Assembly (NCBI RefSeq): GCF_013408425.1
Contig: NZ_JACBYV010000001.1
Span: forward strand, 3,348,001-3,412,000
Length of the DNA: 64,000 nt
Direction: 5' to 3'
Source: Pseudomonas flavescens
GTDB lineage: Bacteria; Pseudomonadota; Gammaproteobacteria; Pseudomonadales; Pseudomonadaceae
Made by a program: the position numbers and the translations under genes. The notes under the pieces were generated by a model that saw only the letters and a program-made list of their open reading frames with translations, had not been told where the DNA came from and did not search any database. Positions 1-64,000 of this stretch are shown one piece after another; within the stretch, counting starts at the first letter, position 1; every line of letters starts with the position of its first letter.

Positions 1-83
1 GACTTTCACGCAACGAACGGAGCCTTTACATGCACTCAGCCATTCATCGATGAACATTCAGACCGAGAAGCCTACCACTCCGT

Positions 84-590
84 TCAGCTGCGCGCCTCTA
101 CGCCGTGCTGCCCGTCTGACGCACGGGAGGCCTGAAACTGCCGCAGACCGTTCCTGGCCTGCCTGCGCACGGTGTTTTTCAGCAGCGGCGTCCAGCCGAT
201 GAGCATGCCCTGAAAACCCAGCGCCTGAGCGGACCAGCGCCACATATCGAACTGATCACGGTGTTCGACGATCAGCCCGTCACGAATCACGAACGACGCC
301 TGGATGCGGTTCACCACGGTGCGGCCGGTCTGGCTGAACAGGTAAGTGGCCACCCAGTTGGCGCTACCACCATTGGCATCGGCCTGCACATCGCTGAAGG
401 TCAGGGAGAACTGCTTGGCCCGGGTGGTCAGCATGCGCCACATGTCCGCGGCATCGTCACCGGTGAGCGTGCCGAATGCCGGGTCACTGAAGCTGACATC
501 AGGCGCATAGCAACTCGCCATGCGCTCGGCATCCAGTTGCTGGAAGGCCTGGTAGAAACGGGTGATCAGATCGGCATTCGGGTGAGACAT
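84..590 (-). CDS. NTF2/SnoaL-like protein
   Basis: Predicted 168-aa cytoplasmic protein of the nuclear transport factor 2-like (SnoaL) cone fold. The N-terminal helix with the segment ITRFYQAFQQLDAERMASCY, followed by an acidic 'DVSFSDPAFG' strand and a C-terminal 'HRDQFDMWRWSAQALGF' stretch, is typical of the uncharacterised single-domain members. The fold binds small hydrophobic ligands in other members, but no substrate can be read here. The ATG at 588-590 was chosen because AAGGAG lies about 8 bases upstream; the open frame continues further upstream without another good start. It stands alone, and a terminator for the neighbouring aap operon lies between them. Family call good, function unknown. 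Confidence 0.8.
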   Translation of the reverse strand: MSHPNADLITRFYQAFQQLDAERMASCYAPDVSFSDPAFGTLTGDDAADMWRMLTTRAKQFSLTFSDVQADANGGSANWVATYLFSQTGRTVVNRIQASFVIRDGLIVEHRDQFDMWRWSAQALGFQGMLIGWTPLLKNTVRRQARNGLRQFQASRASDGQHGVEARS

Positions 591-950
591 GGCTGAGCTC
601 CTTGGCGATACGCAGAGTATCGCCGCAAAACGCCGATCCGACGATGGGCATATCGGCCATTGATACGCCCTTATCAGAACGCAAAAGGGAGCCCTGCGGA
701 GGCTCCCTTCTACTAGCAAGAACGCGCTTTCGATCCAGCGAGCTAGAGTCCTGCAAGACCTGGGCTGCCCCGCGAATACAGGCGAGGAAGCGGACTGGGC
801 TCGCATGCGAGTGTACGCTCGTGCATGAGCACAACTCGCTTCGCTCGCTCCCCCGGGGCCGCCCTAAAGCGCGTTAGCCGCAAGCGGCTTTCCGACTGGG
901 CTGGCAATCCAGTCCGTCTCCTACGCCGCAGCGGCCTCGTAAGTTCGTTC
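591..950. other. intergenic, terminator only
   Basis: No convincing gene in this 360-base gap. It holds the hairpin terminator at 683-709 and several short GC-rich inverted repeats near 800-930, for example GCCGC-AA-GCGGC. Frames here are open on both strands only through high GC. Confidence 0.6.
683..709 (-). terminator. Rho-independent terminator of aapJQMP
   Basis: On the minus strand, GGGAGCC, a 7-base loop and GGCTCCC are followed by TTTT. It lies about 240 bases after the aapP stop and before the NTF2-like gene. Confidence 0.7.
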
Positions 951-1712
951 TCAGTGCAGGATCTGCCCGAGGAACAGCTTGGTGCGCTCGTTCTGCGGAT
1001 TGTCGAAGAAGGCATTGGGCTCGGCCTGTTCGACGATCTCGCCCTTGTCCATGAAGATCACCCGATCCGCCACGGTACGGGCGAAGCCCATTTCGTGGGT
1101 CACGCAGAGCATGGTCATGCCGTCCTGAGCCAGGCCGATCATGGTGTCGAGTACTTCCTTGACCATTTCCGGGTCGAGCGCCGAGGTCGGCTCATCGAAC
1201 AGCATGATCTTCGGCTTCATGCACAGGGCACGGGCAATGGCCACACGCTGCTGCTGACCACCGGACAGTTGCCCCGGGAACTTGTGGGCCTGTTCCGGAA
1301 TGCGCACGCGCTCGAGGAAGTGCATGGCGATTTCCTCCGCCTTGCGCTTGGGCATCTTGCGAACCCACATCGGCGCCAGCGTGCAGTTCTGCAGCACGGT
1401 GAGGTGCGGGAACAGGTTGAAGTGCTGGAACACCATGCCCACTTCGCGGCGCACGGTTTCGATGTCCTTGAGGTCACGGGTCAGTTCGGTGCCATCGACC
1501 ACGATGCGACCGGCCTGGTGCTCTTCCAGACGGTTGATGCAACGGATGGTGGTGGACTTGCCCGAGCCCGACGGGCCGCAGAGCACGATACGCTCGCCCT
1601 GACGCACGTCGAGGTTGATGTCCTTGAGTACGTGGAACTGCCCGTACCACTTGTTCACGCCCTGCAGCTGAATGATCGGCTCGGCGCTGGGTTGCTTGTT
1701 TGCTTCGCTCAT
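951..1712 (-). CDS. aapP: amino-acid ABC transporter ATPase AapP
   Basis: 253-aa cytoplasmic ATPase that powers the AapQM permease. Walker A GPSGSGKS is at residues 46-53, the Q-loop glutamine at 96, the LSGGQ signature at 149-153, Walker B LFDEP at 171-175 and the switch histidine in VTHE at about 206, so all catalytic motifs are intact. Its length and close match to the GlnQ/GltL/AapP polar amino-acid group, plus position as last gene of the four-gene cluster 11 bases after aapM, support the name. Substrates of the family are acidic and general L-amino acids. The exact specificity is set by AapJ and is not visible here. Confidence 0.95.
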
Positions 1713-1723
1713 CTAAGTGACTC

Positions 1724-2824
1724 CTAACGCTTGTGGCCGGTATCGAGCTTCCGCTCCAGATGGAGGGAGTAGCGGGACATGCCGAAACAGAAAATCCAGA
1801 AAATCAGGGCAGCGAACACATAGCCCTCGGTCGCCATGCCCAGCCACGCCGGGTCGGCAGCCGCCTGCTTGACGCTGTTGAGCAGGTCGAACAGGCCGAT
1901 GATGATCACCAGGCTGGTGTCCTTGAACAGGGCGATGAAGGTGTTGACGATGCCCGGAATCACCAGCTTGAGCGCTTGCGGCAGGATCACCAGACCCATC
2001 ATCCGCCAGTAGCCCAGGCCCATGGCGCCGGCCGCTTCGTATTGCCCTTTGGGAATCGCCTGCAGACCACCACGTACCACTTCGGCGATGTAGGCCGACT
2101 GGAACAGGATGACCCCGATCAGCGCCCGCATCAGCTTGTCGAAGCTCATGCCCTCGGGCAGGAACAGCGGCAGCATCACCGAGGACATGAACAGCACGGT
2201 GATCAGTGGAACGCCACGCCAGAACTCGATGAACGTCACGCAGACCACGCGCACCGCCGGCATGTTGGAGCGGCGCCCCAAAGCCAGCAGAATGCCCAGC
2301 GGCAATGCACCGGCGATACCTACCGCGGCGATCACCAGAGTCAGCATCAGGCCGCCCCAACGGCTGGTCGGCACGGTTTCCAGGCCGAACACACCGCCAT
2401 GCAGCAGGCACCAGGCAACCACCGGGTAGATCACCAGGAAGCCGATGCCATAGAAGGCCTTGCGCGGGAAGCGGGAAATGAACAGCGGTGCCGCACCGAC
2501 GATCGCCAGAACCGCGGTCAGGTCCACGCGCCAGCGCAGTTCACTGGGGTAGAAGCCATACATGAACTGGCTGAAACGCGCCTGGATGAACACCCAGCAG
2601 GCGCCTTCCTTGGTGCAGTCGGCGCGGGTGGTGCCCACCCAGTTGGCGTCGATGAACGCCCACTTGAGCAGCGGCGGCACCATCAGCCAAACGAGGTAGA
2701 TGGCGAAGAAGGTCAGCGCCGTATTGAGCCAGCTGGAGAACAGATTGCTGCGCATCCAGGCGACCACACCAACACTGGAGCTGGGTGGCGGCTGATCCGG
2801 TTTGAAAATATGGGTTGTGCTCAT
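1724..2824 (-). CDS. aapM: amino-acid ABC permease AapM
   Basis: 366-aa inner-membrane permease, one half of the AapQM pore. After a short cytoplasmic N-terminus there are several hydrophobic segments, with a periplasmic insert around residues 60-90 that carries two cysteines (DCTKEGACW). The HisM-type permease core follows, with the EAA loop EAAGAMGLGYWRMMGLVILP near residue 265 that docks on AapP. It starts with ATG 12 bases after the aapQ stop. The extended N-terminal half separates AapM/AapQ from the shorter HisM/GltK proteins and supports the aap assignment. Confidence 0.93.
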   Translation of the reverse strand: MSTTHIFKPDQPPPSSSVGVVAWMRSNLFSSWLNTALTFFAIYLVWLMVPPLLKWAFIDANWVGTTRADCTKEGACWVFIQARFSQFMYGFYPSELRWRVDLTAVLAIVGAAPLFISRFPRKAFYGIGFLVIYPVVAWCLLHGGVFGLETVPTSRWGGLMLTLVIAAVGIAGALPLGILLALGRRSNMPAVRVVCVTFIEFWRGVPLITVLFMSSVMLPLFLPEGMSFDKLMRALIGVILFQSAYIAEVVRGGLQAIPKGQYEAAGAMGLGYWRMMGLVILPQALKLVIPGIVNTFIALFKDTSLVIIIGLFDLLNSVKQAAADPAWLGMATEGYVFAALIFWIFCFGMSRYSLHLERKLDTGHKR

Positions 2825-2836
2825 TGCGCTAGGTCC

Positions 2837-4015
2837 TCACCGCTCGATCAGCGCGATGCGCTTGTTGTACCAGTTCATCAGCAGGGAAATGCTGATACTG
2901 ATCGCCAGGTACACGCTCATGGTGATGGCAATCACCTCGATGGCCTGGCCCGTCTGGTTGAGTACCGTACCGGCGAACAGCGACACCATGTCCGGGTAAC
3001 CGATACCGGCGGCCAGAGAAGAGTTCTTCGCCAGGTTCAGGTATTGGCTGGTCAGCGGCGGAATGATGACCCGCATGGCCTGGGGAATGATCACCTTGCG
3101 CAGGGTCGGGCCCGGGCGCAGCCCCAACGAGCGAGCGGCTTCGGTCTGCCCGTGGCTGACCGAGTTGATCCCGGAGCGCACGTTCTCGGCGATGAAGGCC
3201 GCGGTGTAGACGGTCAACGCGATGGTCAGCGCCAGCAGTTCCGGGATCATCACCCAGCCGCCGACGAAGTTGAAGCCCTTGAGCTCCGGTACCGACCAGT
3301 GCAGCGGGCTACCGAACACCAGCGCGAACAGCGTGGGAATGACGATCGCCAGCCCCAGGCCAGCCCAGAACTTGTGGAATGGCACGCCGGTGGCTTCGAA
3401 GCGCTTGTTGGCCCAGCGGGTCATCAGCACGATGGCGACCAGGGTCACCACCAGGCCGGCCACGAACGGCCAGAAAGCCCCCGTCGCCTCGGCAGCCGGC
3501 ATGTTCAGGCCGCGGTTGCTGAGGAAGAAGCTTTCGCCGATGCTGATGCTGGCACGCGGTCCCGGCAGCGGCAGCAGCACGGCGAAGTACCAGAAGAGAA
3601 TCTGCAGCAACGGCGGAATGTTGCGGAACACCTCGATGTAGACGGTCGCCAGCTTGCTGATCATCCAGTTCGGCGACAGTCGCGCGATACCGATGAGGAA
3701 GCCGAGGAAGGTAGCCAGCACGATACCGATGAAGGACACCAGCAGCGTGTTGAGCAGGCCGATGACGAAGACGCGGGCATAGCTGTCCGCTTCGGTATAG
3801 CTGATCAGGTGTTGGGCGATGCCGAAACCGGCACTGCGCTCGAGAAAGTCGAAGCCGGACGTGATGCCCCGGTGTTGCAGGTTGGTCTGTGTGTTGCTGA
3901 ACAGGAACCACCCCATTGCGACCACGGCCACAACGGTAATGATCTGGAATAGCCAGGCGCGCACACGTGGATCGCTGAGGGAGAACCCCTGCGGTGCGCC
4001 GATGTTTTTCTGCAT
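2837..4015 (-). CDS. aapQ: amino-acid ABC permease AapQ
   Basis: 392-aa inner-membrane permease partner of AapM. Eight or so hydrophobic segments are visible. The EAA loop EAARSLGLRPGPTLRKVIIP is near residue 290 and contacts the ATPase. The long N-terminal half with a periplasmic loop (TQTNLQHRGI...) is the AapQ/BztB hallmark. It lies 64 bases downstream of aapJ, from which it is separated by a perfect hairpin, so it is probably made at lower level than the binding protein. Confidence 0.94.
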   Translation of the reverse strand: MQKNIGAPQGFSLSDPRVRAWLFQIITVVAVVAMGWFLFSNTQTNLQHRGITSGFDFLERSAGFGIAQHLISYTEADSYARVFVIGLLNTLLVSFIGIVLATFLGFLIGIARLSPNWMISKLATVYIEVFRNIPPLLQILFWYFAVLLPLPGPRASISIGESFFLSNRGLNMPAAEATGAFWPFVAGLVVTLVAIVLMTRWANKRFEATGVPFHKFWAGLGLAIVIPTLFALVFGSPLHWSVPELKGFNFVGGWVMIPELLALTIALTVYTAAFIAENVRSGINSVSHGQTEAARSLGLRPGPTLRKVIIPQAMRVIIPPLTSQYLNLAKNSSLAAGIGYPDMVSLFAGTVLNQTGQAIEVIAITMSVYLAISISISLLMNWYNKRIALIER

Positions 4016-4045
4016 GGGAATGCCCCAGGTATAACGGAACGAAAA

Positions 4046-4071
4046 TCGCCCGGCAGCCGGCTGCCGGGCGA
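4046..4071 (-). terminator. aapJ-aapQ intercistronic hairpin (attenuator)
   Basis: A perfect 26-base palindrome (two 13-base arms, core CGGCAGCCGGCTGCCG) is followed on the minus strand by TTTTC. It sits between the binding-protein gene and the permease genes. Such partial terminators commonly give the excess of periplasmic binding protein over membrane components; that role here is inference. Confidence 0.7.
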
Positions 4072-4079
4072 CAGGTCAA

Positions 4080-5108
4080 TCAACGCACTGGAGGAGCGTA
4101 GTGCAGACCGCCTTTGTTCCACAGAGCGTTCAGACCACGCTCGATTTTCAGCTCGCTGCCCTTGCCGATGTTACGGTCGAAGACTTCGCCGTAGTTACCG
4201 ACCTGCTTGACGATCTGGACGACCCAGTCCTTCGGCAGTTTCAGATCCTTGCCGTACTCACCGTCGGCACCCAGCATACGGGCTACGTCAGGGTTCTTGG
4301 TTTCCTTGGCCAGGGCTTCGACGTTCTTGGAGTCGACACCCAGCTCTTCGGAGTTGAGCATGGCGAACAGGGTCCATTTGACGATAGCCATCCAGTCTTC
4401 GTCGCCACGACGAACCAGCGGGCCCAGCGGCTCCTTGGAGATCACTTCCGGCAGTACTACCCAGTCATCCGGCGCGCCCAGCTTGATGCGCTGTGCGTAC
4501 AGCTGCGACTGGTCGGAGGTCAGTACGTCGCAACGACCAGCTTCCAGGGACTTGGCGCTTTCGTCGGAGGTGTCGAAGGTGATGGGGGTGTACTTCAGGC
4601 CGTTCGAGCGGAAGTAGTCGGAGACGTTCAGCTCGGTGGTGGTGCCTGCCTGGATACAGATGGTCGCGCCATCCAGTTCCTTGGCACTGGCAACGCCCAG
4701 CTTCTTGTTAACCAGGAAGCCGATACCGTCGTAGTAGGTCACGCCGGTGAATACCAGACCCATGCCGCCGTCGCGGGAGCTGGTCCAGGTGGTGTTGCGC
4801 GAGAGCACATCGACTTCACCGGACTGGATCGCGGTGAAACGCTCCTTGGCGGTCAGCGGGCTGTACTTGACCTTGGTCGCGTCACCGAACACCGCTGCGG
4901 CCACACCGCGGCAGATGTCGACGTCGATACCCTGATAGTTGCCCTTCTCATCCGGTACCGAGAAGCCAGGCAGGCCATCGCTGACGCCGCACTGTACGAA
5001 ACCTTTCTTCTTGACTGCATCCAGGGTAGCACCGGCATGAGCCATGCCTGCTGCACCCAGAACGGCGGCGGCGGTCAACATCGCCAGGGTGGTTTTAACC
5101 ATCTTCAT
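4080..5108 (-). CDS. aapJ: amino-acid ABC substrate-binding protein AapJ
   Basis: 342-aa periplasmic binding protein. The cleavable signal peptide is residues 1 to about 25, ending GMAHA before GATLDAVK. The mature part has the SBP_bac_3 fold: 'GFVQCGVSDGLPGFSVPDEKGNYQGIDVDICRG' opens lobe 1 and 'SGEVDVLSRNTTWTSSRD' carries the ligand-contact segment typical of AapJ/BztA. It delivers polar, mainly acidic, amino acids to AapQM. First gene of the aapJQMP operon, with GGAGAA upstream of the ATG. A predicted sigma-54 promoter lies about 330 bases upstream. Confidence 0.95.
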   Translation of the reverse strand: MKMVKTTLAMLTAAAVLGAAGMAHAGATLDAVKKKGFVQCGVSDGLPGFSVPDEKGNYQGIDVDICRGVAAAVFGDATKVKYSPLTAKERFTAIQSGEVDVLSRNTTWTSSRDGGMGLVFTGVTYYDGIGFLVNKKLGVASAKELDGATICIQAGTTTELNVSDYFRSNGLKYTPITFDTSDESAKSLEAGRCDVLTSDQSQLYAQRIKLGAPDDWVVLPEVISKEPLGPLVRRGDEDWMAIVKWTLFAMLNSEELGVDSKNVEALAKETKNPDVARMLGADGEYGKDLKLPKDWVVQIVKQVGNYGEVFDRNIGKGSELKIERGLNALWNKGGLHYAPPVR

Positions 5109-6244
<1,136 letters not shown>

Positions 6245-6267
6245 CGCCGGTTTGCGCGGGGCCAGGC

Positions 6268-6285
6268 CTGTGACCCAGGTCACAG
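6268..6285. promoter_or_regulatory. perfect Crp/Vfr-type palindrome
   Basis: CTGTGACC-CA-GGTCACAG is fully symmetric and contains TGTGA-N6-TCACA, the Crp/Vfr consensus half-sites. It lies 170 bases before the diguanylate cyclase and about 81 bases before its predicted start of transcription. Confidence 0.6.
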
Positions 6286-6322
6286 TCCACGCGCCGCCTG
6301 TCGTCGTCGAGGCGCAAGAGCA

Positions 6323-6351
6323 TTGTCAGTCCTCGGGCCGACGGATACTGT
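6323..6351 (+). promoter_or_regulatory. predicted sigma-70 promoter of the cNMP-GGDEF gene
   Basis: TTGTCA, 17 bases, TACTGT: 5/6 and 4/6 matches to consensus. The Crp-type site centre falls near -81.5 relative to the expected start, a phase used by class I activators. Confidence 0.4.
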
Positions 6352-6453
6352 CAGGGTAATGAGGCCCGTCCATTCACCATGAATGGGGTCATTGACCCAG
6401 GGAGCGTTAGCGGTGCCGATCGTTAGTCGTTTTCGAGCAAGGATGCTGATGCC

Positions 6454-7392
6454 ATGAAGGCAGCCCAATGGCAGACCGATCTACAGCAGATCCGACAACT
6501 GCGCCTGTTCAACAATGTTGCACTCGGCAGCCTGACACGGCTGCTGGATTCCTTTCGTGCCTGCGATCTGGACACCGGCGAAGTGCTGCTCTCGCCGTTC
6601 GACCGCAACCAGTACCTCTATATAGTCGTCAACGGCAGCCTCAAGGTTTATCTGGGCTCGCTGGACAATCAGCCGGTCACCACCCTGCACTCGGGTGATT
6701 GCGCCGGCGAAATCAGCTTCATCGACAACGAGCATCCCAGCGCCTACGTGGTGGCCAACGAGCCGAGCAGCGTGCTGCGCCTGCACCGTGATGCACTGAC
6801 CACGCTGTTCCAGCAATCGCCGCAGATGATGCACAACCTGCTGGAAGTGCTGTGCAGCCGCATGCGCCAGGGCAATCGGCAACTGATCGACAGCGAGCAG
6901 AACGCCAACGTCGACAAACTCACCGGGGCCTTCAACCGGCGCTGGCTGGAGCACGTGTTCGAACGCGAACGCACCCGTTGCCTGTTCAGTTGCCAGCCCC
7001 TGAGCCTGCTGATGCTCGATGTCGATCACTTCAAGGATTACAACGATCAGCACGGCCACCTGGCTGGCGACTATGCCCTGTGCCTGGTCGCCCACACCCT
7101 GCGTCGACAGCTGCGCCCCCGTGACAGCCTGGTGCGTTTCGGGGGTGAGGAATTCGTCGTGCTGCTGCCTGAGCTGAACCTGAAACAGGCAGTGGACATC
7201 GCCGAGCGTCTGCGCGAGAGCCTGGAGCAGATCGGCGCCTTTTACTCGCCGCTGGGCGCCCAGCCCGGTGTGACGATTTCCCTGGGGCTGACCCAGATGC
7301 AGCCCAAGGACAGCCTGACCAGCCTGATCGCCCGTGCCGACAAGGCCCTGTACCGGGCCAAGGACGAAGGCCGCAACCGCCTCTGTCACTGA
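6454..7392 (+). CDS. cNMP-binding-domain diguanylate cyclase
   Basis: 312-aa soluble protein that should make cyclic di-GMP from two GTP. A Crp-like cyclic-nucleotide-binding beta barrel spans about residues 15-130. A short helix leads to a GGDEF domain with GGEEF at 230-234 and the inhibitory I-site RPRD at 221-224, exactly five residues before it, so product inhibition is expected. The phosphate-binding cassette (GEISFIDNEHPSA, 85-97) lacks the usual Arg before the final Ala, so nucleotide binding by the sensor is uncertain. Start is ATG with AAGGA about 11 bases upstream. Probably controlled by the Crp/Vfr-type site upstream. Confidence 0.9.
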   Translation: MKAAQWQTDLQQIRQLRLFNNVALGSLTRLLDSFRACDLDTGEVLLSPFDRNQYLYIVVNGSLKVYLGSLDNQPVTTLHSGDCAGEISFIDNEHPSAYVVANEPSSVLRLHRDALTTLFQQSPQMMHNLLEVLCSRMRQGNRQLIDSEQNANVDKLTGAFNRRWLEHVFERERTRCLFSCQPLSLLMLDVDHFKDYNDQHGHLAGDYALCLVAHTLRRQLRPRDSLVRFGGEEFVVLLPELNLKQAVDIAERLRESLEQIGAFYSPLGAQPGVTISLGLTQMQPKDSLTSLIARADKALYRAKDEGRNRLCH

Positions 7393-7440
7393 AATGCCGT
7401 CACCGCGTGGCATGCTGTTCGGGCCCATACCTTTGCGTGG

Positions 7441-8613
7441 ATGCCCCCGATGCGTAAACGCCTGCTGATCGCTCCGATTGCCCTGATCGTCGCTGCCGGC
7501 GTGTTCTTCACGTTGCCCAGCATCCTCGACCGACACATGAACAGCGTCGAATCACCTGCGCCCTACCCTGCCGGAGAGGCCGCCACCCGCCTGCACGACA
7601 CCCTGTTCATCGCCGACCTGCACGACGACGCGCTGCTCTGGGAGCGAGACTTGCTCAAGCGCTACAGTTACGGGCACTCGGATCTGCCGCGCATGCTCGA
7701 AGGCCGCGTCGGCCTGCAGGTGTTCTCCACCGTGACCAAATCGCCACGCGGGCTGAACTACGAGAGCAACGCTGCCGATAGCGACACCATCACGCTGCTC
7801 GCCATGGCCCAGCGCTGGCCTCGGGCGACCTGGAACAGCCTGCTGCAGCGCGCCCTCTACCAGGCCGAAAAGCTGCGCGAGGCGACCGCAGGCAGCGATG
7901 GTCGCATGGTGCTGATCAGGAGCAGAGCCGACCTGGCCACCTTCCTGCAGGCCTGGAACGAGGACCCGCGTCGCGTCGCCACCCTGCTGGCCACCGAGGG
8001 CCTGCACCCGCTCGAAGGGCAGCTGGATAACCTCGACCGTCTCTACGACGCAGGTTTCCGCATGGCTGGCCTGACTCACTTCTTCGACAACGAGGTCGGC
8101 GGCTCGGCCCATGGCCTGGCGAAGGGTGGCCTGACACCGCTGGGCCGGCAGGTGATCGCCCGCCTCGAAGAGAAATCCATGCTGATCGATCTGGCTCACG
8201 CCTCGCGCCCCTTGATGGATGATGTGCTGGCCATCGCCAAACGCCCGCTGCTGGTCTCCCACGGCGGCGTCGAAGGCACCTGCCCCGGTACCCGCAACCT
8301 GAGCGACCGGCACCTGCGCGCCATTGCCGCCACCGGCGGGGTGATTGGCATCGGTTACTGGGACACGGCCGTGTGTGCCACCTCGGTGGCTGCCATCGTC
8401 AAGGCGATTCGCTACACCGCCGACCTGGTGGGCGTGCGCCATGTGGCCCTGGGCTCCGACTTCAACGGCACCATCCACGCCCCGTTCGACGTGACCGGGC
8501 TCGCCCAGCTGACCGAGGGCCTGCTCGGTGCCGGCTTCAGCCGCCAGGAGATCGCCGCGATCATGGGCGGCAACGTGCAGCGCCTGCTGCTCGCCAGCCT
8601 GCCGGCAGGCTGA
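7441..8613 (+). CDS. membrane-anchored M19 dipeptidase
   Basis: 390-aa zinc dipeptidase of the renal dipeptidase (peptidase M19) family. A single N-terminal hydrophobic anchor at about residues 7-26 places the enzyme in the periplasm. The metal motif H61-x-D63 in ADLHDD, the bridging Glu in LLATEG, the SHGG histidine and the GSDFNG segment near residue 340 are all present. The family cleaves L-L and L-D dipeptides and some beta-lactams. An alternative ATG is three codons downstream (7450). It lies 48 bases after the diguanylate cyclase and may be co-transcribed with it. Confidence 0.9.
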   Translation: MPPMRKRLLIAPIALIVAAGVFFTLPSILDRHMNSVESPAPYPAGEAATRLHDTLFIADLHDDALLWERDLLKRYSYGHSDLPRMLEGRVGLQVFSTVTKSPRGLNYESNAADSDTITLLAMAQRWPRATWNSLLQRALYQAEKLREATAGSDGRMVLIRSRADLATFLQAWNEDPRRVATLLATEGLHPLEGQLDNLDRLYDAGFRMAGLTHFFDNEVGGSAHGLAKGGLTPLGRQVIARLEEKSMLIDLAHASRPLMDDVLAIAKRPLLVSHGGVEGTCPGTRNLSDRHLRAIAATGGVIGIGYWDTAVCATSVAAIVKAIRYTADLVGVRHVALGSDFNGTIHAPFDVTGLAQLTEGLLGAGFSRQEIAAIMGGNVQRLLLASLPAG

Positions 8614-8709
8614 TCGCAAAGCCCGCAATGACGGTATCCGCAGGGTACTTCGCCCTGCGCGCGTCTTGCTTTACACTGGCTGTCGTTCATTCCTTAATCA
8701 ACCGACGAG

Positions 8710-10140
8710 ATGACCGTGCTCAAAGCACTCAAAAAAATATTCGGCAAAGCCGAAAATGAGCCACACAGCTCAGTCTCCCCGACCATCGAGCCCTCCCCGC
8801 CACCCGCCAGCCCAGCTCGCGAGGAACGCCCACCGAGGCCACCGAAAGCGTCGGCTCCCGTTGCCCCGAAACCCCAGAGCAAACCCGCGAAACCTCGCCG
8901 AGAGCGCGCACCCAAGCCGGTCGACACCTGGAAGCTCGAAGATTTCAAGGTCGAACCAGCCCCTGGCAAGACCCGCTTCCACGACTTCAAGCTGTCCCCG
9001 GACCTGATGCATGCCATTCATGATCTGGGCTTCCCCTACTGCACGCCGATCCAGGCGGGCGTACTGGGTTACACCCTCAAGGGCCGCGACGCCATCGGCC
9101 GCGCCCAGACCGGCACAGGCAAGACCGCCGCCTTCCTGATTTCGATCATCACCCAGCTGCAACAGACCCCGCCGCCGAAAGACCGCTACATGGGCGAGCC
9201 GCGGGCCCTGATCATCGCGCCGACCCGCGAGCTGGTGGTGCAGATCGCCAAGGATGCGGCCGAACTGACCAAGTACAGCGACCTGAACGTCATGAGCTTC
9301 GTCGGCGGCATGGACTTCGACAAACAGCTCAAGCTGCTCGAATCACGCTTCTGCGACATTCTGGTCGCCACCCCGGGCCGCCTGCTGGACTTCAACCAGC
9401 GCGGTGAAGTCCACCTGGACATGGTCGAGGTCATGGTGCTCGATGAAGCCGACCGCATGCTCGACATGGGCTTCATCCCGCAGGTCCGGCAGATCATCCG
9501 CCAGACCCCGATGAAGGGCGAACGCCAGACGCTGCTGTTTTCCGCCACCTTCACCGAAGACGTGATGAACCTGGCCAAACAGTGGACCACCGATCCGGCT
9601 ATCGTCGAGATCGAACCGGAAAGCGTCGCCAGCGATACCGTCGAACAGCATGTCTACGCCGTCGCCTCGGCAGACAAGTACAAGCTGCTCTACAACCTCA
9701 TCGCTCAGAACGACTGGATCCGCGTGATGGTATTCGCCAACCGCAAGGACGAAGTACGGCGCATCGAAGAGCGCCTCACCCGCGATGGCATCAGTGCCGC
9801 GCAGATGTCCGGCGACGTGCCGCAGCACAAACGCATCAAGGTGCTCGAAGGCTTCCGTGAGGGCAGCATTCGCGTGCTGGTCGCCACCGATGTGGCGGGC
9901 CGAGGCATCCACGTCGATGCCATCAGCCACGTCATCAACTTCACCCTGCCGGAAACGCCGGATGACTACGTGCACCGCATTGGTCGTACCGGTCGTGCGG
10001 GCACCAGCGGCACCTCGATCAGCTTCGCCGGCGAAGACGACGCTTACGCGCTGCCAGCCATCGAAGCGCTGATGGGCCGCAAGATCGCCTGCGAAATGCC
10101 GCCAGACGAACTGCTCAAGCCCGTACCGCGCAAACACTGA
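8710..10140 (+). CDS. rhlB: DEAD-box RNA helicase RhlB
   Basis: 476-aa ATP-dependent RNA helicase. The N-terminal 90 residues are a Pro/Lys-rich disordered tail. Two RecA domains follow, with AQTGTGKT (132-139), PTREL, TPGR, DEAD (245-248), SAT and HRIGRTGR (422-429), all intact. The RhlB subgroup assists mRNA turnover and ribonucleoprotein remodelling; its longer N-terminal tail is usual in Pseudomonas. A short hairpin (GCAGGG-N7-CCCTGC near 8640-8658) separates it from the dipeptidase. RhlE is the alternative name within DEAD proteins, but the 'FHDFxLxPxLMxAIxDLGFxYCTPIQ' Q-motif fits RhlB better. Confidence 0.88.
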
Positions 10141-10263
10141 CAGCAACGCTGGCCCGCCATTCGGCAGCCAGCCCGCCAGGGTGGCCCAGCGCCCTGGCCC
10201 ACCGACCAGAGCGTGACGCACGCCAATGGCCGACAGGGCGCCACGCCTTACAGGGACTCGTTC

Positions 10264-11304
10264 ATGACACTCAAGATCGACAGCAGCGACCTGAAGCGTG
10301 CCGTCCAGGCCGGCGTCCTGCAGCCGGGTCAGGATCAGGCCCTGGTGGACTTTCTCCAGCACGATCCACACAGCCGCCCCAGCTTTCAGCTCTCCCATGT
10401 GGCCTACTACTTCGGTGCGCTGCTGATCATCGGGGCCATGGGCTGGCTGATGACCGAAGCCTGGATGAGCATCGGCGACACTGCGCTACTGCTGATCAGC
10501 GCTGCCTATCTGCTGCTGTTCTTCCTCGGTGGCCGCAGCCTGTGGCAACGCGGCCAGCCGATTCCGGGCGGCCTGCTGGCGGCGGTGGCGGTGAGCCTCG
10601 TGCCGCTGGTGGTGTTCGCCGCCCAGCGTGTATTCGGCCTGTGGCCCATGGGGGACACGCAAACCGACTACGCCGACTACTACCGCTACGTGCAAGGCGG
10701 TTGGCTGCTCATGGAAGTCGCCACCATCGTTGTCGGCCTGCTGGTGCTGCGCGTGATGCCCTTCCCGTTCATCGTCATGCCGATCGCCGTGGCCCTCTGG
10801 TTCATGTCGATGGATCTCAGCGAACTTTTTCATGACGAGTACATCACCTGGGAACAACGCCGTGACGTTTCGCTCTGGTTCGGCCTGCTGGTGCTGCTCG
10901 TCAGCCTGCTGGTCGACGGGCGCAGCAAACAGGATTTCGCCTTCTGGGGTTACCTGGCGGGCCTCACCGCGTTCTGGTGCGGCCTGAGCCTGCAGGACAG
11001 CGGCAGCGAGTTCGGCAAGCTGCTCTACTGCCTGATCAATCTGGGCCTGATCGGCCTCGCCGTGCTGCTGCGCCGCCCGCTGTTCATGGTCTTCGGCGCG
11101 CTGGGCGTGGCGGGTTACCTCGGCTACCTGGCCCATGACGTGTTCGAGGACTCGCTGCTGTTCCCGGTGGTGGTCAGCCTGATCGGCCTGGGCGTCATGG
11201 GCCTCGGGCTGCTGTACCAGAAACGCCGGGACGCCATGAGCAGCGCGCTGCGTCGGCACGTGCCAGCCAGCTGGCAGACGCTTCTGCCAGCGTTGCGTCG
11301 CTGA
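10264..11304 (+). CDS. DUF2157-like multi-pass membrane protein
   Basis: 346-aa inner-membrane protein of unknown function. A soluble N-terminus of about 45 residues (SDLKRAVQAGVLQPGQ...) resembles the N-terminal part of DUF2157 proteins. About nine hydrophobic segments follow, including a very regular C-terminal set. The ATG at 10264 was preferred over an upstream in-frame GTG (10213) because AGGGA precedes it. It ends 27 bases from the converging PLD gene. No catalytic motif is visible. Confidence 0.75.
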   Translation: MTLKIDSSDLKRAVQAGVLQPGQDQALVDFLQHDPHSRPSFQLSHVAYYFGALLIIGAMGWLMTEAWMSIGDTALLLISAAYLLLFFLGGRSLWQRGQPIPGGLLAAVAVSLVPLVVFAAQRVFGLWPMGDTQTDYADYYRYVQGGWLLMEVATIVVGLLVLRVMPFPFIVMPIAVALWFMSMDLSELFHDEYITWEQRRDVSLWFGLLVLLVSLLVDGRSKQDFAFWGYLAGLTAFWCGLSLQDSGSEFGKLLYCLINLGLIGLAVLLRRPLFMVFGALGVAGYLGYLAHDVFEDSLLFPVVVSLIGLGVMGLGLLYQKRRDAMSSALRRHVPASWQTLLPALRR

Positions 11305-11331
11305 TCTCGCAAAGCCGCCTTGCGCCGCCGC

Positions 11332-12018
11332 TCAGCCCGGGCGGTAGCGAGTCCACAGCCTGTCGAACTCACGCGCATACTCGGCGACCAGATGAGGGTC
11401 GTCGGTCACCAGCAGGTTTTCCTCGTTGCTGACACTGGCGCTGCGCGTCCAGTTGAAGCTGCCGTTGAGCAGCAGGCGCCCGTCGAACAGGGCGAACTTG
11501 TGGTGCATATGAAACGGGCTGTTGTCGATCCGCAGCGGCACGCCCTGGTCGATCAGGCGCTGGATATCGCTGCCGGCATCGAAGCGTTTCTCGTTGTCGC
11601 TGATGATCCGTACAGCCACGCCACGGCGGTGCACGGCGATCAGCTCGTCACTGAGCTGGTCATCGGAAATGGTGTAGACGCACACATCCACCGACTCCCG
11701 GGCCTGTTGGCATAGGCCGCGAATACGCTGACGGCAACTTTCCCCCGGGCTGAAATGCGCGCTGGCGTGGCCACGGGCCGGCGAGCAGCGCACCTCCAGG
11801 GTCTTGATCACCTGCTCCAGCCATTTCAGGGCCGGCATGGCGTCCTCGGGGTTGCCGACCAACTCGCGCACCAGAGAGAAGGCGCGGTTGCGCAGGTAGC
11901 GCACCTGATCAGGCGTCAGGTCGTTGCCCAGTTCACGCAGTTCATCTCGCTCATCGTTGCTGAGCGTGAGGTCCGCGAGGCTGTCACGCAGGTGTTGATC
12001 AAGGCGATCGAAATCCAT
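11332..12018 (-). CDS. PLD-like (single HKD motif) hydrolase
   Basis: 228-aa protein. A helical N-terminal segment of about 75 residues has no recognisable family. The rest is a phospholipase D-like domain with one HKD motif, HHKFALFD followed by G...LLNGSFNWT, as in Nuc endonuclease and mitochondrial cardiolipin hydrolase. These dimerise to form one active site and cut nucleic acid or phospholipid phosphodiesters. No signal peptide is visible. The ATG is two bases after the rhomboid stop (TAAAAATG), so it is translated with that gene. Last gene of the PspA-flotillin-ATPase cassette, which favours a lipid substrate, though a nuclease is equally possible by family. Confidence 0.82.
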   Translation of the reverse strand: MDFDRLDQHLRDSLADLTLSNDERDELRELGNDLTPDQVRYLRNRAFSLVRELVGNPEDAMPALKWLEQVIKTLEVRCSPARGHASAHFSPGESCRQRIRGLCQQARESVDVCVYTISDDQLSDELIAVHRRGVAVRIISDNEKRFDAGSDIQRLIDQGVPLRIDNSPFHMHHKFALFDGRLLLNGSFNWTRSASVSNEENLLVTDDPHLVAEYAREFDRLWTRYRPG

Positions 12019-12020
12019 TT

Positions 12021-12599
12021 TTAACCCTGCCGAGTTCGTTTTCGGGTGCGGCGCTTTTGCCCGCCCCGCTGCCATGAAGCGTAAAGTCCGCCGCACAATG
12101 CGCCAGCCAGGTGATATTCGAACGACACGCCCTGCTGCGGCAGCAGGCCGAAGAAGAAGCCGCCGTAGAGCACCAGAGCCAGGGCCGCCAGCAGCAGATC
12201 CGCGAAGCTGCGACGGAACCAGGCGCGCCCGAGCAGCAGCCCCCACAGCCCGAACAGCCAGCCACTGGAGCCGACATGAATGCCCGGGCGGCCGAACAGC
12301 CAGACCAGCAGACCACTGGCAACGATGATGAACAGGCTGGCACGGACGAACTCGCGGCGCGACTCCAGCAGGGCCAACGCGCCCAATACCAGAAAGCCGC
12401 TGAGATTGCCGAACAGGTGCAACCAACTGCCGTGCAGCCAGGGCGCCAGAAGCACGCCGGGGAGCGCTTCCAGCACACGCGGAATCAGCCCCCAGCGGTT
12501 CAGGCTGTAGCCGTCCAGGCTGTTGACCAGTTGCAGCACGACCATCAGTGCGGCGATACCGAACAACAACTTCAGCCGCGGCAACAGCCAGAGCGTCAC
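12021..12599 (-). CDS. rhomboid intramembrane serine protease
   Basis: 192-aa six-helix membrane protease that cleaves single-span membrane proteins within the bilayer. The nucleophile serine is in HVGSSGWLFG (family GxSG) on the fourth helix, and the partner histidine is in SFEYHLAGALCGG on the last helix. HGSWLHLFGN matches the conserved loop-1 / helix-2 HxxxN region. The start is GTG, and it overlaps the stop of the upstream ATPase as GTGA, so translation is coupled. The basic C-terminal tail (KRRTRKRTRQ) is cytoplasmic. The substrate is unknown; neighbouring membrane proteins of the same operon (flotillin, YqiJ-like) are candidates by location only. Confidence 0.87.
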   Translation of the reverse strand: MTLWLLPRLKLLFGIAALMVVLQLVNSLDGYSLNRWGLIPRVLEALPGVLLAPWLHGSWLHLFGNLSGFLVLGALALLESRREFVRASLFIIVASGLLVWLFGRPGIHVGSSGWLFGLWGLLLGRAWFRRSFADLLLAALALVLYGGFFFGLLPQQGVSFEYHLAGALCGGLYASWQRGGQKRRTRKRTRQG

Positions 12600-15500
12600 G
12601 GCGTGTCGCCGCCCTGCCCCATCATCCGGGCGATCTCACGCAGTTGCTGGGCCATGTCGCCCATACGCTTGTGGGTCCCCAGATCGATGTCGATCTTCTT
12701 GTCCATGGCATTGATCAGCGGCACCACACCGTCTTGCAGGCCATCGGCGAGGCGTTCGAGCAGCGCCTGGATGCCGGGTTGCGGCTGCGCCTGTACGGCC
12801 ACCTCCACCTTCGGCTGCACTTCGCGCAAGCGTTCCAGGCCAGCCAGCAGCTCCTGCCAGGGCACGGCGGCAGGCGCGGGCGCAGCCTGCTCGCCGCGAG
12901 CCAGGCCACGCACCCCCTCGACCAGATCGTTGAGCTGCGCCACCACGCGCCCGCCGATGTCGGAGTCGCTGCCGCCCATGGCCTTGTTGCGCATGAAATC
13001 GCGCTTGATCTGCGCCCAGCGCTCGAGCTGCTCGGGCGTCTGGTTGCCACGCAGCTCGGCGAGCTTGAGCAGATTTTCCTCGGCGCCGGTGGTCAGCAGC
13101 TGCGATTCGCCCTGGTAGTGATCGGCGATCAGTTGCAGCAGCTCGGCGTCGTTCATCACCGAGGAGATCTTCTCGGCCATCTTGTTCATGTTGCGGTAGC
13201 TGCCCTGCAGCTTGAACGAGGGCTCGGTACGGTACTCGTTGGCCTGGGCAGCACTGGCGATGTACTGCTGATTGACCTTGAGCACCACGTCGCGCACCTG
13301 CATCAGGCGCTGCAGGGTGGAGACGATTTCGTTGACCTCGGCGCCGCTGTAACCGTGGCTCAGTTCGTTGCTGGAGAACGGCTTGCCTTCGGCCTTGGCG
13401 ACGAAGCGATAGACATCGGCCATATCGCGGGTGGCCAGCGGCGCCAGCACCGGATTGGACGTCAGGCCGTTCTCGATGTAGCTGAGCGCGAAAGCCTCTT
13501 CCATGCCGCCCAGGGTATCGCCCAGGTTGTAGATATCCGCCCGGTTGGCCAGCATGTCAGGGATCTTGAATACGTCGCCGGACTCGGTATAGGGGTTGCC
13601 CGACATCACCACGCAGAACTTCTTGCCGCGCATGTCGTAGGTCTTGGTGCGGCCCTTCCACACGCCCTCGATGCGCCGGGTACCGTCGCACAGCGAGATG
13701 AATTTCTGCAGGAATTCCGGGTGGGTGTGCTGGATGTCGTCGACGTAGAGCATCACGTTGTTGCCCATTTCCAGCGCCAGGTTGAGCTTCTCCAGCTCCT
13801 GGCGAGAGGTGGCGTCGGGAGCCTGAGCCGGGTCGATGGACCGCACTTCGTGGCCGAGGGCCGGGCCGTTGATCTTCATGAAGATCAGACCGAGGCGGTG
13901 AGCCACGTACTCCATCAGGGTGGTCTTGCCGTAGCCAGGCGGCGAGATGAGCATCAGCAGGCCCATCAGGTCGGTGCGCTTGCTTTCACCGGCGGTACCC
14001 ATCTGCTTGGCCAGGTTGTCGCCGATGACACCCAGATACACATCGTTGATCAGCTTGTTGCGCACGAAGGAGGACAGCGGCCGTGGCTTGAACTCGCTCA
14101 GGCGCAACGCATCGCGCTCGCGATTGACCACCTCCTGACGCAGTGCCTGATAACGCTGCAGAGCCGGCAGGAACGTCTCGCGGTGGTGACGCAGACGCTG
14201 GAAGAAATCGTCCAGCGCGAATGCCAGGGTGCCCTGCTCGATGCGTGGATGATCGCCGAGCAGGCCGTCGACGCGCACCTGCAGATCCGCCTCGGTGACA
14301 CGAACCGGCAGCTCGGCATCGATAAGGCCGAGGGCCACGGCCTCGGGTACATAGGCCTGGGAGGCCGCGCTCTGTTCGGCGCAATAGGCACGCAGCCAGT
14401 TCTCCGCCAGCGCCCAGCGCTGATCGGGCCTTCCGCGCAGGCGCTCCTGGGCTTGCAGGTAGCCGTCCCACATGTGTGCGGTCTGCAGGTGCTGGCGCAG
14501 GCCGTCGAGCAGATCGCGGGCGTACTTGCTGACCACGAACTCGACGCGCTCGGCAGCCAGCTCTTCGACCAGATACTCGGCAGCCTCGCGCAACGGCGCC
14601 GCCTCGAACGGCATCGGGTGGCGTGCCAGGAACCCCTGCATCGCCGCCAGCACTTCGGCACGCAACTGCACCAGGCCTTCATCACGACCGAACAGCTTGC
14701 GGATGTTGGCGCAGGTGTGGGCGCGCTCGGCCCAGTGGGCGGCGTCCATGTCTTCGCGCCAGCGGTTCCAGAAGAACAATGCGAAACCACGGGCCAGAGG
14801 CGTGTAGGTCAACAGCCCGGCGCCTTCGCGCAGCGCCAGCAACCTGAGCAGGATGGCCACGGCGTCCTGGTCGTGAATGCCCTTCTGGTAGCCTTCCTTG
14901 TAGCGCGGTGCCGCGAACTCTCGGATGCGCTTGATCAGTTCCTCGGGCTGACTCATCTGCGCCTTGAGCAGGTCGAGGCTGAGCCCCTCGGCGTTACGCA
15001 CGGCGGCGTCGAGGACCAGACCGGCGAGGAACTCGCCGCGGTACAACGCGGCCGATTCCGACTCCAGCGCCACCTGCCAGTAATCGCGCAACGCCTCCAG
15101 CTCGCGGTCGTGCAGGGGTTCGAGAAAATCGGTGCCGGTCAGGTGCAGGAACAGCCCGTCGCCACGGGGCAGCAGGGTCAGGTCCAGTTCCTGGGTGTTG
15201 ACGGCGAAGCGGTGGCGCGGCCCCAGCTTGATGACATCACCGCCCTCTTCGAACAGTTCGCTCTTGTCGCGCAGCGCACGCACGGCCTGGTCCCGGGCGC
15301 CCTTCAGACGCGCCTCGACATCATCGGCCTTGACGCTGTCCTTGAGCTCGCGCAGGCGTTCGGCCAGTTCACGCAGCTTGAGAATCAGCGGGTCAGCGGC
15401 GAAGAACGCATTCAGTTCTTCGGCCTGGTCGAAACGCGCGGTGCGCCGGCCCAGGCTGTCGAGGATGCGCCGGGCGGCATCGAGCAGGGCCTGAGCCTTG

Positions 15501-17827
15501 CGCTGACGCTCGTCGAGCAGGGTCTGCTTGTGGGCCTCGAAGGTTTCCAGCAGCTCCTCGCGCTTGGCCAGAATGTCGCCGAGAAACTGCTCGTGGTCAC
15601 CGAACTGGCTCTCCAGTTCTTCAAGTTGCACCAGCAGACGCGACAGCTGCTCGTCGCAGCGCTCGGGATCCTGGGCCAGCGCCAGGGCGTTGGTGATGCT
15701 CTGGCTGAACAGCTTGAACTGGGCGCCGAACTGCGCCACGGTTTCCGTCGAGCCAAGCCCCTTGCGGCGCTGCTCGGCTCGCGCCTTGGCCTGGTTGAGC
15801 TTGGCGTACACCTCGGAAATGGCGTCGACGATGCGGGTCCGCTCGGTGGCATCGTCGATCTGCAGCGAAGCCATCAGCCCGGAGAGCATGTCCAGGTTGG
15901 CGGCCATCTCGCCCAGCCCTGCCAGGGGTTCGGCCAGTTGCGCCACGGTCTCGGCTTTCTGCGCCTGGGCATCGAGTGCCTGCAGGTTGTCGTGATACGG
16001 CTGTAGCGCGGCATCACCTGCCAGGTAGCTTGAAGTGGCAGCGGCAGTCTGCTCGCGGGCTTCGAGCAGCGCCTGCTCCATGGCGTCGATACGTGCCACG
16101 TCGATGTAGCGATAATCGCGGATGGTCAGCAACTGGCCGCGCTGGGCGGTGATGGCGTTGAGTGCCTCGACGTACTGCTCGACCTTGTCCCAGCTCTCCG
16201 AGCGCAGGCTCTCGAGCAGCGCCTTCTGCCGACTTTCCGCACTGGCCATGGCCGTGGCCGACTGCTGGCGAATGCTCTCGACCTTCTCGAATTCGTCGAG
16301 CACCAGCTCGCCGGTCGCCGCGATCTCGCGCAGCAACGGTGCCATACCCGCGCACTGCGGATCGCTGAGCCAGTGATAGACGTCGAACAGCCGCCGGGTG
16401 TTCTGACACAGCAGGGTGTAGCGCGGCACCGAGACTTCGCGGCTGTCGATCTCGCGGCTGAGGTTGAACAGGTCGGAGACGCCGCGCACCAGCTCGGCAT
16501 TGCCGATTCGCCCGAAGAAACCGCTGCGTGCCGGCTGACGCGCGGCGTACTCCTCGCTGCAGAATGGCGTCTGCCAGATCTGCATGGGGTGGATGCGCGT
16601 CGGTTCGTCGCCCTCGGCGGAAAAGATCACCATGCGCCCGTCTTCCAGGCGCGCGTAGCCGTGGCCGAAGATCGGGTTCTGCAGCTGCCGGGTGACCAGG
16701 TTGTAGGTCAGCAATACCGCCCGGCCTTCGCCCGGGTGGTAGAAGATGTATTGCACGTCTTCGCCATTGGGCGAACGCACCGAGCGCTTGAAGCGCATGC
16801 CGGCCATCGACTGCTCGAAGGTCTTGTGTTCACCGTTCTGCAGGTAATAACCGCCGGGGAAGATGATGCCGTGGTCTTCGGGCAGTTGCACGCAGGCCAG
16901 GCCGATGGCATCGATGCGCTCGACCTTGCGGGTCAGCCGGTTGAACACCAGATAGCGCCACTGTTCCTCGCGGTACGGCAGGATCTTCAGCAGAATCAGG
17001 CTACCCAGGGCAGCGAACTCGACCTGGGCATCGTCCAGCGACTGGGTCTTGTCCACCACCTCTTCGCGGTAGATGCCCTCGCCCTTCTCGGTGTTGTTCT
17101 CGACCTTGATCGTCAGGTCGCCACCGATGGTCTCGACGAATACCGTGTCGAGGATGTTCAAGTGCGGGAAGCGCCCGTTGACGGTCATGTCACGGGTGGT
17201 TTTCTGCCATTCGAAATCGAACGGCGCCGGCAGCGCGATATCGCGTTCGCCGCGGTTGTCGATGTAGCGCACGTCCTTGCCGTCGAGCGACAGTGACCAG
17301 CGAAACACGCGAATGTCGGTGATGCGCTCGCCAATCTGGAAGCTCGCCAGCAGCTTGCCGTCACGGATCGCCAGCTGCAGCAGCCGGGTGTTCTTGTAGT
17401 AGGTGTAGAGCTCGTTGAAGTCGTTGACGAAGCCGCTCTGCGCCAGGAAGGTGCCCTCGAGAACGATCGACTCGGCCTCATAGCCCTCCGGCCCTTCCAC
17501 CAGCCGGTAGAGCGAGAACACGTCGGCGACCGAGGTTTCCTTCTTCAGGCCGAGGAACACGTTGTAGCCGAACAGCAGCCAGTCGCCGACCTGGACGATA
17601 TCGCGGGCGATGCAGTTGTTCTCGGTACGGATGCGAACCCGACCGGTCACTTCCATCTGGCTGCTGCCGAACTCCTGTAGACGCTGCTCGTTCAGTGCCT
17701 CGGTATTTTGCCGCAGGCGCAGCCCCTGCTCCTGCAGGCGCTTGTGCAGCACCTCATAGGCACCGCCTTCGGCAACGGCTTTGTCGAGAATGTCCTGCTG
17801 GGTGTTTTCGGCTTGGGCGTCCGACAT
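12596..17827 (-). CDS. giant DUF3686-type AAA ATPase
   Basis: 1743-aa protein. Residues 1 to about 500 are beta-rich with propeller-like repeats (RDIVQVGDWLLFGYNVFLG and similar). About 510-870 are predicted long coiled coils. A mixed helical region follows. An AAA ATPase core has Walker A PPGYGKTT near 1297, Walker B MLYVDDIQ near 1359 and a sensor-like VMSGNPY near 1400. The C-terminal 150 residues are helical. No signal peptide or transmembrane segment is seen, so it is probably cytoplasmic. Databases often label this family 'DNA repair ATPase'; nothing in this sequence or its neighbours supports DNA repair. Encoded with PspA and flotillin, a membrane-remodelling machine is the better guess. 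Confidence 0.85.
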   Translation of the reverse strand: MSDAQAENTQQDILDKAVAEGGAYEVLHKRLQEQGLRLRQNTEALNEQRLQEFGSSQMEVTGRVRIRTENNCIARDIVQVGDWLLFGYNVFLGLKKETSVADVFSLYRLVEGPEGYEAESIVLEGTFLAQSGFVNDFNELYTYYKNTRLLQLAIRDGKLLASFQIGERITDIRVFRWSLSLDGKDVRYIDNRGERDIALPAPFDFEWQKTTRDMTVNGRFPHLNILDTVFVETIGGDLTIKVENNTEKGEGIYREEVVDKTQSLDDAQVEFAALGSLILLKILPYREEQWRYLVFNRLTRKVERIDAIGLACVQLPEDHGIIFPGGYYLQNGEHKTFEQSMAGMRFKRSVRSPNGEDVQYIFYHPGEGRAVLLTYNLVTRQLQNPIFGHGYARLEDGRMVIFSAEGDEPTRIHPMQIWQTPFCSEEYAARQPARSGFFGRIGNAELVRGVSDLFNLSREIDSREVSVPRYTLLCQNTRRLFDVYHWLSDPQCAGMAPLLREIAATGELVLDEFEKVESIRQQSATAMASAESRQKALLESLRSESWDKVEQYVEALNAITAQRGQLLTIRDYRYIDVARIDAMEQALLEAREQTAAATSSYLAGDAALQPYHDNLQALDAQAQKAETVAQLAEPLAGLGEMAANLDMLSGLMASLQIDDATERTRIVDAISEVYAKLNQAKARAEQRRKGLGSTETVAQFGAQFKLFSQSITNALALAQDPERCDEQLSRLLVQLEELESQFGDHEQFLGDILAKREELLETFEAHKQTLLDERQRKAQALLDAARRILDSLGRRTARFDQAEELNAFFAADPLILKLRELAERLRELKDSVKADDVEARLKGARDQAVRALRDKSELFEEGGDVIKLGPRHRFAVNTQELDLTLLPRGDGLFLHLTGTDFLEPLHDRELEALRDYWQVALESESAALYRGEFLAGLVLDAAVRNAEGLSLDLLKAQMSQPEELIKRIREFAAPRYKEGYQKGIHDQDAVAILLRLLALREGAGLLTYTPLARGFALFFWNRWREDMDAAHWAERAHTCANIRKLFGRDEGLVQLRAEVLAAMQGFLARHPMPFEAAPLREAAEYLVEELAAERVEFVVSKYARDLLDGLRQHLQTAHMWDGYLQAQERLRGRPDQRWALAENWLRAYCAEQSAASQAYVPEAVALGLIDAELPVRVTEADLQVRVDGLLGDHPRIEQGTLAFALDDFFQRLRHHRETFLPALQRYQALRQEVVNRERDALRLSEFKPRPLSSFVRNKLINDVYLGVIGDNLAKQMGTAGESKRTDLMGLLMLISPPGYGKTTLMEYVAHRLGLIFMKINGPALGHEVRSIDPAQAPDATSRQELEKLNLALEMGNNVMLYVDDIQHTHPEFLQKFISLCDGTRRIEGVWKGRTKTYDMRGKKFCVVMSGNPYTESGDVFKIPDMLANRADIYNLGDTLGGMEEAFALSYIENGLTSNPVLAPLATRDMADVYRFVAKAEGKPFSSNELSHGYSGAEVNEIVSTLQRLMQVRDVVLKVNQQYIASAAQANEYRTEPSFKLQGSYRNMNKMAEKISSVMNDAELLQLIADHYQGESQLLTTGAEENLLKLAELRGNQTPEQLERWAQIKRDFMRNKAMGGSDSDIGGRVVAQLNDLVEGVRGLARGEQAAPAPAAVPWQELLAGLERLREVQPKVEVAVQAQPQPGIQALLERLADGLQDGVVPLINAMDKKIDIDLGTHKRMGDMAQQLREIARMMGQGGDTP

Positions 17828-17912
17828 CGTGGTCTTCCTGAATCTGCGCTGTCTGCAAGCAAAAGCGCGCCTACCGCGAGAGGGCGGCGCGAAAAGCGAT
17901 TTCTAGCGGTGC

Positions 17913-18152
17913 TCAGGCACCGATCTTCCTGGCGACTTCGGCGAGCTTGTCGCGCATCGGCTGGTCGAGTTCCTCCGGCTTGATGCGGGCGATGATCCGC
18001 GTCAGCACACGAATCTCGTTGTCATCGATCACGCCGTCGCGCTCGGCGATCGCCAGCAGCGAGCCCAGTTCGTCTGCATCCAGGCGGCCGTCGTCGGCAA
18101 AGCACTGGATCGAACGAAAGGTCATTTCCAGATGATCTCTTGGTTCTGACAT
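17913..18152 (-). CDS. small TerB-like acidic helical protein
   Basis: 79-aa soluble protein. Two acidic turns, ADDGRLDADELGSLL and ERDGVIDDNEIRVL, resemble the paired acidic helix-loop-helix units of TerB/DUF533-type domains, which bind metal or act as membrane-stress adaptors. It is about half a full TerB domain, so the family call is tentative. The ATG has AAGGAA 7 bases upstream; an open frame extends upstream but lacks a start signal. It lies between flotillin and the giant ATPase and is separated from flotillin by two strong hairpins, so it and the ATPase may be expressed at a different level. Confidence 0.65.
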   Translation of the reverse strand: MSEPRDHLEMTFRSIQCFADDGRLDADELGSLLAIAERDGVIDDNEIRVLTRIIARIKPEELDQPMRDKLAEVARKIGA

Positions 18153-18196
18153 GAAACATTCCTTGTAGAGTGATTGAACGCTGTATCTGCAACGTG

Positions 18197-18273
18197 TGGC
18201 AGGGAGCAGGCTTACCTGCTCCCTGCCATCGCGAAGCGGTTGGTTGCATGGGGCGCCAGCGACGCCCCATGCA
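18197..18273. other. tandem intercistronic hairpins
   Basis: Two perfect inverted repeats sit back to back between the flotillin stop and the TerB-like start: 14-base arms TGGCAGGGAGCAGG / CCTGCTCCCTGCCA with a 4-base loop (18197-18228), and 11-base arms TGCATGGGGCG / CGCCCCATGCA with a 7-base loop (18245-18273). Neither has a U-tract, so they look like mRNA-stabilising or processing structures rather than full terminators. Confidence 0.75.
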
Positions 18274-18280
18274 TCGTGCA

Positions 18281-20329
18281 TCACGCCTGCTCGGTATCCG
18301 GCTGCACGGGCTTGGCTTCCGGTACGCGGCCCTGCAACAGACGGGCAAGCACGTCCTGAACCACCGGGCTCTTGCCAACCACGCCCTCGATGGCCTTGCC
18401 CACCGACAGCGACTTGGCGAACGAGTTGAAGAAGTCGCCTTCGCCGCCGACGATCTCGATCTTCGCCTTGGCCAGCGCGGTGGCCAGAACCTCGGCCTGA
18501 TCCTTGGCGATTTCCTTGTTCGCCGCGATGGCCGCCATGGCTTCCTCGAAGCTCTTCTCCAGCTGCATGCGGAACTCTTCGTGCTGACGGGCGTTGTCGC
18601 TGAGCGCGTCGAGGGCACCGAACTTCTTGCCCAGGCCTTCCGCTTCGGCGTTCAGACGCTCCAGCAGTACCTGCGCCTCGGCCATGCCCAGATCCTGGGT
18701 CGCCTTGGCCTTGGCCACGCCGAGCTGCTCTTCGCCTCGTGCCTGCGCGCCGAGCTTCTCTTCCAGCACCTTGGCATCGGCCAGGCCGTCCTTCTCCTTG
18801 GCTGCCGCCTGCGCTTCGGTCACACGAGCCTGGGCCAGGCCCTTCTCCTGCTCGCCCTTGGCTTCGGCAATCAGACGTTCGGCCTGCACACGAGCCTCGG
18901 CGAGACCTTCCTTCTCCTTGGCTGCAGCGGTGACTTCACGCACCCGCGCATCGGCCAGACCCGGCGCAGCGCGCTCGGCTTCGATACCCTCGGCGAGCTT
19001 CTTCTTCGCCTCGGCGCTCTTGGCAGCGGCCTCCAGCTCGGCCTGGGCGAGGTTGTTGATTTCCACCGCCTTGTGCTTGGAACGGGTTTCGTCCGCTTCG
19101 GCCTGCTTGACCTGGCGCACCAGCTCCTGCTCGGCTTCGGCCTGGGCATTGATCACGGTGACCTGCTTCATGCGCTCGGCTTCGGAAACCTCACGGACTT
19201 CCTTGATGCGCTCCTCTTCCTGAGCCACGGTCTTCTCGACCGCAACCCGCTCGCGCACCACGCTGGCGATGTTCTTGCGCTCTTCTTCCAGCGCCTTTTC
19301 CTTCTCGATGCGCTGCAGTTCGACTTCGCGCTCGCGGGCCACCACTTCCAGATCCTTGGCGCGGGTCACCTTCTCGACCTCGATGACCACCGCACGCTGG
19401 CGGTTCTGCTGCGCCACTTCCACTTCGCGCTGATGGTTCTCGGCGCGGATGTCGAGCTCCTGCTGGGTCTGGATGCGCGCCTGCTCGGCCTTCAGACGCT
19501 CTTCTTCCTTGACCTTGAGGGTTTCCGCCTGCTCACGGGCCTGGATGGTTTCGATCTCGCGTTTCTGGCGCGCTTCGGCATCGGCCTGCTGACGCTCGAG
19601 GGCCAGCGTCGCCTCGCGGGTTTCGACGTTCTTCTTCTTGATCGCCAGTTCTTCGTTGCGCTCCAGGTCATTGGTGATGACGTTCTGCGCAGCGGTCAGC
19701 TGGGTGATCTTGCGGATACCCTCGGCGTCGAGAATGTTGCTCGGGTCCAGAGAGCTCTTGGCGGTCTGCTCCAGGTAATCGATGGCCACGTCTTCGAGCA
19801 CGTAACCATTGAGGTCGTTGCCGATCACCTCGACGATGCGGTCACGGAATTCCTGACGGTTCTCGAACAGCTGGACGAAGTCGAACTGCTTGCCGACGGT
19901 CTTCAGGGCTTCGGAGAACTTGGCGTTGAACAGCTCGTTCACCGCCGCACGATCGGAGGCACGCTCGACGCCGATGGCCTTGGCGACCTTGAGCACGTCT
20001 TCCTGGGTCTCGTTGACGCGCAGGTAGAACGCCACGGTGATGTCCGCGCGCATGTTGTCGCGACAGATCAGCCCGTCTTTGGCGCGGCGATCGACTTCCA
20101 GGGTGATCAGGGAGATCTTCATGAACTCCTTGAGGTGGATGACCGGGTAGACCAGCGCTCCGGTGAAGTGCACCTTGGGCGTCGACGACATGTCGTTGAC
20201 GATCAGCGCCGTCCCCTGGGGAACCTTGATGTAGAAGGCCTTGAACAAGGCCAGCAGCCCAACGATCAGCAGGGCGACCAGGCCGACCCCGACCAGCACG
20301 GGAATCAACGACGGTGGAAGGTTATACAT
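18281..20329 (-). CDS. yqiK: flotillin-family protein (YqiK-like)
   Basis: 682-aa membrane-anchored scaffold. One N-terminal transmembrane segment (about residues 9-29) is followed by an SPFH/band-7 domain to about 210. A long Glu/Ala/Lys coiled coil runs to about 600, with internal repeats of the type AKEKxGLAxAxV (about 490-560). A hydrophobic C-terminal flotillin tail ends it. YqiK-type flotillins organise membrane microdomains. The ATG at 20329 has GGAG 10 bases upstream; an in-frame TTG three codons earlier sits too close to that site. It follows the YqiJ-like gene, the usual partner. Alternative label: 'band 7 protein'. Confidence 0.92.
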   Translation of the reverse strand: MYNLPPSLIPVLVGVGLVALLIVGLLALFKAFYIKVPQGTALIVNDMSSTPKVHFTGALVYPVIHLKEFMKISLITLEVDRRAKDGLICRDNMRADITVAFYLRVNETQEDVLKVAKAIGVERASDRAAVNELFNAKFSEALKTVGKQFDFVQLFENRQEFRDRIVEVIGNDLNGYVLEDVAIDYLEQTAKSSLDPSNILDAEGIRKITQLTAAQNVITNDLERNEELAIKKKNVETREATLALERQQADAEARQKREIETIQAREQAETLKVKEEERLKAEQARIQTQQELDIRAENHQREVEVAQQNRQRAVVIEVEKVTRAKDLEVVAREREVELQRIEKEKALEEERKNIASVVRERVAVEKTVAQEEERIKEVREVSEAERMKQVTVINAQAEAEQELVRQVKQAEADETRSKHKAVEINNLAQAELEAAAKSAEAKKKLAEGIEAERAAPGLADARVREVTAAAKEKEGLAEARVQAERLIAEAKGEQEKGLAQARVTEAQAAAKEKDGLADAKVLEEKLGAQARGEEQLGVAKAKATQDLGMAEAQVLLERLNAEAEGLGKKFGALDALSDNARQHEEFRMQLEKSFEEAMAAIAANKEIAKDQAEVLATALAKAKIEIVGGEGDFFNSFAKSLSVGKAIEGVVGKSPVVQDVLARLLQGRVPEAKPVQPDTEQA

Positions 20330-20419
20330 TGCGCTCAATCTCCTTTGAGGCGGATGGAACCGGCTGAAAGCTGGATCACGACCTGCCGGACTGCTGCCCG
20401 GCAGACGCTGATCAGCGCA

Positions 20420-21046
20420 TCAGATACCCCGGAACTCTTCTTCAGTTATCACCCGGTAAGCATGCTGCGCTTCCAGGTATTCCAGTAAAACGACACGGTC
20501 GCCACGCTTGAAGCCCAGCTGTTCGTCAGCCCGAACCCGCAGAATCAGGCCGGCACCACCGTCTTCGAGCATGGCCTCGCCATGGCTGGCGGTCACCCGG
20601 CCACTGCGCACCACGGCGGTCTGACCGAGCACGCTCTTGCTGCTGGTCACTTCCAGTTTGAGGAACAGCGGGCGCAGCGGCGCGCACAGCAGGCGCGTCG
20701 GCGGCACGGCAAGAAACAACGCGGCCACTGCCACCAGCGCGCCCAGGGGGTAGCGCAGCCACTCCAGTGGCAACAGGCCAAGCCCCCAGAGGTCGACGAA
20801 GTAGCTGATGAACCAGGCGAAGAAAGACAGCAGGGTCAGCACCAGGGTGAGCGGTACGTCACGCAGCTTGAGTTTGGACAGGAGTGCCGCGGCCGGGCCG
20901 TCCAGTGCGGAGTCGGCTTCGACGTCGAGCACGTCGATCTCGATCAGGCCAAACGCGACGATGACCCAGTACACCACCGCCAGACACAGCAGGAAGCTGA
21001 AGATGACGGTGGGGAAAGCCAGCGAGATCTGCAGGAAGATTTCCAT
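20420..21046 (-). CDS. yqiJ: YqiJ-like (DUF1449) OB-fold membrane protein
   Basis: 208-aa inner-membrane protein. A hydrophobic N-terminal segment, then a short acidic loop (IDVLDVEADS) and two or three more membrane segments lie up to about residue 120. A C-terminal OB-fold beta barrel follows (VLGQTAVVRSGRVTASHGEAMLEDG...RGDRVVLLEY), as in NfeD-type partners of flotillins. It is the membrane co-factor of the downstream flotillin gene. AGGAAATC precedes the ATG. A small hairpin lies in the 90 bases before flotillin (CTGCCGG-N8-CCGGCAG). Confidence 0.85.
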   Translation of the reverse strand: MEIFLQISLAFPTVIFSFLLCLAVVYWVIVAFGLIEIDVLDVEADSALDGPAAALLSKLKLRDVPLTLVLTLLSFFAWFISYFVDLWGLGLLPLEWLRYPLGALVAVAALFLAVPPTRLLCAPLRPLFLKLEVTSSKSVLGQTAVVRSGRVTASHGEAMLEDGGAGLILRVRADEQLGFKRGDRVVLLEYLEAQHAYRVITEEEFRGI

Positions 21047-21135
21047 GATTTCCTATCCCTGAAAAACATGGCAGAGCCCATCGGCTCCACCATTCATGAC
21101 GTACCACAGCCACCTGTCGTGGCTGGCCCGATGAA

Positions 21136-21831
21136 TCAGGGCTTGGCTTTGTCCTTGAGACGCGCCAGCACGCTGTCGGCACTGGTCTTGTCGGCGACGA
21201 TACCCGCCGCACGCAGCTTGGCATCCAGCGAGTCATCCGGGGTGGACGCCTCGGCAAGCTCGGCCGCGGCTTCCATCTTGGCCGCACGCTCCGCCTGCTG
21301 CTGCTTGATGCGCTCCAGCGACTCGACCGCCGTGTGCAGCTTGGCCTGGGAACCACCGTAGCGCTGCGCCACGGCCATCTGCGCCTTCTGCACGCTTTCG
21401 GTCGCCTTGACGGTGTCCACCTGCTGCTTCAGGCGTTTGATGTTGGCCTCGGCCTGGGTCACGGCCTTGCGCAATTGCGCCACGCTGGCGGCATAGCCAT
21501 CAGCCTGTTCACGATCGCTGGCCAGCTCGATCTCCAGGTTGGCGATCTTGCCGGCCACTTCACCGGCCAGTGCCTCATTGCCCGCTTCCAGGGCCTTGAG
21601 CGCGTATTGCTCGTACTCGGCGACCTTGGCTGCGGATTTACCGGCACGTTCGGCGGCCAGCTTCTGCTTGGCCATGATCTCGGCCAGGGCTTCCTTGGAT
21701 TTGCGCAGTTCGACATCGGCGTCGCGGATTTCCTGATCGAGAATGCGCAGCGCCTGCCCATCGACCAGCGTCTCACCCAATTCGTTGGCACCGCCACGCA
21801 GCGCCGTCAGCAATTTGCTCCAGACGTTCAT
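21136..21831 (-). CDS. PspA/IM30-family protein (YjfJ-like)
   Basis: 231-aa coiled-coil protein of the PspA/IM30/Vipp1 (ESCRT-III-like) superfamily, which binds the inner face of stressed membranes and polymerises. It starts MNVWSKLLTALRGGANELGE, an amphipathic N-terminal helix, then has nearly continuous helix to about 190. The short C-terminal part 'TPDDSLDAKLRAAGI' is typical of the YjfJ subgroup rather than enterobacterial PspA. No PspF or sigma-54 promoter lies nearby, unlike the classical psp operon. GGAGAAAC precedes the ATG, 12 bases after yjfI. Confidence 0.9.
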   Translation of the reverse strand: MNVWSKLLTALRGGANELGETLVDGQALRILDQEIRDADVELRKSKEALAEIMAKQKLAAERAGKSAAKVAEYEQYALKALEAGNEALAGEVAGKIANLEIELASDREQADGYAASVAQLRKAVTQAEANIKRLKQQVDTVKATESVQKAQMAVAQRYGGSQAKLHTAVESLERIKQQQAERAAKMEAAAELAEASTPDDSLDAKLRAAGIVADKTSADSVLARLKDKAKP

Positions 21832-21843
21832 CAGCGTTTCTCC

Positions 21844-22458
21844 TTATGCACTGGCCTTGAGGAAGTCTTCGTAGGCTTCGGTCGCCTTGATGACGTTGTC
21901 TGCCAGGGTTTCGATCTCCAGCACCACGTTGGGCAGGATCGACGAGGCACTCAACGCACCGAACATGGTGTAACAGGCCTGCCCGTCGGGCAGGGTTTCG
22001 AGGCCGACGCTGGAGAGCGGGAAAAGCTTGTGGCTACGCAGCACTTCCTCGTTGAAAGCGGCAGTATCGCGCACGTCACTGGCAGGCCAGAGCAGCGCCT
22101 CGACGATGATCTGATCACCGAATACCGCAATGAACAGCGGCAGATCACCATAGTCCTTCATGGTCACGTGCAAACTGGCATCGGCGCCCTGAATCAGCTC
22201 GACGGCAGCGCGGCCATCAGCAAACGGCTCTGCCCCTGAAAGCGCATCGAACAACGTTTGTGCAGTCCAAACCTGAGGCATGCTCACCCCCTCCTCCATT
22301 GAAGCCAGCTCCGACTGGGGCTGGCGCAGTTTCCGTTCGACCGCCGAGAGCCGCTGGGCATGCTCGGGCAGTATCCAGACTTCCTTTTTCACCAGCCCCT
22401 GTTCGCGCAGACGCTGGCGAAAGAGACGCTGATAATGAGCTGAGGATTTGTTTTCCAT
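21844..22458 (-). CDS. YjfI-like protein with RHH-like N-terminus (DUF2170)
   Basis: 204-aa protein, first gene of the cassette. Residues from about 64 onward match the DUF2170/YjfI type (WTAQTLFDAL...AEPFADGR... to EAYEDFL), a family found beside PspA-like genes and otherwise uncharacterised. Residues 1-50 form an extra unit: a basic helix (YQRLFRQRLREQGL), a strand KKEVWIL, proline, then a helix, which resembles a ribbon-helix-helix DNA-binding module. It could therefore be the cassette's own regulator. This is inference from pattern only. The start at 22458 has no clear Shine-Dalgarno, and the predicted promoter would make a nearly leaderless message. Confidence 0.75.
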   Translation of the reverse strand: MENKSSAHYQRLFRQRLREQGLVKKEVWILPEHAQRLSAVERKLRQPQSELASMEEGVSMPQVWTAQTLFDALSGAEPFADGRAAVELIQGADASLHVTMKDYGDLPLFIAVFGDQIIVEALLWPASDVRDTAAFNEEVLRSHKLFPLSSVGLETLPDGQACYTMFGALSASSILPNVVLEIETLADNVIKATEAYEDFLKASA

Positions 22459-22465
22459 GAAACGC

Positions 22466-22494
22466 AGACTAGAACATTACATGTGACATATCAA
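22466..22494 (-). promoter_or_regulatory. predicted sigma-70 promoter of the cassette
   Basis: On the minus strand, TTGATA (22494-22489), 17 bases, TAGTCT (22471-22466). Transcription would begin at about the ATG of the YjfI-like gene. The -10 is a modest match. Confidence 0.4.
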
Positions 22495-22509
22495 CGCATC
22501 ACATGTAAT
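22476..22509. promoter_or_regulatory. paired inverted operator-like site
   Basis: Perfect 11-base inverted arms ATTACATGTGA (22476-22486) and TCACATGTAAT (22499-22509) are separated by 12 bases. Each arm contains the palindrome ACATGT, and the two centres lie 22 bases (two helical turns) apart. The promoter -35 lies between the arms and one arm lies inside the -35/-10 spacer, a layout expected for a repressor operator. Confidence 0.65.
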
Positions 22510-22554
22510 TAATTTAAGGCCGTCGATCAGGCCTGGAATGATGCGAAGGAATGG

Positions 22555-22695
22555 ATGGAGCGGGAGACATCCCGACAATTAAACCGATTGCGCGAGGAAA
22601 AATCCGCCGACCCTTTCGCAGTTGCGCAAAAGCCAGGACGCAACGACCGCGCCATCAATTGGCTAGCCTTGGCATCCGGCTGCGAACCGGTATGA
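22555..22695 (+). CDS. possible small ORF or 5'-truncated remnant
   Basis: A 46-codon frame with AAGGA 4-5 bases before the ATG. The translation looks protein-like (MERETSRQLNRLREEKSADP..., then a Trp-containing helix ending ASGCEPV). The same frame stays open upstream to about 22513 (..FKAVDQAWNDAKEW), with no start codon. Third-position GC is visibly lower than in the neighbours. It may be a real short gene transcribed away from the operator, or the 3' end of a lost gene. No family recognised. Confidence 0.3.
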   Translation: MERETSRQLNRLREEKSADPFAVAQKPGRNDRAINWLALASGCEPV

Positions 22696-22718
22696 TTCGC
22701 CCCTTTTCGGAAAGCCGC

Positions 22719-23441
22719 ATGCCGTCCCGCAGCCTCCTCGCCCTGCTCTGCCTCATCCTCTGCACATCGATCTTCGCCGCACCACCGCAAACCTTCAGCC
22801 AGGCCAAGAAAATCGGCTGGAAGCTCTATGAGCGTCAGTCGGTGGAGTTCTACTGCGGCTGCAGTTTCAGTGGCAACCGCGTCGACCTGAAAAGTTGCGG
22901 ATACACCCCGCGCAAGAATGCCAACAGGGCCGCCCGGATCGAGTGGGAACACATCGTCCCAGCCTGGCAGATCGGCCACCAGCGCCAGTGCTGGCAAAAC
23001 GGCGGCCGGCAGAACTGCAGCAAGAACGACAGCGTGTATCGCCGCGCCGAGGCCGACCTGCACAACCTGGTACCGGCGATTGGCGAGGTCAACGGAGATC
23101 GCAGCAACTACGACTTCGGCTGGCTACCCCAGGCGCCCAGCCAGTATGGCGCCTGCGCGACGGTGGTCGACTTCAAGGCCCGCAAGGTCATGCCGCGCAA
23201 GGAAGTACGCGGCATGATCGCCCGCACTTACCTGTACATGAGCGACCGCTACAAGCTCAAGCTGTCGAGACAGAATCGCCAGCTGTTCACCGCCAGGAAC
23301 AAGACCTACCCGGCGCAGCAGTGGGAACGCCAGCGCAACCAGCTGATGGGGTGCGTCATGGGCTGGGCAAACCCCTACGTCGGGCAACTGGACAAGCGCT
23401 TGTGCCAGCAGGCACCGATTACTGCCGTCAATCGGCAGTAG
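22719..23441 (+). CDS. endA: secreted endonuclease I (EndA-type DNase)
   Basis: 240-aa periplasmic or extracellular nuclease. Signal peptide 1-20 (MPSRSLLALLCLILCTSIFA, cleavage before APPQ). The endonuclease I fold carries the beta-beta-alpha-metal site WEHIVPA with its histidine, and the downstream AEADLHNLVPAIGEVNGDRSN block typical of EndA/NucM. Several cysteines form disulfides. It degrades DNA non-specifically for nutrient recovery. GGAAAG lies before the ATG at 22719; an earlier in-frame ATG (22692) would place nine residues before the signal peptide and is less likely. Confidence 0.92.
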   Translation: MPSRSLLALLCLILCTSIFAAPPQTFSQAKKIGWKLYERQSVEFYCGCSFSGNRVDLKSCGYTPRKNANRAARIEWEHIVPAWQIGHQRQCWQNGGRQNCSKNDSVYRRAEADLHNLVPAIGEVNGDRSNYDFGWLPQAPSQYGACATVVDFKARKVMPRKEVRGMIARTYLYMSDRYKLKLSRQNRQLFTARNKTYPAQQWERQRNQLMGCVMGWANPYVGQLDKRLCQQAPITAVNRQ

Positions 23442-23474
23442 GGCCTGGCGGCGATCAGGCAAGGCGGGCCGTGG

Positions 23475-23500
23475 TTTGGCGGGCTAAAGCCCAACCTAGG
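23475..23500. repeat. single REP-like element
   Basis: TTTGGCGGGCTAAAGCCCAACC matches the half-unit of the longer element at 28931-28994. Its GGGCTaaAGCCC core is self-complementary. Typical dispersed Pseudomonas extragenic palindrome. Confidence 0.6.
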
Positions 23501-23590
23501 ACCTGAAAGCTACAGAACCGCTTTCCTGGGAGCACGCCATACGCTCGAATCGTGGGCATTGCCCGCTTCCACAGCAGTCAGTCGCCCCCT

Positions 23591-23633
23591 GAAAACGCGA
23601 AAGGCCGGCACCACCAGGTGACCGCCTTTCGCC
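23591..23633 (-). terminator. Rho-independent terminator of hom-thrC
   Basis: Minus strand: GCGAAAGGC, 18-base loop with internal pairing, GCCTTTCGC, then GTTTTC. It lies 16 bases beyond the thrC stop. Confidence 0.8.
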
Positions 23634-23648
23634 TTGCAGCGTTATCGC

Positions 23649-25058
23649 TTAAAGCGGCTTGCCGCGATTACCGTGGGCAGCCACGAATGCCTGCACCGTC
23701 TTCAGGTCGTTGGCCAGTACGGTACAGCGCTCGTCGCGCTCGAACAGATCGGCCAGGTGCGGCGGCAGCGCCGGCGACTGATCGACGGCAGCCTTTTCCA
23801 CCGCTTCCGGAAACTTGACCGGATGCGCCGTACCGAGAACCACCATCGGCACAGCCAGGCTGCGACGGCATTCGCGAGCGGCACGCACGCCAATGGCGGT
23901 GTGCGGGTCGAGCAGTTCGCCAGTGGCGGCGTACACCTCGGCAATGGTTTCGCAGGTCTGCTCGTCGCTCACCGCAAGGGAGTCGAACAGCTTGCGGGCC
24001 TCGGTCCAGCGATCGTCCTCGACGGTGAAACCACCGGTCTGACGGAACTCGGTCATCAGTGCCGCGATCGACGAACCGTTACGACCGTGCAGGTCGAACA
24101 GCAGGCGCTCGAAGTTCGACGACACCATGATGTCCATCGACGGTGACAGGGTCGGATACAGCTCACCCTTGGCGTACTGATTGCCGCTCATGAAGCGATG
24201 CAGGATGTCATTGCGGTTGGTGGCGACGATCAGCTGGCTGATCGGCAAGCCCATGTTGCGCGCCAGATATCCGGCGAAAATATCGCCGAAGTTGCCGGTC
24301 GGCACCGAGAAGGCCACCGAACGCGCCGGGCCACCGAGCTGCAGCGCCGCATGGAAGTAGTAGACGATCTGGGCCATGATCCGCGCCCAGTTGATCGAGT
24401 TGACCGCCACCAGGCGAGTGCCCTTGAGGAAACCCTGGTCGGCGAAGCTGGCCTTGACCATCTCCTGGCAGTCATCGAAGTTGCCCTCGATGGCGATATT
24501 GTGAATGTTGTCGCCCAGGATGGTGGTCATCTGCCGGCGCTGCACTTCAGACACGCGGTTGTGCGGGTGCATGATGAAGATGTCGACGTTGTCGCAGGCC
24601 TTGCAGCCCTCGATGGCCGCCGAACCGGTATCACCGGAGGTGGCGCCCATGATCACCACGCGCTCGTTGCGCTTGGCGAGCACGTAATCGAGCAGGCGAC
24701 CCAGCAGTTGCAGGGCGAAATCCTTGAACGCCAGGGTCGGACCATGGAACAGCTCGAGCACCCACTCGTTGCCGTTCAACTGGCGCAGCGGCGCCACGGC
24801 GGAGTGCTCGAACACACCGTACGTGTCCTCGAGGATCTTCTTGAAATCGGCATCCGGGATGCTGCCGGTCACGAACGGACGCATCACCCGGAACGCCAGC
24901 TCGTGATACGGCAGGCCCGCCCAGGAGGCGATCTCTTCCTGCGTGAAGCGTGGCAGGTTTTCCGGCACATAGAGGCCGCCGTCAGTGGCCAGACCGGCCA
25001 GCAGAACATCTTCGAAATTCAGGGCCGGTGCCTGGCCGCGAGTGCTGATATAGCGCAT
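23649..25058 (-). CDS. thrC: threonine synthase
   Basis: 469-aa PLP enzyme converting O-phospho-L-homoserine to L-threonine, the last step of the pathway. The start MRYISTRGQAP, with the N-terminal segment LNFEDVLLAGLATDGGLYVPE, is diagnostic. The PLP lysine is Lys112 in TLAFKDFAL, and MGATSGDTGSAAIEG forms the phosphate-binding loop. Length equals the class-I (long) ThrC of proteobacteria. An open frame extends 12 codons upstream but the ATG at 25058 is the family start. It follows hom, separated by about 180 bases of repeats. Confidence 0.96.
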   Translation of the reverse strand: MRYISTRGQAPALNFEDVLLAGLATDGGLYVPENLPRFTQEEIASWAGLPYHELAFRVMRPFVTGSIPDADFKKILEDTYGVFEHSAVAPLRQLNGNEWVLELFHGPTLAFKDFALQLLGRLLDYVLAKRNERVVIMGATSGDTGSAAIEGCKACDNVDIFIMHPHNRVSEVQRRQMTTILGDNIHNIAIEGNFDDCQEMVKASFADQGFLKGTRLVAVNSINWARIMAQIVYYFHAALQLGGPARSVAFSVPTGNFGDIFAGYLARNMGLPISQLIVATNRNDILHRFMSGNQYAKGELYPTLSPSMDIMVSSNFERLLFDLHGRNGSSIAALMTEFRQTGGFTVEDDRWTEARKLFDSLAVSDEQTCETIAEVYAATGELLDPHTAIGVRAARECRRSLAVPMVVLGTAHPVKFPEAVEKAAVDQSPALPPHLADLFERDERCTVLANDLKTVQAFVAAHGNRGKPL

Positions 25059-25080
25059 TGTCTGCAAACCTTCGGTTCGA

Positions 25081-25227
25081 GCGGCAAGCTTCAAGCTTCA
25101 AGCGTCGAGCAACAGCACAAGTGCCTTGCTCGCGACTTATCGCTTCTCCCCTGCTGCGGTGTTCAAGTTCAGTTCATCAAGCGAGCAGTGAACCCAGAGG
25201 CCCTCTTGCAGCTTGAAGCTTGCAGCC
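25081..25227. repeat. GCTTCAAGC short-repeat cluster between hom and thrC
   Basis: AAGCTTCAAGCTTCAAGC near 25086-25103 and its inverted counterpart GCAGCTTGAAGCTTGCAGC near 25208-25226 bracket the hom-thrC gap. They could pair in the mRNA to form a long stem or may be a dispersed Pseudomonas repeat. Confidence 0.45.
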
Positions 25228-25237
25228 GTAGCTGCTT

Positions 25238-26542
25238 TCAGTTCAGTTGTTCGACGCGGATGCGCACGACATTGCCGACCACGTCGCTCAGCGCTTCGAG
25301 CGCTGCAATGGCGTCGTTCATGCGCTGCTCGGCAACGCGATGCGTGACCAGGATCATCGGCACCAGGCCATCCTGCTCTTCGACTTCTTTCTGCATGATC
25401 GATTCGATGTTGATGCCGCGCTCCGACAGGATGCTCGCCACCTGGGCCAGCACGCCGGGGCGATCCTTGGCCTGAATGCGCAGGTAATAGGCGCTTTCGC
25501 AGTCGGCGATCGACAGGATCGGATGGTCGGACAGCGAATCCGGCTGGAAGGCCAGGTGCGGCACGCGATTGGTCGGGTCGGTGGTCAGGGCACGCACCAC
25601 ATCGACCAGATCCGCCACCACCGCCGACGCGGTCGCCTCCATGCCAGCGCCAGCACCGTAGAACAGCGTGCTGCCAGCGGCATCGCCATTGACCATCACC
25701 GCATTCATCACGCCATTGACGTTGGCGATCAGGCGGTCGGCCGGAATCAGCGTCGGGTGCACGCGCAGCTCGATACCGGCCTCGGTACGGCGTGCGACGC
25801 CCAGGTGCTTGATACGGTAGCCCAAGGCTTCGGCGTAGTTGACGTCAGCAGTGGTCAACTTGGTGATGCCTTCGGTGTAGGCCTTGTCGAACTGCAGCGG
25901 GATACCGAACGCGATGGACGCCAGAATGGTCAGCTTGTGGGCCGCGTCGATACCCTCGACGTCGAAGGTCGGATCGGCTTCGGCATAGCCCAGCGCCTGC
26001 GCCTCGGCGAGCACGTCCTCGAAAGTACGGCCTTTCTCGCGCATTTCACTGAGAATGAAGTTGCCGGTACCGTTGATGATCCCCGCCAGCCAGTTGATAC
26101 GGTTGGCCGCCAGGCCTTCGCGAATCGCCTTGATCACCGGGATGCCACCCGCCACCGCCGCCTCGAAGGCAACGATCACGCCCTTCTCGCGAGCGCGGGC
26201 GAAGATCTCGTTGCCGTGCACGGCGATCAGCGCCTTGTTGGCGGTCACCACATGCTTGCCGTTGTCGATGGCCTTGAGCACCAGCTCACGGGCGATGCTG
26301 TAGCCGCCAATCAGCTCCACGACGATATCGATTTCGGGGTTGCTGGCTACTGCGAATACATCGTTGGTAATGCTAATGCCGGTCGACTGGTACTGAGGCT
26401 TGGGTGTACGGGTGGCAATCTGCGCCACCTCGATGCCACGCCCGGCACGACGCGCGATTTCCTCGGCGTTGCGCTTGAGCACATTGACGGTACCGCCACC
26501 GACGGTACCCAGCCCACAGATGCCTACTTTGACCGGATTCAC
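25238..26542 (-). CDS. hom: homoserine dehydrogenase
   Basis: 434-aa NAD(P)H enzyme reducing aspartate semialdehyde to homoserine. The Rossmann motif GICGLGTVGGGTV is at 7-19. The catalytic domain contains AVAGGIPVIKAIREGLAANRI. A C-terminal ACT domain (from about residue 350, RIQAKDRPGVLAQVASIL) allows threonine feedback. Monofunctional: no aspartokinase domain. The start is GTG (26540-26542), with GGGGAG upstream. It sits between dsbC and thrC, the usual Pseudomonas order. Confidence 0.96.
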   Translation of the reverse strand: MNPVKVGICGLGTVGGGTVNVLKRNAEEIARRAGRGIEVAQIATRTPKPQYQSTGISITNDVFAVASNPEIDIVVELIGGYSIARELVLKAIDNGKHVVTANKALIAVHGNEIFARAREKGVIVAFEAAVAGGIPVIKAIREGLAANRINWLAGIINGTGNFILSEMREKGRTFEDVLAEAQALGYAEADPTFDVEGIDAAHKLTILASIAFGIPLQFDKAYTEGITKLTTADVNYAEALGYRIKHLGVARRTEAGIELRVHPTLIPADRLIANVNGVMNAVMVNGDAAGSTLFYGAGAGMEATASAVVADLVDVVRALTTDPTNRVPHLAFQPDSLSDHPILSIADCESAYYLRIQAKDRPGVLAQVASILSERGINIESIMQKEVEEQDGLVPMILVTHRVAEQRMNDAIAALEALSDVVGNVVRIRVEQLN

Positions 26543-26647
26543 ACTAGACTCCCCAACTGCACTGCGTAAAACGGCTGGAACACGCGCCAGCCGTGGAAAA
26601 AGAGCCGCACATTACGAAGCGGCCGTTCGATAGTCAATCAAGCCAGA

Positions 26648-27373
26648 TCACTTGGCTTCCAGCGCCAGTTTTGCCAACTGCGCCGCGGGCTGATAGCCCG
26701 GAATCATCTTGCCGTTTTCCAGAATGATCGCCGGCGTGCCATTGACCCCGATCATCTGCCCTAGCTGATACTGCTCGGCCACGGGATTGTCGCAGGTGGC
26801 TTCGGCGACCGACTGACGCGATTTGGCCTGATTCATCGCCGCCTGGCGATCCTTCGAGCACCAGACGCTGGCCAGATCCTTCGCACCCTTGCTGCCCAGC
26901 CCCTGACGCGGGAAGGCCAGGTAACGCACTTCGATACCCTGCTTGTTGAGCTCGGCCACTTCGCTGTGCAGCTTCTGGCAGTAACCGCAGTCGGTGTCGG
27001 TGAACACGGTGATATGCGCTTTCGGTTGCTTGGGCGCGAACACCACCATGTCCTTGGCCGGAATGGCGTTGATCTGCTTGGCGATGGCGCGACTCTCTTC
27101 GGCCTCGGTCAGGTTGATGGCCTGCCCGTCCTTGAACTGGAACAGGTAACCCTGCATGACGAACTGCCCGTCGGCACTGGCATACAGCTGGCGACCACCC
27201 TTGAGCTGCACCTGGTAGACGCCGGGCATCGGACTTTCGGCAATGGCCTCGATCGGCAGATCAGGCTGGATCGACAGCAGGTTCTTGCGAATCGTCTGAT
27301 CCGGGTCGGCGGCATGGCCGAGGGTGCTGACCAGGCCAAGGGCCATGGCCGCGAAAATGCGGGTCACACGCAT
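26648..27373 (-). CDS. dsbC: thiol:disulfide isomerase DsbC
   Basis: 241-aa periplasmic protein that reshuffles wrong disulfides. Signal peptide residues 1-21 (ending TLGHA before ADPDQ). The N-terminal dimerisation domain runs to about 75, then a linker, then the thioredoxin fold with active-site CGYC at 129-132 and the cis-proline loop NGTPAI. A second cysteine pair (VWCSKD, EATCDNP) matches the structural disulfide of DsbC. It is kept reduced by DsbD in the family. Located between xerD and hom. Confidence 0.94.
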   Translation of the reverse strand: MRVTRIFAAMALGLVSTLGHAADPDQTIRKNLLSIQPDLPIEAIAESPMPGVYQVQLKGGRQLYASADGQFVMQGYLFQFKDGQAINLTEAEESRAIAKQINAIPAKDMVVFAPKQPKAHITVFTDTDCGYCQKLHSEVAELNKQGIEVRYLAFPRQGLGSKGAKDLASVWCSKDRQAAMNQAKSRQSVAEATCDNPVAEQYQLGQMIGVNGTPAIILENGKMIPGYQPAAQLAKLALEAK

Positions 27374-27480
27374 GAATACTCCTATCGAGCGACGGGGTGA
27401 CAAGGGAAGAACGAAGACTACCACAACCGCAGCCGCGGGCCGCAGGGCCGGGACGCAAAGCGCGAACTGCCGCAACCGGC

Positions 27481-28377
27481 TTACCCCCGCGGATGGTGCT
27501 GTGCGTGCAGGGCCTGCAAGCGAGCCCGCGCCACGTGGGTGTAGATCTGCGTGGTGGACAGATCACTGTGCCCCAGCAGCATCTGCACCACGCGCAGGTC
27601 CGCGCCATGGTTGAGCAGATGGGTCGCGAAGGCGTGCCGCAGCGTATGCGGCGACAGCGACTTGGCGATGCCGGCCACCCTGGCCTGATGCTTGATGCGA
27701 TGCCAGAAGGTCTGCCGGGTCATCTGCTCGCCGCGCAAACTGGGAAACAGCACATCGCCCGGCCGACCACCGAGCAGCGCCGGCCGCGCCTCGCGGCAGT
27801 AACGCTCGACCCAGCCGATCGCCTCTTCACCCATGGGCACCAGGCGCTCCTTGCTGCCCTTGCCGAAGACCCGCAGCACGCCCTGACGCAGATTGACCTG
27901 TTCGAGCGTCAGCCCGATCAGCTCACTGACCCGCAACCCACAGGCATACAGCACCTCGAGCATCGCGCGGTCACGCAGGCCAATGGGGTCATCCAGATCG
28001 GGGGCCGCCAGCAGCGCCTCGACATCCGCCTCGGACAGCGACTTGGGCAACGGCCGCCCAAGCTGGGGCATGTCCACCTGCAGGGTAGGATCGGTTTCGA
28101 TCACCCCCTCGCGCAGCAGAAACCGGTAGAAGCCGCGCATCCCGGAAATCAGCCGCGCCGTGGAGCGCGCCTTGTAGCCTTCGTTCATGCGCCAGGCCAG
28201 GTGATCGAGCAGCACCTCGCGGCCGACCGCCTGCAGCTCGACACCACGCCCCTGCAGCCAGCCATTGAGCAATGCCAGGTCACTGCGATACGCAGACCGG
28301 GTATGCACGGACAAGCCTTTCTCCAGCCACAGCGTCTCGATGAAGCGCTCGATCAGCGGATGGTCGACTGCGGACAT
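27481..28377 (-). CDS. xerD: tyrosine recombinase XerD
   Basis: 298-aa chromosome-dimer resolvase that acts with XerC at dif. An N-terminal SAM-like core-binding domain lies at about 5-90. The catalytic domain has Arg149 (ACGLRVSEL), Lys173 (FGKGSKERL), His244/Arg247 (HTLRHAFATHLLNHG), His270 (LLGHSDLSTTQIYTH) and nucleophile Tyr279, all intact. It is not an integrase of a mobile element: length, motif spelling and the housekeeping neighbours (dsbC, hom, thrC) fit XerD. Confidence 0.95.
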   Translation of the reverse strand: MSAVDHPLIERFIETLWLEKGLSVHTRSAYRSDLALLNGWLQGRGVELQAVGREVLLDHLAWRMNEGYKARSTARLISGMRGFYRFLLREGVIETDPTLQVDMPQLGRPLPKSLSEADVEALLAAPDLDDPIGLRDRAMLEVLYACGLRVSELIGLTLEQVNLRQGVLRVFGKGSKERLVPMGEEAIGWVERYCREARPALLGGRPGDVLFPSLRGEQMTRQTFWHRIKHQARVAGIAKSLSPHTLRHAFATHLLNHGADLRVVQMLLGHSDLSTTQIYTHVARARLQALHAQHHPRG

Positions 28378-28427
28378 CGATTATCCCCAAAACGGAAGGT
28401 TTGGCGGCACCAGCGGCACGCGCACGA

Positions 28428-28835
28428 TCAGAAACCCGGCAGCACCGCTACCGGCTTGCCATCCTCGCCCATCGCCACGAAGCTGAAGGCACCACGAATG
28501 GCGAGCTCGCGGCGGGCGCCGTACATGTCCTCGACGAACACGTCGACCTGCACCTTCATGCTGGTATTGCCGACCGCACTCACGCGACCGACCAGCTCGA
28601 CGATGCTACCGGCCGGGATCGGATGACTGAAATCGATACGGTCCGAGGACACCGTGACCAGCGGCAGCCGACAGAAACGGGTGGCGGCGATGAACGACAC
28701 TTCGTCCATCCACGCCATGGCCGTACCACCAAACAGGGTGTTGTGATGATTGGTGGTCGGCGGAAACACCGCCTTGGCCACACGGGTCTCGGAAAGCTCG
28801 GTACGCCGCTGAATTTCCTGCTCTCTGGGGGTCAT
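28428..28835 (-). CDS. acyl-CoA thioesterase (YciA-type hotdog)
   Basis: 135-aa single hotdog domain of the acyl-CoA hydrolase group. The signature is NHHNTLFGGTAMAWMDEVSFIAA, where Gly-Gly and the Asp of the helix form the catalytic face, and DRIDFSHPIPAGSIVEL follows. It hydrolyses acyl-CoAs in the cytoplasm; chain preference cannot be told. First gene of the run thioesterase-xerD-dsbC-hom-thrC. Weak Shine-Dalgarno. Confidence 0.88.
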   Translation of the reverse strand: MTPREQEIQRRTELSETRVAKAVFPPTTNHHNTLFGGTAMAWMDEVSFIAATRFCRLPLVTVSSDRIDFSHPIPAGSIVELVGRVSAVGNTSMKVQVDVFVEDMYGARRELAIRGAFSFVAMGEDGKPVAVLPGF

Positions 28836-28930
28836 TACTCAGAACCTGCTCACAACGTTGGTGTGCATATTGGACACGAAAATCGCACCCAACAGGAAAG
28901 GACTCTACAAGGCGAAAGCGGACCTTCGGT

Positions 28931-28994
28931 TTGGTGGGCTGAAGCCCACCCTACAGCCGCGCATCTAGCCGTAGGGTGGGCTTTAGCCCACCAA
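28931..28994. repeat. REP pair (BIME-like inverted element)
   Basis: Two near-identical units, TTGGTGGGCTGAAGCCCACC and (inverted) GGTGGGCTTTAGCCCACCAA with flanking CTACAGCC / GCCGTAG, face each other across about 9 bases. A third copy of the unit is at 23475. It lies between the thioesterase and the rplS terminator. Confidence 0.8.
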
Positions 28995-29059
28995 TTGTCC
29001 CCCGACTACGAAAGGCTGCTTTCGCCACGTTGCTGCCACTTCGACGAACGCCAGAAACG

Positions 29060-29086
29060 AAAAAAGCAGCCCAGGGCTGCTTTTTT
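29060..29086. terminator. bidirectional terminator after rplS
   Basis: AAAAAA-GCAGCCC-A-GGGCTGC-TTTTTT is symmetric, so it can stop transcription in both directions. It closes the rpsP-rimM-trmD-rplS operon on the minus strand, about 20 bases after the rplS stop. Confidence 0.9.
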
Positions 29087-29103
29087 CGTGAGGGAAGCGT
29101 GGC

Positions 29104-29454
29104 TTAAGCCAGCTTCTCCTTGATGCGTGCTGCCTTGCCGGACAGGTCGCGGAGGTAGTACAGCTTGGCCTTGCGAACGTCACCACGACGCTTGACGGAC
29201 AGGCTGTCGACCAGCGGGCTGTAGGTCTGGAAAGTACGCTCAACGCCTACGCCGCTGGAGATCTTGCGCACGGTGAAAGCGCTGTTCAGACCGCGGTTAC
29301 GCTTGGCGATTACCACACCTTCGAACGCCTGCAGACGCTGACGGTCACCTTCCTTTACTTTTACCTGGACGATTACGGTGTCGCCCGGGGCAAAGGTAGG
29401 GATCTCTTTGCTCATCTGCTCAGCTTCGAGTTGCTGAATGATCTTGTTGGTCAT
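29104..29454 (-). CDS. rplS: 50S ribosomal protein L19
   Basis: 116-aa ribosomal protein at the 30S-50S interface. [35 protein letters not shown] and the C-terminal VRRAKLYYLR-type block ([28 protein letters not shown]) are L19 signatures. Last gene of rpsP-rimM-trmD-rplS; GGAG precedes the ATG. Confidence 0.98.
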
Positions 29455-29495
29455 GCTGCGCTCCTAAGACGGGCCATCAGGCCGGCCATCGATAT

Positions 29496-30248
29496 TTAGT
29501 TATCGTCCCGCTGGCGGATGTATTCCTCCAGCAGCTTTTTCTCTTCCCCAGAAAGCGAGCGGCTATCCAGAAGATCGACACGGCGTTCCCAGGTGCGTCC
29601 CAGGGACTGCTGCAAACGCCAGCGCCGGATGTGTTCGTGGTTGCCGCCAAGCAGCACCTCAGGAACACGTTTATCCGCATACACCTCCGGACGGGTGTAG
29701 TGCGGGCAGTCGAGCAAGCCATCCGTAAAGGAGTCTTCCTCGGCCGAATCTGCATGACCCAATGCACCAGGCAAAAGGCGCGTCACCGCATCGATCAGCA
29801 CCATGGCCGGCAGCTCACCGCCGGACAGGACGTAGTCGCCAATCGACCATTCCTCGTCGACGTGCGTTTCGATGAAACGCTCGTCGACGCCTTCGTAGCG
29901 GCCAGCGATGAGGATCAGACGCTCCTCCTTCGCCAGCTCGCGTACCGCCGCTTGCGTCAGCGGGCGGCCTTGTGGCGAAAGGTAGATCACCTTCGCCTGA
30001 CCGCCGCTGGCCTGCCTGGCATCAGCCAGTGCATCTTCGAGCGGCTTGATCTTCATCACCATGCCAGGACCACCACCGAAGGGGCGGTCGTCAACGGTGT
30101 GATGACGATCCGTGGTGTAACTGCGCGGGTTCCAGCAGGTCAGCTGCAACAGCTCCTGCCTTACCGCACGGCTGGTAATGCCGTAATCGCCGATGGCGGC
30201 GAACATTTCCGGGAACAGCGTAATGACATCGACGCGCAAGCTCGGCAT
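29496..30248 (-). CDS. trmD: tRNA (guanine-N1)-methyltransferase
   Basis: 250-aa SPOUT methyltransferase that methylates G37 next to the anticodon and so prevents frameshifting. Start segment [12 protein letters not shown], substrate loop [13 protein letters not shown] and the trefoil-knot SAM site ([29 protein letters not shown]) are all present. The ATG at 30248 is the family start; the frame remains open upstream. It lies 5 bases after rimM. Confidence 0.97.
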
Positions 30249-30252
30249 GGCG

Positions 30253-30789
30253 TCAGAAGTCCGCATCCCAGTCGACCCGCATCTCGCCAGCCTCGAGGCT
30301 GATCGACAACACGCACTGTTGCGTATAAGGCAACAGACGCTCGCGATCATCGAGACTGTCGATGCACGGCTTGACCACCATCACATCATTGGCACCGGTC
30401 TCGAACAGATGGTCGATCTTGCCGAGCAATTGCCCCGCCTGATCGATGACCTTGAGACCTATCAGCTGATACCAGTAGAACTCACCGTCTTCCAGCTCAG
30501 GCAGCAGGCTTCTGGGAACGCAGATCTCGAAGCCGGCGTAGGTACGCGCAACCTCACGATCATCGAGCCCTTTGAGCCTGGCGACCAGAACCTTGCCCTG
30601 CAAGCGTCCACCAGCCAGTTCAACCTGTTTCACCTCGCCATCGCGCCGCAGCGTCCAGCGAGGGTAATCGAGCACGTTATCCAGAGGATCGGTAAAGGAA
30701 AACACCTTCACCTCACCCTTGACGCCATGCACCGAGACAATCTTGCCAAGAACCATCAGATCCTCGGCGGGAGCCGGCGTCGTGCTCAT
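30253..30789 (-). CDS. rimM: ribosome maturation factor RimM
   Basis: 178-aa 30S assembly factor that binds S19. An N-terminal beta barrel ([24 protein letters not shown]) and a C-terminal PRC barrel ([25 protein letters not shown]...VDWDADF) are present. It lies between rpsP (7 bases upstream) and trmD. Confidence 0.96.
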
Positions 30790-30796
30790 AAAGTGC

Positions 30797-31048
30797 TTAG
30801 GCAGCAGCCTTGGCAGCTTCTTTCAGCAGCTGAGCAACGCGCTCAGACGGCTGTGCGCCCTGGCCCAGCCAGTAGGTAGCGCGCTCTTGATTCACGGACA
30901 GCTTGATTTCAGCACCCGAAGCGACCGGATTGAAGAAGCCAATACGCTCTACGAAGCGACCGTCGCGCGCATTGCGGCTGTTGGTCACGGTCAGGTGGTA
31001 GAAGGGGCGCTTTTTGGAGCCGCCACGAGCGAGACGAATAGTTACCAT
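30797..31048 (-). CDS. rpsP: 30S ribosomal protein S16
   Basis: 83-aa protein starting [21 protein letters not shown], the S16 signature. The ATG at 31048 gives the standard length; the open frame reaches 13 codons further upstream without signal. First gene of the operon, promoter predicted at 31123-31150. Confidence 0.98.
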
Positions 31049-31122
31049 GTGAACATCGTTCCTGTAGTCGGTGCTAACTTGAGGCACACATCAAAAATGG
31101 GCCTAGGCCCGAAAGGCCGCAT

Positions 31123-31150
31123 ATTCTAAGGATTATGCGGCTGTTTGCAA
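31123..31150 (-). promoter_or_regulatory. predicted sigma-70 promoter of rpsP operon
   Basis: Minus strand: TTGCAA (31150-31145), 16 bases, TAGAAT (31128-31123, 5/6 match). The -10 lies within an imperfect dyad (GCCGCAT...ATGCGGC), which might also form a leader structure. Leader of about 70 bases. Confidence 0.5.
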
Positions 31151-31192
31151 ATCTCTTTTTCCGCCGGCCGTCGATAGGCCCGCGCAGAGGCT

Positions 31193-32569
<1,377 letters not shown>

Positions 32570-32620
32570 GCGCGTTCCTTTCAGGCCGTCGGGCCGGGAT
32601 GGGCTGGCAGCAAACGGCGG

Positions 32621-32626
32621 ATTATA
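32621..32626 (-). promoter_or_regulatory. probable -10 box of ffh
   Basis: A perfect TATAAT on the minus strand about 52 bases before the ffh ATG. The -35 position (CTCGAA) is a poor match, so only the -10 is claimed. Confidence 0.4.
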
Positions 32627-32762
32627 ACGGAGACTGCCGCGCTTTCGAGGCTTCTTTGTCGGAGCCGCTGCGACATATGAGACCTGATACCACTTGCGGT
32701 CTTTTGGCGACAACCGTTGTGTGCCACACTCAGCGCCTTTCAGGCCTTGTCATTCAGGATCT

Positions 32763-33563
32763 ATGCACCCTCTGTTGCCCAGCCTCGCCGCCGCCATTTT
32801 CTATTTTGGCGCCGCCAGCTACCAAGGCCTGCACCTGACCCGTCGCAGCACACCCAGCAAACGCATGCTGGCGCTTCTTGGCGTCATTGCCCTGTTCTTC
32901 CATGGCGGCAGCCTGTTCATGCAGATGCACAACAGTGCCGGCCTGACCCTGGACTTCTTCAACACCGCCAGCCTGATCGCCTACACGGTGATCGTGCTGA
33001 TCCTGCTGGCCAGCCAGCGCATGCCGGTGGAAAACCTGCTGCTGTTTCTCTTCCCACTTGGCGGCCTGACGGTTCTGTTCGCCCAGTTCATGCCCAGCGG
33101 TACCACCCAGCCGATTGAAGAAGGGCCCGGCATCCTCGCTCACATCCTGCTGTCGATCGTGGCGTACGGCATGCTGACCATCGCCATGTTCCAGTCGCTG
33201 TTGCTGCTGGTCCAGGATCATCAGCTCAAGCACAAGCACCCCTCAGGCCTGATCCGCAACTTCCCGCCGTTGCAGACCATGGAAAGCCTGCTGTTCGGCT
33301 TCCTGTGGTGCGGCTGGGCCCTGCTCTCGCTGTCGCTGCTGTCCGGAGCGATCTTCATCGACAACCTGTTCACCCAGCATCTGGTGCACAAGACCATCCT
33401 CTCCTGCTTCGCCTGGGTGGTATTCGCCGTGCTGCTGTGGGGTCGCCACCAGCTTGGCTGGCGCGGGCACAAGGCGATCCGCTGGACGCTGGCCGGGTTC
33501 TGCCTGCTGATGCTGGCATTCTTCGGCAGCAAGCTGGTTCGCGAATTCATCCTCCACATCTGA
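32763..33563 (+). CDS. cytochrome c assembly-type membrane protein (CcsA/YpjD)
   Basis: 266-aa inner-membrane protein with about eight hydrophobic helices and the CcsA/CcmC-like assembly fold (E..SLLFGFLWCGWALLSLSLLSGAIF and WGRHQLGWRGHKAIRWTLAGF). The YpjD branch sits beside ffh in many gamma-proteobacteria. Its role is not settled; a haem-handling function is suggested by family only. ATG at 32763. The downstream CorC-like gene starts two bases after its stop. Confidence 0.85.
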   Translation: MHPLLPSLAAAIFYFGAASYQGLHLTRRSTPSKRMLALLGVIALFFHGGSLFMQMHNSAGLTLDFFNTASLIAYTVIVLILLASQRMPVENLLLFLFPLGGLTVLFAQFMPSGTTQPIEEGPGILAHILLSIVAYGMLTIAMFQSLLLLVQDHQLKHKHPSGLIRNFPPLQTMESLLFGFLWCGWALLSLSLLSGAIFIDNLFTQHLVHKTILSCFAWVVFAVLLWGRHQLGWRGHKAIRWTLAGFCLLMLAFFGSKLVREFILHI

Positions 33564-33565
33564 CC

Positions 33566-34813
33566 GTGGACACGCCCTCTCCCCTCGCCCAAGTGGCCGT
33601 ACTACTTCTGCTGCTGGGCTGCGCCGCATTCTTCACCTGCGCGCGTACCGTGCTGTTCAGCCTCAATCGCTATCGCTTGCGCCACCGTGCCCGCCAGGGC
33701 CATCGCGCGGCTGCGCGGCTGATTCGCCTGCTGGACCAACCGCAACGCCTCTCCGCCACCCTGCGCATCGGTACCATCTGCAGCACCATGGCCGCCTCCG
33801 TGGCTGCCACCCTGCTCGCTCTGAGTCAGGGCGGTACCGCCACCCTGGCCATTTCACCGTTCCTGTTGACCCTGGCCGCGCTGATGCTGGCCCATCCGCT
33901 GGGGCGCGTGCTGGCCATTCTGCCGGCACCGCTGTTCGCCTACCCGGCAAGCCGCCCGCTGACACTGGTCAGCGCTGCGCTGTCACCGCTGACCAGCCTG
34001 CTGCTGAGCATCAGCCAGGCGCTGCGCAGCAGAATCGGCAAGCCCGCGCCTGGGCAGCACGATGACCTCAGCCTCGAGGAACTGCGCGGCGCGCTGCAGG
34101 CCGATGACCTGCCACTGCCCAGCGAGAGACGCGCCATGCTGCTGGGTGTGCTCGAGCTGGATCGGGTCAACGTCGACGACATCATGATTCCGCGCCACGA
34201 GGTCACCGGCATCGACCTGCACAGCGGCACGCCACTGGCCGAACAGATCCGCAATGCCTCGCACACCCGCCTGCCGGTGTATCGCGACAGCCTCAACCAG
34301 ACCGAAGGCATCCTGCACATGCGGCGCCTGGCGGGCCGTGGCGAGTTGAACGAGAGCAGCCTGCTGCTGGCCTGCGACGCGCCGTACTTCGTACCGGAAG
34401 GGACGACCCTGGCCACCCAGCTGGTGAACTTCCAGCAGCACAAGTACCGCACCGGTATCGTCGTCGACGAATATGGCGAAGCCATGGGCATCGTCACCGT
34501 GGAAGACATTCTGGAAGAGATCGTCGGCGATCTGAGCACCGTGGAAACCGCCCACCCGAGCGAATTCCACCCCCTGGGGGACGGCACCTGGTCGATCAAG
34601 GGCAGCGCCTACATACGCGAAGTGAATCGCGGCCTGGGCTGGAGCCTGCCGGTCGATGGGCCGAAGACCGTCAATGGTCTGGTGACCGAAATACTGGAGA
34701 ACATCCCGGACAGCGCCGTATGCCTGCAGGTCGGCCGCTACCGCCTGGAAATCCTCAAGGCCAGCGGCAGCCGGGTCCTCGAGGTACGGGCCTGGGAGGC
34801 CCGGCAGAGGTGA
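33566..34813 (+). CDS. CNNM/CorC-type transporter-associated CBS protein
   Basis: 415-aa membrane protein. The DUF21 membrane domain (residues 1 to about 165) has three or four hydrophobic segments. A CBS-domain pair (about 190-325) contains DDIMIPRHEVTGID and VDEYGEAMGIVTVEDILEEIVGDL. A C-terminal CorC/HlyC transporter-associated domain completes it. The family is linked to Mg/Co export and to membrane stability; 'hemolysin' labels are historical. The start is GTG at 33566, chosen because the hydrophobic N-terminus begins there. Overlapping reading in the ypjD gene is out of frame. Coupled with ypjD. Confidence 0.85.
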   Translation: MDTPSPLAQVAVLLLLLGCAAFFTCARTVLFSLNRYRLRHRARQGHRAAARLIRLLDQPQRLSATLRIGTICSTMAASVAATLLALSQGGTATLAISPFLLTLAALMLAHPLGRVLAILPAPLFAYPASRPLTLVSAALSPLTSLLLSISQALRSRIGKPAPGQHDDLSLEELRGALQADDLPLPSERRAMLLGVLELDRVNVDDIMIPRHEVTGIDLHSGTPLAEQIRNASHTRLPVYRDSLNQTEGILHMRRLAGRGELNESSLLLACDAPYFVPEGTTLATQLVNFQQHKYRTGIVVDEYGEAMGIVTVEDILEEIVGDLSTVETAHPSEFHPLGDGTWSIKGSAYIREVNRGLGWSLPVDGPKTVNGLVTEILENIPDSAVCLQVGRYRLEILKASGSRVLEVRAWEARQR

Positions 34814-34817
34814 AGCA

Positions 34818-34849
34818 GCCAGCGGGAGCGATACTCCCGCTGGCCTTTT
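34818..34849 (+). terminator. terminator after CorC-like gene
   Basis: GCCAGCGGGAG, loop CGATA, CTCCCGCTGGC: perfect 11-base stem followed by CTTTTC. It separates this operon from the converging purT. Confidence 0.85.
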
Positions 34850-34851
34850 CC

Positions 34852-36033
34852 TTACAGCTCGACGCTCACCGCCTGTGCCGAACGCAGCGCCTTGGCGCGT
34901 GCGGCCTCCAGCGACTCGTCACGGGCCAGCGCCACGCCCATGCGGCGCTGACCACTGACTTCCGGCTTGCCGAACAGACGCAGTGCGGTATCCGGCTCGG
35001 TGAGCGCTGCGCCCAGGTTGCCGAAGCTGACCTGCTGCGACTCGCCTTCGACCAGAATAACCGCCGAGGCCGAGGGGCCGAACTGGCGGATCGCCGGGAT
35101 CGGCAGGCCGAGAATGGCCCGCGCATGCAGAGCGAACTCGGACAGGTCCTGGGAGATCAGGGTAACCAGGCCGGTGTCATGAGGGCGCGGGGATATTTCG
35201 CAGAACCACACCTGATCGCCCTTGACGAACAGCTCCACGCCGAACAGGCCGCGCCCGCCCAGAGAACCGGTCACGGCCAGAGCGATGCGCTCGGCCTCGG
35301 CACGTGCCGCAGGGCTCATCGCCTGGGGCTGCCAGGACTCCTGGTAGTCGCCCTTCTCCTGACGGTGCCCGACCGGTGCACAGAACGTGGTGCCACCGAC
35401 GTGGCGCACGGTCAGCAGAGTGATTTCGTAATCGAAGTCGATGAAGCCCTCGACGATCACCCGGCCCTTGCCGGCACGGCCACCAGCCTGGGCGTAATCC
35501 CAGGCCTTCTGCACGTCATCGGCGCCCTTGAGCACCGACTGGCCCTTGCCCGACGAACTCATGATCGGCTTGACCACGCAGGGGAACCCGATGGCGCTGA
35601 CCGCGGCCTGGAACTCCTCGAGGGAATCGGCGAACTGATACGGCGAGGTCGGCACGCCCAGCTCTTCGGCGGCCAGGCGGCGGATGCCTTCACGGTTCAT
35701 GGTCAGTTGCGCGGCACGGGCGCTGGGGATCACCGTGTAGCCTTCGTTCTCCAGCTCGACCAGCGTGGCGGTGGCGATCGCCTCGATCTCCGGCACGATG
35801 TAATGCGGCTTCTCCAGTTCGATCACAGCGCGCAACGCAGCGCCATCGAGCATGCTGATCACGTGGCTGCGATGCGCCACCTGCATGGCCGGAGCATTGG
35901 CATAACGGTCGACGGCGATGACTTCGACGCCGAGGCGCTGCAGCTCGATCACCACTTCCTTGCCGAGCTCACCCGAGCCACACAGCAACACACGGGTCGC
36001 GCTGGGCGACAGGGGGGTTCCGATACGGGGCAT
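34852..36033 (-). CDS. purT: formate-dependent GAR transformylase PurT
   Basis: 393-aa ATP-grasp ligase that makes formyl-GAR from formate, ATP and GAR in purine synthesis, a folate-free alternative to PurN. N-terminal pre-ATP-grasp fold ([30 protein letters not shown]), central ATP-grasp domain with [11 protein letters not shown] and [28 protein letters not shown]-terminal beta domain. Length is standard. Ends 38 bases from the opposing CorC-like gene; a shared terminator lies between. Confidence 0.96.
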
Positions 36034-36329
36034 AACAGGATCCTTGGGTAGCAGGAGAATTCAGGCGGCGATTTTAATCACGGCAGGCGCCGACCGCGAA
36101 CTAAATCGCTGCGCCGTCAATCGGCAAGGCCGCGCAAGGCTCCGGATCGCGGCACCGCGCCGGGCTCTGTCGACTGACGCTCTGGAGCACTATTGATCCC
36201 GCGAATTGCGCCGGATCAACGCGGCAAGGTCATCGCTCGTCTACGCTCAAAGTGGATGCCGCCGCTGCGTCAGTGACTGGCGCGGCGGCGCAGCTCCTGG
36301 CAGGCAAGACTTCCAGAGGAGGCATCGCC
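36034..36329. other. intergenic, divergent purT / small membrane gene
   Basis: No gene seen. A 7-base inverted repeat TTGATCC-N13-GGATCAA (36193-36219) is the only notable structure. It is not an Anr/Fnr box because the spacing is 13 rather than 4. Confidence 0.45.
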
Positions 36330-36494
36330 ATGGACGCTTTCCACATCATGATCGTGATTCTGGTCAGCGGCTTTCTGCTGCTGGGAATCGGCTTCAACAA
36401 CCGTGAGCAGGAATGGGGCATCTGGCTGACCGGCCTGGGCGCGCTGTCGATGTTCGCGCCACTGTTCTTCAAGGTGTTCATCGAGTTCGGCTGA
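36330..36494 (+). CDS. 54-aa two-helix membrane protein
   Basis: Small hydrophobic protein with two predicted membrane helices (HIMIVILVSGFLLLGIGF and WGIWLTGLGALSMFAPLFFKVF) joined by the charged turn NNREQEW. GAGGAGG lies 9 bases before the ATG, the best ribosome site nearby, so translation is credible. Several in-frame upstream codons are open but have no start signal. No family function known to me. It converges on moaE. Confidence 0.7.
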   Translation: MDAFHIMIVILVSGFLLLGIGFNNREQEWGIWLTGLGALSMFAPLFFKVFIEFG

Positions 36495-36516
36495 GGCTTG
36501 CCGTTCGAAGCCCTGT

Positions 36517-36975
36517 TCAGTCGCCACTGCGCCAGCGCCGGGCGGATGCCTGGTCGCTCTCCCGTCCTTCGACCCAGCGCGGGCCGTCGGCGGTGTCCTC
36601 TTTCTTCCAGAACGGCGCCTGGGTCTTCAGGTAGTCCATGATGAACTCGCAGGCCTGGAACGCCGCCTGGCGATGGGCACTGGCCACGCCGACGAAGACG
36701 ATCGGCTCGCCCGGCTCCAGCCGGCCGACCCGGTGAATCACCTCGACGCCCAGCAGCGGCCAGCGCGCGCGCGCCTGGGCTTCGATACCGGCCAGGGCCT
36801 TTTCCGTCATGCCGGGGAAATGCTCGAGAAACATCCCCGCCACGTCGCGGCCATCGTTGAAATCACGTACGTAACCCACGAAACAGGCCACCGCACCGAC
36901 ACCGGTATTGGCCGCATGCACGGCATTGGTCTCCAGCCCCGGATCGAAAACCGCCTGCTGTACGCGAATGCCCAT
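36517..36975 (-). CDS. moaE: molybdopterin synthase catalytic subunit
   Basis: 152-aa subunit that, with thiocarboxylated MoaD, inserts sulfur into precursor Z (cPMP) to make molybdopterin. ACFVGYVRDFNDGRDVAGMFLEHFPGMTEKAL and the active-site lysines in DYLKTQAPFWKKE are conserved. GGAGG is 7 bases before the ATG. It follows moaD by one base, so they are co-translated. Confidence 0.96.
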   Translation of the reverse strand: MGIRVQQAVFDPGLETNAVHAANTGVGAVACFVGYVRDFNDGRDVAGMFLEHFPGMTEKALAGIEAQARARWPLLGVEVIHRVGRLEPGEPIVFVGVASAHRQAAFQACEFIMDYLKTQAPFWKKEDTADGPRWVEGRESDQASARRWRSGD

Positions 36976-36976
36976 C

Positions 36977-37219
36977 TCAGCCTCCGGTAACCGTGGGGAA
37001 GAACGCCACCGCATCGCCATCGGTCAGCGGCTCGCTCAGCGCGCAGAGCTCTTCATTGCGCGCGCACATCAGCCCACGCTCGGCGAGCACTTCCCACACC
37101 CCGCCGCGCGCCAGCAGGTGCTGACGCAGCTCGTCGAGTGTGGCAAAGCCGGGTTGCAGCTGCTCGGTGTCCAGGCCGAGGATTTCGCGATAACGGGCGA
37201 AGTACTGCACGCTGATCAT
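36977..37219 (-). CDS. moaD: molybdopterin synthase sulfur carrier MoaD
   Basis: 80-aa ubiquitin-like protein ending in Gly-Gly (FFPTVTGG), the C-terminus that is adenylated and thiocarboxylated by MoeB. Its ATG overlaps the moaC stop as ATGA, and moaE follows immediately. Confidence 0.96.
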
Positions 37220-37695
37220 CGCGCGTCCTCATCCGCCAGGAAGTGGCCGCTCTTGCCGCCGACCTTCTCCAGCAGGCGCACCTGCTCGATGACCATGCCG
37301 CGGTCCACCGCCTTGCACATGTCGTAGATCGTCAGCGCGGCGACGCTGGCAGCGGTGAGCGCTTCCATTTCCACCCCGGTCTGACCGGTGAGTTTGCAGC
37401 GGGCGCGAATCAGCACAGCGTCGTTACCGTCGGCCTGCAGCTCGACCTTGACGCTGGTCAGCATCAGCGGGTGGCACAGCGGAATCAGATCCGAGGTTTT
37501 CTTGGCAGCCTGAATACCGGCGATACGCGCTACGGCGAAAACGTCGCCCTTGGGATGTTCGCCGTCGACGATCATCTGCAGCGTCTCGGCACGCATGCGC
37601 ACGCGCGCCTCGGCCACGGCTTCGCGAACGGTCTGCGCCTTGTCGCTGACGTCGACCATATTGGCGCGCCCCTGGGAGTCGAGATGGGTCAGCAC
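37216..37695 (-). CDS. moaC: cyclic pyranopterin monophosphate synthase MoaC
   Basis: 159-aa enzyme that closes the cyclic pyranopterin after Moa[38 protein letters not shown] and [31 protein letters not shown] are diagnostic. The start is GTG (37693-37695) with GGAG 6 bases upstream, giving the usual N-terminus [15 protein letters not shown]. moaA and moaB are not in the window. Confidence 0.95.
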
Positions 37696-37752
37696 GGGCA
37701 ATCTCCGAATGAATGATGCGGAGATTGTAAGCCTCAACCCTCAGGCTTCAAG

Positions 37753-37790
37753 CCAAAAGAGCGTGACGAGGTTGCAGCTCTCGTCACGCC
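37753..37790 (-). terminator. terminator after the PIN-PhoH gene
   Basis: Minus strand: GCGTGACGAG, 9-base loop, CTCGTCACGC, then TCTTTTGG. Perfect 10-base stem. It sits between the PhoH stop and moaC, so moaCDE is probably a separate transcription unit. Confidence 0.8.
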
Positions 37791-37816
37791 TGCCACTGGA
37801 GACAGGTTGCCTGCCG

Positions 37817-39208
37817 CTACATATGGCTTTCCGCGTACTCGGCGAGTATCGAGCGTGGAACGCCCTGCAGGGTGATATGCACGCCGTGCTCGAAGCCTTT
37901 GAACCGCTCGGTGAGGTAGGTCAGGCCTGAGCTGGGTGCCGACAGATAGGGCGTGTCGATCTGCGCCAGGTTGCCCAGGCAGATCACCTTGGAGCCACTG
38001 CCGGCGCGGGTGATGATGGTTTTCATCTGATGCGGGGTGAGATTCTGACACTCATCGATGAGGATCAGGCTCTGCTGGAAGCTGCGCCCGCGGATGTAGT
38101 TCAGGGATTTGAACTGCAACGGCACTTTCTGCAGGATGTAGTCGACGCTGCCGTGGGTGTTCTCGTCATCCATGTGCAGGGCTTCGAGGTTGTCGGTGAT
38201 GGCGCCCAGCCAGGGCTCCATCTTCTCGGCCTCGGTACCCGGCAGGAAACCGATCTCCTGATCCAGCCCCTGTACCGAACGGGTGGCGATGATGCGCCGG
38301 TAGCGCTTGTTGACCATGGTCTGTTCGATGGCCGCCGCCAGGGCCAGGATGGTCTTGCCGGAGCCGGCGGCGCCGGTCAGGTTGACCAGGTGGATATCGG
38401 GGTCGAGCAGCGCATAGAGCGCCAGCGCCTGATAGATGTCCCGCGGTTTGAGGCCCCAGGCTTCCTGATGCAGCAGCGGTTCCTGATGCAGATCAAGAAT
38501 CAGCAGTTCGCCACCCTCGGCCTCCTTGACCCAGCCGACGAAACCCTGCTCGTCGATGATGAATTCGTTGACGTTGACCCCCGGCAGTTCCTCGCTCAAC
38601 TGCACGCGGTGCCAGGTGCGGCCATGGCCCTGACGGGTATCGACCTTGGCGACACGATCCCAGAAGGCGCCTTCGACATTGTGATAGCCCTTGGAGAGCA
38701 GCGAGATGTCGTCGACCAGTTGGTCGGTGTGGTAATCCTCGGAATCCAGACCGCAGCCACGCGCCTTCAGGCGCATGTTGATGTCCTTGGTCACCAGCAC
38801 CACCGAGGTGCCCGGGCGGCGCGATTTCAGTTCGACCAGCTGGTTGATGATCTTGTTGTCGTTGAGGTCCTCCGGCAGCCAGGTGACGGGCGCCGCACTC
38901 TTGCTCATGAGAATCGACAGAAAGCCGCGAGGCTCGTTCTTGCCACGCTGGATCGGCACGCCGTGCTCGACCTCCTCGGGGCTGGCGCCATCGAGGATCT
39001 TGTCGATCAGACGGATCGCCTGGCGGCACTCGGCGGCCACCCCCTGCTTGCCGGTTTTCAGCTTGTCGAGCTCCTCCAGCACCGTCATCGGAATGGCGAC
39101 GTGGTGTTCCTGAAAGTTGAGCAGCGCGTTGGGATCGTGAATCAGGACATTGGTGTCGAGGGCGTACAAGGTTGGGGCGGTGGGCTTGATGCGTCCGTGG
39201 TCATCCAT
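37817..39208 (-). CDS. PIN-PhoH fusion ATPase (YlaK-like)
   Basis: 463-aa protein. The N-terminal PIN ribonuclease domain (about 12-150) has acidic residues ALDTNVLIHDP, EELD and VTKDINMR. The C-terminal PhoH helicase-type ATPase has Walker A GAAGSGKT near 281 and Walker B LILIDECQN near 384. Such PhoH2-like fusions unwind and cut RNA. The family's 'phosphate-starvation' label is historical. The ATG at 39208 has GAGGTGA upstream; the frame extends further but with no second start signal. Neighbouring moaCDE is conserved in Pseudomonas. Confidence 0.92.
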   Translation of the reverse strand: MDDHGRIKPTAPTLYALDTNVLIHDPNALLNFQEHHVAIPMTVLEELDKLKTGKQGVAAECRQAIRLIDKILDGASPEEVEHGVPIQRGKNEPRGFLSILMSKSAAPVTWLPEDLNDNKIINQLVELKSRRPGTSVVLVTKDINMRLKARGCGLDSEDYHTDQLVDDISLLSKGYHNVEGAFWDRVAKVDTRQGHGRTWHRVQLSEELPGVNVNEFIIDEQGFVGWVKEAEGGELLILDLHQEPLLHQEAWGLKPRDIYQALALYALLDPDIHLVNLTGAAGSGKTILALAAAIEQTMVNKRYRRIIATRSVQGLDQEIGFLPGTEAEKMEPWLGAITDNLEALHMDDENTHGSVDYILQKVPLQFKSLNYIRGRSFQQSLILIDECQNLTPHQMKTIITRAGSGSKVICLGNLAQIDTPYLSAPSSGLTYLTERFKGFEHGVHITLQGVPRSILAEYAESHM

Positions 39209-39614
39209 ACTCGTCACCTCTTGTCGGATCCAGCGACGGAATGCCAGGACGGCGCTCCGCCACACAGGGCCACCGACTCCCCGCCCGGGCGGAGAGGTGC
39301 AAACGATGAGGGCCGAGGGCCGCCACCTGTCTGCAGGGTTCGGCGGTCTTTCAAGGCGCGGCCTGCGACGGCGGATCATCATGATCGATTCGCTGCAGAC
39401 CACAGTTCGTTGATACTCCAAAAAATGTGACAGGAAAATGATCTTTTCAGATTTTTGAAGTTTATTTTTCGCTTAGACGAATGACGCTTGGCGCTCGCGT
39501 CACTCACCGCTAAAGTCCTGAGTTCGACCACCGCGAATCCTGCCTCTCCCTGCCAGCTAACTGCTCCTGCCACCGAATCGGCTAGAATCGGCGCTCCGCT
39601 GAAGGAGACGACCT
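39209..39614. other. divergent PhoH / yaaA intergenic region
   Basis: About 400 bases with no supported gene. The stretch 39410-39480 is clearly AT-rich compared with its surroundings (for example TTGAAGTTTATTTTTCGC) and is the likely site of promoters in one or both directions. No regulator site recognised. Confidence 0.5.
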
Positions 39615-40394
39615 ATGCTGATGGTGATTTCACCCGCCAAGACCCTGGATTACGACACCGCGCCGGTGACGTCACGCTTCACCCAACCCGAGTTCCTCGA
39701 GCACTCCCAGGAACTCGTCGCCCAGCTACGCGAATTCTCCCCCGCGCAGATCGCCGAGCTGATGCACCTGTCGGACAAGCTCGCCGGCCTCAATGCCGCA
39801 CGCTTCGGCAGTTGGACGCCAGCCTTCGACACGCAGAACGCCAAGCAGGCCCTGCTGGCCTTCAAGGGCGACGTGTACACCGGCCTGGATGCGCAAAGCT
39901 TCGCGGAGGCGGATTTCGATTTCGCCCAGCAGCACCTGCGCATGCTTTCCGGCCTGTACGGTCTGCTGCGCCCGCTGGACCTGATGATGCCCTATCGCCT
40001 GGAGATGGGGACCAAGCTGGCCAACGCCCGCGGCAAGGACCTCTACGCCTTCTGGGGCGAGCACATCAGCCAGTGGCTGAACGAAGCGCTGCAGGCGCAG
40101 GGCGACGACGTGCTGCTCAACCTGGCCTCCAACGAGTACTTCGGCGCGGTCAAGCGCAAGGTGCTCAAGGCGCGCATCATCGATACCGAATTCAAGGACC
40201 TGAAGAACGGCCAGTACAAGATCATCAGCTTCTACGCCAAGAAGGCCCGCGGCCTGATGGCTCGCCACGTGATCAGAGAGCGCCTGAAGGACCCGAAGGA
40301 CCTCAAGGACTTCAACGACCAGGGCTACCGCTTCTCGGCCAAGGACTCCAGCGCCGACAAGCTGGTATTCCTGCGCGACCACGCCCCGGAGTGA
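39615..40394 (+). CDS. yaaA: peroxide stress protein YaaA
   Basis: 259-aa cytoplasmic protein of the YaaA/DUF328 family, which limits free iron and oxidative DNA damage during peroxide stress. The start [15 protein letters not shown] and the segments [36 protein letters not shown] and NLASNEYF match the family throughout. GAAGGAG precedes the ATG. No OxyR site was identified upstream. Confidence 0.95.
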
Positions 40395-40401
40395 TAGGGG
40401 C

Positions 40402-40440
40402 TGTTCCCGTTTCACGCACGGCCGCGCTGAAACGGGAACA
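40402..40440. other. perfect 13-base inverted repeat after yaaA
   Basis: Arms TGTTCCCGTTTCA and TGAAACGGGAACA are separated by 13 bases. The structure sits 8 bases after the yaaA stop without a T-tract. It is probably a Rho-independent-like or mRNA-end stem, or a protein site for the next gene. Confidence 0.6.
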
Positions 40441-40535
40441 AACCTTACGTGGAAACATCCGCCAACCCCTGCGCGCGTGCCGAGGCAGCCACGCTTGTGT
40501 AGGATTGGCCAACATTCGACGATCAAGGTCCCGCG

Positions 40536-41000
40536 ATGATTTTCGGCGCGATTCTGGTGCTCAGCTGGTTCATCCTGCTGATCCGCTACCCGGCCAAGGC
40601 CCTGCCCATATCCCTCGCCGCGCTGGTCGGCCTGGGGCTGGTCTCGAGCTGGGTGCTGTGGCAGGAGAGCCGCGAGAATCGCCACCTGGCTCACCTCGAG
40701 CTGCGCCTGGCTTACACGCCGCAAAGCTGTCCGGCAGATCGCCCGCTGGGCCTGCACCTGCACAACGGCAGCGAAGCCGCCCTGCTGGAGTTGCGCTGGC
40801 AGGTAGCCGCTTATCGCCCGGGCGACAGCGTCAACCTGGCGCAGCGGCTTTACGAGACCCCGCGCTACAGCGGCCCCGGCGAATTGCTGCCGGGCGCCGA
40901 CTGGCAAACCTGCCTGCCCCTGCCTACCCTGCGTAGCGGCTACCGCGCCAGCACGTTGGAGTTTCGCGCCGAACAGCTGCAAGGTACGTTCAGTCGCTGA
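40536..41000 (+). CDS. membrane-anchored hypothetical protein
   Basis: 154-aa protein. Two N-terminal hydrophobic segments (about 1-17 and 22-41), then a soluble domain of about 110 residues with beta-rich character (LRLAYTPQSCPADRPLGLHLHNGSEAALLELRWQV) and a cysteine pair (SCPAD, TCLPL) that could form a disulfide, hence probably periplasmic. AAGG upstream of the ATG. No known domain. It may form a transcription unit with the SDR gene 46 bases downstream. Confidence 0.75.
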   Translation: MIFGAILVLSWFILLIRYPAKALPISLAALVGLGLVSSWVLWQESRENRHLAHLELRLAYTPQSCPADRPLGLHLHNGSEAALLELRWQVAAYRPGDSVNLAQRLYETPRYSGPGELLPGADWQTCLPLPTLRSGYRASTLEFRAEQLQGTFSR

Positions 41001-41046
41001 CCGACACCTGAAAAGATCCAGATAACAACAAGCACAAGGATTCCCC

Positions 41047-41877
41047 ATGAGCCACCCCACGGTTCTGATCACCGGCTGCTCCAGCGGCATCGGCCGCGCA
41101 CTGGCCGACACCTTTGCGCAGCAGGGCTACCAGGTCTGGGCCAGCGCCCGCAAGGAGGAAGACGTGGCGCGCCTGAGCGCGGCGGGCTTCAACGCCGTGC
41201 AACTGGACGTGGACGACGCCGCCGCAGTCGAACGGCTGGCCGCGACGCTCGAGCAACGCATCGGCGGCCTGGACGTACTGATCAACAACGCCGGCTACGG
41301 CGCCATGGGCCCGCTGCTCGATGGCGGCGCCACGGCGCTGCGCCGACAGTTCGAAACCAATGTGTTCGCCATCGTCAGCGTGACCCGGGCGCTGTTCCCG
41401 ATACTGCGCCGCAACAAGGGGCTGGTGGTGAACATCGGCAGTGTCTCTGCCGTGCTGGTCACCCCGTTCGCCGGCGCCTACTGCGCCTCCAAGGCTGCCG
41501 TACACGCGCTCAGCGATGCCCTGCGCCTGGAGCTGGCGCCTTTCGGTGTAGGCGTGCTGGAGGTGCAGCCCGGCGCCATCGAGTCGAGCTTCGGCACTCA
41601 CGCCAGCCGTCAGGCCGAGCAGCTGATCGGCGAGCGCTCGCCCTGGTGGCCCATGCGTGACGGCATCCGTGCCCGCGCCATGGCTTCCCAGGACAATCCG
41701 ACCCCTGCCAGCCACGTCGCTCGCAATGTGTTCGCCGCCGTGAACGGCGGCAAGCGGCCACGGGTGCTCCGCATCGGCAATGGCAGCCGCGCACTGCCGC
41801 TGCTCGCCGCCCTGCTGCCCGGCGCGCTGCTCGATCGCATACTGAGCCGCCGCTTCGGCCTGGATCGCGCCTTGTAG
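41047..41877 (+). CDS. short-chain dehydrogenase/reductase
   Basis: 276-aa classical SDR. NAD(P)-binding TGCSSGIG at about 9-16, NNAG at about 80-83, catalytic serine in NIGSVSA, and YxxxK in AYCASKA are complete. The residue after the second strand (SARKEED) suggests NADP(H). The substrate is not predictable. AAGGA precedes the ATG. The C-terminal end is hydrophobic and proline-rich and lacks a known tail motif. Confidence 0.9.
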   Translation: MSHPTVLITGCSSGIGRALADTFAQQGYQVWASARKEEDVARLSAAGFNAVQLDVDDAAAVERLAATLEQRIGGLDVLINNAGYGAMGPLLDGGATALRRQFETNVFAIVSVTRALFPILRRNKGLVVNIGSVSAVLVTPFAGAYCASKAAVHALSDALRLELAPFGVGVLEVQPGAIESSFGTHASRQAEQLIGERSPWWPMRDGIRARAMASQDNPTPASHVARNVFAAVNGGKRPRVLRIGNGSRALPLLAALLPGALLDRILSRRFGLDRAL

Positions 41878-41960
41878 AACCCGGCTCCAGCGACGAGACT
41901 CAGGCTTCATCCTTTGCACCGAGCCGTGCCGCCATGCCTCCATCCCATGCTTCCGTCGCC

Positions 41961-42320
41961 ATGACCCGCTATGCCGTGATCGGCGTGGTCGCAGCCGTCC
42001 TGCTCAACCTGCTGCTGCGCAGCTTCGTGAAACTCGGCGGCGTGCTGGCCACTCTGGTGATCGCCGCCAGCGTGGCGGCGATCATGGCCCTTCTGTTCGC
42101 CTGGCAGCAGCGCCGCCCACCAACCCGCGGTGAACGTCGCCGCCTGGTCTGGCTGTACGGCGGCATGCTGGCGCTGCTGTATGCCGGCCTGCTGACCATG
42201 ATGACGCTGCAGGACGACCCCAATCCCATGGGTGTGGTGATCTTCGCGCTGCACTACCTGAGCTATCCGCTGCTCGCCCAGATGCTGTTCTCCGAGCGAA
42301 TCTTCAAACGTATGCCGTGA
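41961..42320 (+). CDS. four-helix membrane protein, unknown function
   Basis: 119-aa integral membrane protein with about four helices (AVIGVVAAVLLNLLL, GVLATLVIAASVAAIMALLF, LVWLYGGMLALLYAGLLTM, GVVIFALHYLSYPLLAQML) and a basic loop QQRRPPTRGERRR on the cytoplasmic side. The start is ambiguous: ATG at 41934 would add nine residues; neither has a clear ribosome site. No family function recognised. Confidence 0.65.
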   Translation: MTRYAVIGVVAAVLLNLLLRSFVKLGGVLATLVIAASVAAIMALLFAWQQRRPPTRGERRRLVWLYGGMLALLYAGLLTMMTLQDDPNPMGVVIFALHYLSYPLLAQMLFSERIFKRMP

Positions 42321-42387
42321 GCGGAGGGCACTTGCGGGCAAATCGCTGCTCTACACTCGATACGAAATCAGCCCGATCGGACATTCG

Positions 42388-43806
42388 ATGAGAACCAGCA
42401 GGCACATCAGGACCCAGGAGCGACGCATCATTCTGGCGCTGCTCGCCGCACTCCTGGCGGTGCAGGTCATCATCTACCTGGTCAGTGTGCGCACCAACCG
42501 CAACATCGTCGAAGAAACCATCAACACCAGCCTGGAGACCACCGCCCAGGTGGTCGACCAGTTGCTCGAGCTGCGCCATCGGCAACTCGGTCAGGGCGCC
42601 GCCGTTCTGGCGGCCGACTACGGCCTCAAGGAGGCCATCGCCATCGGTGAGCGCGCGACCATCGAATCCATGCTGCAGAATCACGGCAGACGCCTGCAGG
42701 CCGATATCGCCGTACTCAACAGCCTCGACCGGCAATTGATCGCCAGCGTGCCCAGCGAGCTGCAGCAGGCCGACATCGTTCCCCTGCTCAAGGCCGCGGC
42801 GCAATCCGGCGGTACCGACGGGCAGTTGCCCATCACCCTGCTGCGCAGCCAGAGCGGCGTGCTCTATCAATTGATCCACAGCGTGGTGAGCATGCCCACG
42901 CCACAGGCCGAGCTCACCCTGGGCTTCGCCATCGACGACGACCTCGCAGAGGATCTGAAGCGGGTCACCGACACCGAGTTCGTCATCCTCTCGCGCGGCG
43001 AGAACGGTGCCTGGCAGTTGCATGGCGACACCCTGAACAGCACCTTCGACCGCCTGCTCGGTAACCCCGCCGCGCTGATCGATGGCGCAAGCTGGACGCT
43101 GCAAGACGCCGACAACGAATACCTGATGCGTTCGGTGTCGCTCAGCAACGTCAATGCCCAGGGCGCCAGCGAGGTACTGCTGATCATGGGCAAGTCGCTG
43201 GGACAGACCATGGCTGCCTACGCGCGCATCGAGACCTTCCAGCGCTATCTGCTGCTGGCCAGTCTGCTGCTGTCGGCCCTGGTGGTGCTGCTGATCAGCC
43301 GCCACCTGCTACGCCCGCTGAATACCCTGGCTCACCTTGACCCACTGACCGACCTGCCGAACCGCCGGCTCTTCGATCACAGCGTCGCCAATGCGCTCAC
43401 GTCCAAAGGCCGCAGCACACCGTTCGCGCTGATGATGATCGACCTCGATCACTTCAAGCAGATCAATGACCGCTACGGCCACGCCGCAGGCGATGAGGTG
43501 CTCAAGGTCAGTGCCCGGCGCCTGCGCGGCCTGCTGCGGCGCATCGACATGCCGGCACGCCTGGGCGGCGACGAGTTCGCCGCCCTGCTCCCCGGCCTCG
43601 ACCGTGCAGCAGCGATTCGCCTGGGCCAACGTATCGAGGAAGCCCTCAGCGAACCGATCACCTTCAACCAGCAGACATTGCAGATCGGCATCAGCATCGG
43701 TATCGCCATCGCCCCCGAGGACGGCCAAACCGCCAGCGACCTGCTGCGCATGGCAGACGCCGAGATGTACGCCGACAAGGCCCAGCGCGAGAACGAATCG
43801 GTCTGA
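42388..43806 (+). CDS. membrane-bound diguanylate cyclase with periplasmic sensor
   Basis: 472-aa protein. A transmembrane helix at about 13-34 is followed by a periplasmic sensor domain to about 290 (double-CACHE-like alpha/beta, no named family) and a second helix at about 291-310. The GGDEF domain has GGDEF at 393-397 and the I-site RRID five residues before it, so an active, product-inhibited enzyme is expected. It should translate an unknown periplasmic signal into cyclic di-GMP. It follows the four-helix protein by 67 bases; the start has no strong Shine-Dalgarno. Confidence 0.9.
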   Translation: MRTSRHIRTQERRIILALLAALLAVQVIIYLVSVRTNRNIVEETINTSLETTAQVVDQLLELRHRQLGQGAAVLAADYGLKEAIAIGERATIESMLQNHGRRLQADIAVLNSLDRQLIASVPSELQQADIVPLLKAAAQSGGTDGQLPITLLRSQSGVLYQLIHSVVSMPTPQAELTLGFAIDDDLAEDLKRVTDTEFVILSRGENGAWQLHGDTLNSTFDRLLGNPAALIDGASWTLQDADNEYLMRSVSLSNVNAQGASEVLLIMGKSLGQTMAAYARIETFQRYLLLASLLLSALVVLLISRHLLRPLNTLAHLDPLTDLPNRRLFDHSVANALTSKGRSTPFALMMIDLDHFKQINDRYGHAAGDEVLKVSARRLRGLLRRIDMPARLGGDEFAALLPGLDRAAAIRLGQRIEEALSEPITFNQQTLQIGISIGIAIAPEDGQTASDLLRMADAEMYADKAQRENESV

Positions 43807-43871
43807 AAGGTCGAACAGACCTCTTCCAGCCGGGTCGCACCTCAAGTCCCTGCTGATAAACGAGCGCATTC

Positions 43872-44105
43872 ATGGAATACATCGACTGGCTGCAATGGCC
43901 AGCCATGCTGGTTACCGTCGCTGCGGCCTGGCTGGTCGCATCGAAGCAGCGCCAACGCCGTAACCTGGGTTTCTGGGTGTTCATGGCCAGCAACCTGCTG
44001 TGGATCGCCTGGGGCCTCTACAGTCATGCCTACGCATTGATCGTGCTGCAACTGTGCCTGGCGGCCATGAACATTCGCGGTGCGATCAAGACCGAAGAGC
44101 AATGA
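43872..44105 (+). CDS. 77-aa three-helix membrane protein (PQ-loop/PnuC-like?)
   Basis: Three hydrophobic helices (PAMLVTVAAAWLVAS, LGFWVFMASNLLWIAWGLY, ALIVLQLCLAAMNIRGA) with Asn-Trp rich turns reminiscent of SemiSWEET/PnuC-like half transporters, which work as dimers. The likeness is by length and pattern only. Weak ribosome site. It lies between the diguanylate cyclase and the SNF2 helicase. Confidence 0.6.
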   Translation: MEYIDWLQWPAMLVTVAAAWLVASKQRQRRNLGFWVFMASNLLWIAWGLYSHAYALIVLQLCLAAMNIRGAIKTEEQ

Positions 44106-44251
44106 ACCGTGCCACGGTAGAGCACCTGCCGCAGGCGCATTGGCCGCACAGGTGCTGCCAATCCCGCTCAGGCTATGAGACCATCGGCGGCTTGCCACCG
44201 TATTCATCCTGCCATGCCGAACCCTGCCTTTGACCCCGGAGAGCTCGTCTG

Positions 44252-46885
44252 ATGCCAGACATCCTGCACCTGCAGCAGGCCGACTGGCGCGGCGATTTCG
44301 ATGACGGCGCGCTGCGCCGCGGTCAGGACTATGCCAAGCGCGGGCTCAGCCGCCTGCTCAGCCTCAAGGATCTCAGCCTGCTCGCCAGTTGCCTGGGCAG
44401 TGGCGAGCGACCTTACCAGCAGCGCATCACCCTGCACCCCTACGGCCAGGGCTGGGGGGTGACCGGGCATTGCAGCTGCCCGGTTGGCTTCAACTGCAAG
44501 CACGTCGCCGCCGCTCTGCTCACGCTCGAAGCCCGCCAGCGTTCCGGCGAGGACCTCGGCTCGTTGATCGTCGTCGAAAAGCCCATGGAAGAAACCCGCA
44601 TCGACGATGTGCCGCCGATACCGGTGCTGACCCTCGGCAGCCACGTGCGCGTGCACTTCGATGCGCGCAAGGGACGCATGCTGGAGCAGACCCAGCACCG
44701 CGCAGCGCTGGCCTTCGACTATCAGGGCCACAGCGCCGCTGGCAAACCGGTCAAGGACCTGCTGTATCGCCTGGGCCCGACCCATCAGTTGCGCATCGTG
44801 CGTGACGGCGCCCGCGAAGCCGAGCTGCGTCATCGCCTGGAAGAAGGCGGCCTGCGCACGGCCCTGCGGCAGAGCGAGGCACTCGCCCAGCATCCTGGCG
44901 AACACTTCGAACTGCAGGGCGACGCGGCCTGGCTGGCCTTCATGCAGCAGCAGGTCCCGGCCTTGCGCGAAGAGGGTTGGCGCGTCGAGGTGCAACCCGA
45001 CTTCCAGTACAACCTGGCACAGATCGACGACTGGTACGCCGATGTCGACGAGGTACCCGAGCAGGGCTGGTTCGACCTGGAGCTGGGGATCGAAGTGGAG
45101 GGTCAGCGCATCAGCCTGCTGCCCATCCTGCTCCAGGCCATTCGGCGCACGCCCTGGCTGCTTTCCGGCGAAGCACTTGCACAGCGCCAGGATGGAGAAA
45201 TGCTGCTGGTCACCCTGCCCCACAGCCAGCGTCGCGTTGCCCTGCCCTATGCACGGCTCAAGCCGCTGCTGGCAGCGCTCGGTGAGCTGTTCATCGGTGA
45301 TGGCGAAGACATCGGCACCCGGGTGCGTCTGCCCCGTGCCGATGCGACACGCCTCAATGTCCTGCAGCAGGGCCCGGCGCTGAACTGGCAGGGTGGCGCC
45401 GATCTGCGCGATTTCGCCCAGCGTCTGCAGCACACCACGCTGCAGACGGTCAGCGCTCCGGATGGCCTGGCGGCACAACTGCGTCCCTACCAGTTGCAGG
45501 GGCTGGGCTGGATGCAGGCCCTGGCCGAACTGAAGGTCGGCGGCGTGCTGGCCGACGACATGGGCCTTGGCAAGACCCTGCAGACCCTGGCGCATATCCT
45601 TCTGGAAAAACAGAACGGCCGCCTGCAGCAACCGGCCCTGATCGTCATGCCCACCAGCCTGATCCCCAACTGGCAGGATGAAGCCGCGCGGTTCGCGCCG
45701 AGCCTCAAGGTGCTGGCCTTGCACGGTGCAAAGCGCCGCAGCCAGTTCAAGCTGATCGCCGAACACGACATCGTGCTCACCACCTATGCCCTGCTGCCCC
45801 GTGACCTCAAGACGCTGACCGCGCAACGCTTCCATCTGCTGATCCTCGACGAAGCCCAGAGCATCAAGAACCCGCGCAGCAAGGCGGCTCTTGCCGCTGG
45901 CCAGATCAACGCGCAACAGCGTCTGTGCCTCAGTGGTACGCCGCTGGAAAACCACCTGGGCGAGCTCTGGTCGCTGTTCAATTTCCTGATGCCGGGCTGG
46001 CTCGGCGACAGCAAGAGCTTCACCCGCGACTACCGTACGCCCATCGAAAAGCATGGCAACGAACAGCGTCTGGCGCATCTGCGTGGGCGCATCAAACCCT
46101 TCGTGCTGCGTCGCAAGAAGGAACAGGTGGCCCGCGAGCTGCCACCGAAGACCGAGATCACCCAGTGGGTGGAACTGACCCCGGCACAGCGCGACCGCTA
46201 CGAGATTCTGCGCCTGGCCATGGACCGCAAGGTGCGTGAGGAAATCACCCGCCAGGGCCTGGCCCGCAGCCAGATCGTGATCCTCGAGGCGTTGCTGCGT
46301 TTGCGCCAGGTGTGTTGCGACCTGCGCCTGCTCGACGAAGCGCCGGAAGAACTGAGCAGCGCCGACTCCGGCAAGCTCGGCAGCCTGCTGGAGATGCTCG
46401 AAGCGCTGATTGGCGAAGGCCGTCGGGTGCTGCTGTTCTCCCAGTTCACTTCGATGCTGGCGCTGATCGAGGCCGAGCTGCAGGCCCGCGGTATCGCCTA
46501 TGCCAAGCTGACCGGCAGCACCCGAGATCGCCGCACGCCGGTACAGCAGTTCCAGGCGGGGCAGTTTCCGGTCTTTCTGATCAGCCTCAAGGCAGGCGGC
46601 TCGGGCCTCAACCTCACCGCGGCCGACACGGTGATCCACTTCGACCCCTGGTGGAACCCCGCAGCGGAGGCCCAGGCCAGCGATCGTGCCTACCGGATCG
46701 GCCAGGACAAGCCGGTGTTCGTCTACAAGCTGATCGCCCGTGGCAGCGTCGAGGAGAAGATCCAGCAACTGCAGCACGCCAAGGCCAGCCTGGCCCACGG
46801 CCTGCTGGAAGAAGGCGGCAGCCAGGCGCAATGGCAACTCAGCGAGGACGACCTGCAGGCACTGTTCGCCCCGCTGAGTGACTGA
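44252..46885 (+). CDS. SWIM-domain SNF2-family helicase
   Basis: 877-aa ATP-dependent DNA translocase. A SWIM zinc site C74-x-C76-x5-C82-x-H84 lies near the N-terminus. A middle region of unknown fold runs to about 410. Two SNF2 lobes have Walker A DDMGLGKT near 437, DEAQ near 533 (LDEAQSIKN), FLISLKAGGSGLNL and DRAYRIGQ near the end. The bacterial RapA/HepA relatives remodel protein-DNA complexes; the role of the SWIM version is unknown. Its stop is 10 bases from the converging psiE. Confidence 0.9.
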   Translation: MPDILHLQQADWRGDFDDGALRRGQDYAKRGLSRLLSLKDLSLLASCLGSGERPYQQRITLHPYGQGWGVTGHCSCPVGFNCKHVAAALLTLEARQRSGEDLGSLIVVEKPMEETRIDDVPPIPVLTLGSHVRVHFDARKGRMLEQTQHRAALAFDYQGHSAAGKPVKDLLYRLGPTHQLRIVRDGAREAELRHRLEEGGLRTALRQSEALAQHPGEHFELQGDAAWLAFMQQQVPALREEGWRVEVQPDFQYNLAQIDDWYADVDEVPEQGWFDLELGIEVEGQRISLLPILLQAIRRTPWLLSGEALAQRQDGEMLLVTLPHSQRRVALPYARLKPLLAALGELFIGDGEDIGTRVRLPRADATRLNVLQQGPALNWQGGADLRDFAQRLQHTTLQTVSAPDGLAAQLRPYQLQGLGWMQALAELKVGGVLADDMGLGKTLQTLAHILLEKQNGRLQQPALIVMPTSLIPNWQDEAARFAPSLKVLALHGAKRRSQFKLIAEHDIVLTTYALLPRDLKTLTAQRFHLLILDEAQSIKNPRSKAALAAGQINAQQRLCLSGTPLENHLGELWSLFNFLMPGWLGDSKSFTRDYRTPIEKHGNEQRLAHLRGRIKPFVLRRKKEQVARELPPKTEITQWVELTPAQRDRYEILRLAMDRKVREEITRQGLARSQIVILEALLRLRQVCCDLRLLDEAPEELSSADSGKLGSLLEMLEALIGEGRRVLLFSQFTSMLALIEAELQARGIAYAKLTGSTRDRRTPVQQFQAGQFPVFLISLKAGGSGLNLTAADTVIHFDPWWNPAAEAQASDRAYRIGQDKPVFVYKLIARGSVEEKIQQLQHAKASLAHGLLEEGGSQAQWQLSEDDLQALFAPLSD

Positions 46886-46894
46886 CAGGCGTCA

Positions 46895-47368
46895 CTACTT
46901 CTCCGAGTAGTTGTCGCCGACCACTTCGCCGCTCGAGTCGATGGCCTTGCTGGACGGAAACTTGTAGGACGCGAAGCGCACCGCCAGCACCGACAGCGCC
47001 AGGAAGAAGATACCGCCACACAGGTACAGCAGGCCGATATCCGGCGCCTTGTGGTGGGACACGTCACCGATCAGAAGTCGGGTAAGCGCCGTGATCGCGA
47101 TGTACAACAGAAACCTTATCGGGAGATGGTTCGTTTTAAAGTAGATCCCTACCATCGCCCCAAGCTCCAGGTAGATGAATAGAAGCAAGATGTCGTCTAC
47201 GCTGGCATGGCGTGCTTCCACCATGTCCATGAAAGCCATGACCGAAGCCCATGCGGTAGCGGCACCGATGGCGAATAGCCCCATGTAATGGAACCCTTCG
47301 ACAAAAAGGTTCCCTATCGAATTAGCCTGCTTGTGCATGCGTTCCCTGCTGCGATCTGCCCATTTCAC
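46895..47368 (-). CDS. psiE: PsiE-type phosphate-starvation membrane protein
   Basis: 157-aa inner-membrane protein with four helices. EGFHYMGLFAIGAATAWASVMAF, ILLLFIYLELGAMVGIYFKTNHLPIRFLLYIAITALTRLL and YLCGGIFFLALSVLAVRFASYKFPS match PsiE closely. Function unknown; induced by phosphate limitation in E. coli. GGGAGTC precedes the ATG. A frameshifted fragment homologous to its first about 40 codons lies directly upstream at 47469-47583. Confidence 0.9.
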   Translation of the reverse strand: MKWADRSRERMHKQANSIGNLFVEGFHYMGLFAIGAATAWASVMAFMDMVEARHASVDDILLLFIYLELGAMVGIYFKTNHLPIRFLLYIAITALTRLLIGDVSHHKAPDIGLLYLCGGIFFLALSVLAVRFASYKFPSSKAIDSSGEVVGDNYSEK

Positions 47369-47468
47369 AAAGACTCCCCTCCCCTACCATTCAAAATTCG
47401 ATGATGCCAGAGATCTCAAGCGATCAGATGACTACCTTGTAGTACGTACTGGTTTGTTGGTCTTTAAA

Positions 47469-47583
47469 TTAGGTGTTGACCATTTCCCCCAGCGCCAGGC
47501 CCAGGTAGTGGAGGCCCTCGACGAACAGCGAGCGAGTTCGCGCCCTTGTGCATCTGCTTGCGGCTGTTATCCAACCACTCCAT
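47469..47583 (-). pseudogene. decayed N-terminal fragment of a second psiE
   Basis: The minus strand from ATG at 47583 reads MEWLDNSRKQMHKGANS, nearly the start of the intact PsiE (MKWADRSRERMHKQANS). It then shifts frame: in another frame it continues LFVEGLHYLGLALGEMVNT and stops, compared with LFVEGFHYMGLFAIGAATA. So it keeps only about 35 codons, with one frameshift and truncation. It lies about 100 bases upstream of psiE on the same strand and has its own good ribosome site. Either a decayed tandem duplicate or a short leader. Confidence 0.7.
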
Positions 47584-47825
47584 ACCCTTTCCCTCTACAC
47601 GATTCATGCAGCCGAACGCCGCCATGATTGCGCGTCTGCATGACACTTCCATGCAGGAACGAGACCAGCGAAGCTGGCCTGCAGCGCCTGCCGTGGCACA
47701 GAGAAGCCCGCCGTCGGCGAAAAGGCACGGATGCGACGGTTCGCAGCGCGTGCCAAGATGCCGCGCACACCGGCAATCATGTTTACCCTGTTCAAATGCA
47801 GCAAGGTTCATTATGCTTGCCGAAA

Positions 47826-47841
47826 CTGTATGTATGAACAG
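47826..47841. promoter_or_regulatory. LexA (SOS) box of yebG
   Basis: CTGTATGTATGAACAG fits CTG-N10-CAG with an alternating TA-rich centre. It lies 41 bases before the yebG start, followed by TATATT as a possible -10. Confidence 0.8.
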
Positions 47842-47881
47842 TATATTTTCAACCATTAGCGTGAAGGCGTAGAGGTGATGA

Positions 47882-48145
47882 ATGGCCGTCGAAGTGGTGT
47901 ACCGCAGCAGTCGCGATCCGGAGCGTTTATTCATGGATAAAGCCGAAGCCGACCGTCACGACAAGATGCTGGAACTGGCAGAACTGCTCAGCGAGGTACT
48001 GCAGAAGGCGGTACCGTCCCTCAGCGAGGAACAGGGCGAAGAGCTGGGCATCTACATGGCCAGAAACCGCGATGTGTTCGCCAAGGCCTTCAAGAACCAG
48101 CCCGATGCCCTCGGCGAACTGGGTAACGAAGCCCAGGCGGAATGA
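47882..48145 (+). CDS. yebG: YebG, DNA-damage-inducible protein
   Basis: 87-aa acidic protein matching YebG: MAVEVVYRSSRDPERLFMDKAEADRHDKMLELAELL... with the conserved 'KxEADxxDKMLExAELL' block. Its C-terminus is slightly shorter than the 96-aa E. coli protein. Function unclear; induced by SOS and dependent on cAMP in E. coli. The LexA box at 47826-47841 supports SOS control here. Start ATG 47882 follows AGAGGTGATGA. Confidence 0.9.
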   Translation: MAVEVVYRSSRDPERLFMDKAEADRHDKMLELAELLSEVLQKAVPSLSEEQGEELGIYMARNRDVFAKAFKNQPDALGELGNEAQAE

Positions 48146-48251
48146 TCGGCGGGCGGCGCCGTACAAATCGCCGGCAACATATCCGCGGCCTTCAGCTCTA
48201 GACGTCAGGCGCGCGCACGGTTAAAACAGAGGTCACCCACGGGAGGTGACC

Positions 48252-49055
48252 ATGAGTGCGCGCGACCACTGCCTTGCCTGTCTGAACACCGAGCAGCCGG
48301 CGCTCTTCGAAGCGGCCTTGTGGGTCGCTGCCGAACATGACATGGCCGTGCAACCCAAGCTGATCGTCAGCGAGCTCGACGGCTTGAAGCACCAGGTCGA
48401 TGCAGGCCTCCCCAACCTCCCCCCGCAGGAGCTCGCGCAGCCTTTGTTGCGCCGCCTCAACGACCTGAACTTCCACGAAGATGACGACAACCCGGTGCGG
48501 CCACAGGCAGCGCTGCTGCACAAGGTGCTGCTGCGCCGTCGTGGCCAGCCCCTGAGCATCGCACTGATCGCCCTGGAGCTGGCGCGGCGTCTGGGCATCC
48601 CTTTGCAGGGCGTCAATTTCCCTGGCTACTTCCTGTTGCGAGTTCCCGGTGCCGACCACCTGCTCGACCCCTGTGGCGGGCGGCGCCTGTATACCCGCGA
48701 CTGTCGTGAGCTGCTGCTGCGCTACATCGGCCCGCAGGCCCAGCTGAGTGCCGAACACATGCTCGCCTGCGATGCCCGCAGCATGATCGTGCGCCTGTCA
48801 CGCAACCTGCGCTATCTGCATGTGCAGGACGAGGACTACCTGTCCGCCCTGAAAGACGCCGAGCGCGTGTTGCAACTGGCGCCTCCCAACGTCAGTGATC
48901 ATCTGGCCCGAGCCGAGCTCTACCAGCGCCTCGATTGCCCACAGGCGGAGCGTTTCGATGTCCAGCGTGCCCTGCTGCTGTGCGACGACCCGGCGCTGCA
49001 CGTCCGCCTGGGCGATCGCCTGCGCCAGTTGAGCGCAGGTACCGCCCTGCACTGA
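48252..49055 (+). CDS. SirB1-family protein (transglutaminase-like plus TPR)
   Basis: 267-aa cytoplasmic protein. The transglutaminase-like fold (residues about 40-175) has KVLLRRRGQPLSIALIALELARRLGIPLQGVNFPGYFLLRV, but the catalytic cysteine is not obvious. TPR-like helices (about 185-255) have NLRYLHVQDEDYLSALKDAERVLQL. The family (SirB1/DUF6892-like) is uncharacterised and often sits with release-factor genes, which are absent here. The ATG at 48252 has GGGAGGTGA directly upstream. Confidence 0.85.
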   Translation: MSARDHCLACLNTEQPALFEAALWVAAEHDMAVQPKLIVSELDGLKHQVDAGLPNLPPQELAQPLLRRLNDLNFHEDDDNPVRPQAALLHKVLLRRRGQPLSIALIALELARRLGIPLQGVNFPGYFLLRVPGADHLLDPCGGRRLYTRDCRELLLRYIGPQAQLSAEHMLACDARSMIVRLSRNLRYLHVQDEDYLSALKDAERVLQLAPPNVSDHLARAELYQRLDCPQAERFDVQRALLLCDDPALHVRLGDRLRQLSAGTALH

Positions 49056-49094
49056 CTCCGCCTCCGCCGCCCGATTGCGGGCGCCTGCGCCACA

Positions 49095-49112
49095 TGTATC
49101 GTTTTAAATACA
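49095..49112. promoter_or_regulatory. upstream activator site 1 (GcsR/TyrR-like)
   Basis: TGTATCG-TTTT-AAATACA, an 18-base site with TGTA...TACA ends, as in TyrR-type boxes. It is about 185 bases upstream of the sigma-54 promoter of gcvH. Confidence 0.6.
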
Positions 49113-49113
49113 A

Positions 49114-49131
49114 CGTATCGAATACGACACG
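49114..49131. promoter_or_regulatory. upstream activator site 2
   Basis: CGTATCG-AATA-CGACACG, the same 7-4-7 layout and the same GTATCG half as sites 1 and 3, adjacent to site 1. Confidence 0.55.
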
Positions 49132-49193
49132 GAGTTTGTCAGCTGCGACATTCGGGGCCTTGCCGTGGGCTGGGGCTTAAAGACGGAACACTG

Positions 49194-49211
49194 CGTATCG
49201 AAATCGATACA
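49194..49211. promoter_or_regulatory. upstream activator site 3
   Basis: CGTATCG-AAAT-CGATACA contains a perfect GTATCG/CGATAC dyad with 4-base centre. Best of the three sites. Confidence 0.6.
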
Positions 49212-49241
49212 AATCGTCGCCTCACACCCAATTAAAAACAT

Positions 49242-49254
49242 TAAGCCATTGATT
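49242..49254 (-). promoter_or_regulatory. IHF-binding site
   Basis: Minus strand AATCAATGGCTTA fits WATCAA-N4-TTR exactly and is flanked by an AT-rich run (TATATAAAAAATAA). It lies between the activator sites and the -24 box, as expected for DNA bending to a sigma-54 promoter. Confidence 0.7.
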
Positions 49255-49272
49255 TATATATAAAAAATAAAC

Positions 49273-49288
49273 TGGCACCTAGTTTGCT
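49273..49288 (+). promoter_or_regulatory. sigma-54 promoter of gcvHPT
   Basis: TGGCAC-CTAGT-TTGCT is a perfect -24/-12 match. Start of transcription expected near 49299, about 50 bases before gcvH. Confidence 0.85.
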
Positions 49289-49349
49289 AATGGCTCTACC
49301 CATTAGCTGCGCCCACACAGATGGGCACGAAAACCACCAAGGAGTCCCC

Positions 49350-49733
49350 ATGAGCGAATTGCGTTTTACCGTCGAGCACGAATGGCTGCGTCAGGAGGCC
49401 GATGGGCTGGTCACCGTGGGCATCACCGCCTACGCTCAAGACGCACTGGGTGACGTGGTATTCGTGCAGTTGCCCGACCTGCAGGCCTACACCGCCGGTG
49501 AAGAAGTGGCCGTGCTGGAATCGGTGAAGGCAGCGAGCAACATCGGCATGCCGCTCGACGGCGAAGTGGTCGAAGTGAACGCCGACCTCGAGGCCAGCCC
49601 CGAGCTGGTCAACGCCGAACCGCTGGGACAGGGCTGGTTCTTCCGCTTCCGCCCAAGCAACGCAGAGGCGCTGGCCGGCCTGCTCGATCAGGACGCCTAC
49701 GAGCGCCTGCTCAACGCCAAAGCCGACGCCTGA
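49350..49733 (+). CDS. gcvH: glycine cleavage system H protein
   Basis: 127-aa lipoyl carrier of the glycine cleavage complex. The lipoylated residue is Lys60 in LESVKAASN. The fold start MSELRFTVEHEWLR and the segment GVITAYAQDALGDVVFVQLP-type strand are typical. GGAG lies 5 bases before the ATG; the frame is open 22 codons upstream but without a start signal. First gene of gcvHPT, ten bases before gcvP. Confidence 0.97.
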   Translation: MSELRFTVEHEWLRQEADGLVTVGITAYAQDALGDVVFVQLPDLQAYTAGEEVAVLESVKAASNIGMPLDGEVVEVNADLEASPELVNAEPLGQGWFFRFRPSNAEALAGLLDQDAYERLLNAKADA

Positions 49734-49742
49734 GAGAAAACC

Positions 49743-52595
49743 ATGACCGACTTGACCACCCGCAACGAATTCATCGCACGCCATATCGGCCCACGCGACC
49801 AAGATACCGCTGCCATGCTCGAAACCCTCGGTTTCAGCGACCTCGACGCACTGACCGCCAGCGTCATTCCCGGCAGCATCAAGGGCACCAGCGTGCTGCC
49901 TGCTGGCGACGGCCAGAGCGAAGCCGATGCGCTGGCCGCCATCAAGGCCATCGCCGCCAGGAACCAGCTGTTTCGCAACTACATCGGCCAGGGTTACTAC
50001 GGCACGCACACCCCCTCGCCGATCCTGCGCAACCTGCTGGAAAACCCGGCCTGGTACACCGCCTACACGCCTTACCAGCCGGAGATATCCCAGGGCCGCC
50101 TGGAGTCGCTGCTGAACTTCCAGACCCTGATCAGCGATCTCACCGGCCTGCCGATCGCCAACGCCTCGCTGCTCGACGAAGGCACCGCCGCCGCCGAAGC
50201 CATGACCTTCTGCAAGCGGCTGTCGAAGAACAAGGCCGCCAACGCCTTCTTCGCCTCCCAGCACTGTCACCCGCAGACCCTCGACGTGCTGCGTACCCGC
50301 GCCGAGCCGCTGGGCATCGAAGTGGTGGTCGGTGACGAGACCGCCATCGACGACGCCAGCGCCTTCTTTGGCGCTCTGCTGCAATACCCGGCGAGCAATG
50401 GCGACATCTTCGATTACCGCGACGTGGTCGAGCGTTTCCACGGCGCCAACGCCCTGGTGGCCGTGGCAGCCGATCTGCTGGCCCTGACCCTGCTGCAGGC
50501 GCCTGGCGAGTTCGGTGCCGACGTGGCGCTGGGCAGCGCGCAACGTTTCGGCGTGCCGTTGGGCTTCGGTGGCCCGCATGCCGCCTATTTCGCTACCCGT
50601 GACGCGTTCAAGCGCGACATGCCGGGCCGCCTGGTCGGCCTCTCGGTGGACCGCTTCGGCAACCCGGCCCTGCGCCTGGCCATGCAGACCCGCGAACAGC
50701 ATATCCGCCGCGAGAAGGCCACCAGCAACATCTGCACCGCTCAGGTGCTGCTGGCCAATATCGCCGCCATGTACGCCGTCTACCATGGCCCGCAGGGGCT
50801 CACCCGGATCGCCCAGCGCGTCCACCAACTGACGCTGATCTTCGCCCGCGGCCTGCAGGCGCTCGGTATGCAGATCGAACAACGGGCCTTCTTCGACACC
50901 CTCACCCTGCAAAGTGGCGAGCGGACCGCGGCACTGCACCAGAAAGCCCGTGCAGCCGGCATCAACCTGCGCGAAGTGGACGCCGGGCGTATCGGCCTGT
51001 CGTTCGACGAAACCACCACTCAGGCGGATATCGAGCAACTCTGGACCCTGTTCGCCGATGGCAAACCCCTGCCGGACTTCGCGGCCCTGGCCAAGACGGA
51101 CGACACCGGCCTGCCCGCTGCGCAACTGCGTCAGTCGGCGATTCTCGAGCACCCGGTATTCAACCGCTACCACTCGGAAACCGAGCTGATGCGCTACCTG
51201 CGCAAGCTCGCCGACAAGGACCTGGCCCTGGACCGCAGCATGATCCCGCTGGGCTCCTGCACCATGAAGCTCAACGCGGCCAGCGAGATGATTCCCGTCA
51301 CCTGGGCGGAATTCGGCAACCTGCATCCCTTCGCCCCTGCCGAGCAGAGCGCCGGCTATCAGCAACTGACCGACGAGCTGGAAGCCATGCTCTGCGCTGC
51401 CACCGGCTACGACGCCGTATCGCTGCAGCCCAATGCCGGCTCCCAGGGTGAATACGCCGGCCTGCTGGCTATCCGCGCCTACCACCACAGCCGCGGCGAC
51501 GACAAGCGCGACATCTGCCTGATCCCGCAATCGGCCCACGGCACCAACCCGGCCACCGCCCATATGGCCGGCATGCGCGTGGTCGTCACCGCCTGCGACG
51601 CTCGCGGCAACGTCGACATCGCCGATCTGCGCGCCAAGGCCGAGCAGCACCGCGATCAGCTTGCAGCGATCATGATCACCTACCCGTCCACCCACGGGGT
51701 GTTCGAGGAAGGCATTCGCGAGATCTGCGCCATCGTCCACGACAACGGCGGTCAGGTGTACATCGACGGCGCCAACATGAACGCCATGGTCGGCCTCTGT
51801 GCGCCCGGCAAGTTCGGCGGCGACGTCTCCCACCTCAACCTGCACAAGACCTTCTGCATTCCCCATGGCGGTGGCGGCCCGGGTGTCGGCCCGATCGGCG
51901 TGAAGTCCCACCTGGCGCCTTTCCTCCCCGGTCACGCCCACATGCAGCGCAAGGAAGGCGCGGTCAGTGCCGCGCCATTCGGCAGCGCCAGCATCCTGCC
52001 GATCACCTGGATGTACATCCGCATGATGGGCGGTACCGGCCTGCGCCTGGCGTCGCAGATGGCGATCCTCAATGCCAACTACATCGCCCGTCGCCTGGAA
52101 GAGCACTACCCGGTGCTGTACAGCGGTGAAGGCGGCCTGGTGGCCCACGAGTGCATCCTCGATCTGCGCCCGCTCAAGGACAGCAGCGGCATCAGCGTCG
52201 ACGACGTGGCCAAGCGCCTGATCGACTTTGGCTTCCATGCCCCCACCATGTCCTTCCCGGTGGCTGGCACGCTGATGATCGAGCCGACCGAAAGCGAGTC
52301 CAAGCAAGAGCTGGATCGCTTCTGCGACGCCATGATCGCCATTCGCGAGGAAATTCGTGCGGTCGAACGCGGCGAGCTGAATGTCGACGACAACCCGCTG
52401 AAGAATGCCCCGCACACCGCCGCCGAACTGGTGGGTGAGTGGACGCATTCGTACAGCCGCGAGCAGGCGGTCTTCCCGACCCGCAGTCTGATCGACGGCA
52501 AATACTGGCCGCCGGTAGGCCGGGTCGACAACGTGTTCGGCGACCGCAATCTGGTCTGTGCCTGCCCCCCCATCGAGGCTTATCAGGACGCCTGA
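49743..52595 (+). CDS. gcvP: glycine dehydrogenase (decarboxylating), P protein
   Basis: 950-aa PLP enzyme that decarboxylates glycine and passes aminomethyl to GcvH. It is the full-length fused form (alpha and beta halves). N-terminal [17 protein letters not shown], first-half [19 protein letters not shown], and second-half PLP lysine near residue 702 in [16 protein letters not shown] are intact. Length is standard. Confidence 0.97.
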
Positions 52596-52602
52596 TCGCG
52601 CC

Positions 52603-52627
52603 GGGCTGCCGAACGCTTCGGCAGCCC
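52603..52627 (+). other. gcvP-gcvT intercistronic hairpin
   Basis: GGGCTGCCGAA-CGC-TTCGGCAGCCC: perfect 11-base stem, with only a weak CCCTT after it. It may lower gcvT expression relative to gcvHP. Confidence 0.65.
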
Positions 52628-52681
52628 CCCTTATGCCCGCACGCGATTGCGGGCCGCTCACGACCTACACAGGAGAGCGCA

Positions 52682-53803
52682 ATGAGCTCTGAAATTCTGG
52701 CGAAAACGCCCCTCCACGCGCTGCACCTGGAATTGGGCGCACGCATGGTGCCGTTCGCTGGCTACGAGATGCCGGTGCAATATCCGCTCGGCGTGATGAA
52801 GGAACACCTGCACACCCGCGAAGCCGCCGGGCTGTTCGACGTCTCGCACATGGGCCAGATCATCCTGCGCGGCGCCGGCGCCGCCAAGGCGCTGGAGAGC
52901 CTGGTACCGGTGGATATCGTCGACCTGCCGGTGGGCATGCAGCGCTACGCCATGTTCACCGACGCCAATGGCGGCATCCTCGACGACCTGATGGTCGCCA
53001 ACCTGGGCGACGACACGCTGTTTCTGGTGGTCAACGCGGCCTGCAAGCATCAGGACCTGATGCACCTGCAGCAGCACATCGCCAACCAGTGCCAGATCGA
53101 ATCGCGCTTCGAGCGCGCCCTGCTCGCCCTGCAGGGCCCCAGGGCGGTCGACGTACTCACCCGCCTGGCACCTGAAGTCGCGAAGATGACCTTCATGCAG
53201 TTCGCCGCGGTACGCCTGCTCGGCGTCGATTGCTACGTCAGCCGCTCGGGCTACACCGGTGAGGATGGCTACGAAATCTCCGTGCCCGCCGCCCATGCCG
53301 AAGCCCTGGCACGCAGCCTGCTGGCCGAGCCCGAAGTGCAGGCGATCGGCCTGGGCGCCCGTGACTCGCTGCGCCTGGAGGCCGGCCTGTGCCTGTATGG
53401 CCACGACATGAGCACCGACACCACGCCGATCGAGGCGAGCCTGCTCTGGGCGATCTCCAAGGCGCGACGGGCCGATGGCACTCGCCCAGGCGGCTTCCCG
53501 GGTGCCGAGCGGATCTTCGCGCAGCAGCGGGAAGGCGTCGCCCGCAAACGTGTCGGCCTGCTACCCCAGGAACGCACGCCGGTACGTGAAGGTGCGGAAC
53601 TGGTGAATGCCGAGGGCGAGCTCATCGGTCAGGTGTGCAGCGGAGGCTTCGGCCCGAGCCTGGGCGCACCGCTGGCCATGGGGTACGTACGGAGCAGCCA
53701 CGTCGCCGTGGACAGCGATGTATGGGCCCTGGTGCGCGGCAAGCGCGTCGCCATGAAGGTCGCCAAGACCCCGTTCGTGGCGCAGCGCTACTACCGGGGC
53801 TGA
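52682..53803 (+). CDS. gcvT: aminomethyltransferase, T protein
   Basis: 373-aa tetrahydrofolate-dependent enzyme that releases ammonia and methylene-THF from aminomethyl-GcvH. HLELGARMVPFAGYEMPVQYPLGVMKEHLHTREAAGLFDVSHMGQ and SGYTGEDGYEISVP are GcvT hallmarks. ATG at 52682 with AGGAGAG upstream. In several Pseudomonas gcv operons glyA and/or sdaA lie between gcvP and gcvT; here they are absent. Confidence 0.96.
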   Translation: MSSEILAKTPLHALHLELGARMVPFAGYEMPVQYPLGVMKEHLHTREAAGLFDVSHMGQIILRGAGAAKALESLVPVDIVDLPVGMQRYAMFTDANGGILDDLMVANLGDDTLFLVVNAACKHQDLMHLQQHIANQCQIESRFERALLALQGPRAVDVLTRLAPEVAKMTFMQFAAVRLLGVDCYVSRSGYTGEDGYEISVPAAHAEALARSLLAEPEVQAIGLGARDSLRLEAGLCLYGHDMSTDTTPIEASLLWAISKARRADGTRPGGFPGAERIFAQQREGVARKRVGLLPQERTPVREGAELVNAEGELIGQVCSGGFGPSLGAPLAMGYVRSSHVAVDSDVWALVRGKRVAMKVAKTPFVAQRYYRG

Positions 53804-53859
53804 TCTCCTGCCGGGTTCAACCACCAGTCGGGCGGCACCTCGGCCGCCCGGCCTGCCCA

Positions 53860-54216
53860 TCAGCCTGCGTCCAGGCAACTGCGCCGGTTGCTGAAGGCTT
53901 CACGGCGCATGTCCCGCACATCCAGAGAAATGCTTTCGACCTCCGGCAGGCGCTCCACCAGCGAGCGCACGATGGCCATCGACAGGGCTTTCTTCTGCTC
54001 GTCCGTACGGCCGGCCAGCAGGTAGAAGATCACATGCAGGAAATCGCCCTGACTGCCGCCCACACTGTAGTGGTCGTAGAGGCTCAGACGCACCTTCACC
54101 TCACCCTCCCTGAACAATCCGGTGCCCATCGCGGCGTCATGCACCAGAGCGACCAACTCATCGCCACCGAGCGTTTTTTCCAGTGAGCGCGAGGCCTCGA
54201 CAAGACAATGCGGCAT
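53860..54216 (-). CDS. 5-carboxymethyl-2-hydroxymuconate isomerase family protein
   Basis: 118-aa tautomerase-superfamily protein. The sequence after Met is PHCLVEASRSLEK, and the N-terminal Pro is the catalytic base once Met is removed, so the ATG at 54216 was chosen although the frame is open upstream. The rest (KVRLSLYDHYSVGGSQGDFLHVIFYLLAGRTDEQKKAL) matches the CHMI/HpaF family. In homoprotocatechuate degradation it isomerises CHM, but no other hpa gene is nearby, so the substrate is uncertain. Confidence 0.85.
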   Translation of the reverse strand: MPHCLVEASRSLEKTLGGDELVALVHDAAMGTGLFREGEVKVRLSLYDHYSVGGSQGDFLHVIFYLLAGRTDEQKKALSMAIVRSLVERLPEVESISLDVRDMRREAFSNRRSCLDAG

Positions 54217-54430
54217 GGGATTTCCTGCACTGATAAATATCGTCATACGTTATCACACAACATTTCTTATTATCTGGCCTGCGGCCAAGGTCGTATAGTT
54301 GGCCCATGCGGACATACAGAAATTAGCCGCCGCGATAACTGAAATGCAGGTTTCATGCGGGTTTTCCCACATTATGGAATCGCAAAGGAGCGACGTGAAC
54401 GGGCCTGACGGAACATTTCATCAGAGTGCG

Positions 54431-54460
54431 TTGACAAGCCGATTCAGAGCTGCAGATAAT
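54431..54460 (+). promoter_or_regulatory. sigma-70 promoter upstream of oprD-family gene
   Basis: TTGACA (perfect), 18 bases, GATAAT (5/6). Start expected near 54467, giving a leader of about 295 bases before the porin ATG. Confidence 0.65.
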
Positions 54461-54514
54461 CAGCGGCAATGTTGTATGACAACAGAACCTAATAAAAACA
54501 AAAAAGGTCGCACC

Positions 54515-54628
54515 ATGAAGACTGTCGCCTTCACGTCATCCGCACCACACCAAGTCGCCTTGGGCTCCCTTGCCCAGTCTGCCGCATTCATCTCGATACC
54601 TGCGCGCCACCTATTCGCCGACGGCTAG
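54515..54628 (+). CDS. possible 37-aa leader peptide
   Basis: ATG preceded by AAAAAAGG seven bases upstream, starting MKTVAFTSSAPHQVALG and ending HLFADG. It lies 48 bases after the predicted promoter and 133 bases before the porin gene. No family and no run of a single amino acid that would suggest attenuation. Could be chance. Confidence 0.25.
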   Translation: MKTVAFTSSAPHQVALGSLAQSAAFISIPARHLFADG

Positions 54629-54761
54629 GGCCTGAAGCAGAGTCCTGTGTGTCTGCACGCAGGTCTGTCGCCCTGCACGGGGCTATCCATACCTTCCTCA
54701 CGGCATGTCGATCGGTGATTGGCAGAGGATGGTCTGTTCAAAAAACGGGAGCACAACAACA

Positions 54762-56006
54762 ATGACACCACGCAAGATCATCTCGCTGGGCCTCATCGGC
54801 GCAGGCAGCATGGCCCTCGCCCTGCCCTTCGCAGCCCAGGCCGAAGGTTTCGTCGACGACGCCAAGGTTTCCCTGAACCTGCGCAACTTCTACATCAACC
54901 GGAACTTCACCAACCCGGCCAACGCCCAGAGCAAGGCCGAAGAGTGGACGCAGAGCTTCATCCTCGATGCGCGCTCCGGTTACACCCCTGGCGTGGTCGG
55001 CTTCGGTGTCGATGCCCTGGGCATGCTCTCGGTCAAGCTCGACGGCGGTGGCGGCACCTACGGCACCGGCCTGCTGCCGCGCCATGACGATGGTCGCCCG
55101 GCGGATGACTACGGTCGCCTGGCCCTGGCTGCCAAAGCCAAGATCTCCGAGACCGAACTGAAGGTCGGCGAGTGGATGCCAGTGCTGCCGATCCTGCGTG
55201 CCGACGATGGTCGTTCCCTGCCGCAGACCCTGCGTGGTGGCCAGGTCACGTCCAACGAGATCACCGGCCTGACCCTGTATGGCGGTCAGTTCCGTCAGAA
55301 CAGCGAGCGTAACAACGCGAGCATGGAAGACCTGATCTACGCAGGTGCCGCTTCCGACCGCTTCAACTTCGTCGGTGGCGAATACAAGTTCAATGGCGAC
55401 CGCACCCTGATCGGCCTGTGGGGCGCGGAACTCAAGGATATCTACGAGCAGCAGTACGTACAGCTGACCCACAGCCAGCCGATCGGCGACTGGACACTGG
55501 GCGCCAACCTCGGCTACTTCCAGGGCGAAGACGATGGCTCGGCCAAAGCCGGCAAGCTGGACAACAAGGTCTACTCCGGCCTGTTCTCCGCCAAGTACGG
55601 CAGCAACACCGTCTACGTCGGCCTGCAGAAGGTCAGCGGCGACACCGGCTGGATGCGCGTTTCGGGCACCAGCGGCGGTACCCTGGCCAACGACAGCTAC
55701 AACTCCAGCTACGACAACGCCAAGGAGAAATCCTGGCAGGTACGTCATGACTTCAACTTCGCCGGTGTGGGCGTTCCTGGCCTGACCCTGATGAACCGTT
55801 ACATCAGCGGCAGCAACGTGCATGTGGGCACCACCGACGATGGCAAGGAATGGGGCCGTGAAACCGAGCTGGCCTACGTGATCCAGAGCGGCGCGTTCAA
55901 GAACCTGAGCATGCGCTGGCGCAACGCGAGCATCCGTCGCGACTACAGCGCCAACGAGTTCGACGAGAACCGCCTGATCTTCAACTACCCGCTATCGATC
56001 CTGTAA
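54762..56006 (+). CDS. OprD-family outer-membrane porin
   Basis: 414-aa precursor of an 18-strand substrate-specific outer-membrane channel. Signal peptide about residues 1-27 (ending AAQA, before EGFVDDAK). FVDDAKVSLNLRNFYINRNF is the OprD-family opening, and the final strand ends LIFNYPLSIL. Members take up amino acids, aromatic acids or carbapenems; which one cannot be read here. GGGAG lies 12 bases before the ATG. A clear terminator follows. Confidence 0.93.
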   Translation: MTPRKIISLGLIGAGSMALALPFAAQAEGFVDDAKVSLNLRNFYINRNFTNPANAQSKAEEWTQSFILDARSGYTPGVVGFGVDALGMLSVKLDGGGGTYGTGLLPRHDDGRPADDYGRLALAAKAKISETELKVGEWMPVLPILRADDGRSLPQTLRGGQVTSNEITGLTLYGGQFRQNSERNNASMEDLIYAGAASDRFNFVGGEYKFNGDRTLIGLWGAELKDIYEQQYVQLTHSQPIGDWTLGANLGYFQGEDDGSAKAGKLDNKVYSGLFSAKYGSNTVYVGLQKVSGDTGWMRVSGTSGGTLANDSYNSSYDNAKEKSWQVRHDFNFAGVGVPGLTLMNRYISGSNVHVGTTDDGKEWGRETELAYVIQSGAFKNLSMRWRNASIRRDYSANEFDENRLIFNYPLSIL

Positions 56007-56048
56007 GGCTGCGTCGCATCGTTTTACTCCAGTGTCATGGCACAGTTG

Positions 56049-56073
56049 GCCCGTCCTCGTGACGGGCTTTTTT
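56049..56073 (+). terminator. terminator of the porin gene
   Basis: GCCCGTC-CTCGT-GACGGGC-TTTTTT: perfect 7-base stem with T6 tract, 42 bases after the stop. Confidence 0.92.
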
Positions 56074-56155
56074 ATGCATGGCGAAAAAGCCGGCCTGGGT
56101 GAAGCGTCGAGGTGCCGCGCCTGGTACGGGCAGGCCGGTGACCCGCCCCCCTCGT

Positions 56156-56431
56156 TCAGCGCAGACGCTTCTCGCGCATCGCCGCCTGGTGAGCGGCCCT
56201 GGCCAGATCGCAGCCATCCTCGGCAAGCAGGTACGCGGCTTCGCTGATGTGCTGTATGTCCAGGCCGTCGGCCTGGGTGATGCTCATGGCGGCGAGACTG
56301 TGCAGCAGGCCGCACACCGCCCTGAAACGCTGCTGGGCGCTTTCATGCAGGTCGGCGTAGGAACAACGGCTGTCGATCAGCAGCACTGGGGTGGTGGTCG
56401 GGTTGCTGGATAGCGGGAGGAAGTCAGTCAT
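56156..56431 (-). CDS. small helical protein, DUF3077/DUF6124-like
   Basis: 91-aa protein. A disordered start (TDFLPLSSNPTTTPVLLI) is followed by two helices (SYADLHESAQQRFRAVCGLLHSLAAM and DIQHISEAAYLLAEDGCDLARAAHQAAM). The pattern resembles the Pseudomonas-specific DUF3077/DUF6124 proteins of unknown function. GGAGG is 6 bases before the ATG. Its first codons overlap the end of a short His/Cys-rich ORF, so the two may be co-translated. Confidence 0.7.
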   Translation of the reverse strand: MTDFLPLSSNPTTTPVLLIDSRCSYADLHESAQQRFRAVCGLLHSLAAMSITQADGLDIQHISEAAYLLAEDGCDLARAAHQAAMREKRLR

Positions 56432-56498
56432 GGCAGCCTCCGTGCTCGTGATCAGCAGGGTGGCAAACGGACGGATTGGTAGCGTGCATGTGCTTCAT
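56424..56498 (-). CDS. 24-aa His/Cys-rich ORF coupled to the next gene
   Basis: Begins MKHMHATNPSV and ends HEHGGCHD: six His and two Cys in 24 residues. GGAG lies 8 bases before its ATG. Its stop overlaps the ATG of the downstream gene (ATGACTGA), a typical coupling arrangement. A T7 terminator-like hairpin lies upstream. Either a metal-binding micropeptide or a translated leader that controls the next gene; low-complexity chance is possible. Confidence 0.4.
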   Translation of the reverse strand: MKHMHATNPSVCHPADHEHGGCHD

Positions 56499-56896
56499 GA
56501 AAGTAACTCCAACTTGTTTTCTGAAGCTGCCACGAACCGTCGCCAAACGATCATGGGTGGCAGCCGTACGCAGGTTGGCGAACCGGGCAAGTTGGCACCC
56601 GGCAGACCCGAAGGTCTCCCGCGCACGGCCACCATAAAACGACATTGCGGGCACAAAAAAAGCGCCAACAATGGTCTTGGGGCGCACATGCGCCAACTTG
56701 GAATTCGGGTCGCCAAACCCGGCCGCTGATTGTGCAGCGGCCTGAGCAGGTTAGCGCGGGGCCTGCTCGAGGGCAAGCGGGCGGCCACTGCCCCAACGCG
56801 GCCGACAGGGGCGTCATGCATGAAACCGCAGGCGAGGCTTCGTGAGCGATGCAGCGCTTTGGTTTAAACTGCCGCGCCCGGCAACCGATAGCCCCC
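56499..56896. other. divergent intergenic region with terminator-like stem
   Basis: About 400 bases without a long gene. The only structured part is 56654-56690 (see terminator). Frames that cross it in other directions lack start signals. Confidence 0.45.
56655..56684 (-). terminator. terminator-like hairpin upstream of the His/Cys ORF
   Basis: Minus strand: GCG-CC-CCAA, 8-base loop, TTGGCGC, then TTTTTTT. The stem is 7 bp with a two-base bulge. Nothing is encoded upstream on this strand in range, so it may act as a leader attenuator for 56424-56498. Confidence 0.45.
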
Positions 56897-57835
56897 ATGA
56901 CCCCTGCCAATCTGGATTTTCTCCACCAGCACCTCAGCCGTGCGCTCGATGACGCACCGGCGCACACCCTGCGCCTGTTCCATGGCCGTGGTCGTTGCTG
57001 GGAAGGGCTCGAACACATCACCGTCGACTGGCTGCAGGGCATCGTGCTGGTGTGCCTGTTCAGGGAGCCGCCGGCCAATGAACTCGAGGCCCTGCAGACG
57101 ATGTTGCTGCAAGTGAGCCAGTCCGGCGGATGGCAGCGCAGCCAGGCCCACAGCCTGCTGCTGCAGCATCGCTATCAGACCGACAGCCCGATGCAGTGTC
57201 TGGTGGGCGAGTTGCCCGAAGAGTGGATCATCGAGGAAGACGGCCTGCGCTTTCTTCTCGACCTGGGTCGCAAGCAGAACACCGGGCTGTTTCTCGATAT
57301 GCGCCTGGGCCGCCGCTGGGTACGCGAGAATGCCAGCGGCCAGCGGATACTCAACCTGTTCGCCTATACCTGCGGATTCTCCATCGCGGCACTCGCTGGT
57401 GGTGCCGAGCATGTGGTCAACTTGGACATGGCCAAGGCGGCGCTGAGCCGCGGCCGTGACAACCATCGCCTCAACGGCCATGACCTGAGCCGGGTCAGCT
57501 TTCTGGGCCACGAGCTGTTCAAGTCATGGGGCAAGGTAAAACGCCACGGCCCCTATGATCTGATCATCATCGACCCGCCCTCCTTCCAGAAGGGCAGCTT
57601 CGCCCTCACCCGCGACTACCAGAAAATTCTCCGCAAGCTCCCCGAGCTGCTCAGTGCCGAAGGCCGCGTGCTGGCCTGCGTCAACGACCCCAACATCGGC
57701 AGCGACTTCCTGATCGCCGGCATGGCCAGCGAAGCACCCGAGCTGCGCTTCGAGCGGCGCCTGGAAAACCCGGCGGAGTTCCCCGATGCGCAGGCCGAAG
57801 GCGGCTTGAAGGCGATGCTGTTCAGCCGCTCTTGA
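56897..57835 (+). CDS. class I SAM-dependent methyltransferase (RlmI/RlmK-like)
   Basis: 312-aa predicted rRNA methyltransferase. An N-terminal region of about 130 residues precedes a Rossmann methyltransferase: LNLFAYTCGFSIAALAGGAEHVVNLDM binds SAM, and IIIDPPSFQKG is the catalytic DPPSF motif seen in m5C/m2G RNA methyltransferases. KQNTGLFLDMRLGR is typical of the RlmI/RlmK group. It lacks the PUA domain of RlmI. ATG at 56897 chosen; the open frame begins 16 codons earlier. Overlaps the converging next gene by 14 bases. Confidence 0.85.
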   Translation: MTPANLDFLHQHLSRALDDAPAHTLRLFHGRGRCWEGLEHITVDWLQGIVLVCLFREPPANELEALQTMLLQVSQSGGWQRSQAHSLLLQHRYQTDSPMQCLVGELPEEWIIEEDGLRFLLDLGRKQNTGLFLDMRLGRRWVRENASGQRILNLFAYTCGFSIAALAGGAEHVVNLDMAKAALSRGRDNHRLNGHDLSRVSFLGHELFKSWGKVKRHGPYDLIIIDPPSFQKGSFALTRDYQKILRKLPELLSAEGRVLACVNDPNIGSDFLIAGMASEAPELRFERRLENPAEFPDAQAEGGLKAMLFSRS

Positions 57836-58208
57836 ACCAGTCCCACACGCCCAGCGAAAACCCGGAAAACAGGTTGATACCCAGGGCCGACTTGAGCAGA
57901 TAGAGAAACAGCAACCCCAGCGCCAGCGACACCAGCAGAAACACGCTGACGCCTATCGCCTTGGCGGTCAGCGACAGCTCCTGCTGGGCCCGACTGAGGT
58001 CGCGCTTGTTGCGCCCGGCCAGCAGCACGAAGTAATAGCGCCAGCGCCACAGCTTGACCGTACCGCGCAGATCCAGACTATGCCGCCCCCACTGACGCGC
58101 CCCGAAAGCGACCTGAAGCGCATCGAGCTGCTCGGCGCTGAAGGAGTCCCTGAGGTCGTCGGGCAGACGCTCCTTGAGGCCCTTGATGAAAGGATCCTGC
58201 TCCCTCAT
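57822..58208 (-). CDS. membrane protein of unknown function
   Basis: 128-aa protein. A soluble N-terminus (EQDPFIKGLKERLPDDLRDSFSAEQLDALQVAFGARQWGRHSLDLRGTVKLWRWRYYFVLLAGRNKRDL) is followed by a hydrophobic hairpin (GVSVFLLVSLALGLLFLYLL) and a C-terminal amphipathic part. Found widely in Pseudomonas as 'hypothetical'. It shares its 3' end with the methyltransferase gene (14-base overlap of opposite strands). Confidence 0.75.
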   Translation of the reverse strand: MREQDPFIKGLKERLPDDLRDSFSAEQLDALQVAFGARQWGRHSLDLRGTVKLWRWRYYFVLLAGRNKRDLSRAQQELSLTAKAIGVSVFLLVSLALGLLFLYLLKSALGINLFSGFSLGVWDWFKSG

Positions 58209-58543
58209 GGTCGTTTCTCCAGATAGCCGAACCCTTCAGGGCAGACACCTTAACAGCCCTTGCAGAGAGTTTAAAAAGGTAAACGAGGCCGCCAGCGCAA
58301 AGCCGGGGCGCCGCCACGAAAACAGGCGAGCCGTAGCGCAGCGGGGTAACGGCCGAAAGCTGGCCCGCAGGGCGAAGGAGGCGAGCCGAAAGCGGCGTTC
58401 ACGCGTCGTGAACGAGCATGTCGACAGGTGACAGCACACGGCCCTGTCTACCAGAAAGCGCAGATCGTTTTTCGATACCTGCCAAACGAAAACGGGCCCC
58501 GTCATCAGCGATGACGGGGCCCGTTCGATTCGCGCGTCGAGGT
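58209..58543. other. intergenic with cyoE terminator
   Basis: No supported gene; the small frames on either strand have GC-driven composition. Holds a 7-base inverted repeat GTTCACG-CGT-CGTGAAC near 58395-58415 and the cyo terminator. Confidence 0.5.
58487..58524 (-). terminator. terminator of the cyo operon
   Basis: Minus strand: ACGGGCCCCGTCATC, 3-base loop, GATGACGGGGCCCGT, then TTTTCG. Perfect 15-base stem, 20 bases after cyoE. Confidence 0.93.
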
Positions 58544-59485
58544 TTAGCGGGCGGCGAACGCCGCGCAGAAACCACTGACGTTGTCCGCACCGCAGATGTT
58601 GTTGACCGAGGTCATCAGCATCTGGCTCGGCGTAGCCTGGAAGTCTACCGACATCATCACGCTCAGCGCGGTGATGGTGACGATCGAGAACACGAACAGC
58701 TTGCGTGCCCAGACCTTGTCATCGACTGCCTTGTAGCCCGACACCCCCATCCACAACCAGTAGGCACCGCTGACCACCGCTACCACGAAGTAGCTGTAAC
58801 CGGCGTAACCACTGATGGTCAGCATCAGGGTGGCGACCAGGAACGCGGCGATGTACAGGACGATGCTGCGCTTGGCAGCAGGAATGCCCTTGATCACCGG
58901 CAACACCGGAATGTTGGCGGCCTGGTAGTCATTGAAACGAAAGATCGCGATCGCGTAGGAGTGAGGCATCTGCCAGAGGCTGAAGATCAGCAGCAGAATC
59001 GCCGCACCTACATCGAACTCGTTGCTTACAGCGCAATAGCCCACAACAGGGGGAGCGGCGCCCGACAGACTGCCAACCAGGGTTCCATAAACCGAATTCC
59101 GCTTGAGGTACAGGCTGTACAGCCCGACGTAGACGACGAAGCCCATCAGGACCAAGGCGACAGCAAGCAGGTTCGTGGCTTTATAGAGCAAGGCAACGCC
59201 TGCAATCCCGAGGATGCAGGCGTAAACGATGGCATGAGTCGGCGGAACCAGGCCTTTTACCAGCACCCTGTTCTTGGTCCGCTCCATCTTTTCATCGATG
59301 TCCCTATCGATGTAGTTGTTGAACACGCAACCGGAAGCAATGACCAGAGCGACGCCGAGCGCTGTTGCCAGGAACAGCATCAGGTCGATATCCCCCTTCG
59401 AAGCCAGGAAGAAGCCACCGGCAACGGAAATCATGTTTCCGAAGACGATGCCCGGCTTGGTCAGGAGCAGGTATTGCTTGAACAT
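58544..59485 (-). CDS. cyoE: protohaem IX farnesyltransferase
   Basis: 313-aa inner-membrane prenyltransferase making haem O for the bo3 oxidase. [29 protein letters not shown] is the diphosphate-binding NxxxDxxxD motif of UbiA-type enzymes. It has about eight membrane helices; the C-terminal tail is a little longer than usual. Last gene of cyoABCDE, 15 bases after cyoD. Confidence 0.95.
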
Positions 59486-59500
59486 CAGGCTGCTCTCTTT

Positions 59501-59833
59501 TTAGTTGGCCATCATGTAGTAGTGCATGCTCCAGATGATCCAGATCGAGAGCGCTACGACGATGATGGTGATCAGGATGGTGAACGCGAACGCCACCGTA
59601 TTCCAACGCTGCTCGGACGAGGTGTTCATGTGCAGGAAGTACACGAGGTGTACGTAGATCTGCACGACCGCGAAAGCGACGATGGTGAACAGCGTGGCCG
59701 CTTTCGACATGACGGGGTTCATCACGATCGCGAACGGGATCACGGTGAGGATTACCGACAGTACGAAACCGACTACGTAATCCTTGGTGCTGCCATGGCT
59801 CGCGCCGGCGGCAGAGTGGTGATCATGAGCCAT
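59501..59833 (-). CDS. cyoD: cytochrome bo3 oxidase subunit IV
   Basis: 110-aa membrane protein with three helices (VVGFVLSVILTVIPFAIVM, ATLFTIVAFAVVQIYVHLVYFLHM, NTVAFAFTILITIIVVALSIWI) and a His-rich N-terminus. It aids assembly of the oxidase. The ATG at 59833 overlaps the cyoC stop (TAATG). Confidence 0.95.
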   Translation of the reverse strand: MAHDHHSAAGASHGSTKDYVVGFVLSVILTVIPFAIVMNPVMSKAATLFTIVAFAVVQIYVHLVYFLHMNTSSEQRWNTVAFAFTILITIIVVALSIWIIWSMHYYMMAN

Positions 59834-60456
59834 TACAGAGCCCCCATCAGATAGACAACGGTAAACACGCAGATCCACACCACGTCGAGGAAGTGCCAGA
59901 ACAGGCTCAGGCAGCTCAGGCGGGTCTGGGTAACCGGCGTCAGGCCGCGGCTGGCGACCTGATGCATCATCACCGCCATCCACACCAGACCGGCACTGAC
60001 GTGCAGACCGTGGGTGCCGACCAGGGTGAAGAACGCGGACCAGTAAGCACTGACCTGCGGAGCGGCACCTTCGTGGATCAGGTGATGGAACTCGTACAGC
60101 TCGATCGAGATGAACACCACACCGAACAGGAAGGTGGCTGCCAGCCAGGACAGCACCTTGCCTTTATCGCCACGGTACATGGCCAGCATGGCCATGCCGT
60201 AGGTGATGCTCGAGAACAACAGGGCGAATGTTTCGACCAGAACGAGTTTCAGGTCGATCAGATCCTTCGGAGTAGGACCGCCGGCGTACGCGGTGCTGAG
60301 CACCGCGAAGCCTGCGAAGATACTCGCGAACAGGATGCAGTCGGTCATCAGGTAAATCCAGAACCCGAAGACCTTCATCTCACCCGCGTCGTGGTGATGT
60401 TCGTGCTCATGCTCATCGGCATGAGCAGCGTGGTTGCTGATCACTTCACTAGACAT
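59833..60456 (-). CDS. cyoC: cytochrome bo3 oxidase subunit III
   Basis: 207-aa five-helix subunit [70 protein letters not shown] and [20 protein letters not shown] match CyoC. N-terminal His/Glu-rich tail. Four bases after cyoB. Confidence 0.96.
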
Positions 60457-60459
60457 GGT

Positions 60460-62433
60460 TTAAGCCTGCTTAGCCTTTGCTTGAATGTGTGCCTTCTCGA
60501 TGCGTTCGATTTCATCGGGCTGCACGTAGTAGTCGACGTCCGTGTTGTAGCTGTTGCGAATCAGGACGGCGAAGGTACCCACGAAGCTCAATGCAGCCAG
60601 CCACCAGATGTGCCAGATCAGCGCGAAACCGAAGGCCAGAGCACCTACGGACATGATCAGGCCAACGCCGGTGTTCTTCGGCATGTGGATCGGCGAGTAC
60701 TTGGTGGGCGCAGCCGGCAGACCGTCACGCTTCATTTCGTGGAACTCGTCGATACGATCACCACGCGGGGTGACCGCGAAGTTGTAGAACGGCGGTGGCG
60801 ACGAAGTCGACCATTCCAGGGTACGAGCGTCCCATGGGTCGCCAGTCACGTCGGCCAGTTCCTTGCGCTTGATGATCGACACAGCGAACTGGATCAGGGT
60901 GCAGAGGATACCGATACCGATCAGCACGGCGCCGACCACGGCGATGTGCAGCCACGGCTCCCATTCCGGGTTGGTGGTGCTGTTCAGACGACGGGTCATG
61001 CCCATGAAGCCGAGGATGTACAGCGGCATGAACGCCAGGTAGAAACCGACGATCCAGAACCAGAACGATGCCTTGCCCCAACCTTCGTGCAGCTTGAAGC
61101 CGAACGCTTTCGGGAACCAGAAGGTGATACCGGCCATGTAGCCGAATACCGCACCGCCGATGATCACGTTGTGGAAGTGGGCGATCAGGAACAGGCTGTT
61201 GTGCAGCAGGAAGTCAGCACCTGGAACGGCCAGCAGTACGCCGGTCATACCACCGATGGAGAAGGTGATGATGAAGCCCAGGGTCCACAGGATCGGCGAA
61301 GTGAACTCCAGACGACCGCGGTACATGGTGAACAGCCAGGTGAAGATTTTCACACCGGTCGGGATGGCGATGATCATCGTCGCGATACCGAAGAAGGCGT
61401 TGACGCTGGCGCCGGAGCCCATGGTGAAGAAGTGGTGCAGCCATACCACGAACGACAGTACGGTGATCGCCACGGTAGCCCAGACCATCGAGGCATAGCC
61501 GAACAGACGCTTGCGAGCGAACACCGAGGTTACTTCGGAGAACACGCCGAAGGCCGGCAGGATCAGGATGTACACCTCAGGGTGGCCCCAGGCCCACAGG
61601 AGGTTGACGTACATCATCGGGTTGCCACCAGCTTCGTTAGTGAAGAAGTGGAAATCCAGGTAGCGATCCAGAGTCAGCATGCCGAGTACGGCGGTCAGAA
61701 TCGGGAACGCGCCGCAGATGATCACGCTGGTGCACAGGATGGTCCAGGTGAAGATCGGCATTTTCATCAGGGTCATGCCAGGGGCACGCATCTTGATGAT
61801 GGTCACGAAGAAGTTGACACCGGTCAGCAGCGTACCGATACCGGATATCTGCAGCGCCCATATGTAGTAGTCGACCCCGACTCCCGGACTGTACTCGATG
61901 CCTGACAGCGGTGGATACGCGACCCAGCCGGTCATGGCGAACTCGCCCACGAACAGCGAAACGTTGGTCAGCAGTACACCCACCACGAAGAGCCAGAAGC
62001 TCAGCGAGTTGAGGAACGGGAAGGCAACGTCGCGCGCACCGATCTGCAGCGGCGTGACGATGTTCATCAGACCGACCACCAGTGGCATGGCCACGAAGAA
62101 GATCATGATCGTACCGTGAGCGGTGAAGATCTGATCGTAGTGGTGCGGTGGCAGATACCCTTCGGAGCCGCCAGTGGCGATCGCCAGCTGGGTACGCATC
62201 ATGATCGCGTCGGCGAAGCCGCGCAGCAGCATGACCAGGGCGACGATGATGTACATCACGCCGATTTTCTTGTGGTCGACCGAAGTCAGCCATTCGTGCC
62301 ACAGGTAGCCCCACTTCTTGAAGTAGGTCAGGGCGGCGAACAGCCCGAGACCACCCAGCACCACGGCAATCATCGTGACGACAAGGATGGGCTCGTGCAG
62401 GGGTATTGCATCTAGTGTCAGCTTTCCGAACAT
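60460..62433 (-). CDS. cyoB: cytochrome bo3 oxidase subunit I
   Basis: 657-aa catalytic subunit that reduces oxygen and pumps protons. It holds haem b, haem o3 and CuB. Visible ligands and motifs: [39 protein letters not shown] (CuB His and Tyr crosslink), WLHHFFTMG, and [20 protein letters not shown] (haem ligands). The insertions are those of ubiquinol rather than cytochrome c oxidases, in keeping with CyoA. Confidence 0.97.
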
Positions 62434-62436
62434 CGT

Positions 62437-63333
62437 TTATTCCTCCGCACCTGAATCGTGCGCGGCTTCGCTCACAGGGTTGCTCTTGTAATCGATGTAC
62501 TGGCCAAGGATCTGACGGAACAGACCAGGCTGAGCGTTGAAGTACTCGACGGGGTTGTTCTCGCTTGCCTTGCTCAGCAGCTGGTAGCTACCGTTGAAGT
62601 CCAGCGTGTTCGGCGACTGTTTGACCTTGGCCACCCACTGCTCGAACTCTTCGTTGCTGGTTGCATGAGTCTTGAACTTCATGCCCGAGAAACCGTGACC
62701 GCTGTAGTTGCCCGATACGCCGAAGAACTCGCCCGGCTCGTTGGCAATCAGATGCAGTTGAGTGCGCATGCCGCCCATGGCATAGACCATGCCGCCCAGC
62801 TGCGGGATGAAGAAGGTATTCATCACGGTCTGAGAGGTGATCTGGAAGCTCAGCGGGGTGTTCGCAGGAACGTACAGTTCATTGACGGTAGCGATGCCCT
62901 GCTCCGGGTAGATGAACAGCCATTTCCAATCCAGCGAAACCACTTCGACGACCAGTGGTTTGACATCGGATTCGATCGGCTTGTACGGGTCCAGCTCGTG
63001 CGTGGTCTTCCAGGTGATGACCGCCAGTACGGCGATGATCACGCAAGGAACGCCCCAGACGATGGCCTCGATCTTGTGCGAATGAGCCCACTCGGGCGCG
63101 TAGGTCGCGTCCTTGTTCGAGGAGCGATAGCGCCAGGCGAACAGAATGGTCATGAAAATGACGGGTACCACCACGATCAGCATCAGCAGAGTGGCGGTAA
63201 TGATGAGGTTGCGCTGCTCAATGCCGATCTGGCCTTTCGAATCGAAAAGAATCCAATCGCAGCCACTCAGGGAGACGGCCACGACAATCGTCAGAAGCGT
63301 GCGGAACAAGCGGTGGTACTTCTCTTCTCTCAT
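62437..63333 (-). CDS. cyoA: cytochrome bo3 oxidase subunit II
   Basis: 298-aa lipoprotein subunit. Lipobox LSGC at residues 22-25, two membrane helices (about 43-65 and 86-105), then the cupredoxin domain. It lacks the CuA Cys-x3-Cys ligands, as expected for a quinol oxidase; NTFFIPQLGGMVYAMGGMRTQLHLIANEPGEFFGVSGNYSGHGFSGM is typical. The ATG at 63333 has AAGG 8-9 bases upstream; a GTG ten codons earlier has no ribosome site. First gene of cyoABCDE. Confidence 0.95.
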   Translation of the reverse strand: MREEKYHRLFRTLLTIVVAVSLSGCDWILFDSKGQIGIEQRNLIITATLLMLIVVVPVIFMTILFAWRYRSSNKDATYAPEWAHSHKIEAIVWGVPCVIIAVLAVITWKTTHELDPYKPIESDVKPLVVEVVSLDWKWLFIYPEQGIATVNELYVPANTPLSFQITSQTVMNTFFIPQLGGMVYAMGGMRTQLHLIANEPGEFFGVSGNYSGHGFSGMKFKTHATSNEEFEQWVAKVKQSPNTLDFNGSYQLLSKASENNPVEYFNAQPGLFRQILGQYIDYKSNPVSEAAHDSGAEE

Positions 63334-63783
63334 TTCACGACCTTCAGCAAAGTGATATCCCACATAGCGTTCTGTTCAGCCTGATGCCCAATACGGCAGG
63401 GCATGCCAGGAAAACGGTGCACAGGCGCACCGAAATCGTTTCAGCATCGAAACTACTAAACGGAGGGGGCGACATTTTCGGTTACGCAGCCAAAAAAACC
63501 AACCGCATAACGACGATGGGCCTACAAATAGTCAGGGTGTATAGCTCGCCCCGCACTGCCCCAGCCCTACACCGCCGGCCGCAACCCTGCGCCCGGTGAT
63601 ATCTCGCTCAGCTCGCAAAGCCCCATGTGGCCGCACCTGTAGCGCGAGCCGAAACCGCGGCCCGCTGGCGGGCCGCGAATGGATGGATGAGTTGCGACTT
63701 ATAATAGTGGCTCATATCGGCGCGATTGCGCGGCAATATGTCGCACAGCAATAACCCTGAAAAAAGCAGGGCATTGCCTCAAA
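63334..63783. other. cyo promoter region, no gene seen
   Basis: About 450 bases. The region 63460-63560 is AT-richer and probably carries the cyoA promoter on the minus strand; no Anr box (TTGAT-N4-ATCAA) was found. A GC-rich stem GCGGCCCG-CTGG-CGGGCCGC near 63658-63677 may end the upstream minus-strand gene. A TATAAT on the plus strand (63700-63705) has no matching -35. Confidence 0.45.
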
Positions 63784-64000
63784 TCACGATCCTTCTACAG
63801 GCTTCCAATCACAGTAGCAGCCAACCGACATGGTATTGGCCGCGGAAACACTGCGGTTCGCCGAAAGCGCGTCGAGAATCGGTTCCACGAAACTGTTCGA
63901 GGAGTTGCACACCAACCCCTCGCTGTAGGGGCCAGCATAAGCCAGACGCCCCTGCTGATCCCAGATGGCGATGGCCGGGCTGGCCGGAATCGACTCCATG
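63784..64000 (-). CDS. 3' end of thioredoxin-like DUF6436-type protein (partial)
   Basis: Only the C-terminal 71 or so residues lie in the window; the gene continues beyond the right edge. ESIPASPAIAIWDQQGRLAYAGPYSEGLVCNSSNSF is a thioredoxin-fold second half (cis-Pro region 'PASPAIAIWD') and the tail has the cysteines GCYCDW. It resembles the thioredoxin-like DUF6436 proteins of Pseudomonas. Function unknown. Confidence 0.6.
   Translation of the reverse strand, partial: MESIPASPAIAIWDQQGRLAYAGPYSEGLVCNSSNSFVEPILDALSANRSVSAANTMSVGCYCDWKPVEGS

What the first reader, a model, noticed from the sequence alone, without database searches (positions are those of the whole stretch)
11332..22458. Eight-gene PspA-flotillin-giant ATPase-rhomboid-PLD cassette
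YjfI/DUF2170, PspA, YqiJ-like OB-fold protein, YqiK flotillin, TerB-like protein, a 1743-aa DUF3686 AAA ATPase, a rhomboid protease and a PLD-type hydrolase follow each other on one strand, with gaps of at most about 130 bases. PspA, flotillin and YqiJ are known membrane-stress partners, and the ATPase is known near them. The coupled addition of a membrane protease and a phosphodiesterase is what I find unusual. It suggests a module that senses, remodels and processes damaged membrane. The common 'DNA repair ATPase' label of the big protein is not supported by this context.
Basis: partly seen in the sequence, partly recalled or inferred. Interest (0 to 1): 0.9.

Follow-up and report, generated by a model that had tools for sequence, protein, structure and literature searches.

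The report
Self-repressing PspA membrane-stress operon with rhomboid
This is a Pseudomonas version of a known membrane-stress gene cluster; its first gene looks like a two-product switch that turns the cluster off by itself, and an intramembrane protease turns out to travel with its core proteins in two different gene clusters.

Summary
The eight genes are real and lie where stated. Genes 1-6 fit the published Pseudomonas bac operon, and a PLD gene in this operon type is already in print (Ravi 2024). The rhomboid link I found in no paper of the library searched. In 199 genus genomes 56 of 59 homologues of this rhomboid sit in a PspA operon: 14 at bac, 42 in the separate yjf operon. Plasmid pQBR103 carries yjf genes, rhomboid, YqiJ-like, flotillin and ATPase as one run.

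The most interesting point lay elsewhere. BacA (DUF2170) has a basic N-terminal module outside the 8q8o crystal construct. Operons whose BacA has it carry twin ACATGT palindromes over the promoter: of 98 operons 51 have both, 45 neither, 2 module only, 0 sites only. In 16 of 16 such genus genomes the twin occurs once, there. The BacA start looks leaderless (0 of 48 with a Shine-Dalgarno). A second, Shine-Dalgarno-led start inside bacA (47 of 53) would give a BacA of about 145 residues without that module. I read BacA as a two-isoform autorepressor tied to PspA. Fold, binding and isoforms are untested.

The parts
22499..22508 (-). distal operator TTACATGTGA
   Evidence: perfect inverted repeat with the proximal site; the pair matches once in 64 kb (up to 3 mismatches), 0 in 100 shuffles
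22477..22486 (-). proximal operator TCACATGTAA, inside the promoter spacer
22489..22494 (-). -35-like TTGATA
   Evidence: read from sequence; in 36 of 53 upstream regions with a site the best -35-like hexamer starts 10 or 11 bases before the ACATGT core
22466..22471 (-). -10-like TAGTCT, 17 bases after the -35-like hexamer; weak (3 of 6 to TATAAT)
   Evidence: the simple promoter scan did not list it
21844..22458 (-). bacA long form: basic N-terminal module (about residues 1-46) + DUF2170/CesT-Tir-like domain; start without Shine-Dalgarno, 7 bases after the -10-like hexamer
21844..22281 (-). bacA short form from internal ATG (codon 60) preceded by GGAGGAGG: 145 residues, DUF2170 domain only (predicted)
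   Evidence: close to the extent of crystal 8q8o
21136..21831 (-). bacB / PspA family
21068..21093 (-). hairpin with T tail between pspA and yqiJ (possible attenuator or processing site)
20420..21046 (-). YqiJ-like membrane protein (bacC by order)
   Evidence: named by operon homology
18281..20338 (-). flotillin-like (SPFH) protein (bacD by order)
   Evidence: named by operon homology; the gene at this place on pQBR103 is annotated SPFH
17913..18152 (-). TerB-like small protein (bacE by order)
   Evidence: weak
12596..17827 (-). DUF3686 AAA ATPase, 1743 residues (bacF by order)
12021..12599 (-). rhomboid protease, GTG start overlapping the ATPase stop
11332..12018 (-). PLD-superfamily hydrolase, one HKD motif (HMHHKFALFDGRLLLNGSFN)

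Best explanation
A PspA-based envelope-stress operon (the bac operon plus rhomboid and PLD) under its own repressor. SHOWN by sequence comparison: BacA and YjfI proteins that carry a short basic N-terminal module go with operons that have ACATGT or ACGCGT palindromes upstream; those without it almost never do; bacA starts without a Shine-Dalgarno at a fixed distance from the operator; a second start with a Shine-Dalgarno lies between the module and the DUF2170 domain; the rhomboid subfamily is tied to PspA-DUF2170 operons of two kinds. INFERRED: the module binds the palindromes as a dimer and BacA represses its own operon; the long form comes from a leaderless mRNA and the short form, lacking the module, from the internal start; the DUF2170 (CesT/Tir-like) domain binds PspA, so that PspA drawn to a damaged membrane changes repression. 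I favour PspA acting as co-repressor, because that gives negative feedback. Once induced, PspA coats the damaged inner membrane, the SPFH protein and YqiJ hold the site, the ATPase remodels or extracts, the rhomboid cuts membrane segments of stranded proteins and the PLD acts on phospholipid (possibly cardiolipin) or another phosphodiester.
For: Module and ACATGT twin go together: of 98 operons with distinct flotillins 51 have both, 45 neither, 2 module only, 0 sites only. On the flotillin tree 7 independent pairs differ in the module; the sites go the same way in 6, the opposite way in 0, no difference in 1 (p 0.031). Twin sites (up to one mismatch each): 49 of 54 distinct upstream regions of module-bearing bacA against 1 of 2700 shuffles. 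Whole genomes: the exact ACATGT twin pattern occurs in 17 of 41, one place each, before bacA (16 of 16 genomes with a module-bearing bac) or yjfI (1); 0 of 5 genomes whose bac operon lacks the module; reversed-pattern control 0 of 41 (yjfI pairs with wider spacing fall outside this pattern, lone sites were not scanned). Module residue goes with core: K 55 of 55 ACATGT; R 15 of 17 ACATGT, 2 none; H 24 ACGCGT and 2 both of 26; no module 0 of 31 ACATGT and 1 of 31 ACGCGT. That one, G320 (L023), has a decayed module, and its bac operator is of the ACGCGT type used by yjfI in the same genome. Plasmid loci fetched afterwards: R-type yjfI on pQBR103 and pPlaYM7902A have the only exact ACATGT site of their 16.6 kb just upstream (plus imperfect copies); a short DUF2170 on a third plasmid has none. 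Module resembles regulators, weakly and below curated cut-offs: UrfF plasmid repressor in 23 of 26 members (best E 6.8e-5), MazE-like antitoxin 17 of 26 (0.0018), a phage regulator family 14 of 26 (0.014). Published: a bacA transposon mutant accumulates the other Bac proteins (PMC10948618, abstract and passages); BacA-BacB interaction predicted at 0.981 (PMC13092808, passages). Starts: Shine-Dalgarno at 0 of 48 bacA starts against 35 of 48 pspA starts; linker ATG with Shine-Dalgarno in 47 of 53 bacA against 7 of 143 other internal Met codons and in 33 of 33 distinct long yjfI. Rhomboid: 56 of 59; one run of genes on pQBR103.
Against: The fold of the module is not confirmed: AlphaFold gives helix 6-19, an extended stretch and helix 31-45 at pLDDT 41-67 in the whole protein and 49-86 alone; this is not a textbook ribbon-helix-helix. 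The module's PDB profile search gave only two weak hits (E 0.031 and 0.35), neither called a repressor, and the family scans also list unrelated families (for instance Ser_hydrolase, 6 of 26). L078, L136 and L168 have the module without proper twin sites. The H versus K/R split lies largely in one Pseudomonas clade, so it is few events. A sigma54 promoter was proposed in PA14; the window has a fair GG-N10-GC match about 196 bases before bacA (10 of 12; 6 of 200 shuffles as good) and several genus loci have 9 of 12, but at differing places. The -10-like hexamer is weak. No transcript, protein or binding data exist here; isoforms and leaderlessness are predictions. Rhomboid: 0 of 21 fetched DUF2170 loci outside the genus have it, some of them on short contigs; about half of the genus's non-bac DUF2170 places lack it; three genomes keep it without any DUF2170.
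Confidence: 0.7

Rival explanations
1. An unrelated regulator binds the palindromes; BacA is only a CesT-like partner of PspA and its N-terminal segment has another role (for instance PspA or membrane binding).
For: DUF2170 loci without the module often use another palindrome, GACATAATATGTC (16 of 31), and must have some other regulator; the module's fold is unresolved.
Against: Sites and module are gained or lost together, site core varies with the module's residue, one place per genome (G320 has two), rewired operator where the module decayed (L023).
Confidence: 0.15
2. The operon is controlled by sigma54, as proposed for PA14, in the manner of E. coli pspA-PspF.
For: PMC10948618 section 3.5 (passage) proposes a -24/-12 site; the window and L069 have GG-N10-GC matches of 10 and 9 of 12 about 196 bases upstream.
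Against: The strict pattern is absent from 67 of 70 upstream regions and relaxed matches are not at a conserved place; the conserved element has a sigma70-like geometry.
Confidence: 0.1
3. The rhomboid and PLD are hitchhikers that happen to lie at the end of the operon in one lineage.
For: Not seen at 12 of 12 DUF3686 loci outside the genus (two contigs too short to tell) nor at 21 of 21 fetched DUF2170 loci outside the genus (rhomboid); lone rhomboids persist beside YaeQ-RecJ in 3 genomes.
Against: Rhomboid in 56 of 59 genus cases in a PspA operon, of two types; also at bac in Cellvibrio, Limnobaculum, Exilibacterium and others, between pspA and yqiJ in L090 and divergent upstream in L093; one run of genes on pQBR103; PLD also in 15 named loci outside Pseudomonas/Stutzerimonas (one 1.8 kb away).
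Confidence: 0.15
4. The large ATPase is a DNA repair protein and the cluster serves DNA metabolism.
For: Pfam and plasmid annotation call DUF3686 'ATPase involved in DNA repair'; one-HKD PLD proteins include the nuclease NucT.
Against: Its steady neighbours are YqiJ, flotillin and often PspA; none of the eight genes matches a repair family other than through that label and weak AAA/RuvB hits of the ATPase domain.
Confidence: 0.05

Closest known systems
Pseudomonas bac operon bacA-F (PMC10948618; PMC2587700, listing only)
   Same: BacA matches the NCBIfam BacA model above cut-off and crystal 8q8o of PA14_16140 is the closest structure; bacB has a PspA_IM30 domain; genes 3-6 equated by order (my inference: the word ATPase does not occur in the paper)
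   Different: Rhomboid and PLD are not part of the published six-gene operon; the word 'DNA-binding' does not occur in the paper, which proposes sigma54 control; its crystal spans only what is residues 62-204 here
CesT/Tir-PspA + band-7/flotillin + AAA+ + YqiJ operon of Ravi et al. 2024 (PMC11237479)
   Same: Core gene set and the optional PLD gene
   Different: Rhomboid not mentioned (0 occurrences); no operator, and DUF2170 not described as fused to a DNA-binding module, in the section and passages I read
yjfIJKLMC-type operon (third group of Ravi et al. 2024)
   Same: DUF2170-PspA pair, same rhomboid subfamily and operator logic in Pseudomonas
   Different: Polyamine, K+ channel and DUF350 genes instead of YqiJ-flotillin-ATPase; E. 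coli K-12 yjfI is short, without module or site
E. coli psp (PspF-PspA)
   Same: PspA tied to its own operon's regulator (recalled)
   Different: There a sigma54 activator; here a proposed repressor fused to the PspA-binding domain
Mitochondrial SPY complex (SLP2-PARL-YME1L)
   Same: SPFH-type protein + rhomboid + AAA protein at one membrane (PMC13365137 passages)
   Different: Analogy only; no protease domain was found in the ATPase here and PspA is added

Membership tests
bac / CesT-Tir-PspA-flotillin-AAA operon | DUF2170-PspA pair followed by YqiJ, flotillin and DUF3686 ATPase on one strand | tested here: met
bac / CesT-Tir-PspA-flotillin-AAA operon | co-transcription | not testable with these tools
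   only PA14 RT-PCR in print
E. coli-type psp system | sigma54 promoter with PspF beside pspA | tested here: not met
   no conserved -24/-12; none of the eight genes is a PspF-type activator and the gene upstream is endonuclease I; the genome was not searched for pspF
rhomboid protease | Ser-His dyad (GxSG, His in last helix) and HxxxxHxxxN | tested here: met
   74 of 78 rows, the window's among them, match all three patterns; in the other four, by eye, the Ser and His remain
rhombosortase | TIGR03902 above cut-off | tested here: not met
   28.5 bits against cut-off 84
PLD (HKD) hydrolase | HxKx4Dx6GSxN motif | tested here: met
   read; PF13091
PLD (HKD) hydrolase | phospholipid rather than nucleic-acid substrate | not testable with these tools
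   NucT and DrmC models also match below cut-off
ribbon-helix-helix repressor | beta-alpha-alpha dimeric fold | tested here: inconclusive
ribbon-helix-helix repressor | palindromic operator at its own promoter | tested here: met
   presence and association only; binding untested

The most novel reading that the evidence does not exclude
One gene, two opposed products: bacA/yjfI makes a DNA-binding repressor from its first start (leaderless in bacA) and, from an internal Shine-Dalgarno start, a repressor-less form that still binds PspA. The ratio of the two forms and the pool of free PspA together set a membrane-repair operon in which a rhomboid protease is a dedicated third partner of the PspA-DUF2170 pair, used in two different operons and joined into one on a megaplasmid.
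Probability: 0.42. Interest if true: 0.85.

Novelty: new variant of a known kind. Interest (0 to 1): 0.72.

Why it matters
How PspA operons without PspF are switched on is, as far as I know, largely open. If BacA/YjfI is the switch, the question becomes testable in one binding assay and one reporter. The solved BacA structure would then be, in extent, that of the short product, which would explain why a DNA-binding part was not noticed. A protease that keeps company with PspA-DUF2170 in two operons names a possible missing partner of bacterial membrane repair, with a mitochondrial parallel (SPFH-rhomboid-AAA).

Tried and rejected
Sigma54 site: strict pattern found in 3 of 70 upstream regions (a first pattern had the spacing wrong by one base and is not used); relaxed search not at a conserved place. 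First profile tables for PspA and PLD picked up shadow frames inside other genes and were redone with trimmed seeds. In one search some long proteins (L039, L120, L167) were missed by the motif pattern; one search uses a wider one. Shine-Dalgarno counts left out five loci whose start call was unsure (L080, L095, L097, L100, L106). In one search L100 counts as without sites because its start call lies too far upstream. Rhombosortase: below cut-off. MazE-like relative against the PDB: one meaningless hit at E 0.38. Fold search of the module alone could not be run.

Considered and rejected: DNA-repair module; rhomboid as partner of the ATPase specifically (only 14 of 59 in the genus). Literature searches behind 'unreported': 20 of 47 listed; 8 of 1,419 listed; most subscription papers and all preprints are outside that library.
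Full report
Observation. The window lies in a 5.95-Mb single-contig genome, closest among fetched relatives to Pseudomonas flavescens (99% best-segment identity over the ATPase, L069). The eight genes are there, on one strand, with the gaps claimed. The PLD gene is shorter than the listed ORF (11332-12018).

What is already known. Genes 1-6 fit the P. aeruginosa bac operon, shown by RT-PCR to be one transcript from bacA to bacF (PMC10948618: abstract, passages, section 3.6 and part of section 4 seen). BacA and PspA are matched directly; genes 3-6 are equated by order, which is my inference. Ravi et al. 2024 describe the CesT/Tir-PspA pair with YqiJ, flotillin and a novel AAA+ ATPase and add that some Proteobacteria have a PLD hydrolase in it (PMC11237479: passages, and the section on these operons whole). 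The word rhomboid does not occur there nor in Popp et al. 2022 (PMC9239133, passages). A library search for rhomboid + PspA + 'phage shock' gave 4 papers, none of which looks by its listing to be about this link; 'DUF3686' gave none.

Distribution. DUF3686 is patchy: 21 of 199 genomes of the genus, 10 of 369 of the class, 8 of 249 of the phylum; the window's own genome is counted in each. In the genus, rhomboid is at the bac locus in 14 of these 21 and PLD in 15 of 21. Among the 80 best named loci (of at least 584 relatives; chosen by similarity, so not a random sample, and overlapping the unnamed set), 68 have 2 kb or more downstream of the ATPase: 17 hold the rhomboid (10 Pseudomonas/Stutzerimonas, 7 others) and 26 the PLD (11 and 15; one of the latter, L078, lies 1.8 kb away). 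L090 and L110, with less downstream sequence, also have the rhomboid. None of 12 DUF3686 loci outside the genus from the phylum and class samples shows either; in two of them (L030, L032) the contig ends within 350 bases of the ATPase.

The rhomboid belongs to PspA-DUF2170. Searching the window's rhomboid in 199 genus genomes finds it in 59: 14 at bac; I fetched all other 45. 42 of the 45 lie directly after pspA in a different operon, DUF2170-PspA-rhomboid-(K+ channel)-YjfK-YjfL-YjfM-YjfC (in one, L155, the contig ends before DUF2170), and 3 stand alone before YaeQ-RecJ. YaeQ-RecJ also lies within about 6 kb downstream of the bac operon in 15 of the 20 other genus loci, and the three lone rhomboids fall inside the bac clade of the tree, so I read them as relics after loss of the other bac genes. 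In L090 the rhomboid lies between pspA and yqiJ and in L093 divergently upstream of bacA. Of 59 rhomboid-bearing genomes 55 have DUF2170, against 42 of 140 others (by my count; Fisher 1e-17, related genomes not corrected for). Limits: of 81 non-bac DUF2170 places of the genus 41 have it next door (by my count), and 0 of 21 DUF2170 loci fetched outside the genus have it (some contigs are short, L181 ends right after DUF2170; three further places, already held as bac loci L037, L039, L040, lack it too). The own genome has one other rhomboid, GlpG-like by my reading. On plasmid pQBR103 the genes YjfI, PspA, rhomboid, DUF2491, DUF350, DUF1190, glutathionylspermidine synthase, a YqiJ-like protein, SPFH and DUF3686-type ATPase follow each other on one strand (the YqiJ-like and DUF3686 names there are my reading of an unnamed and a 'DNA repair ATPase' gene): both operon types in one run.

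The operator. Upstream of bacA the window has, on the gene's strand, TTACATGTGA-N12-TCACATGTAA (22477-22508), unmatched elsewhere in 64 kb and in 100 shuffles. Similar pairs stand before bacA in other Pseudomonas and in Cellvibrio, Lysobacter, Delftia, Gilliamella and others. Over 54 distinct upstream regions of bacA genes with the N-terminal module, 49 have two sites with at most one mismatch each, spacing 22-24 bases in 37 of 49, against 1 of 2700 shuffles. In the window the proximal site falls in the spacer of a TTGATA-N17-TAGTCT promoter-like arrangement.

Who binds it. Operons without the module lack the ACATGT twin: 51 both, 45 neither, 2 module only, 0 sites only among 98 (duplicates removed by identical flotillin; loci with too little upstream sequence or a short flotillin left out; L023, whose site is of the ACGCGT type, counts as neither). 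Independent pairs on the flotillin tree: 6 same way, 0 opposite, 1 no difference (p 0.031). Whole-genome scans find the exact ACATGT twin in 17 of 41 genomes, once each, before bacA or yjfI, and the exact ACGCGT twin in 24 of 40, before yjfI except one extra in G320 before its bac operon. The variable residue in the VKxExWxLPE stretch goes with the site core: K and R with ACATGT, H with ACGCGT. G320's BacA has only a decayed module, and its bac operator has become the ACGCGT type, as if YjfI had taken over. Plasmid loci fetched later agree, with one exact site and imperfect copies each, and E. coli K-12 yjfI, which lacks the module, has no such site. DUF2170 loci without the module often have GACATAATATGTC instead (16 of 31), so another regulator serves them.

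Two starts. The fixed 24-27 bases from core to ATG (47 of 48), lack of any Shine-Dalgarno (0 of 48, against 35 of 48 for pspA) and C at -1 (43 of 48) suggest a transcript that begins at the ATG. In the poorly conserved linker, 51 of 53 distinct bacA genes have a Met codon and 47 of 53 one with a Shine-Dalgarno, against 7 of 143 other internal Met codons and 90 of 1060 random codons; all 33 distinct long yjfI have one too. The product would be 145-160 residues, 145 in most Pseudomonas. The crystal 8q8o (PA14_16140) aligns to residues 62-204 only. The two genes without any linker Met, L078 and L136, are the two without twin sites. NCBI's BacA model spans 206 positions, so the long form is already annotated; what is proposed here is its function.

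Mechanism. Published facts that fit: Bac proteins rise in a bacA mutant (PMC10948618) and a BacA-BacB complex is predicted with high probability (PMC13092808, passages). I therefore propose a self-contained PspA switch: the long form represses; PspA, bound by the DUF2170 domain, tunes it; the short form competes for PspA or for dimer partners. Direction of the PspA effect and role of the short form are guesses. For the output side I propose cooperation of SPFH protein, rhomboid and AAA ATPase at damaged membrane, as in the mitochondrial SLP2-PARL-YME1L complex (PMC13365137 passages), with PLD acting on a phosphodiester; no substrate is known.

Weak points. AlphaFold does not settle the module's fold, and its family hits are weak. 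The leaderless start, the isoforms and the repression are predictions. The sigma54 proposal for PA14 is not excluded for this clade. P. aeruginosa itself was not among the records I could name, so PA14 was not compared directly except through 8q8o.

Noticed in passing
L023 (G320) bac locus and G320 yjf locus L049: BacA has lost its N-terminal module and the bac operator is of the ACGCGT type used by yjfI of the same genome: a natural rewiring.
   Followed up: partly
L197 (pQBR103 84000-104000): yjf genes, rhomboid, YqiJ-like, SPFH and DUF3686-type ATPase in one run of genes on a megaplasmid, beside an MvaT/MvaU gene.
   Followed up: partly
L195, about 9330-10023: On plasmid pPlaYM7902A the rhomboid between pspA and the DUF2491 gene is frame-broken and unannotated.
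   Followed up: no
window 21068-21093: GC-rich hairpin with T tail between pspA and yqiJ; folded stretches, some with T tails, recur there in other Pseudomonas loci. Possible attenuator separating bacA-pspA from the rest.
   Followed up: partly
DUF2170 loci without the module, e.g. L175, L178, L182, L121: A second palindrome family, GACATAATATGTC, in one to three copies upstream; its regulator is unknown.
   Followed up: no
L041-L043: Intact lone rhomboids before YaeQ-RecJ in three genomes without DUF2170, at the usual place of the bac operon.
   Followed up: partly
window 22551-23441 +: Endonuclease I gene divergent from bacA; the operator lies in the shared upstream region.
   Followed up: no
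L168: yjf locus in which DUF2170-PspA is divergent from YjfK-L-M-C and no clear operator is seen although the module (VKRDVWVPP) is present.
   Followed up: no
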